Origin: a virus
Direction: 5' to 3' (one strand)
Length of the DNA: 26,471 nucleotides
Virus record (IMG/VR): IMGVR_UViG_3300009175_000069
Coordinates: 1 to 26,471 of that record
Within the stretch, counting starts at the first letter, position 1; the number at the start of each line of letters is the position of its first letter. The notes beneath the pieces are model-generated. The model ran no database searches, was not told the DNA's origin, and was given only the letters and a program-made list of their open reading frames with translations. Positions 1 through 26,471 of this stretch are shown piece after piece. Position numbers and translations under genes: made by a program.

Positions 1-1523
1 GCAGAAACTCCATATCCAAAGCCTGTAACATACAAACCATATAATCCACCGGTTGCAGCAGTATCAACAGTGAGCCTACTTGATGCTGATGTTGTAGTAC
101 CAACCAACAACCTACCACTAGAGTCAATACGCATACGCTCTGTAGAAGCGTTTGTACCAAAAATCATACTTCCACTAGCAGTATCATTTTCAAGTAATAA
201 ATCTGCACCACTTTGAATAAAATATGATTTATTTGTTGAACTAATTAAAGCTAACAAACCACCACTAGAACCACCAATGTTTACAACGCCACGATTAGCC
301 GCTGAATAACTTGCACTTGTGACACCAACAAGGACATTACCACTAGAGTCAATACGCATCCGTTCATTAAATACACTAGCATCTGAACTTGAAGTATTAA
401 AAAGTATTGTTCCTTGTGTTGAAGTATTAGTACCAGTAGCATTTATACGGGCAAACCCACTGCCATTAACATCAATAATTGCGGCATTGGGTGTAAAAGC
501 TGGGGAAGTTCCAGTAACACTTAAACCACCTGTAGCTAATTGCAATGTATTTGTTGGGGTGGTAGTTCCTATTCCTACATATCCATTATTTTTAATAAAC
601 AACAAATCCCGATAAGTGCTTGCTGTAATTAATTGCAAAAAACGAATACCAGTATTAGTATAAATAGCAGGGTCTTCTGTATTCCAAATATCTACTTCAG
701 CATTACCGCTACTAAAGTTTGATGCAAAACCAGCACCTAATCCTTGTTGTGGATATACCAATCCGCTAGGAGCAGAATTATAATTTCCTAAATAACCATA
801 GTTTCCACCTTGTGTAAGCGTAACGTTAATATTTACACTTGTACCAGTAAATGTAAAATTTGCAGAACCAGCTAATGAACCGCTAGAGTTGTATTGGACT
901 TGGGTATTAGAGCCACCAGCACCACCAATAATAGTGGTTGGGTCTACCCAAGTTGGAGCAGAGCCTGTAGATTTAAGGATATAACCATTTGTGCCAATAG
1001 CTAACTTTGATAATGCTGTTCCGCTTGCATAATAAGTCAAATCTCCAGCAGTGTAAGAAGATAATCCAGTACCACCGCTAGTAGTGATTAATGGGCTACC
1101 AAGAGTGGCTGTTGGAAAATAGTCAAAAGCCTGAATAACGTTAGTGCCATCAGCATAAACAGTACAAGTCTTGCCGTTAGGTACGGTAATGCCTGTTCCC
1201 GCTGAAGTCTTAACAACAATGTTAAAACCGCCTGTAGTGTTGTTCTGGACTACATAGTTCTTATTGATTGTCGGAACAATTAAGTTACGGGAAGCAGTGT
1301 TTGTGCCTGTGCAGTTTAGATAAACATTACGGAAAGACTGGCTAGAAACGCTGTTTGTGGCTGTTAAAGTAACATCCGCATCGGTAAATGGTACGGTTAC
1401 ACGACCAACAATGGACTGCTCAAATACGTTTGAGAAGTTATCGTCTGTTGTTACACCCCAAGTACCAGCCTGTTCCCCAGTGCCGATTAACTCAATTTTT
1501 AGATTTGTGGAGTACGTTGACAT
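1..1523 (-). CDS. Tail fibre / receptor-binding protein, partial (3' end outside window)
   Basis: The reading frame is open from ATG at 1523 (AGGAA a few bases upstream) to the window edge, about 507 residues without a stop, so the C-terminus is missing. The N-terminus contains IELIGTGEQAGTWGVTTDDN, a start common to phage tail fibres that bind the virion. It is followed by a Ser/Thr/Gly/Asn-rich beta-structured shaft with TSGGTGLSSYTAGDLTYYAS, VGIGTTTP and two RMRIDSSG-x-LLVG segments. Those last motifs are typical of fibres and spikes that end in an intramolecular chaperone (peptidase S74 type); I infer such a domain lies beyond position 1 but cannot see it. It is the last visible gene of the leftward structural operon, 9 nt after the repeat protein. 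It probably touches the host surface. Host specificity cannot be read. Confidence 0.8.
   Translation of the reverse strand, partial: MSTYSTNLKIELIGTGEQAGTWGVTTDDNFSNVFEQSIVGRVTVPFTDADVTLTATNSVSSQSFRNVYLNCTGTNTASRNLIVPTINKNYVVQNNTTGGFNIVVKTSAGTGITVPNGKTCTVYADGTNVIQAFDYFPTATLGSPLITTSGGTGLSSYTAGDLTYYASGTALSKLAIGTNGYILKSTGSAPTWVDPTTIIGGAGGSNTQVQYNSSGSLAGSANFTFTGTSVNINVTLTQGGNYGYLGNYNSAPSGLVYPQQGLGAGFASNFSSGNAEVDIWNTEDPAIYTNTGIRFLQLITASTYRDLLFIKNNGYVGIGTTTPTNTLQLATGGLSVTGTSPAFTPNAAIIDVNGSGFARINATGTNTSTQGTILFNTSSSDASVFNERMRIDSSGNVLVGVTSASYSAANRGVVNIGGSSGGLLALISSTNKSYFIQSGADLLLENDTASGSMIFGTNASTERMRIDSSGRLLVGTTTSASSRLTVDTAATGGLYGLYVTGFGYGVS
113..359 (-). repeat. Direct repeat inside the tail fibre gene
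   Basis: A 22-nt identical block occurs at 113-134 and 338-359, exactly 225 nt (75 codons) apart and in frame. It encodes the repeated RMRIDSSG-type segment of the fibre shaft. Such in-frame repeats in fibre genes can recombine and change shaft length; that use is inferred. Confidence 0.7.
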
Positions 1524-1532
1524 TGTTTATTC

Positions 1533-2546
1533 CTATACCGTTGTTATATCTGTCCAATTTGCATCTGCTGTGTCATCAACATCGGTCCATCCACTAGTCT
1601 GATCGTCATTAATTTGACCCCAGTTAGCATTTTGATCATCGTCAATCACACTCCAATAATAATACCCAAGTTGACCAAGTATTCCATTCGCTTTTACACC
1701 TACCAAAGTGACTGTCTTCGTTACGCCAACTGTTCCTAAATTCCCTGTTGCTACAACTCCAGTAATCGGTGTCGATTTACCCGGAGATATATTCCCTACA
1801 TTACCCTTTGCCAGTACAGTAGTCAATGTTGGAGATACAACTGGAGCTACTATTTCTGTAGATCCAATAGCTTGTATTCCAGAAATAGCTAATGTGTTAT
1901 TGGCAACTAATGTACCTAATACGCCTGTACCTACAACGCCAGAAAGCGTAGCGGTTTTTTCTGTTGAAACAGAACCTGTTAAACCAGAGCCTAAAACACT
2001 TGTTATGGCTACTGAAATATTGGGTATTTCTGTTCCATCGTATCCGTAAGCCACTACACCAGTAAGAGCTACGGTTTTATCAATTGCTACTGTGCCTGTT
2101 AAGCCCGATGCGCTAACACCAGTTAACGCTTGATCATGGCTTACACCGACTGTTCCTACAAAACCTTGTGCTACATCACCAGTTTCTGTTTCTGAGCTAT
2201 TAGCTACTACTGTACCTAATAGTCCACTTGCTACTACGCCAGATAAAGTGGCGGTCTTACCTACTGCAACTGTACCTACTAATCCCGAAGCTACTACTCC
2301 GCTTAAAGCAACGGATAAGTTTGGTGCGACAGTACCAACGTAGCCTGTAGCAAAAGTACCAGTATCCGCTGGATTCTCATTCGCTACTACAACACCTACG
2401 TTACCTACCGCCACAACACCCGTTAGGGCAACAGTGACATTGGGTGTTTCTGTACCTACCAGTCCACTTGCATTAACACCAGTTAACCCAAGTGTGCCAC
2501 CCCAACCATTGCTGCCCCAAGCGCCATCACCCCAGCCAAGGGACAT
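1533..2546 (-). CDS. Repeat-rich tail-associated structural protein
   Basis: This 337-aa protein has three parts. A Gly/Trp-rich N-terminus (MSLGWGDGAWGSNGWGG) resembles starts of phage tail proteins. About 14 tandem repeats of roughly 20 aa follow, with consensus (L/I)(T/S)GV-x-A-x-G-x2-GTV and a variable 7-8 aa tail; the most diverged copies are the two around IQAIGSTEIV and VLAKGNVGNI. The C-terminus has four short Trp/Asp-rich units (such as WSVIDDDQ, WGQINDDQ, WTDVDDT). The hydrophobic-Gly-Thr-Val pattern suggests a beta-strand per repeat, as in a solenoid or fibre. It lies between a small tail protein and the tail fibre, so a tail role is inferred from position. No enzyme motif is visible. 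The repeat count may vary between related phages. Confidence 0.7.
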   Translation of the reverse strand: MSLGWGDGAWGSNGWGGTLGLTGVNASGLVGTETPNVTVALTGVVAVGNVGVVVANENPADTGTFATGYVGTVAPNLSVALSGVVASGLVGTVAVGKTATLSGVVASGLLGTVVANSSETETGDVAQGFVGTVGVSHDQALTGVSASGLTGTVAIDKTVALTGVVAYGYDGTEIPNISVAITSVLGSGLTGSVSTEKTATLSGVVGTGVLGTLVANNTLAISGIQAIGSTEIVAPVVSPTLTTVLAKGNVGNISPGKSTPITGVVATGNLGTVGVTKTVTLVGVKANGILGQLGYYYWSVIDDDQNANWGQINDDQTSGWTDVDDTADANWTDITTV

Positions 2547-2557
2547 AAATTACTCGC

Positions 2558-3037
2558 TTAGGTTGTTGCCAGACGCACTAAAGCAGTCGTGGTAGTGTTG
2601 GAAGGCATTGTCAGAGTAAAGTTACCTGCTGTAATGGTTTGTGAACCGAATGTGAATACCGCTACAGCCTTGTTAGATTGGCTAGAGTTGTACATCAACA
2701 TTGTGTCAAAAGCAGTAGCTAACGTTACGCTTGTATATACAATAGCTGCTGAAGGAGTCCAGTAACCTACACCAGCCGTAGAAGAGGCATTGGTAGACGC
2801 TGGGTTAGTAGCATTCGTTACCGCTACGCCACCAGCCGTATAACCAGAACCAGATACCTCTCCAGTTGCTGAATAAGCTGTAGTAGAAGCATTCAAAGTA
2901 GCTGTAGTTAAATACAGGGCAGCTTTAAATGTATCTGCTACACCAGCAGAGCGAGCAGGGTTTAATGTAGAGAAATTGTGTACCGCATCTAGGGCTTCGC
3001 CTAAGAACGATGTACACATTGATTGAGTATTTGCCAT
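2558..3037 (-). CDS. Putative tail/virion protein, paralogue of the gene at 3246-3656
   Basis: This 159-aa Thr/Ser/Ala-rich protein starts at ATG 3037 behind AGGA. It has an N-terminal helix (CTSFLGEALDAVHNF) and then a beta-rich body containing ALYLTTATLN, SGSGYTAGG, MLMYNSSQSNKAVAVFTFG and TLTMPSNT, ending in ALVRLATT. The order and spacing of these segments match the 136-aa product of 3246-3656, so the two look like an old duplication. Its place in the tail block suggests a virion component. No catalytic motif is visible and I do not assign a specific part. Confidence 0.65.
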   Translation of the reverse strand: MANTQSMCTSFLGEALDAVHNFSTLNPARSAGVADTFKAALYLTTATLNASTTAYSATGEVSGSGYTAGGVAVTNATNPASTNASSTAGVGYWTPSAAIVYTSVTLATAFDTMLMYNSSQSNKAVAVFTFGSQTITAGNFTLTMPSNTTTTALVRLATT

Positions 3038-3041
3038 TTTA

Positions 3042-3236
3042 TTATCCTAAAGAAGCGGTTTCTGCGCCAGAAAAAGGTGATGTTTTAAGAGTTACATGGG
3101 CAGAGCGATGAACAAGTTCACCATCCAACCAGTATTCTGTCCAAGTTGTGGATTCGATGTCATTGTCAACAGATCCTTCTCTCTTTTCTAGCAAAGAATC
3201 GTCCATATCGCCTTTGGTAGTAGTTACTAATGCCAT
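3042..3236 (-). CDS. Small hypothetical protein of the tail block
   Basis: A 64-aa acidic protein starts at ATG 3236 behind a strong AAGGAG six bases upstream. It lies between the two paralogous tail proteins with 4-nt and 9-nt gaps, so it is surely co-transcribed with them. It has no membrane segment, cysteine motif or recognised domain. The central WTEYWLDGELVHRS may form a short beta hairpin. I do not recognise it. Confidence 0.6.
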   Translation of the reverse strand: MALVTTTKGDMDDSLLEKREGSVDNDIESTTWTEYWLDGELVHRSAHVTLKTSPFSGAETASLG

Positions 3237-3245
3237 GTAAGCTCC

Positions 3246-3656
3246 TTAAACACGAATTAATGCACTATTTGCTGAATCAGCAGGTAATGTCACAGTAAAT
3301 GAACCTATACAAGTCTTATCTGATCCAAAATTAAGAACAGCAACAGACTTGTTTCCCTTCGTCTGATTGTAGATTAAAGCACCTCTACAAGTAAAGGAAG
3401 CAGGAGACCATAATAAATTATCAAAACTAATATAGACTGTGCTTCCAGACGTATTAATAGTAACATTTTGGCAAAGTTTTCCACCTTCCAAATACCCCGT
3501 TCCTACGACTTCGTTTACAACAGAATACACAGTAGTATCTGCTCCAATACTGGCATTTCCTGTGTATAAAGCCATAAACAATACATCTGTAGACAAGTCT
3601 TGAAGGGCTTGTAAAATGTCCTGTTTAAACGAGGTAGTAATGGTTTGTTCTATCAT
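3246..3656 (-). CDS. Putative tail/virion protein, paralogue of the gene at 2558-3037
   Basis: This 136-aa protein has an N-terminal amphipathic stretch (TTSFKQDILQALQDL). Then come LFMALYTGNASIG, VVNEVVGTGYLEGG, GALIYNQTKGNKSVAVLNFG and SFTVTLPADSANSALIRV. The final two blocks line up with MLMYNSSQSNKAVAVFTFG and FTLTMPS-ALVRL of the downstream paralogue. Its ATG overlaps the stop of the 220-aa neck gene (ATGA), so translation is probably coupled. A structural tail role is inferred from location and beta-rich composition. Confidence 0.65.
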   Translation of the reverse strand: MIEQTITTSFKQDILQALQDLSTDVLFMALYTGNASIGADTTVYSVVNEVVGTGYLEGGKLCQNVTINTSGSTVYISFDNLLWSPASFTCRGALIYNQTKGNKSVAVLNFGSDKTCIGSFTVTLPADSANSALIRV

Positions 3657-4315
3657 GAGACTTTGTATTTAGGCATTCCATCACGATAAGAATCACCCTT
3701 CTCTTTGGCATCACCCAATTGTTTCAGAAGAGCCATTGATTCAACATATCGTCCTTGGTAAATAGCAACCATATCTGCCTCACCCTTCATATAGGTAATA
3801 GCTTCCATTAGAGTGCCGTTTAATAAAGCGGTATCAAAGTTATCTCCAAGCCAAGTAGTTCCAGCAGTCACAATGGATTCAGGATAGAAGAAGTAATGCA
3901 ATTCCATCCGATAAACCGCATCTGGAGTTGGTCCAAGAATGAACGACAAGTCAGTTGGAATTGTTGTTTGCGGACCAAATAACCCATAATACTGGGGTAA
4001 ACCCGTATCATTTGTTGCTGGAAACGCTTCACGAATGAAGTTCACATCTTTGTTTAGCAGATAAGTATAGGTTTCATTATCAGTTCCATAGTTTTCTATC
4101 ACTGCTAAAGAAAAGGTAGCAAGATAATCAGAAGGAGCAGATAAATACTTATTGGCTGGAACGGTTACACCAGTTACATTTTTACGCAACGCAGGAAGCT
4201 GAACAGAGTTATAGATCTTCTGTTCTGCTTGCTCAATGAAGCGATTCATATCAACAGTAGGGAATGTATTCTCCGAATAATCCTCTACAGCAGTAACTAG
4301 TTCAGCATAATTCAT
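3653..4315 (-). CDS. Putative head-tail adaptor / neck protein
   Basis: This 220-aa protein begins MNYAELVTAVEDYSEN, then has a helical region FIEQAEQKIYNSVQLPALRK and a beta region with a short hydrophobic C-terminal part. That N-terminal layout (a helix with DYSEN, then FI-x2-AEQ-I and LP-LR) recurs in structural proteins next to the gp4-like neck protein of podovirus-type phages. I infer a neck or adaptor role. It overlaps both neighbours by 4 nt (ATGA), indicating tight coupling. The C-terminus (SYRDGMPKYKVS) is charged. The exact position in the virion is not determinable here. Confidence 0.6.
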   Translation of the reverse strand: MNYAELVTAVEDYSENTFPTVDMNRFIEQAEQKIYNSVQLPALRKNVTGVTVPANKYLSAPSDYLATFSLAVIENYGTDNETYTYLLNKDVNFIREAFPATNDTGLPQYYGLFGPQTTIPTDLSFILGPTPDAVYRMELHYFFYPESIVTAGTTWLGDNFDTALLNGTLMEAITYMKGEADMVAIYQGRYVESMALLKQLGDAKEKGDSYRDGMPKYKVS

Positions 4316-4656
4316 GCCATTGGACCTCTGCTTTTAATTCCTTTAGTAGCAGCACCATAGCCACGCATGGTAATGCCTTCAGTTTTAGCACCACGAGTGT
4401 TGTTACCAATACTGACCCTACGGGATGGCATACCACCGGGAGTAGATTCATTAGCACTCATTGCATTTGGATCCGTTGCATAAGCAATATCACCATTTTC
4501 AGGGCTTTGCATTGGTTGTTTATAGATTTCAATGTCATTACCACCACCTGTAGGATACTTAAATCCAGTATAAGTACTAGCGTCTTTATTGTTTTTAGCA
4601 TTGCCTAAAGGATAGGCTTGTGCTGGAGTTGCTTTGATTGTTTTATTAGTAGCCAT
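4312..4656 (-). CDS. Small Gly/Asn/Thr-rich virion-associated protein
   Basis: This 114-aa basic, low-complexity protein ends with MRGYGAATKGIKSRGPMA. The RG-x-GAATKG-x-K-x-RGPM tail recurs in small hypothetical proteins of structural operons in aquatic podovirus-like phages, by my recollection. There is no hydrophobic core long enough for a membrane segment and much of the chain is probably disordered. The start ATG overlaps the stop of the 67-aa gene (TAATG), and its end overlaps the neck gene by 4 nt. Its function is unknown; a role in binding packaged DNA or in the virion is conceivable from its charge. Confidence 0.6.
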   Translation of the reverse strand: MATNKTIKATPAQAYPLGNAKNNKDASTYTGFKYPTGGGNDIEIYKQPMQSPENGDIAYATDPNAMSANESTPGGMPSRRVSIGNNTRGAKTEGITMRGYGAATKGIKSRGPMA

Positions 4657-4859
4657 TATCGACCCCTTCCAGCAGACTTTTGGTTCATTACTTTCGCAAT
4701 GCCACGTCCATACTTTTTCATATCCATCTGGGATTTACCACCACCAGAACGAGTTGCAGGACCTGTTTCTAGTTTTACTGCTGGACCTGAATCACCGTAG
4801 TTTTTACCTACAGTTTTACCTTTTTTTTCAATGCCGTTAGCACCTGATTTGAATGACAT
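4656..4859 (-). CDS. Small basic protein
   Basis: This 67-aa Lys/Gly/Ser-rich protein has an ATG behind AAGGAG with good spacing, and a C-terminus of MKKYGRGIAKVMNQKSAGRGR. It shows the compositional style of the adjacent 114-, 91- and 220-aa basic proteins and overlaps the next gene by one base of the stop. No domain is recognised. A nucleic-acid-contacting or virion-packaged role is possible but unproven. Confidence 0.6.
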   Translation of the reverse strand: MSFKSGANGIEKKGKTVGKNYGDSGPAVKLETGPATRSGGGKSQMDMKKYGRGIAKVMNQKSAGRGR

Positions 4860-4868
4860 ATTTGCTCC

Positions 4869-5291
4869 TTAAGTTACTGATATTGTGACATTTGCTACTT
4901 GAAAGTTCAACACTAAATCATTTGGAGTTAAACCATTATCCCTAGCACCACCAATAGGATACCAACCCCATTGAAATATCCGACTACCACCTTCTGGATA
5001 CCCTATTCCTTCAACGCTGGTACTATCTGTTAATAAATCTTGTAATCCACTTTGTCCTGAAGCTTTATAGCTAACGTCTGGTCTAGGCTCTCTAACAGCT
5101 TGTGGGTCATACACTGGATACATTCCAAGCGATAACTGTGGCTGATCTGGATCCCAACAATCAGGACAAACCTTAATATTAAAGAGTTTAGTTTTAATAA
5201 TCTCTTTTTTTAATTCTTTCAGCATATACCGCTGACCGCATCTGTCGCATTCGGCTATGCTGTATTTGCCACTAGCGTACTGAGTAGCCAT
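4869..5291 (-). CDS. Zinc-ribbon structural protein
   Basis: This 140-aa protein has a clear four-cysteine zinc ribbon near its N-terminus: C15-x2-C18 (ECDRCGQRY) and C42-x2-C45 (VCPDCWDPDQPQ). The CPDCWDP(D/H)QPQ signature recurs in a conserved phage structural-operon protein beside gp4-like neck genes. The rest is Pro/Gly-rich with a hydrophobic beta-strand C-terminus (VLNFQVANVTISVT). The start overlaps the stop of the upstream gene as TAATG. It may contribute to the neck or head-tail junction; that is inference from context. Confidence 0.65.
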   Translation of the reverse strand: MATQYASGKYSIAECDRCGQRYMLKELKKEIIKTKLFNIKVCPDCWDPDQPQLSLGMYPVYDPQAVREPRPDVSYKASGQSGLQDLLTDSTSVEGIGYPEGGSRIFQWGWYPIGGARDNGLTPNDLVLNFQVANVTISVT

Positions 5292-6205
5292 TACCAGAAC
5301 ATCTGTCTTGGAGCCAACCGTAGTGAGGCTTTTTCACGATCTTCCGTAGAAGCTGTTAACCACTGTTCTTCATATGCCGCTTTAAGCATATCTACTCGTC
5401 CCATTGCTTCAGGAACCTTGATAGATAAATGATAAGCCAATCCTGCGGTTAATGCAGGTAATAAGCGAAAAGGAATATCTTCTACCTTTGTACCGCTACC
5501 AGCATCTTGAATTCTGCGTAATCTGTAATAGACCAAGGTATATCCACCGCCAGCATTAGGAGTGTTCCAAATCTTAATACAAGGCAAATTTTGAACAGAA
5601 ATGACTGCTCCCGTTAAATGGGAAGTCGCTGTTGTGCCATTTTGACCACGAGCACAAAGTTGAAGCTGATTGCTTGCAATACTTTCATAATAGATAGTCT
5701 CAGTACCAATCAAAACATACCCTGAAGAACCTAAATCCGCAGTAGAACTAACGGTAATTGTGGTGTCTGTAGCAGAAATACCACCATTTAAAGTGGCTGT
5801 AGTAAGGTTAGATTCACCAGATTGACGGTTAACCCATAACTGAATAGGTCTTCCTTGAGCCAATTTATTGGGTATTTGAAGATACATTGTTTCTGAAATA
5901 CGGGTAATGCTAATGTCAATTTGATTCGTTGTAGCTTGATTTTGACGAATCACGGTGTCTAAAAGATCTATCGTATCCAATGGAATAGGATAAGTACTTT
6001 GTCCTGTTACTAAAGGAATTTCTCCTTGTTCTATTGTCCAAAGGTTAATACCTCGATTAGCCCATTCAATTGTTAGCAAGTTTAAACTGCGTCTTGCTGT
6101 TTTTAATTGATAACCAGAACGCATTTCCACACCGCAACGCTCATAGGCTTCCTCTGCCATCTCATTGAATGGCAGATTGAAATCAGTGGTTCCAGTAGTG
6201 GTCAT
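5291..6205 (-). CDS. P22 gp4-like neck (packaged-DNA stabilisation / tail accessory) protein
   Basis: This 304-aa protein starts with NLPFNEMAEEAYERCGVEMRS and has the helix LKTARRSLNLLTIEWANRGI, then LWTIEQGEIPLVTGQSTYPI. It ends in a helical domain with LAAGLAYHLSIKVPE-like segments (here LTAGLAYHLSIKVPE). This layout matches the tail accessory factors that lock DNA after packaging under the portal. Between about residues 135 and 205 there is an inserted beta-sandwich-like module (ATLNGGISATDTTITVSSTA, then VLIGTETIYYESI and RGQNGTTATSHLTG), a surface module seen in several phage virion proteins. The downstream gene overlaps at TAATG and the upstream one at ATGA. The neck assignment is fairly secure. 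Confidence 0.75.
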   Translation of the reverse strand: MTTTGTTDFNLPFNEMAEEAYERCGVEMRSGYQLKTARRSLNLLTIEWANRGINLWTIEQGEIPLVTGQSTYPIPLDTIDLLDTVIRQNQATTNQIDISITRISETMYLQIPNKLAQGRPIQLWVNRQSGESNLTTATLNGGISATDTTITVSSTADLGSSGYVLIGTETIYYESIASNQLQLCARGQNGTTATSHLTGAVISVQNLPCIKIWNTPNAGGGYTLVYYRLRRIQDAGSGTKVEDIPFRLLPALTAGLAYHLSIKVPEAMGRVDMLKAAYEEQWLTASTEDREKASLRLAPRQMFW

Positions 6206-6477
6206 TTAAGTCCTTTGAGTGTCTCAGCGAGACGAGCACGTTGACCAAGTTTACCGGGCTTCTTAGCAGCCGATGCAAGCTTCTTAGCAGGGATTGTCTT
6301 ACCAGCCTTCACGCCTAGCTCTTTACGCAGCGCACCGGGCTTTTTAATGGCATCCTTGATCCAAGTCTTTCCACCTTCAGCATACTGAGTGAAGTCAGTA
6401 TTATCCCTACGTGGCTTTTTAGTTCCATTAGGCATCTTAGAAGGGAGTATTGCTCCCATTCCACGAGAAAGTCTCAC
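6202..6477 (-). CDS. Small basic virion-associated protein
   Basis: This 91-aa very basic protein starts with GTG at 6477, about 11 bases after AAAGGA; the next in-frame ATG (6459) has no ribosome site, so GTG is preferred. Its second half (KKPGALRKELGVKAGKTIPA, then KLGQRARLAETLKGLK) is a conserved pattern in small proteins of podovirus-like structural operons. Two helices with Lys/Arg faces are likely. The stop overlaps the gp4-like gene by 4 nt. Function is unknown; its charge suggests contact with packaged DNA or nucleic acid in the particle. Confidence 0.65.
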   Translation of the reverse strand: MRLSRGMGAILPSKMPNGTKKPRRDNTDFTQYAEGGKTWIKDAIKKPGALRKELGVKAGKTIPAKKLASAAKKPGKLGQRARLAETLKGLK

Positions 6478-6502
6478 GCTCTTGTTTTTCCTTTAACCAT
6501 GA

Positions 6503-7135
6503 TTATCTCTTTGCTTTTCCACCACCACACATGGTGATAAATTTACCTTTAGTCTTGCCTTTAATCTCAATACCACCGCCACGAGCCATTTTAATGATCT
6601 TAGCTGTACCAGTAGCTTTCTTTTGAATGGAACTTTCTCCACGAGCTACACCACCTTTTTTCATTGGTGCTCCTGTTGGTGCTCCCATTGGTGCTCCCAT
6701 TGGAGGAGCCATTGGAGGACGTGGAACTGACATTGGAGGAGTAGGGGCAGCTCCCATTGGAGGAGCCATTGGTGGGCGCATTGGTGGACGAGCTACAGGA
6801 CGATTTTTTGCTTGTGCATTTAACATTGCCACCACTTTAGGATCTACTTTACCGCCAGTAGCCATCTTTTTTTCGCCTTCTTCACCACTGGCATATTGCC
6901 GTGGACTAATCTTTCCAGATTTAATTGCTTTAGCTTCTGCTAATTCTTCTTTGTAAGTTTCCTTACCTTTAAATAATTTTCCCACAATATCACCGCCTTT
7001 TTTAAATGTTTTGCCTTTATCGGCTTTTGCAAAATCCTCACCTACAGACTGTTTAACTCCAACCTTTTTAGCAAATGCAGGGCTATGAGCAATTGCTTCC
7101 ATAAAATTATGCTGTTTTTTTGATGTACTAGGCAT
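6503..7135 (-). CDS. Pro/Met/Gly-rich basic virion-associated protein
   Basis: The frame can be extended to a TTG at 7165, but the ATG at 7135 gives the conserved start MPSTSKKQHNFMEAIAHSPA, seen in many aquatic phage proteins, with AAGGA about 11 bases upstream. The 210-aa product has a helical, basic N-terminal domain (FAKKVGVKQSVGEDFAKAD). A low-complexity middle (about residues 115-170) is built from PPM and GAPM units such as RPPMAPPMGAPMGAP. The tail is Gly/Lys-rich and ends CGGGKAKR. The middle is surely disordered. It overlaps the upstream membrane-protein gene by 8 nt. Its role is unknown; it sits among virion genes. Confidence 0.65.
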   Translation of the reverse strand: MPSTSKKQHNFMEAIAHSPAFAKKVGVKQSVGEDFAKADKGKTFKKGGDIVGKLFKGKETYKEELAEAKAIKSGKISPRQYASGEEGEKKMATGGKVDPKVVAMLNAQAKNRPVARPPMRPPMAPPMGAAPTPPMSVPRPPMAPPMGAPMGAPTGAPMKKGGVARGESSIQKKATGTAKIIKMARGGGIEIKGKTKGKFITMCGGGKAKR

Positions 7136-7373
7136 GAATTCTATTTTCCTTAATAACTGTATCAAGCTTTTGTTCCATACGATCTAAGCGGTCTAAGACA
7201 CGATTAATATCAAGATGAACATCCACCTTAGTTACATATTCCTTAGCTACTTCCTCACGGGTCTTGTTCAAAAGAATGTCAATACGTTTTATTTCGTCTG
7301 ACTTATCTTTTAAAATATACCCAAGACCAGCAAGTCCAGCAGATAATAAAATATTCCAAAAAGTTAATTCCAT
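7128..7373 (-). CDS. Membrane-anchored coiled-coil protein (possible lysis-related)
   Basis: This 81-aa protein has one N-terminal hydrophobic segment (FWNILLSAGLAGLGYIL, residues 5-21). A charged heptad-like coiled coil follows to the end (IKRIDILLNKTREEVAKEYV, then INRVLDRLDRMEQKLDTV). This form is common for small phage inner-membrane proteins near lysis or tail genes and has been compared with holin or spanin-type proteins, but no diagnostic motif exists. It overlaps the 33-aa gene upstream by 10 nt and the next gene by 8 nt. No separate endolysin gene is seen in the window. Confidence 0.6.
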   Translation of the reverse strand: MELTFWNILLSAGLAGLGYILKDKSDEIKRIDILLNKTREEVAKEYVTKVDVHLDINRVLDRLDRMEQKLDTVIKENRIHA

Positions 7374-7465
7374 TTAACATTTCCCTTAGCGGTAAGACCA
7401 GCCCCTTTTGAGACTGGAAGCTTTTCGCCTCTACCAACAGAGAGAGAAGGAGTTTTCTTAGCCAT
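7364..7465 (-). CDS. 33-aa protein with the SVGRGEKLPVSKGAGLTAKG motif
   Basis: A short frame runs from ATG 7465 to TAA 7364. Its product starts MAKKTPSLSVGRGEKLPVSK, continues GAGLTAKGNV and ends KWN. The LPVSKGAGLTAKG segment recurs in small phage proteins of roughly 100 aa (I believe DUF6321-like). Here the protein stops right after the motif, where relatives continue with KYNRATGS-type sequence, so this is a minimal or truncated form. It overlaps the upstream stop by 8 nt and the downstream start by 10 nt, the same nesting as its neighbours, which supports it being translated. Function unknown. Confidence 0.65.
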   Translation of the reverse strand: MAKKTPSLSVGRGEKLPVSKGAGLTAKGNVKWN

Positions 7466-7745
7466 AAGTAATAGAAAGAGCAGACAGAGTTGTTCCTACT
7501 ACATAGATACCATTTTGGCAAATAATGCCTTCACCGGGAATCAATACTTGAAATGGCTGAACTGCTGTCGAATATTTAAATTGATAAACAATATTTCCAG
7601 AAGTATCTGTACCATCATAGATAGTAAAAGTTGCTCCAGTACCATTGCCAATAAAGACAATAGACTTTAAGCGAGTTCTACCAGTAAATAACTGTGCAGG
7701 GAAAGTCCCAGCATAAGCCGACTTTACGTCATATTGCATTGTCAT
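7458..7745 (-). CDS. Small beta-rich structural protein
   Basis: This 95-aa protein starts MTMQYDVKSAYAGTFPAQLF with GGAG seven bases upstream. Strand-like segments follow: TRLKSIVFIGNGTGATFTIY, then FQVLIPGEGIICQNGIYVVG and a terminal LSALSITYG. The pattern (K-x-A start, GRTRLK, PGEG-I-C-NGIYV) matches a conserved small protein of phage structural operons, probably a virion or tail decoration component. No enzymatic residue is visible. Its gene follows a 52-nt gap holding a hairpin and overlaps the next ORF by 8 nt. Confidence 0.65.
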   Translation of the reverse strand: MTMQYDVKSAYAGTFPAQLFTGRTRLKSIVFIGNGTGATFTIYDGTDTSGNIVYQFKYSTAVQPFQVLIPGEGIICQNGIYVVGTTLSALSITYG

Positions 7746-7769
7746 AATTAATCTCCAAAGATGTTAAGT

Positions 7770-7791
7770 GGGTCAGGGAAAACCCTAACCC
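7770..7791 (-). other. Intercistronic hairpin
   Basis: On the transcribed strand GGGTTAGGG, a TTTT loop and CCCTGACCC form a 9-bp stem with one G-U pair. No T-run follows it, so it is not a standard terminator. It lies between the 8286 and 7745 genes and may stabilise or attenuate the message. Confidence 0.5.
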
Positions 7792-7797
7792 GCAAGA

Positions 7798-8286
7798 TTA
7801 ACTATTGCTGCCTGTTTGATATTGTGTTCCATCAGATTGACGAACAACATATTCACAAGTCACTGTAGCTTGACCGCCAGAAGCGACACCAGAAGACAGG
7901 TAAGTAGCTGTAATCGCTAAGTCTGTTGTACCAATATTGACAAAAGTGGCAATATTTGCACCAGTAATGGTGAATGTTGCACGACCCACTGCCAAAGGAG
8001 TAGTAGAAGCGCCACCAACAGTACCTAGAGTGGTTGAACCAGCCTTGATAGTGATAGTGTTTCCAGTAGTACCAGCGTAAGCGGTAGTAATGTCAACAAA
8101 AATATTAAGAATTTGTGAACCTGCTGGAACCCAAAATAAGGTATCAGCAGTTGTATCTGCAACAGTAGTAGTGCCAGATTGAGCAACAACGGTACAACCA
8201 GTATTACAAACTGTACCAGCGGTAGTACCAGTAGTATTTTTAACAGTCCCTAACAGCCACGGACCTAAGTGAGTAGCAAAACCCAT
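7798..8286 (-). CDS. Structural protein downstream of the capsid gene
   Basis: The frame opens at an ATG at 8328, but the ATG at 8286 has AAAGGA at the right distance and gives the common phage start MGFATHLGPWLLGTVKNTTG, so a 162-aa product is chosen. It is almost entirely beta-rich, Thr/Gly/Ala-heavy, with VVAQSGTTTVADTT, LFWVPAGSQILNIFVDITTA and VGRATFTITGANIATFVNIG. This composition fits a capsid-surface or tail decoration protein; that is inferred. It is the first gene of a transcription unit with its own promoter and structured leader. Confidence 0.65.
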   Translation of the reverse strand: MGFATHLGPWLLGTVKNTTGTTAGTVCNTGCTVVAQSGTTTVADTTADTLFWVPAGSQILNIFVDITTAYAGTTGNTITIKAGSTTLGTVGGASTTPLAVGRATFTITGANIATFVNIGTTDLAITATYLSSGVASGGQATVTCEYVVRQSDGTQYQTGSNS

Positions 8287-8293
8287 GATAATT

Positions 8294-8351
8294 TCCTTTA
8301 TGCAAAAGTCCCTATGCCATCTTTGCATCGTCTGCTGGGGCAGTTGGCATA
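8294..8351 (-). promoter_or_regulatory. Structured 5' leader with pseudoknot-forming arms
   Basis: In the mRNA leader of the 8286 gene, UAUGCCA (8345-8351) can pair with UGGCAUA (8313-8319), and AUGCAAA (8322-8328) with UUUGCAU (8300-8306). The arms interleave (a-b-c-d with a-c and b-d pairs), as in an H-type pseudoknot or two exclusive folds. The last arm directly abuts the AAAGGA ribosome site (8294-8299). Control of translation is inferred. Confidence 0.45.
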
Positions 8352-8374
8352 AGTAAAAATACCCAGATGATTAA

Positions 8375-8402
8375 ATCATACTACTTTTTTATGTTTGTGC
8401 AA
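8375..8402 (-). promoter_or_regulatory. Sigma-70-type promoter for the tail/neck operon
   Basis: On the minus strand TTGCAC (8397-8402), a 16-nt spacer and TATGAT (8375-8380) make a good vegetative promoter. It lies after the capsid terminator and before the 8286 gene. A GTTTAAAC palindrome (8404-8411) sits immediately upstream of the -35 box. Confidence 0.65.
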
Positions 8403-8410
8403 CGTTTAAA

Positions 8411-8444
8411 CAATAAAAAACCCCAGTTTTTAGGCTGGGGTTTT
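8411..8444 (-). terminator. Rho-independent terminator after the major capsid gene
   Basis: A perfect 10-bp stem (AAAACCCCAG with CTGGGGTTTT, 8417-8426 and 8435-8444) with an 8-nt loop is followed on the minus strand by a T-run. It begins 15 nt past the capsid stop codon. Together with the promoter just beyond, it splits the structural operon in two. Confidence 0.85.
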
Positions 8445-8459
8445 CCTTAATACAAATGC

Positions 8460-9368
8460 TTAAGCACCTTGGGATCCGAAGATACCCAACGGGTCTGAAA
8501 CACCAAATGAATAACGCTCACGAGACTTGTAACGGACGTTACCAGTATCAAAGTCGCCATCCATAGATTGGCTTAATGGGCTACGAACAAAATGCTTTAA
8601 GCCATTAGGTACGTCAGTAGTCAAGAACCAGCCGTTTGAGTCGGTTAGCCAGTGATTTACTGCATATCCTTCAGGGATAGAGCCGTTGTTTTTCAACGCA
8701 TTAATGTCATTGTCAGTTGTACCAACACGAAGTTCGGTTTCCAACAAGCGTGTAGCAACGAATTGCTGTGCTGGTGGAATAACGAGTTTCTTAGGTTTTG
8801 CTGCAATGAGCAATCCACGCTCATCTGTCCAAGCAGCGATTTGAATAACTGCGTTTTCCAACGAAGTTTCATTCAAGTCAGCTTGAGTAGATGGTGTGTT
8901 GCTGTTAACACCGCCAGATACCAATGGGTGAGCTGTAGAACATAGAACTTGACCGTCACCATAGGTATAACCTGCGGTAAATGCGTTGTTCAAAATGTTA
9001 GCTGCCTTAACCTGTTTGGTATAAGCCATAGCACGAGCCAAAGCCTTTGTATAGCGACCTGAAAGTGAATCGTAGAGGTTATCTTCGATTGCTTCTTCGG
9101 TTAAGCTAAAGCCAAGGGCGATAGTTTCATGGTTGTAACGGGCTGTCCAAGCTTCTTGTGCATTGTCATAAGCGATGGCAGAGCCTTCGTTTTTGACTGG
9201 TGCAGCGGAGAATCCAGACAGTTTTGTTTCTTCTTCAAAAGAACGTTCAGAAGTTTCAGTTTCGAAAATCTCCTTATGTTCTTCACCGTATTTAGCATAC
9301 TCTAAACCGAACAATGCATTTAGTCCGGGGAGCAACTCTTTTAGTAGTTGGGCACGAGAAATAGCCAT
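8460..9368 (-). CDS. Major capsid protein (HK97-fold type)
   Basis: This 302-aa protein starts MAISRAQLLKELLPGLNALF behind AAGGAG. It contains GFSAAPVKNEGSAIAYDNAQ, ETIALGFSLTEEAIEDNLYD and LARAMAYTKQVKAANILNNA. It also has the mid-protein VLCSTAHPLVSGG and ends YSFGVSDPLGIFGSQGA. These are signatures of the major head protein of a broad set of podovirus-like phages with an HK97 fold. It forms the icosahedral shell. No cleaved N-terminal propeptide is obvious, and the scaffold is encoded separately upstream (10463-11365). Gene order (portal, scaffold, decoration, capsid), strong ribosome site and following terminator all fit a highly expressed capsid gene. Confidence 0.9.
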   Translation of the reverse strand: MAISRAQLLKELLPGLNALFGLEYAKYGEEHKEIFETETSERSFEEETKLSGFSAAPVKNEGSAIAYDNAQEAWTARYNHETIALGFSLTEEAIEDNLYDSLSGRYTKALARAMAYTKQVKAANILNNAFTAGYTYGDGQVLCSTAHPLVSGGVNSNTPSTQADLNETSLENAVIQIAAWTDERGLLIAAKPKKLVIPPAQQFVATRLLETELRVGTTDNDINALKNNGSIPEGYAVNHWLTDSNGWFLTTDVPNGLKHFVRSPLSQSMDGDFDTGNVRYKSRERYSFGVSDPLGIFGSQGA

Positions 9369-9381
9369 TTATAGCTCCTTA

Positions 9382-9999
9382 TTAAGCGTATGCCAAGCCA
9401 GTGGCGTTGTTGTACTGATGGATACCAAAGTTGATCTTCACAATCACTTCGCTATAAGTCGTAGCGGAAGTAGCTGTAGCTGGAACAACATCGATAACAC
9501 GGACTGGGAAAGTAGCAGTTAAAGCAGGGGAAGAACTGAGAACTGAGTAAGATGAATTACCAGTTGTTGTAGAACCCGCAGTAGCCAGAATTGACATATT
9601 AGTGCCAATAGCATTCTGAGTTACTGTTGCCATAGTTGTACCTGACGAACATACAGCTACCTGAAACAGAGTATCAGGATCATCAGCAATAGTTGCCCAA
9701 ATCCTAGTACCAGAAACGATAGAAATACTCGCTGGATAGTACTGTGATTGAACAATCTGACCGCTAGATGCAGAAGTGTATGTACATCCTAAAAATACGC
9801 CACAAGGGGTATTTGCAGTAGTACCAGTATCTTTTTGAATCGTACCTCCAATAACACGCTTTACAAAATCACCGTAAAAAATGTTTGCATTGTAGGCTGA
9901 AGCAATTTCCATCTGGCGAGTTGCACCAGCGAAAACTTGACCACCAATCAGATTAATGGGTTTTAGACCATATGGTGCTGACACAGTAGGATAAGCCAT
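9382..9999 (-). CDS. Capsid decoration / head structural protein
   Basis: This 205-aa protein begins MAYPTVSAPYGLKPINLIGG and has QVFAGATRQMEIASAYNANI, FYGDFVKRV and CGVFLGCTYTSASSGQIV. The PYGL-(K/R)-P-(I/V)-NLIGGQ-x-FAGATRQ start and GVFLGC-Y segment mark a conserved phage protein always found next to the capsid gene. The body is beta-rich and Thr/Ser-rich, suiting a capsid-binding or stabilising protein. It lies 13 nt upstream of the capsid gene, with an AGGAG ribosome site. The decoration role is inferred from neighbours rather than from a defined motif. Confidence 0.7.
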   Translation of the reverse strand: MAYPTVSAPYGLKPINLIGGQVFAGATRQMEIASAYNANIFYGDFVKRVIGGTIQKDTGTTANTPCGVFLGCTYTSASSGQIVQSQYYPASISIVSGTRIWATIADDPDTLFQVAVCSSGTTMATVTQNAIGTNMSILATAGSTTTGNSSYSVLSSSPALTATFPVRVIDVVPATATSATTYSEVIVKINFGIHQYNNATGLAYA

Positions 10000-10020
10000 A
10001 TTAAACTCCTAAAATTAAAG

Positions 10021-10470
10021 TTATGAACCTTTGCCAAATGAAACCGTGGATTTCTTCTCCATATAGAGTGGCATCCTTGGATCATTCTCTCTCATAAGAC
10101 TATTGTCTACGCCTCTAGTCTGAGCTTCTGTTTGATCTTGGTAATATTGATTACGTTGAGCTACAAATGCTTCAGGGGTCTTGCATAGTAATAAGCCACC
10201 AATCTCGATATTGTCTTTAAAACGACTAGCGGGATCAGCCAGCATTTGAAACTTTGGTTGTTCCTCAATCTTTACAGGTTCCCATCCTTCTCTCAGTTTT
10301 GCTGAAAGATTACGGGCATCTGCACTGTTTAGAGTGGAAACACGGATCCATCGGTACTTGTAGCCAGCTTGCTTATCTGGTTCAGGAAGCAATTCAGGAG
10401 GAGACCATTGTTTGATTCTCTCTTCTTCTTGACGGGTTTCAAGTTCTCTTGGTGTTCTGTTTTCAGCCAT
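10021..10470 (-). CDS. Conserved head-region protein
   Basis: This 149-aa charged protein has a basic/acidic helical N-terminus (RTPRELETRQEEERIKQW) and the conserved core YKYRWIRVSTLNSADARNLS, then KLREGWEPV. A helical C-terminus contains QRNQYYQDQTEAQTRGVDNS. The YRWIRV-x-K-REGWEPV core is familiar from a protein between scaffold and capsid genes in T7- and P22-like aquatic phages. It overlaps the scaffold gene by 8 nt and has GGAGG upstream. A head-assembly role is likely from position; the molecular task is unknown. Confidence 0.6.
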   Translation of the reverse strand: MAENRTPRELETRQEEERIKQWSPPELLPEPDKQAGYKYRWIRVSTLNSADARNLSAKLREGWEPVKIEEQPKFQMLADPASRFKDNIEIGGLLLCKTPEAFVAQRNQYYQDQTEAQTRGVDNSLMRENDPRMPLYMEKKSTVSFGKGS

Positions 10471-11365
10471 TTTGGGCCTCCATTTTTAAAGCTGCTTGAG
10501 CATATTGCTCAGGGGTTAATCCAAGTTTCTTAGCAATATTTAGTTGCGAAGTATTCAAACGAATTTTCTTGGAGGATGTACTTCTCGTAGCAGGTGCTAC
10601 CACCATACTTTTTGTAGAACGAGGCTCTTCTTGGTCGCTATCAAATTTCTCTGGGAAGCGTTTTCGGACTGATTCATCAATCCGTCTGTAATACTCTTGT
10701 GATGAGACAGCTACTCCTTCTTTCTTTAACTTTTCATGGGAAGCTAAAGCCAGTGCTGTCATTTCCTCATCTTCACCAAACCATGAATTGCGAGACTGCC
10801 AATCTACGGCACTTGGATCAGGACGAGCCACCTGTTGAATAGGTTTTACAACAGGTTGTTCTATTTGTAAAGGGGTTGGACGAAAATTCTTTACTTTGTC
10901 CGATTTCATGGTGGCACTAGTTAACTTCTCTTGTGCATCCATGATTCTTTCAGTATCGCCAGATTCATAAGCATCTCGATACTCCCGTTTTACAGACTCC
11001 ATTTCCAACTCAACTGCCCGTTGGATAGTACTTAGGGTATTTTTTTCATTCTCATTAAGGCTATTTTTGAGTCGTTTATTCTCTTCTATGACCTGCTGGG
11101 CGAGATTAATAGCTTCCTGTTGCTCTCTAAAAGCCTGTTCTTTCTCACGTCTTTCGTCATGAGCCAGCTTTTTCATTTGCAAAAGCTTGTGTTTTACTTT
11201 CGCAGAATAGTCTTCTAACTCATCGTTATACAGATCTTCTGCTACTTCTTTAGGCAATGCTTCTTGCCCTTTGTCCTTTTCAGGTGTGTCATCAATAAGT
11301 TCTATCTCAATATCATCCTCTTTTTCATGAGGAAATTGAAACGGTTTCTTTTCAAATTCAGCCAT
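10463..11365 (-). CDS. Putative scaffolding protein
   Basis: This 300-aa, highly charged protein has an acidic N-terminus (KEDDIEIELIDDTPEKDKGQ) and a long coiled-coil centre (about residues 55-150, with REKEQAFREQQEAINLAQQV and NKRLKNSLNENEKN). A linker rich in Pro/Gln follows (FRPTPLQIEQPVVKPIQQVA). The helical, basic C-terminus (KKIRLNTSQLNIAKKLGLTP) is the end that typically contacts coat protein. This matches scaffolding proteins, which guide capsid assembly and then leave. Its location after portal and before capsid supports it. The ribosome site is AAGGAG. Confidence 0.75.
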   Translation of the reverse strand: MAEFEKKPFQFPHEKEDDIEIELIDDTPEKDKGQEALPKEVAEDLYNDELEDYSAKVKHKLLQMKKLAHDERREKEQAFREQQEAINLAQQVIEENKRLKNSLNENEKNTLSTIQRAVELEMESVKREYRDAYESGDTERIMDAQEKLTSATMKSDKVKNFRPTPLQIEQPVVKPIQQVARPDPSAVDWQSRNSWFGEDEEMTALALASHEKLKKEGVAVSSQEYYRRIDESVRKRFPEKFDSDQEEPRSTKSMVVAPATRSTSSKKIRLNTSQLNIAKKLGLTPEQYAQAALKMEAQNG

Positions 11366-11385
11366 TGTTTTACTCCTTAAGTAAA

Positions 11386-11790
11386 TTATTTCCTACGAAT
11401 ACCTCTAGGGTCTTGTACTACTGCTTCGACACAATCATCATTAATAATCCTAAATTCACGACCATGAATGATTAAACGAGTCCCTGCGTGGGGTCTTACA
11501 AGGATAAAATCTCCTTTTTTGCACCATGCACCCGATGGAAAACGCTTAGGGTCTTGGTAACAATCTTGTCCCAATTCCACCACAAACAGCACAGTGGTTA
11601 AGATTTCATCATGTTCTATAGTCATATCTGCCTTGGCGATACCACTATCAAACTCTTTTTCTGCCTCTGGAATAGCGCATAGAATGCGATACCCTGATGG
11701 CGTTGGAAGTTGGGTTGCTTTTTCTGTGTCTGTTTTTTCAATAAGCTGGGACAAGTCCACCGCTTTATTTAAATCCAGTTTGTTAATCAT
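11386..11790 (-). CDS. GroES-like (Cpn10-fold) protein of the head module
   Basis: The frame reaches a TTG at 11802, but the ATG at 11790 follows GAGG at 6 nt, so a 134-aa product is chosen. PTPSGYRILCAIPEAEKEFD resembles the entry strand of GroES (P-x-G-(D/Y)-R-(I/V)-L), and IAKADMT looks like the mobile loop. Then come CKKGDFILVRPHAGTRLIIH and GREFRIINDDCVEAVV, the strand order of the Cpn10 barrel with its late conserved glutamate-aspartate. Similar proteins accompany head genes in aquatic phages. It may help fold capsid or portal with host GroEL. That function is inference; fold support is moderate. It overlaps the upstream gene by 8 nt. Confidence 0.6.
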   Translation of the reverse strand: MINKLDLNKAVDLSQLIEKTDTEKATQLPTPSGYRILCAIPEAEKEFDSGIAKADMTIEHDEILTTVLFVVELGQDCYQDPKRFPSGAWCKKGDFILVRPHAGTRLIIHGREFRIINDDCVEAVVQDPRGIRRK

Positions 11791-11977
11791 CTGATTCCTC
11801 AATCTGTGTTTCTAGGTCTTTGATGTTTAAACGGGCAGTAAGAAGACCTTTTATCTCACCAACCATCGATTTGTACTCCACGAAGTCTTTGGCTGAACCG
11901 CTACCTAAAGACTCTTGAAGTTGCGAAACCCTGTCATCTATCTTGGAACATAGATGTTGAACAATCTTGTTTATCAT
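11783..11977 (-). CDS. Small helical protein after portal
   Basis: This 64-aa protein looks all-helical (IVQHLCSKIDDRVSQLQESL, DFVEYKSMVGEIKGLLTA, DLETQIEE). Small coiled proteins of this sort, with SGSAKDFVEYK-(x)-VGEIKGL-type cores, commonly sit between portal and the next head gene in podovirus-like phages. Its ATG overlaps the portal stop by 4 nt (ATGA). A role in head-gene expression or assembly is possible but not evident from sequence. Confidence 0.6.
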   Translation of the reverse strand: MINKIVQHLCSKIDDRVSQLQESLGSGSAKDFVEYKSMVGEIKGLLTARLNIKDLETQIEESDD

Positions 11978-14373
11978 TGTTTACCTCGTATTTGTGCCTC
12001 TGTCTTGGCAACATCGACTCCAAGGCGAAGCTGTTCTAACTGCTGTTTAGATGCATTGTCCTGTGCCGATTTTTGAATATCGGCTTGAATTCGCATGGCT
12101 TCAGTCTGTTGCTGAGAAGCAATTCGATCTTTTTCCACTTGAATCTGAGCCATTTTTGCTTGGGTATCGGCTTGATCTTTAGCGGCTTTACGCTGAATAT
12201 CCTGTCCTTTAAGCTGTTGATCTGCTTGTTGTAACTGAACCAATGGATCTTGAGCGTCTTGTTGATTTTGCTGTTGGGTTACCTCTCCTTTATGCAAATT
12301 CAATAACTGCTGGCTGGCTTGAGCAATCAAGCGAGACAATTGAACTTCAATATCTGGTGGCAATTCTTTATCAGGAGGAGGCAATCCAACACCCATTTGC
12401 TGTTCAATCTGTGCTCTGTACTGGAATCCTAAATGCTCGGCAATATGGGCTTGTAATGCCGCCATAATGGCATTGGCTTGAGGATTCTGACCAATCGTCT
12501 TAGCTACCATTGGATCCGTCATAAAGGCTTGATGTGAAGCAATATGGGCATCATGGTCTTGAATAATGAAAGCCGTCATTGGCTTGCCTTTTAAGGCATT
12601 CATATTCTCTGAGATTGGATCGACTGGTTTTTGATCCTCTTTTAAAGGAACCAATTTTTGAGCATTCTTAATTCCCAATACCTCTAGCATCTGACGATGT
12701 AGGTAGGCTAGGTCATAAAGCTGTGGTGCTTGAGTTGCAAGTTGGATTACCGCTTGGTATTGGACGACTTTTTGCGACATCGTAGCCGCATTCGGATCCG
12801 ACACGGGGATGACATCCACCAGATCGTAATCGGACTTTTTAGCCTTGCGATCACCTTCTTCAGGCTCAAACTCATATTGTTCAGGAGTGTAATCACGAAT
12901 AATTCCCTTTAAAAGACGAAGCTCTTGCTTCATAGAGTAATGGATTCTTGCTTGTACCGCAGACATAACCTTCAGAGTACGCTCTAAGATTGCTAGAGTC
13001 GTACCAACAGGAGAATTGGCTGACATATCAGAAACTTGCAAGTCAGCAGCCCCTGCAAATCTACGTCCATCTTCTACAATAGTTCCCAGCAAAGTCATGA
13101 GAACTTGGCTTGGTTCCTTGTACGGCAGGGTCATGATGTTGTCTTTAATCGTTCCTGAAGACACATCCACATCTCTAAATTCTGCTGGTGCTATCGGGGT
13201 ATCATCGCCTTTGACTCGCAGACCCCTAGTTTTAAAGCCACCGGGAAGGTTTGACAGAGTCCCTGCATCCACCAATTGTCTGATAATAGAAGTACCAGAC
13301 TTAGCAAAAGCACCGACAAGGTGAATAAGCCCAAAGCAATAGAAACCAAATCCCGGCACATAACCATAATGGACAAAATGCTGTCTTTTTTGGAATGTAT
13401 CGTCCTCTGGATCCCAGTTTCTACGCACAGATAAGACTGTATTAGAGCCTTTTTCAATTGTGACCACATACGGCAAAGCAATACCTGTAGGTTCATCATT
13501 TTCGTCCTTATGCTCATAACCTTCTAAATCAAGGTCAACGTGCATCTCTAACACTTTGTATCTATCGTCAGTGGTTGCTCTAAAGCCCATCTTTTCTGCG
13601 ATCTTTTTCTCGACCTCATCCATGACATTGTCAGGAGTGCCTAAGTCCACATCTAAATAAAACCCAGCAACTTGCAATTTCCGAAGTTCATTCTCCGTTT
13701 TCCGCATTACATGGGTTATTCTTGGAGAAGTTTCTATATTTGAAGCTCCATAAGGCACAACTACGTCCTCTGCTGGAACAAATAAGGAGACTTGACGATC
13801 TAGACTAGGGTCAAAATACACTTTCTTGAAGGCATTTCCTGAAAGACCCAAGCCCCAAAGCATTCTTTCGGTCTCTGGACGGTACTCTGTCATGACATCT
13901 GTTAATTGGTAGTTCATATCTTCCTGAACCCGCATGGCAGCATCTTTCTTTTCCTGCGTTTCTTTGCCAACAATCTCTGTTTTAACAGGACCTGCCGCTG
14001 GAAAGATCTCCATGATGGTTTCAGCTTGAAACTTCACCAAGGCTTCTGAGAGTAAAGGATGGTAAACACCACAGGCTCCGGGCCAAGGATCAGTTCTTTC
14101 TTCAATCTTCATGCCTAGAAGCTCTAAACCATCTACATAGGTCTGCATCCAGTCTCTTCTAGAGGAAACATCGTCCTCATAGTCAGAAATCAGGTCTCCT
14201 GATAGCTGGGCAAGCGTTCCTGAATCTAAATACTCGGCAAGGTTGTCGTTGAAATCTTCTTCTTCGCTGTCGGCTTCCAGAATAGCTTCTGCATCGACAA
14301 TCTCAATTTCTAAATCAGGTGCTTCATCTAATGACTCTAGACCTTGAGGTGCTTGATATAAACTTTTTTCCAT
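11974..14373 (-). CDS. Portal protein (P22 gp1-like)
   Basis: This 799-aa protein is the dodecameric portal through which DNA enters the head. It has an acidic N-terminus and then the core RRDWMQTYVDGLELLGMKIE, DPWPGACGVYHPLLSEALVK and AETIMEIFPAAGPVKTEIVG. LSGNAFKKVYFDPSLDR, FVPAEDVVVPYGA and the wing/clip region FQKRQHFVHYGYVPGFGFYC follow. ADLQVSDMSANSPVGTTLAI near residue 455 is strongly conserved in large portals of this class. The C-terminal 120 residues are Gln-rich and coiled (HKGEVTQQQNQQDAQD), like the barrel of P22-type portals. It lies 9 nt downstream of TerL, in standard order, with AAGGA upstream. Confidence 0.9.
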   Translation of the reverse strand: MEKSLYQAPQGLESLDEAPDLEIEIVDAEAILEADSEEEDFNDNLAEYLDSGTLAQLSGDLISDYEDDVSSRRDWMQTYVDGLELLGMKIEERTDPWPGACGVYHPLLSEALVKFQAETIMEIFPAAGPVKTEIVGKETQEKKDAAMRVQEDMNYQLTDVMTEYRPETERMLWGLGLSGNAFKKVYFDPSLDRQVSLFVPAEDVVVPYGASNIETSPRITHVMRKTENELRKLQVAGFYLDVDLGTPDNVMDEVEKKIAEKMGFRATTDDRYKVLEMHVDLDLEGYEHKDENDEPTGIALPYVVTIEKGSNTVLSVRRNWDPEDDTFQKRQHFVHYGYVPGFGFYCFGLIHLVGAFAKSGTSIIRQLVDAGTLSNLPGGFKTRGLRVKGDDTPIAPAEFRDVDVSSGTIKDNIMTLPYKEPSQVLMTLLGTIVEDGRRFAGAADLQVSDMSANSPVGTTLAILERTLKVMSAVQARIHYSMKQELRLLKGIIRDYTPEQYEFEPEEGDRKAKKSDYDLVDVIPVSDPNAATMSQKVVQYQAVIQLATQAPQLYDLAYLHRQMLEVLGIKNAQKLVPLKEDQKPVDPISENMNALKGKPMTAFIIQDHDAHIASHQAFMTDPMVAKTIGQNPQANAIMAALQAHIAEHLGFQYRAQIEQQMGVGLPPPDKELPPDIEVQLSRLIAQASQQLLNLHKGEVTQQQNQQDAQDPLVQLQQADQQLKGQDIQRKAAKDQADTQAKMAQIQVEKDRIASQQQTEAMRIQADIQKSAQDNASKQQLEQLRLGVDVAKTEAQIRGKQ

Positions 14374-14382
14374 TGCTTTTCC

Positions 14383-16779
14383 TTAGTAGTACGCCACTTT
14401 GCGTCTAAATGATGGTATTTCATCGGGTTCATCAGACGAAAGTCGGACAAATCCACCTTTTCTAAAGCGAAGCAGAGCTTGGCTACTGGAGTCTACTAAG
14501 TCATCATGATCCCCATTGGGAAAGGATGCCATTTCTTCCATTACCTCATCTGCCCAGCGTGTATCTGGACACCATACCAAACCTGACGCAAACAGATCTG
14601 ATATTGCGTTTACACGGGCTATCTTATCACTGCCTTTGCTCGGTGTATATTCCGAAACAGGAATTCCCATTTGCCTCATTTCATAGATCAAGGGAGCACC
14701 TGAAGCTCTTTTTTCTACGATGAGATTATCTGGCTTCCAATCTTCATACATTTCAAAAGCTTTTTTCTTGAGTTCAGGGAACTCCATGCGTTGTTTATAC
14801 GCATCTAAAAGAATAATATTGGCTACCTCATCACCCTTTAAATTGGGTTGATAGAAGATTCCCCATGTCGTACAGGCGGAGTAGTCAGAACGATTGTTCT
14901 TTTCAAAGGCGGTATCCCAAGACTGGATAATGTGATCACAAGGAGGAGCTTCGGTTGAATCCCATATCTTCCACATCTCCCGTTTGATAATCGCCCCTTC
15001 TTCAGAGGTCGGGTTCTGTTGATACTGAGCCTCCCATTTGCCTACAGGGATCTCCGCTTTAATGGCTTCTAACTCTGCTTTACTCCAGAATTCGGGCCAT
15101 ACAGGGTTTCCACTAGGTAAAATCGCAGGGAACTCAATCACTTCCCATTCATCTCCATCCCGTTTTAATGAGTTGGCTAAGATCTGTCCTGTAAGGTCTT
15201 TCTTTGACCAGCGAGTATTGTGGCTAACTATTCCATTAGCTATAAAGTTTTCGGTTCTATCTACTTCAACATCAAATACTTCTTCTTGCCCCGATGGAAT
15301 AATACTAACTATTGGGTCTATCGTGAAGTCGGAGATACGATGCAGCTCGTTCAAGAATGTCTGATGTCTTTCCGTATCCAACGGCAAGGTTGCAGTCATT
15401 GCACAATAATCCTCTGACCTGTCCTGTGTCATGGTTGTGGTCAATGCAGAGTTTTTTGTTCCAATGCGCCCTTGTATTGATGCTTGAAGGCGGTTTTCCA
15501 CAGACATCACACAAATTCTTGCGTTCTTCCACCATTGTTTGGTATTGCTCAAGGGTAATCCCGTACCTATGCTTGATTCTTCTGGATCTATTTTGTTCTG
15601 CGGTTTGTTTTGGTGAACTATATTGTTTTTGGTAACACTTTTTGCATAGTCCTTTGCAGTGTATTGGTTCTCCACATTTGCAGAATTTTCCCTTCCATTG
15701 TCCGTGATGCCCAATAGGATGTCTTGGTGCGTTTGGATTTTTTCTATGGTAGCTTGCTTTTGATTGGCAAGCGGAACACTTGTCTGGCTTTGTTTGTGAC
15801 CTTGCAGGTCTATTGCATCCTTCGTTGCTACAAGCAACATTCCCGTTTTTAAATCCTGAAGTCTTGTCCATTCCATTATTCCATCATTAAAAACAAGAAA
15901 CGGGTGTCTCTCATTTGCTTGAAGAATTATGCCAGATTGTGTTTGTATTGTGTATATGAAATCAACACCACTTGACTGCCAATGATTAATCTTACTTACC
16001 CCTAGATGACCTTTGTCAAATGTGGCTACCATATCTCCTTGGCGGAGGTTTTTTAACTGTGTATTTGAACCATCTGCCATTAAAACATTAGTATTGCCTG
16101 TCATACACATCACAATAACGATTGATCCTCCCGGCTGGAGACGTTGCCTTGGACCTGAACTAAACCATTCAAAGACCCTGTCATAAACAGACGATGTCCC
16201 TTGCATGGCTTCTTGCTCACTATGCGGATCATCAATAATCAATACATCTGCACCTTTACCTGTAACGGCTCCACCAACACCAATAGCGAAATAATCACCA
16301 CCCTTATCGGTATTCCACCGTCCAGCAGCTTTGGAATCTGTAGAAAGCTTGGTAGGAAAGATCCCTTGGTAATCAGGCGTAGCCACTAAGTTACGCACTT
16401 TTCGTCCAAAACCTACTGCGAGTTCTGCGGTATGGGCTGTTTGAATGATCTTTTTTTCAGGAAACTTGCCTAAATACCAAGCGGGGAATAGGTATGAAGC
16501 GAACTCTGACTTCGTATGACGAGGAGGCATATTGATAATTAACCTCTTTAACTCCCCATTAGCCACCCTTTCAAAAGCATCTGCCATGTCCTTATGATGC
16601 TTTCCAGCAATAAAGGAAGACCACATATTCCTCACAAAGGGCATGAAGTTTTCCCTACAGCGTTCTTTCTTATCTTCTTTGAAAATAGAAGCTATCTTTG
16701 GTATCTGATCAGAACCTTCTGGAAGAACCTTTAACAGTTCTTGGTACTTCTTTATCTCTTTAGTCGTGAGAAGACTCAT
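14383..16779 (-). CDS. terL: Terminase large subunit, interrupted by an intein
   Basis: The 798-aa precursor is the packaging ATPase-nuclease. The N-extein has the Walker A-like PPRHTKSEF (residues 85-93), AHTAELAVGFGRKVRNL and Walker B VLIIDDPHSE (179-188). The sequence GGSIVIVM then stops at residue 224, and an intein (225-521) precedes TRWSKKDLTGQIL, so splicing restores the coupling motif IVIVM-TRW. The nuclease domain follows with QSWDTAFEKNNRSDYSACTT (first catalytic Asp), LIVEKRASG and FPNGDHDDLVDSSSQALLRF (final Asp). The spliced enzyme would be 501 aa, normal for the family. Its ATG overlaps the upstream HTH gene by 4 nt. Packaging depends on splicing, so host fitness of the phage is tied to the intein. 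Confidence 0.92.
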   Translation of the reverse strand: MSLLTTKEIKKYQELLKVLPEGSDQIPKIASIFKEDKKERCRENFMPFVRNMWSSFIAGKHHKDMADAFERVANGELKRLIINMPPRHTKSEFASYLFPAWYLGKFPEKKIIQTAHTAELAVGFGRKVRNLVATPDYQGIFPTKLSTDSKAAGRWNTDKGGDYFAIGVGGAVTGKGADVLIIDDPHSEQEAMQGTSSVYDRVFEWFSSGPRQRLQPGGSIVIVMCMTGNTNVLMADGSNTQLKNLRQGDMVATFDKGHLGVSKINHWQSSGVDFIYTIQTQSGIILQANERHPFLVFNDGIMEWTRLQDLKTGMLLVATKDAIDLQGHKQSQTSVPLANQKQATIEKIQTHQDILLGITDNGRENSANVENQYTAKDYAKSVTKNNIVHQNKPQNKIDPEESSIGTGLPLSNTKQWWKNARICVMSVENRLQASIQGRIGTKNSALTTTMTQDRSEDYCAMTATLPLDTERHQTFLNELHRISDFTIDPIVSIIPSGQEEVFDVEVDRTENFIANGIVSHNTRWSKKDLTGQILANSLKRDGDEWEVIEFPAILPSGNPVWPEFWSKAELEAIKAEIPVGKWEAQYQQNPTSEEGAIIKREMWKIWDSTEAPPCDHIIQSWDTAFEKNNRSDYSACTTWGIFYQPNLKGDEVANIILLDAYKQRMEFPELKKKAFEMYEDWKPDNLIVEKRASGAPLIYEMRQMGIPVSEYTPSKGSDKIARVNAISDLFASGLVWCPDTRWADEVMEEMASFPNGDHDDLVDSSSQALLRFRKGGFVRLSSDEPDEIPSFRRKVAYY
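15305..15871 (-). CDS. Endonuclease VII-type HNH homing endonuclease, -1 frame inside the intein
   Basis: This frame encodes 188 aa entirely within the TerL intein. Its first half holds two likely zinc knuckles (C14/C19/C32/C35, and C64/C66/C72/C76/C79). The C-terminal half, from RYGITLEQYQTMVEERKNLC, matches the recombination endonuclease VII family: C121-x2-C124, LCIDHNHDTGQVRGLLCNDC with D144, H145 and H147, then C157-x2-C160-N161. In T4 endonuclease VII the corresponding Asp-His, Cys pairs and Asn carry metal and zinc. A helix (SDILERAASYLRL) ends it. The ATG at 15871 has only a weak GGAA upstream, and the last -1-frame stop (TGA) is at 15884-15886. Expression could come from internal initiation or from -1 frameshifting at 15847-15853. 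Its likely job is to cut intein-free terL alleles. Confidence 0.85.
   Translation of the reverse strand: MDKTSGFKNGNVACSNEGCNRPARSQTKPDKCSACQSKASYHRKNPNAPRHPIGHHGQWKGKFCKCGEPIHCKGLCKKCYQKQYSSPKQTAEQNRSRRIKHRYGITLEQYQTMVEERKNLCDVCGKPPSSINTRAHWNKKLCIDHNHDTGQVRGLLCNDCNLAVGYGKTSDILERAASYLRLHDRPNS
15824..15853 (-). promoter_or_regulatory. Predicted programmed -1 ribosomal frameshift signal
   Basis: The slippery heptamer U UUA AAA lies at 15853-15847 and is in phase with the TerL-intein frame (codons TTA AAA). An 8-nt spacer (15846-15839) separates it from a perfect 6-bp hairpin GUUGCU-UGU-AGCAAC (15838-15824). A -1 slip enters the endonuclease frame at its residue 9. The product would be 311 terminase/intein residues plus 180 endonuclease residues, about 491 aa. 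All three elements of a standard signal are present; function is inferred. Confidence 0.7.
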
Positions 16780-17006
16780 AAAGACAGGATTTTCTCTACT
16801 GTCTTATCTACCACTTTGACTGACCTATTCACATTAGGTTTCACATGAAGCAATCCTAATCCCCTTAAAACATGGACAATCCGATGAATATTAGATCGAC
16901 TACGTAGTTTCATACCTAGGGCTATCTCGGTCTGCGATGGTGAGTATCCATGTACCTGAATCCAGATATTAATAAACTCTAATACTGCCTTTTGTCTTGG
17001 ACTCAT
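16776..17006 (-). CDS. LexA-type winged-helix DNA-binding protein
   Basis: This 76-aa protein reads SPRQKAVLEFINIWIQVHGY, then SPSQTEIALGMKLRSRSNIH and RIVHVLRGLGLLHVKPN. It matches the N-terminal DNA-binding domain of LexA (T-x-RQ-x2-(I/V)L-x-FI, GYSPS-x2-EIA, a recognition helix with SRS, L-x-LGL). The LexA self-cleavage and dimerisation domain is absent, so it cannot respond to RecA cleavage by itself. The stop overlaps the terL ATG by 4 nt and the start overlaps the 32-aa ORF. It may regulate the packaging operon or bind DNA alongside terminase. No operator is identified. Confidence 0.7.
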   Translation of the reverse strand: MSPRQKAVLEFINIWIQVHGYSPSQTEIALGMKLRSRSNIHRIVHVLRGLGLLHVKPNVNRSVKVVDKTVEKILSL

Positions 17007-17101
17007 TTCATCCTTTCTGTTAATTCCCTTAAAGATTGAATGATGGCGTTTAAAGACTTCTTGTCGTCCATTGACTTCATTTCTAATGACATCAAACTCA
17101 T
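17003..17101 (-). CDS. Candidate 32-aa small protein
   Basis: A frame of 33 codons runs from ATG 17101 to TGA 17003, and its stop overlaps the ATG of the HTH gene (ATGA). The product has a helical pattern (KSLNAIIQSLRELTERMK) with charged and leucine positions. The ribosome site is weak (AAAGAA). The overlap fits the coupling style of the operon, but the length is near noise. Confidence 0.4.
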   Translation of the reverse strand: MSLMSLEMKSMDDKKSLNAIIQSLRELTERMK

Positions 17102-17353
17102 AATCAAGTTCTTTAATTTATTTTTAATATATACCCCTATGGGAACAAAATGGAAACATAAGGGGTAGTCTACTGTATCGTTTAAACAAACACAACTGGG
17201 AAGAAATGGATAGGGGTAGGGGACACGAACATAGGATGGGAATAAGTGGTGGAATCTGCGGAATTGAGTGTATAGGTAAGAGCATGGGTACGTTCAAATA
17301 GCTTGGGTCGGGTGGTAGTGGGTCGCTCATCATGACGATTCAACCGTTTAAAC
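17102..17353 (-). promoter_or_regulatory. Regulatory gap between small terminase and the HTH/TerL genes
   Basis: No convincing gene lies here. An imperfect inverted repeat (TACCCCTATG at 17132-17141 and CATAAGGGGTA at 17157-17167) frames a 15-nt A-rich loop. On the minus strand it is followed by TATATATTAAAAATAAATT, a possible -10 region without a clear -35 box. GTTTAAAC sites lie at 17180 and 17346. The inverted repeat could be an operator for the adjacent LexA-type protein or a weak terminator; neither is proven. Confidence 0.4.
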
Positions 17354-17977
17354 TCAGTGTTTCACCTTCATGTCTAGTGCTAACTGATCTAGCTCCTTCT
17401 TCAGTTGCTCTGTGTCTACTACTTCAGTCTTCGTCTCTACCTTATCTGTGAACATTCCGATAGCTCTTCCCATTAGCTCTAGTGACTTCAGTCTATTGCT
17501 CATCTGCACCTTATCGTCTTGGCTATGCTTGAAGAGATCTCTCATGACCAGTCTACGAGTAGCTATATCGTCAGTGATAACGCTTTCTTCTTTGGTCTCC
17601 CAGTAAGACTGCATCTTTAAAGATATCCTCTCATCCTTCATTAGCTTGTTCGCACTACTCAACACGCTCGCATCATCCATTCCCTTCGTGTTATAAGCCT
17701 TCTTATAGCTATCCTTTGGACTTAACCCTTCTGTTAGACACGTCATGAATAATTTCATCTTATCGGTGATGTGATTAGGTCTCTTGGTTTTTTTCTCTTT
17801 CTTTTCTTCTATCCTTACATTGCATCTCTTCTGTTGTTCTACTACCATATACACTGCATTCACAGCAGACCGTATCGCTTCGCTATCAAGCCCGATTTCT
17901 ACCTTGCTTGCACGTTCTTCATCTAAGATGCTTGCATCAATATCATTCCCAATTTCAACCGTTTTTAACTGATCCAT
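17354..17977 (-). CDS. terS: Terminase small subunit
   Basis: This 207-aa protein recognises phage DNA and brings it to TerL. After a low-complexity N-terminus comes a helix-turn-helix-like core: NHITDKMKLFMTCLTEGLSP, KDSYKKAYNTKGMDDASVLS and SANKLMKDERISLKMQSYWE. A helical oligomerisation region follows (TRRLVMRDLFKHSQDDKVQM, then RLKSLELMGRAIGMFTDKVE). The LTEGLSPKDSYKKAY and ELMGRAIGMFTDK elements are typical of small terminases. The C-terminal coiled segment (TEQLKKELDQLALDM) may contact TerL. AAGGAG lies upstream of the ATG, which overlaps the stop of a 20-aa ORF (TAATG). Unusually, about 350 nt and two small ORFs separate it from terL. Confidence 0.8.
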   Translation of the reverse strand: MDQLKTVEIGNDIDASILDEERASKVEIGLDSEAIRSAVNAVYMVVEQQKRCNVRIEEKKEKKTKRPNHITDKMKLFMTCLTEGLSPKDSYKKAYNTKGMDDASVLSSANKLMKDERISLKMQSYWETKEESVITDDIATRRLVMRDLFKHSQDDKVQMSNRLKSLELMGRAIGMFTDKVETKTEVVDTEQLKKELDQLALDMKVKH

Positions 17978-18039
17978 TACCGTTTCTCCTTAATTGTCAC
18001 CATCTGACCATCAACCTCATAGTATTCGACTATCGACAT
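17977..18039 (-). CDS. Candidate 20-aa leader peptide of the packaging operon
   Basis: MSIVEYYEVDGQMVTIKEKR is encoded from ATG 18039, five bases after GAGG, and its stop overlaps the terS ATG as TAATG. The next gene's AAGGAG site lies inside its last codons. Such overlaps suggest translational coupling, so it may serve as a leader for terS. It is too short to judge by sequence alone. Confidence 0.45.
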   Translation of the reverse strand: MSIVEYYEVDGQMVTIKEKR

Positions 18040-18595
18040 AGCCACCTCAATAAAGCCATTCTATACCCGTTTAAACCGCTTTAAAAGGGGCGTAGAGACG
18101 TTTAATGCTATTGGCGTACCAATACCTATGCTAGTACGAGATCTCTAGTGTTCCTTATTCTATAAGGCTCTCCTGTCTGTTTTTGTCCTAGTCTTATATA
18201 AGAACTTGATGATCACTGGCTCATCCTATGAGCTACCCATGATCTATGCTTTAAACGTGCTGTGTGTTTAAACCACATTCATTGAATGAGATGCTTGCAT
18301 TCTGATTTAAACGGTACTAGCATTGAGGCTGTTGTATGTTTTTAGTGTCGCAAACGGTTCAGCGAATATAAGAATGAATCGGTCTGTTGGTGTAGCTAGG
18401 TGTGATGAACACGCAACCATTCAGATGACCGCTTAGACCCACGAGGTGATAGTTGTGGCGAGTGTGAAATTAGGTAGCGATACCTTGTTCTTTATAGAGA
18501 TTTAATCTCATTGGACTCCCACTAAACACCCACCTACCTATCGGGGTTTGACTGGAGTCTAAGAGGATGCAATCTCGCATCTATTAGGAGGCTTA
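18040..18595. promoter_or_regulatory. Divergent control region with serial palindromes
   Basis: This 556-nt gene-free stretch separates leftward and rightward operons. It holds GTTTAAAC at 18069 and 18266 and near matches around 18250 and 18305. It also holds the palindromes GAGATCTC (18138-18145), CCTTAT-TCT-ATAAGG (18153-18167), TCTTATATAAGA (18192-18203) and GCTCAT-CCT-ATGAGC (18219-18233). Divergent promoters must lie here, though no strong -35/-10 pair stands out. A replication origin or operator array are the main possibilities; I cannot decide between them. No tRNA is seen. Confidence 0.55.
18498..18582 (+). promoter_or_regulatory. Structured leader of the rightward operon
   Basis: Three potential stem-loops precede the first gene. 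GAGAT-TTA-ATCTC lies at 18498-18510. A longer arm pairs GACTCC with GGAGTC (18514-18519, 18554-18559), enclosing AAAC/GTTT and CCC/GGG pairs. GATGC-AATCTC-GCATC (18566-18581) ends 6 nt before the AGGAGG ribosome site. A role in message stability or translation is inferred. Confidence 0.4.
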
Positions 18596-18784
18596 ATGTT
18601 TACTCAAGAAGATCGTAACTATGTCAAATCATTATTGATTGACCGCAATGCAAAACTCGTCAGGGCTTTGCATTTTGTTGAACCCCATTCTGTACTGCTC
18701 TCAGATTGTGACGAGGTGCAAGCAGAGCTAGACCAAGTCACTGCTGTGCTTGGCAAAATTCGCAAAATTGAGGAGGCTGTATGA
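18596..18784 (+). CDS. Small hypothetical protein, first gene of the rightward operon
   Basis: This 62-aa protein starts behind a strong AGGAGGCTTA site. It is helical (EDRNYVKSLLIDRNAKLVRA, DEVQAELDQVTAVLGKIRKI) and resembles a short coiled coil. Its stop overlaps the next ATG (ATGA). I do not recognise a family. As first gene after the control region it is probably expressed early in infection. Confidence 0.65.
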   Translation: MFTQEDRNYVKSLLIDRNAKLVRALHFVEPHSVLLSDCDEVQAELDQVTAVLGKIRKIEEAV

Positions 18785-18954
18785 ATCAATTCGATGCTGT
18801 TGGTATTGCTGAAGGCTTTGTTCAATGTCACTCAGAAGATGAGTACTTGGAGGCTTGGCAGTACTTGGTTAGCTCAGGGCTGGCTTGGAAGTTGCAAGGC
18901 TGGTTTGGACGTACCGCTACTAACCTGATTGAAAGGGGTTTGATCAATGCGTAA
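18781..18954 (+). CDS. Small conserved phage protein (WQYLV-TGLAWxLQGWFGR type)
   Basis: A 57-aa frame overlaps both neighbours and was found by direct translation. It reads MNQFDAVGIAEGFVQCHSED, then EYLEAWQYLVSSGLAWKLQG and WFGRTATNLIERGLINA. The AWQYLV-(x)-(S/T)GLAW-x-LQGWFGR-x-A-x-LI-(E)-(x)-G-(x)-I pattern is a widely conserved small phage protein (a DUF7417-like family, from memory) of unknown function. Strong motif conservation makes it a confident gene despite its size. It overlaps the previous gene as ATGA and the next by 8 nt. Confidence 0.8.
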   Translation: MNQFDAVGIAEGFVQCHSEDEYLEAWQYLVSSGLAWKLQGWFGRTATNLIERGLINA

Positions 18955-19024
18955 CTTACTGATCGCCTTGGCTGTGGCTTATGTCATTGCCTCTGCCCTG
19001 TTGTATGTTTTGGACTCAATTTAA
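18947..19024 (+). CDS. 25-aa single-span membrane peptide
   Basis: The frame encodes MRNLLIALAVAYVIASALLY then VLDSI, with one hydrophobic helix after a positive start. It overlaps the preceding stop by 8 nt, the same coupling as its neighbours. Small hydrophobic phage peptides can alter membranes or inhibit membrane proteins, but nothing more specific is visible. The ribosome site (AAAGGGG, about 10 nt upstream) is acceptable. Confidence 0.55.
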   Translation: MRNLLIALAVAYVIASALLYVLDSI

Positions 19025-19032
19025 AAGTCGAA

Positions 19033-19046
19033 ACCTCTTCGGAGGT
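19033..19046 (+). other. UUCG-tetraloop hairpin
   Basis: ACCTC-TTCG-GAGGT forms a 5-bp stem closed by C(UUCG)G, an exceptionally stable loop. It lies 9 nt after the membrane-peptide stop and hides a GGAGG. No T-run follows, so it is not a terminator. A message-stabilising or processing role is inferred. Confidence 0.5.
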
Positions 19047-19090
19047 CTACCAGTTGTGCTGGTACTGATGATGACTATGAAAGGTATCGT

Positions 19091-19195
19091 ATGAAAAATC
19101 GTAATTTTGTGGCTAAGAATGCCAAGCGTTGCGGTGCTGGTAGTCACAGTGCTCGCAAATTCTGTCGTAAAACCAAGCATAAGGAGGTTGTATGA
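19091..19195 (+). CDS. 34-aa basic small protein
   Basis: This frame encodes MKNRNFVAKNAKRCGAGSHS then ARKFCRKTKHKEVV, rich in Lys/Arg with two cysteines. The stop overlaps the ATG of the SprT-like gene (ATGA), and its last codons hold that gene's AAGGAGG site. A tiny frame ending TATGA (around 19066) leads into it. The high charge suggests nucleic-acid contact, but no family is assigned. Confidence 0.5.
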   Translation: MKNRNFVAKNAKRCGAGSHSARKFCRKTKHKEVV

Positions 19196-19755
19196 AAACT
19201 CGTGAAGAGTGGCTAAATGAGGCGGTGGTTGCCCTTCGCCCGATCTTTGAGGTCAAGGGTTATCCGATCCCTGATCACGTCAGGGTGACCTGTGGTTTCC
19301 CTTCCAAACACGCACGTAGTTTGAATCGTGCAATCGGTGAGCACTGGTCTTCCAAGGCTAGTGACGATGCGACTCATGAGATCCTGATCTCCCCTGTGAT
19401 TGCCGATGCTATCGCTGTCTTTGGTGTGCTAGTACATGAGTTGGCTCACAGTGCGACTGATGGTGATGGTCATCGTGGACGGTTTCCCCATTGTGTCAAG
19501 TCGCTTTGGCTTAAAGGTAAGCCCACCACCACTGAGGTTGGGGATGAGTTCATTAAGAACTTTTCGTCCTTGATCGAATCCCTTGGGCAGTATCCTCATG
19601 CTCGTTTAAACGTCCAAGCGAATCGCAAGGTTCAAAGTACTCGGATGCTTAAAGCCTGTTGCCCAGCCTGTGGATATACGGTGCGGATTAGTAGTAAATG
19701 GATTGATGCTGGCTTACCAATTTGCCCAGTAGATTCCACCACTTTTGTTGTTTAA
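19192..19755 (+). CDS. SprT-like zinc metallopeptidase
   Basis: This 187-aa protein has the zinc site VHELAHSATDGDGHRGRFPH, with H82-E83-x2-H86 and a third His at 94 or so, and then a four-cysteine zinc ribbon (KACCPACGYTVRIS, GLPICP). It matches the SprT-like family, whose eukaryotic member Spartan cleaves DNA-bound proteins. Length and motif order fit. The upstream region binds the substrate (LRPIFEVKGYPIPDHVRVTC). It is the first of four linked genes with CobS/CobT-like proteins. Whether it cuts host, phage or DNA-crosslinked proteins is unknown. The gene starts at ATG behind AAGGAGG and ends 16 nt before the ATPase. Confidence 0.8.
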   Translation: MKTREEWLNEAVVALRPIFEVKGYPIPDHVRVTCGFPSKHARSLNRAIGEHWSSKASDDATHEILISPVIADAIAVFGVLVHELAHSATDGDGHRGRFPHCVKSLWLKGKPTTTEVGDEFIKNFSSLIESLGQYPHARLNVQANRKVQSTRMLKACCPACGYTVRISSKWIDAGLPICPVDSTTFVV

Positions 19756-19771
19756 ATTTTAGGAGGCTTAA

Positions 19772-21220
19772 ATGAGTAAATTAATTCAATCGGAATTGGC
19801 ACTTGTGCCATTGGCTGTACTCAACGCTGTGCTAGTAAATCATGGCATCCCAGCACGTAACACCACCGCCTACGGCATCATCGATGTGACTGACCTGATC
19901 ACCACTGGCAAGGTGACCTTGGATGAGGTCAAGACTACTAAGCCTTCGGCTGTCAGTCGTGCCTCAGTTGCTGGTGGTAGCAATGACCTGATGGTTGAGG
20001 CTCATGCTCAGGTCACCAAGGCAGTCGCTGATGTGGAGGCGATTCGTCAGGTGGCTGACTCAGCCTTAGACAATGCCTTGGCTCAGGCTACCAAGTTGGA
20101 GCGTAAATTCGATGAGCTGTCTGCTCGTTTAAATGCTAAGGTGGATGCGGTTGAGACTCCTTCGGATGCGGTCATTGCCTCAGTTGTCTCTGCCCAGTTT
20201 GATGCTTTCCGCAAGGTCACACCCAAGGCTAAGTTGATTGAGATTGCACAGGCTTTGCCTACCACCACTCGCAAGCTGGCTAAGGAAGTCTTTGACGGTG
20301 ATCTGTCCTACATCAAGGACGGTGTAACGGTGGACTTCAGTGGCATTGAGGTCTCAGTGTGGAATGATCCATCTGCTCCAGCTTTGGTATCTGACTACGT
20401 CTTTGCTCCAGCCCATCTGCATCAGGCTTTGCTTGCCTTAGACGATGTACTGCCTGACAACGTATGGCTGGCTGGTGAACGTGGTACTGGCAAGACTGAG
20501 TTCGTCAATCAGTTAGCCTCTCGCCTTGGTCGTAAGCTGTTTCGGATTAACTTTGATGAGGCTTTGGAAAGGGCTGACTTCATTGGTGCGAACACGATTG
20601 AGAATGGCAACGTGGTGTGGAAGGCTGGTGTCCTTAGCCAAGCTATTCAGTACGCTGGTGCGATTGTGCTGTTCGATGAGATCGGGTTTGCTCGTGCTCA
20701 GAACATAGCGATTCTGCATTCAGTGTGTGAGCCTTCGCCTCATCGTTCTATCGTCATCCCTGAGACTGGTGTGCGGATTGCTGTTGCTCCACACGTAGTC
20801 TTCTTCGGTGCTGATAACTCCAATGGCTTTGGTGATTCGTCAGGTAACTTTGCTGGTGTGCGTGATCAGAACACTGCCTTCTTGGATCGGTTCAGTTTCA
20901 CTCTACGCTTTGAGTACCTACCCCAAGATCAGGAGGTTGACTTGGTGTCTAAGCGCACTGGTCTGTCTGTTGCCTCTAGCGAGATCATTGTGAAGTTTGC
21001 TAACGTGGCTCGTGAGAAGGCTCGTGCTGGTCTGTTGACACAGCCACCTAGTCTTCGTCAGTTGTTTGCCTTTGCTCGTGCTGTACGTAAGGGCTTGCCT
21101 GTGTCAGTCGCTTTTGAGAACGCTATCGTCAACAAGTTTCCGCAAGATTGCGAGGCTGAGTTACGTGGTGTGTTTAGTGCAACGGTTGACGTTGCTAATT
21201 TTAAGGAGGTCGTATGCTAG
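19772..21220 (+). CDS. CobS-like (MoxR-type) AAA+ ATPase
   Basis: This 482-aa protein has an N-terminal helical and coiled region (about residues 1-170). A AAA+ core follows: Walker A GERGTGKTEF (235-244), the segment ADFIGANTIENGNVVWKAGV, Walker B AIVLFDEIG (297-305), FFGADNSNGFGDSSG as sensor region, and LDRF with a likely arginine finger near 373. The order and the GVLSQAI/PSLRQLFAFARAV elements match CobS, the ATPase of aerobic cobaltochelatase, and the wider MoxR group. CobS-like genes also occur in cyanophages. The ATPase acts with a VWA partner, encoded next to it here. No CobN is present, so a remodelling chaperone role is more likely than cobalamin synthesis. The ribosome site is AGGAGGCTTA. 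Confidence 0.85.
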   Translation: MSKLIQSELALVPLAVLNAVLVNHGIPARNTTAYGIIDVTDLITTGKVTLDEVKTTKPSAVSRASVAGGSNDLMVEAHAQVTKAVADVEAIRQVADSALDNALAQATKLERKFDELSARLNAKVDAVETPSDAVIASVVSAQFDAFRKVTPKAKLIEIAQALPTTTRKLAKEVFDGDLSYIKDGVTVDFSGIEVSVWNDPSAPALVSDYVFAPAHLHQALLALDDVLPDNVWLAGERGTGKTEFVNQLASRLGRKLFRINFDEALERADFIGANTIENGNVVWKAGVLSQAIQYAGAIVLFDEIGFARAQNIAILHSVCEPSPHRSIVIPETGVRIAVAPHVVFFGADNSNGFGDSSGNFAGVRDQNTAFLDRFSFTLRFEYLPQDQEVDLVSKRTGLSVASSEIIVKFANVAREKARAGLLTQPPSLRQLFAFARAVRKGLPVSVAFENAIVNKFPQDCEAELRGVFSATVDVANFKEVVC

Positions 21221-22308
21221 GTTTAAACGTGAAACGTGGGGTAGAGACTACCCTTGAGCGTGTGTTCAATAACGGTGGTGAACGGTTCGATAACTTGGAG
21301 ATCAATTGGACTGGCACTACCGCTGGCATTATCTTTAAACGTAGCGGTACTTACACCTCTGCTCGTGTGATCTTCCCAGCCATCGATGAGACAGCAAACA
21401 TCGAGCATGGCAAATTCAATAACCTGATTGGCTACGCTCTGCATGAGTTGGGTCACGCATGGTTCACTGACTCTGCCCCTTGGGACAACGCTCGTACTAA
21501 GCATGGTCACTTCGTTAATGGATTGATCAACGGCTTGGAAGATCCACGCATCGAACAGGCAGTCATCGACTCAGGTCGTGCTCCCAATAGCAAGGCTTTG
21601 TTTAACAACCTGATTAACTCAGTGACTAGCAAGGAATACATCCAAGCTGATGATCGGAAGAACATCCCCTTTCTGCTGGCTGTTGAAGGTAGACGTTTAA
21701 ACGGTTACCACATCAATGTCCCGAACATCGTTGACGATGCACCTTGGTCTGCTGATTTGCACTGGGCTTTAAACAAGGCACACCTTGCTACTAGCACTAA
21801 GGAGATTGTGAAGATTGCACTTGCTTTGTTCAAGCGTTTGCAAAAACACCAACCTCCTAAGCATTCTGATGAAGGTAATGATCAGGGTGAAGATCAGGGT
21901 AAAGATCAGGGTAACGATCAACCCCAAGGTGATCAGCCTCAAGGCAATCAACCTAGTGATCAACCTAGTGACGATCAAGGTGACGATCAAGGTGGCGATC
22001 AACCATCCGATCAGCCTGTTGACGAGCCATCCGATAAGGGCAGTGATGCTGGTGATGCTGGCGATGATGCTGATGATGCTGATGATGCTGGTGATGCTGA
22101 TGATGCTGATGCTGGTGATACCGATGGTGATAAGCCTAGTGATAAGCCTAGTGACGGCTGGTCTGATGAAGACACTGCTGGTGGTAAAGAAGTAGAGCCT
22201 AGTGATTTCATTCAAGATGAGTTGAAGGAACACGCTAGTGAGGCTGATGCATTAAGACCTAGACCTATTGTTGGCAATCCTGTCATTCGTACATTTAATT
22301 GGAGTTAA
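21214..22308 (+). CDS. CobT-like protein, N-terminal half with HELGH motif
   Basis: This 364-aa protein begins LNVKRGVETTLERVFNNGGE and holds ALHELGHAWFTDSAPW (H77-E78-x2-H81) followed by NGLINGLEDPRIEQAVI (Glu near 109), a gluzincin-like layout. The HELGH and N-LED-RIE elements resemble the N-terminal half of CobT. The C-terminal third (about residues 215-345) is a low-complexity acidic linker made of Asp/Gln/Gly/Pro and GDAGDD units, as in CobT. The VWA domain that should follow is in a separate gene one base downstream, so the family protein is split. Together they total 628 aa, close to a standard CobT. The start overlaps the ATPase gene by 7 nt, with AAGGAGGT. Confidence 0.75.
   Translation: MLGLNVKRGVETTLERVFNNGGERFDNLEINWTGTTAGIIFKRSGTYTSARVIFPAIDETANIEHGKFNNLIGYALHELGHAWFTDSAPWDNARTKHGHFVNGLINGLEDPRIEQAVIDSGRAPNSKALFNNLINSVTSKEYIQADDRKNIPFLLAVEGRRLNGYHINVPNIVDDAPWSADLHWALNKAHLATSTKEIVKIALALFKRLQKHQPPKHSDEGNDQGEDQGKDQGNDQPQGDQPQGNQPSDQPSDDQGDDQGGDQPSDQPVDEPSDKGSDAGDAGDDADDADDAGDADDADAGDTDGDKPSDKPSDGWSDEDTAGGKEVEPSDFIQDELKEHASEADALRPRPIVGNPVIRTFNWS
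21869..22190 (+). repeat. Low-complexity GAT/CCTAGTGAT repeat tract
   Basis: Short imperfect repeats of GATCAGGGT, CCTAGTGATCAA, GATGCTGGT/GATGCTGAT and GATAAGCCTAGT encode the acidic linker of the CobT-like protein. All three frames and the antisense strand stay partly open through it, which explains long spurious frames there. Length probably varies between related phages. Confidence 0.75.
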
Positions 22309-22309
22309 C

Positions 22310-23104
22310 GTGAATAAAAATCAATGTGAACAAACCTTCTCTGCGGAGTTTAACAATCAGGTGCAAGGTCTTGGAGCTACTCGCTCTAACATCATGCGCC
22401 TTCTTCGTAGCCTTGACTTGGTCGGTTGGAATACGCATGAAGAATCAGGACGGCTGGATCGTAAAGCGTTTACACGCTTTGCTACTGGCGGGACTGCAAT
22501 CTTCTCCAAGCGTACTCATGTAGAGGCTGAGAAGTCTGCGGTCTCTGTACTGATTGACTGCTCAGGATCGATGGGCTATGGCGGTGAGATCTACACTGCT
22601 CAGTCGATTGCTATTCAATTGGCTAGGATCTTGGACAAGGCTGATGTGTCCTTCGCTGTCACTGGTTTTAACGGTGGCGATATTAGTGAAGAGAATGTTC
22701 GGTTGGGTGATAAGCCAATCGGTATACATAAGCAGATCGTGAACTTCATTCCATTCAAAACATGGGGTGACTCACTGAATCGTGCCTCTGCCAAGCTAGG
22801 CTCTATCAATTGCTGGGCTGGCAAGTCTACCCCTGACTACTCTGCCCTTAGCCTGACGATTGAAGATCTCGGCAAGCGTGAAGAGACACGTAAGATCCTC
22901 TTCCTGTTGACTGATGCTGACGGTTATAAGAAGGAGCATATGCAACACTTGCAATCCCTTGCTGATAAGTTGAATATCAAGTTGATTGCAATCGGTATCG
23001 GCAAGACCAAGGTTCAAGATTGTTTTACCCACGCAGAGAATGTATCTGATGTAAATGATCTAGCCTCTGCATCATTTAATAAACTGTTGAAGGAGTTGCG
23101 GTAA
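22310..23104 (+). CDS. VWA-domain protein (CobT C-terminal half)
   Basis: A GTG start at 22310 is chosen because GGAG lies 5 bases upstream; an earlier frame extension overlaps the CobT-like gene in another frame and lacks a ribosome site. The 264-aa product has a helical N-terminus (GLGATRSNIMRLLRSLDLVG) and then a von Willebrand A domain with the MIDAS motif VSVLIDCSGSMGYGG (D83-x-S-x-S in this numbering). The downstream threonine is in STPDYSALSLT and the aspartate in LFLLTDADGY. VWA proteins of this type are the partners of MoxR/CobS ATPases. Its stop and the next ATG overlap (TAATG). It is a fission product of cobT relative to bacterial homologues. Confidence 0.82.
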   Translation: MNKNQCEQTFSAEFNNQVQGLGATRSNIMRLLRSLDLVGWNTHEESGRLDRKAFTRFATGGTAIFSKRTHVEAEKSAVSVLIDCSGSMGYGGEIYTAQSIAIQLARILDKADVSFAVTGFNGGDISEENVRLGDKPIGIHKQIVNFIPFKTWGDSLNRASAKLGSINCWAGKSTPDYSALSLTIEDLGKREETRKILFLLTDADGYKKEHMQHLQSLADKLNIKLIAIGIGKTKVQDCFTHAENVSDVNDLASASFNKLLKELR

Positions 23105-23316
23105 TGGATATCAAAACTGTAATCAAATTAACCGATGAGATTGGTACGGTACTGGATGGCTCAGAGATTGAGTCTGTTATCACAGTGCTGTCCAATCTGT
23201 TGGCTCGTGCTGGTCATGACTCTGACGTAGGGTGCAATGACCTAGTGAATTATGTAACTAAAACGATCTACAAAGTTTATCTGTTGCCTGATGAACTTGA
23301 TGTAGTTCTTCATTGA
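23104..23316 (+). CDS. Small hypothetical protein
   Basis: This 70-aa protein starts in the TAATG overlap with the VWA gene, so translation is coupled to it. It is predicted mostly helical (VIKLTDEIGTVLDG, IESVITVLSNLLARAGHD, DLVNYVTKTIYKVYLLPDEL). No known motif is seen. Linkage suggests a partner of the SprT/CobS/CobT module, but this is only context. Confidence 0.6.
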   Translation: MDIKTVIKLTDEIGTVLDGSEIESVITVLSNLLARAGHDSDVGCNDLVNYVTKTIYKVYLLPDELDVVLH

Positions 23317-23341
23317 TGACCGTAGCTAAGGAGGCTTAATC

Positions 23342-23545
23342 ATGGCAATTATTCGTGTATCAATTTTGGTAGATATTGACACTACCGACACCGACATCGA
23401 GGATATTAGAGATGATATTTTGGATGTTGCATTTGAACAGGCTACAAATAATCCTGAGTTGTTTTTACTTAAACCATTAGACCTTGATGATGAGTCTGAT
23501 TGGGAAGACTTTGATAATCATCCACATTTAAACAGCGAGGCTTAA
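23342..23545 (+). CDS. Small acidic hypothetical protein
   Basis: This 67-aa protein is preceded by AAGGAGGCTTAATC. A beta-strand start (AIIRVSILVDIDTTD) leads to an Asp/Glu-rich helix and tail (DIEDIRDDILDVAFEQ, LDDESDWEDFDNH). The charge pattern could mimic DNA, as some phage inhibitors do, but no family is recognised and this is speculation. Confidence 0.6.
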   Translation: MAIIRVSILVDIDTTDTDIEDIRDDILDVAFEQATNNPELFLLKPLDLDDESDWEDFDNHPHLNSEA

Positions 23546-23546
23546 T

Positions 23547-23732
23547 ATGTACAACGTACTTAGTAAATATACAATTATCGAAACACACAACGGTTACATG
23601 GTTGAATGGGGCGATGAAGATGGACAACATGACGGCTACGTCTCTGCTCCGAATGGTGACAACACCTTCGGTAGCTATACACAGGCAGTCATCGTTTTAA
23701 CTCAACACTTACTTCGGGAGACATTGATATGA
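23547..23732 (+). CDS. Small hypothetical protein
   Basis: This 61-aa protein is preceded by GAGGCTTAAT. Its strand-like start (VLSKYTIIETHNGYMVEWGD) and helix (SYTQAVIVLTQHLLRE) suggest a small alpha/beta fold. It overlaps the next gene by 4 nt (ATGA). No family is recognised. Confidence 0.6.
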   Translation: MYNVLSKYTIIETHNGYMVEWGDEDGQHDGYVSAPNGDNTFGSYTQAVIVLTQHLLRETLI

Positions 23733-23920
23733 ACCTTCAAGAACTTAAGCAACGGTATCACCCTGAGATTGTCGAGCATATGTTAGAGGTTTTGCACGAT
23801 ACCCCAGTTAGTGAGTTGATAGATGAATTAATATATCAAACCCCTAAATCAGATTTTGATAAATGGGCAAAACAAATTCAAGAAGATAACTCTTATTCAG
23901 ACGAGGTGAATCATGGATAA
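23729..23920 (+). CDS. Small helical hypothetical protein
   Basis: This 63-aa protein is mostly helix (MNLQELKQRYHPEIVEHMLE, VSELIDELIYQ, DFDKWAKQIQED). Its end, EVNHG, comes from codons that hold the next gene's GAGGTGAATC ribosome site and ATG. The following gene ends in the same five residues for the same reason. Function unknown. Confidence 0.6.
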   Translation: MNLQELKQRYHPEIVEHMLEVLHDTPVSELIDELIYQTPKSDFDKWAKQIQEDNSYSDEVNHG

Positions 23921-24077
23921 AGCATGGGTAGCATCTGAGTTAAGGTCAGCGATAGCCTACTACACAGATTTAACAGTGGAAGAGCACATGAGTAGCACTG
24001 TTAATAAAGAAGCAGATAAGGCATGGAAAAAAGTTGAAAAGTTAATTAACAAACTTGCAGAGGTGAATCATGGTTAA
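23913..24077 (+). CDS. Small helical hypothetical protein
   Basis: A 54-aa frame overlaps both neighbours by 8 nt and was found by direct translation: MDKAWVASELRSAIAYYTDL, then TVEEHMSSTVNKEADKAWKK and VEKLINKLAEVNHG. It has a GAGG ribosome site within the upstream gene and the same ending as its neighbour. It fills what would otherwise be a gap in a fully packed operon. Function unknown. Confidence 0.65.
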   Translation: MDKAWVASELRSAIAYYTDLTVEEHMSSTVNKEADKAWKKVEKLINKLAEVNHG

Positions 24078-24348
24078 TCCTGATCGTTGGTTACAAAGCT
24101 GTGCAGAAGATTACACAGATGATGAAGATGGTCGTTCTGAAGAATGGGACGATAAGTACTGCGAACTGGAGAAATCAATTGCCAAGGATGGTATTGATAA
24201 TTCAAAGCATGACTTTGCAGATACGCTCTATGAATATCAGCCACGTTTAATGCAAGCGATTGCTAATGGTGATGATGTGTTAACCCTGATGATCATCAAA
24301 GAGGTGTATGTAAAAGAACTTAGCGGTATCGTTAATCGAGATCTGTAA
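24070..24348 (+). CDS. Small acidic hypothetical protein, last gene of the rightward operon
   Basis: This 92-aa protein is acidic at its N-terminus (DRWLQSCAEDYTDDEDGRSE) and helical later (HDFADTLYEYQPRLMQAI, DVLTLMIIKEVYVKELS). It follows the overlapping ATG with GAGG and ends just before a strong terminator, closing the operon. No family is recognised. Confidence 0.65.
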   Translation: MVNPDRWLQSCAEDYTDDEDGRSEEWDDKYCELEKSIAKDGIDNSKHDFADTLYEYQPRLMQAIANGDDVLTLMIIKEVYVKELSGIVNRDL

Positions 24349-24354
24349 ATAAAT

Positions 24355-24390
24355 AATCCCCATCGGAGCGATCCTTTGGGGATTTTTTTT
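24355..24390 (+). terminator. Rho-independent terminator of the rightward operon
   Basis: AATCCCCA (24355-24362) and TGGGGATT (24377-24384) form an 8-bp stem with a 14-nt loop, and the T-run reaches 24390. It ends the rightward operon. On the minus strand the stem is followed by a T-rich stretch, so it could also act weakly on the convergent helicase transcript. Confidence 0.9.
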
Positions 24391-24477
24391 CGTCTAAATT
24401 TTAGTAAGCAGGTTAATCCCGTAGACTGTTTAAACTGTTTAACAAAATACTACAGGTGCAGATAACACTGCCGTAGG

Positions 24478-26160
24478 TTAAAACTCATCTTGATTTTCAT
24501 AGTAAGTACCAGTTGTTTTGTTGTACCCCAAATGTGTTTCACCCTGAGTACCTACCCAGCGGTAACGACACTTCCAAACGGCTATCTCGACTGACTCCTT
24601 AGTACGATGGACAGTCAGACCACAATCAGCCTTAGCCCACCATGCCATACTGCCTGAGATTGCCATACCATCAGGTCTAGGAAGATCCATGCCTGAGCGT
24701 GTGATCTTGGATGGATGGGCAACAAACCACACATGAACACCATAAGCCTTAGCAAAGGCTTGTACCTTGGTCAACATAGAACTGATGAACTCAGTTTCTG
24801 ATCCTTGGTTTGCCTTATTTTCAATGTAGTTGTAAGGGTCAATAACGAATCCCCGAATTCCTGTCCTTGCCACCGCTACCTTGGCTCTTTCCAAGATGGA
24901 GTCTATGGTCGCTGGTTCAGAGGATTCTGAGTCTAGAAATAGAAAATGGTTCTCCACCCATTTAAACGCTTCTTCTTTCTGCGTTTCAGACATACGCTCT
25001 GTGCCATCAAAGAATCTTTTCTCTGCGTAGATTTCCATGAGCCTTGAGATATGAACTTCGGGCATATTTTCAAATGAGCAAATGGCAAACTTCCAATCTT
25101 CTTTCTTCCCTAGGTTGACCATCAGTTGATCAACAAAGTTGGACTTACCACTGGATGGATAACCAGTGACTATGGTTAGCTGACCTTGGGCTACGGTATA
25201 GATCTGATCCACGTTTGAATACCCTGTGGTAAATCCTTTCCCAGTACCCTTAGTCCATAGATCGTTTAAACGATCAAAGAATTTAGTGGCGGAGGATAAG
25301 CCAGCGACTGGGTAAGGCTCTGCTTTCTCAATGATCTCTAGAACCAATCCCTTCCCTTGGTCTAGGAAAACTTCATTAAGGTCTTTGTGATCAAACTTAG
25401 CTACTCTGCATTTATCTTTACCGATCCTTCGTGCTAACTCTTCTGCTAATGCTTGACCAGCAGTGTCAGTGTCAGTAGCGATGACAACGTAGGGAGCTTT
25501 GGATAATGTTTCATGTGCATTCCATACAAAACTAAATCGTTTATCTTCGGATGCATGGACTTTTCCTTCCACTACTTTGATCGGTGCTCCGCTTGGAACT
25601 GAAAGAACATTCTCTACACCGCATTCTATGAGTGTTAATGCATCAATCTCACCTTCAACGATGACAATTGGTAAATTTGGAATGATGTTGTCAATGCCAA
25701 AAAAGTCATGCGCTCCACCATTATCTTGCGTAAAGTCTTTCGCCTCAATGCTACGATACTTCGCACATACCAACGCACCGTTTCTAAAGTAAGGAAAGCC
25801 AATAGCATCTGCCGTCTTTCCCAGTTTCATAAAGTACTTAATGGCTGAGAAAAGTTTCGCCTTCTCTGCGGTCTCCTTGGAGATGCCTCGTGTCGCTAGG
25901 AAGTCGTAGTGACGTGGCTCTAAGGCTGTGCTGATGACCGTAGTAGAAGGGACAATGACTGGCATATTATATTTTCTTTCGTTTTTTAATTGCACTGAAC
26001 CTTGCTCTTGGCAGTGATGACAATAGTAGAGAATGCAATCGCTCTTACGAGTGACTTGCAGATCTCTTGCATTATATTTTTTTCGCTCGGATGAGCAATT
26101 GGGACAGACTACTCTTTCTACACCTTCGATGTGTAAAGACGATACAAAACTCGCAATCAT
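24478..26160 (-). CDS. Primase-helicase (T7 gp4-like)
   Basis: This 560-aa protein joins a DNA primase to a replicative helicase. The N-terminal zinc module has C19-x2-C22 and C47-x2-C50. The TOPRIM part has IVIVEGEIDALTLIE (Glu169, Asp173) and VVIATDTDTAGQALAEELA (Asp230, Asp232), then KDLNEVF. The RecA-type helicase domain has GYSNVDQIYTVAQGQLTIVT, Walker A GYPSSGKS (333-340), FENMPEVHISRLMEI, Walker B FVIDPYNYIE near 441 and VWFVAHPSKITR. This order and length match T7 gp4 and its phage relatives. Its AGGAGGCTTAA site is as strong as those of the rightward operon. It lies 15 nt after the HNH gene and is convergent with the rightward operon. Confidence 0.9.
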   Translation of the reverse strand: MIASFVSSLHIEGVERVVCPNCSSERKKYNARDLQVTRKSDCILYYCHHCQEQGSVQLKNERKYNMPVIVPSTTVISTALEPRHYDFLATRGISKETAEKAKLFSAIKYFMKLGKTADAIGFPYFRNGALVCAKYRSIEAKDFTQDNGGAHDFFGIDNIIPNLPIVIVEGEIDALTLIECGVENVLSVPSGAPIKVVEGKVHASEDKRFSFVWNAHETLSKAPYVVIATDTDTAGQALAEELARRIGKDKCRVAKFDHKDLNEVFLDQGKGLVLEIIEKAEPYPVAGLSSATKFFDRLNDLWTKGTGKGFTTGYSNVDQIYTVAQGQLTIVTGYPSSGKSNFVDQLMVNLGKKEDWKFAICSFENMPEVHISRLMEIYAEKRFFDGTERMSETQKEEAFKWVENHFLFLDSESSEPATIDSILERAKVAVARTGIRGFVIDPYNYIENKANQGSETEFISSMLTKVQAFAKAYGVHVWFVAHPSKITRSGMDLPRPDGMAISGSMAWWAKADCGLTVHRTKESVEIAVWKCRYRWVGTQGETHLGYNKTTGTYYENQDEF

Positions 26161-26175
26161 TTAAGCCTCCTAGTA

Positions 26176-26430
26176 CTACTTTATTGAACCGTCAGATTTT
26201 CTCTTATAAGAACGATTAGTACTTGCAGATTTGACTGCAAGATTACTGCGTATTGTTGTTCCTCCCTTGCTTAATGGTTTCTTATGGTCAACGTCTTTGC
26301 CGTCACCTTTTTGAACGACACCTTCTCGCTCCATAATTCTACGTGCTTTATTTCTTTGTGCTCTCTTCTTTTTAACTGCGAGTGTGCCATCGTAGTTTTT
26401 GTATTCTTCTTGATAGTTTCGAGTAGCCAT
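26176..26430 (-). CDS. Small HNH endonuclease
   Basis: This 84-aa basic protein has RAQRNKARRIMEREGVVQKG and then KDVDHKKPLSKGGTTIRSNL, with DVDHKKPLSKGG as the first HNH histidine region and SNLAVKSASTNRSYKRKS supplying the Asn and later basic residues. The common phage HNH family with KGDGKDVDHK-PLSKGG is a close fit by eye. It precedes the primase-helicase and is unrelated to the intein endonuclease. It may be a free-standing mobile nuclease or a packaging-associated HNH protein; its distance from terL argues against the latter. Its ribosome site is weak (GGAAAA), and the 41 nt beyond it to the window edge hold no visible gene. Confidence 0.75.
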   Translation of the reverse strand: MATRNYQEEYKNYDGTLAVKKKRAQRNKARRIMEREGVVQKGDGKDVDHKKPLSKGGTTIRSNLAVKSASTNRSYKRKSDGSIK

Positions 26431-26471
26431 GTGTTTTCCAGTTTTCTTTTTAATTTAACATAGAGTAAGCA

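Follow-up and report, generated by a model that had tools for sequence, protein, structure and literature searches.

Four genes on the plus strand, at positions 19192 to 23104, form one block in the order SprT-like gene, CobS-like AAA+ gene, CobT N-half and CobT C-half (a VWA protein), and on balance we favor the reading that together they make an accessory, ATP-driven protein-remodeling and proteolysis machine of the phage. The block lies in IMG/VR virus record IMGVR_UViG_3300009175_000069, of which positions 1 to 26,471 (here called the window) were analyzed. The reading is supported by the gene content, the fission of CobT, the conserved ATPase, VWA and HExxH residues, the lack of chelatase partners, the replacement of the module by an analogous machine in related phages, and its absence from sister phages. 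The original prediction had described four genes in tight order and had named their motifs. All four open reading frames are present in that order and on that strand, as are the HELAH of the first protein, the HELGH and acidic linker of the third and the VWA DxSxS of the fourth.

The prediction had also called for a survey of SprT, CobS and CobT sets in other phages. A first scan, using the N-half patterns HELGHAW and EDPRIEQ, yielded 80 contigs. Because this pattern favored some of the conserved residues, the scan was redone with CobS instead of HELGH as the anchor, and distant proteins were checked for the motif. The second scan added 27 contigs, and 109 were tallied in all, the window counted among them. 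Among the 27 additions, SprT was found in 27 of 27, HELGH in 25 of 25 where the gene was present, and the split in 17 of 17; this rescan and the motif check in distant proteins counter the possibility that the conservation of HELGH is an artifact of the search pattern. SprT lies upstream of CobS in 105 of the 109 contigs, and the remaining 4 contigs are truncated on the upstream side. All 78 contigs that cover SprT, CobS and the N-half keep the three in the same order (78/78), and with this recurrence a chance arrangement is excluded. The module-bearing contigs belong to one clade of uncultured tailed phages, with syntenic terminase, portal and primase genes, so these counts describe conservation within a single lineage and not independent inventions. 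By portal, the nearest deposited phages include HTVC023P-type pelagiphages and Planktothrix phage Pag-Yong1.

The first gene (19192 to 19755, plus strand) encodes a SprT-like zincin of 187 amino acids, with HELAH at residues 82 to 86 (nucleotides 19435 to 19449) and a C-terminal zinc ribbon whose C157, C160 and C178 are invariant. The protein matches phrog_6361 (1e-40) and is 42-48% identical to phage proteins annotated as SprT-like. The profile PF10263 does not match it, while 11 of 39 family members do match, at best with 2.5e-4. Its predicted fold is nearest to the minigluzincins (abylysin with probability 0.99 and E = 4e-3; selecase weakly), and the model has the HExxH zincin fold with a C-terminal zinc ribbon. 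In L068/L069 and L078 the HExxH of this protein has been lost (VQLAH, IQLVN), and CobS and the HELGH gene are retained. SprT relatives in other phages occur without CobS nearby, and in other CobST phages no SprT gene is annotated beside CobST; the link of SprT to the rest of the module may therefore be genomic and not physical.

The second gene (19772 to 21220, plus strand) encodes a CobS-like AAA+ ATPase of the MoxR/CobS/NorQ class, 482 amino acids long, which matches AAA_5 (3e-15), CbbQ_C (1e-6) and phrog_249 (1e-44). Its Walker A motif, GERGTGKT, is at 20474 to 20497; all catalytic motifs are present, and Walker A and B, N349, R373 and R429 are conserved across the family. With this AAA_5-type ATPase near a VWA protein that bears DxSxS, the module has the makeup of a MoxR/CobS-class AAA+ and VWA pair. 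It was not recognized as a known defense system, for which PADLOC returned weak AAA matches only.

The third gene (21214 to 22308, plus strand) encodes the CobT N-half, which in an AlphaFold2 model is a folded domain of about 210 amino acids, followed by a D/E-rich linker (approximately 21850 to 22230). HELGH occupies residues 77 to 81 (nucleotides 21442 to 21456), NGLEDPRIE follows at 21529 to 21555, and the protein matches phrog_1576 (1e-13) over profile positions 31 to 365. A lack of conservation in the HELGH residues had been named as a finding that would count against the prediction. In 82 of 82 N-half sequences, H77, E78, L79, G80 and H81 are invariant, barring an insertion variant in four, and N106, G107, L108, E109, D110, P111, R112, I113 and E114 are invariant as well; H77, E78, H81, N106, D110 and E114 are thus all kept. 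The variant is a one-residue insertion, HEGLGH, of the form HExxxH (4 of the 82: L044, L047, L057 and L067). Because active metallopeptidases with HExxxH are known (PMC10499314), these four proteins need not be dead.

The model of the N-half has pLDDT >90 across most of residues 1-211. HELGH falls on a helix (65-84) and NGLEDPRIE on another (99-120), a predicted layout that is compatible with a zincin. A PDB fold search with this model gave no significant match, and its weak matches were often zincins (ZMPSTE24, SPRTN, MATCAP). Among viral models, the structure matches phage CobT-type proteins (E down to 4e-12) and HHTV-2 gp2. A genome scan for hosts returned a sole match, a stand-alone HELGH gene in one Comamonadaceae MAG (L088:3904-4551), with no CobS or VWA nearby; its 215-aa product is 38% identical to the N-half. 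This homologue and the confident model together indicate that the HELGH domain is autonomous.

The claim that CobT is split held for both halves, which are present, and needed one correction: the VWA gene starts not at TTG 22268 but at GTG 22310. So delimited (22310 to 23104, plus strand), it encodes a protein of 264 amino acids with DCSGS, the VWA DxSxS motif, at 22556 to 22570, and matches CobT_C (8.5e-11), VWA (6.5e-6) and phrog_1576 (7e-21 over positions 461-723). Within the 729 positions of phrog_1576, the matches of the two halves run from the N-domain to the VWA domain, but on two polypeptides. The D, S, S and TD of the VWA protein are kept in 68-69 of 69 sequences. At the fission junction, TGGAGTTAACGTG (22300 to 22312, plus strand), a Shine-Dalgarno GGAG (22301 to 22304) sits inside the last codons of the N-half, and a single base separates the TAA stop of the N-half from the GTG. 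This layout would imply stop-start translational coupling. The TTGGAGTTAA-n-GTG arrangement is repeated in relatives, and the two close relatives that were checked share the junction. Fusion was seen in 0 of the 86 contigs that carry both halves; the halves stand in all three relative frames (45, 24 and 17 contigs), the VWA start is offset by -4 to +11 from the N-half stop, and an SD-like motif is present in 84 of 86. The lack of any fused contig and the varying relative frame show that the split is genuine; it is also old. A programmed frameshift or a sequencing error is ruled out by the three frames together with the start and SD at the stop.

In the mechanism that we propose, CobS would form an AAA+ ring that most likely strains or partly unfolds a target, while the separate VWA protein, a MIDAS-type adaptor, would pick the target and couple the ring to it. 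The CobT N-half would be a zincin-like peptidase held to the assembly by its acidic linker, and the SprT-like protein another zincin, bearing a zinc ribbon and acting with or beside the N-half. One or both zincins would cut the target, probably a host protein or complex. Fission may let the peptidase and the adaptor be made or bound in differing amounts. In this scheme, the joining of the proteins in one complex, their zinc binding and catalysis, the direction of force and the identity of the target are inferred. With HEGLGH in 4 contigs and the SprT HExxH lost in two lineages, neither activity can be strictly required; no contig lacks both HExxH sites, though the numbers are small. The split also makes the module tractable, because peptidase and adaptor are separate genes, each of which can be removed or mutated alone.

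The same genes could act without proteolysis, with CobS and the VWA protein maturing or activating a complex in the manner of RavA-ViaA or NorQ-NorD, and HExxH serving for binding or structure. The CobS class is nearest to the CobS/NorQ/CbbQ activators, known MoxR-VWA pairs serve to mature complexes (PMC7159879, PMC3893208), and HEGLGH variants and SprT losses do occur. However, the H, E and H and the second helix motif are strictly kept in proteins that share little else, and some metallopeptidases are active with HExxxH (PMC10499314). We judge a chaperone without proteolysis to be rather unlikely.

A comparison with sister phages bears on whether the proposed remodeling and proteolysis machine serves the virion. 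We collected phages with a closely related portal regardless of whether they carry the module, and it was present in 1 of the 12 portal relatives with enough upstream sequence (1 of 18 whole records). Six records have DUF2201 in place of the module. In the five of IMG/VR origin, DUF2201 is encoded on the strand opposite to portal, approximately 9 to 11.5 kb upstream of it (a circular genome being assumed for G042), and in the loci read in detail an AAA+ gene is followed by a DUF2201_N metallopeptidase-VWA gene. The slot is the same in module and DUF2201 phages, namely a divergent position upstream of terminase. DUF2201 was found in 0 of 15 module records vs 6 of 17 others (Fisher p = 0.019, for a modest sample in which several comparison records are fragments), and PF13203/PF09967, for the DUF2201 system, had no match among the window proteins. 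The module appears to occupy a slot for exchangeable AAA+/metallopeptidase/VWA machines. Other relatives have neither: CobS, AAA_5, VWA and DUF2201 all went unmatched in L105/G030 and G033, which have syntenic head genes and a portal about 70% identical; the complete HTVC023P (44% identical portal) likewise gave no match to any of the four; and one sister record with neither system is 58 kb long, with a portal 71% identical. Since sisters carry the DUF2201 system or neither, the module is probably accessory and not needed for virion assembly.

A set of MoxR plus metallopeptidase-VWA has already been proposed for jumbo-phage virions (PMC7824862), and by that proposal and the analogy of the ATV tail system the module could be an assembly or maturation machine that processes head or tail proteins. 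Its place beside the terminase and portal genes would suit such a role. It is, however, transcribed opposite to the structural genes, and the sister phages with syntenic head genes do without CobS, AAA_5, VWA and DUF2201, so that we find a virion function improbable.

The SprT-like gene raises another alternative, in which a Spartan-like SprT protease clears DNA-protein crosslinks or replication forks and the AAA+ motor pulls proteins off phage DNA. That gene, with its zinc ribbon, stands first in the module, a primase-helicase gene adjoins the module, and SPRTN is among the weak fold matches of the CobT N-half. Yet the primase gene belongs to a separate transcription unit, on the other strand, and the two lineages without the SprT HExxH keep the remaining genes; such a role is quite improbable.

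The zinc motif of the CobT N-half separates phage-type from canonical CobT. Fused CobT-like proteins of CRP-810, T5S1, ICP2, P-SSM2 and HTVC008M carry HExxH, as do those of Ochrobactrum phage OC, a Rhizobium phage, an E. coli phage-plasmid and a Marinobacter plasmid, and in these nine the second motif has N and D and ends in E or D. In HHTV-2, gp2 reads HEVQH...NVLEDNHID and is separate from the VWA gene of that virus; the N-half of HHTV-2 is gp2 and not gp8, which was also tried and has no motif. The motif is carried, as HEAAH and HEIVCH (HExxxH, L276), by two proteins of bacterial genomes as well, both outside the canonical clade. By comparison, HExxH at the motif site occurs in none of 20 high-scoring canonical CobTs. 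An unrelated HEPAH occurs in one canonical CobT, close to where its open frame begins and away from the motif site, and the CobT in the PDB reads SMALR at the HELGH position, in a weakly aligned stretch. In a tree of VWA domains, the canonical CobTs and five motif-less bacterial relatives form one clade (100/99) and the split phage proteins a separate one (100/100); because of weak deep branches and long-branch warnings, only these two clades are taken from the tree. With HExxH in the phage and plasmid proteins examined and in 0 of 20 canonical ones, the paper that calls the peptidase label on phage cobT mistaken looks doubtful, and the motifs suggest that the label may be right.

The original prediction had preferred a machine to a chelatase, had noted the lack of cobalamin genes nearby and had named cobN elsewhere in the phage as evidence that would overturn it. 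The window shows no cobalamin gene, and CobN was found in 0 of 29 phage records (the window included, many of them fragments), although the host may have a CobN. Ribonucleotide reductase was likewise found in 0 of 29 related records, many of them fragments. CobT homologues occur on plasmids of E. coli and Klebsiella in hundreds of records, and no CobN-family match was obtained in the E. coli control genome. CobS scores 75.4 bits with TIGR01650, for which the equivalog cut-off is 558.55 bits, and the VWA gene 35.2 bits with TIGR01651 (cut-off 759.05), which the N-half does not match. Despite family-level homology to CobS and CobT, a helper by which viral CobST recruits host CobN and raises the B12 supply for DNA synthesis (PMC8651126) is therefore disfavored and very improbable, given scores far under the cut-offs, related phages and an E. 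coli control as just described, and a zinc motif missing from canonical CobT. The preference for a remodeling and proteolysis machine is borne out by the absent CobN and conserved HELGH residues, which distant phage and plasmid CobT-like proteins share and canonical CobT lacks, and the same-slot replacement by AAA+ and DUF2201 metallopeptidase-VWA genes points to remodeling and proteolysis.

Several known systems resemble the module in part. Phage CobS/CobT pairs (phrog_249, phrog_1576/phrog_459; cyanophages, CRP-810, ICP2, phage-plasmids) likewise have an AAA+ CobS near HExxH...N..(E)D...E, a linker and VWA, but their CobT is a single polypeptide and no SprT-like gene is annotated adjacent in the loci read, whereas here CobT is split and SprT comes first. 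A split cobT was previously noted in HHTV-2 (PMC8651126), where gp2 is an HExxH and acidic-tail gene and gp3 a VWA gene; this is, however, a distant archaeal virus with its AAA gene several genes away, and its fission is apparently independent. The DUF2201_N/DUF2201 and AAA+ system of Pag-Yong1 and the IMG/VR relatives shares the slot, the strand relation to terminase and the functional parts, but comes from different protein families, has peptidase and VWA fused, and has no SprT-like gene by the module profile. Cobaltochelatase CobNST (PDB 9uka) is homologous in the CobS AAA+ and CobT VWA domains, while its canonical CobT is without HExxH, its CobN is missing here, and the module scores under the equivalog cut-offs. 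The jumbo-phage MoxR plus metallopeptidase-vWA (PMC7824862) follows the same domain logic, but is fused and was proposed for virion processing, against which the sister-phage comparison argues in this clade. New, as far as the literature shows, are the clade-wide fission with its stop-start junction and fixed SprT linkage, the presence of the zinc motif in phage-type but not canonical CobT, and the same-slot replacement by an analogous machine, with evidence against a virion-assembly role in the clade.

The cobS and cobT genes are core genes of T4-like cyanophages (PMC8651126), and phage copies are frequently listed among the auxiliary genes for vitamin B12. Reading them as a machine challenges the interpretation of 'cobS/cobT' genes across many phages, and should phage 'CobT' turn out to be a peptidase coupled to an AAA+ motor, viral ecology would have to revise a widespread claim about metabolism. 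Tentatively, and with more doubt than conviction, we extend this reading to phage and plasmid 'CobT' proteins in general, which could be ATP-powered metallopeptidase adaptors, with cobaltochelatase CobT a branch without the zinc site and with phages swapping machines in one slot as host-directed weapons.

The module is flanked by small genes. Two small ORFs of 62 and 57 amino acids (18596 to 18954, plus strand), with GGAGG ribosome sites just upstream, are probably on the same transcript; the ORF at 18781 to 18954 matches phrog_3908 (6e-12) and is present in 18 related contigs. On the 3' side, further small ORFs (23104 to 24348, plus strand) end at a terminator-like hairpin, and those at 23104 and 24070 are present in 23 and 20 related contigs. 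The hairpin (24355 to 24390) was judged by eye; the scanner did not report it, and its long loop is the probable reason. A scan for consensus promoters found no excess vs shuffles. G+C is 47-51% in the module (19000 to 23000) vs about 38-46% elsewhere in the window.

The module-bearing loci are also rich in a palindromic octamer, GTTTAAAC (context Y...R), with 922 copies in 906 kb vs 16 expected, or about 1 per kb in every one of the 82 module loci from the first scan. The 13 copies in the window are at 3623, 6080, 8404, 11825, 17180, 17346, 18069, 18266, 19604, 21221, 21695, 24428 and 25264. The octamer is rare in portal-related phages (47 vs 18 expected; absent in 62 of 80), and no enrichment of CGTTTAAACG was found across 399 Pseudomonadota genomes. 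In density, GTTTAAAC is similar to the cyanobacterial HIP1. Finally, the terminase large subunit of the window (14383 to 16779, minus strand; 798 amino acids) is interrupted by an intein (Intein_splicing, 4.7e-15, residues 237-521), and the terminase of a sister phage (L160:6277-8814) reads as two ORFs, possibly through an intron, intein or insertion.
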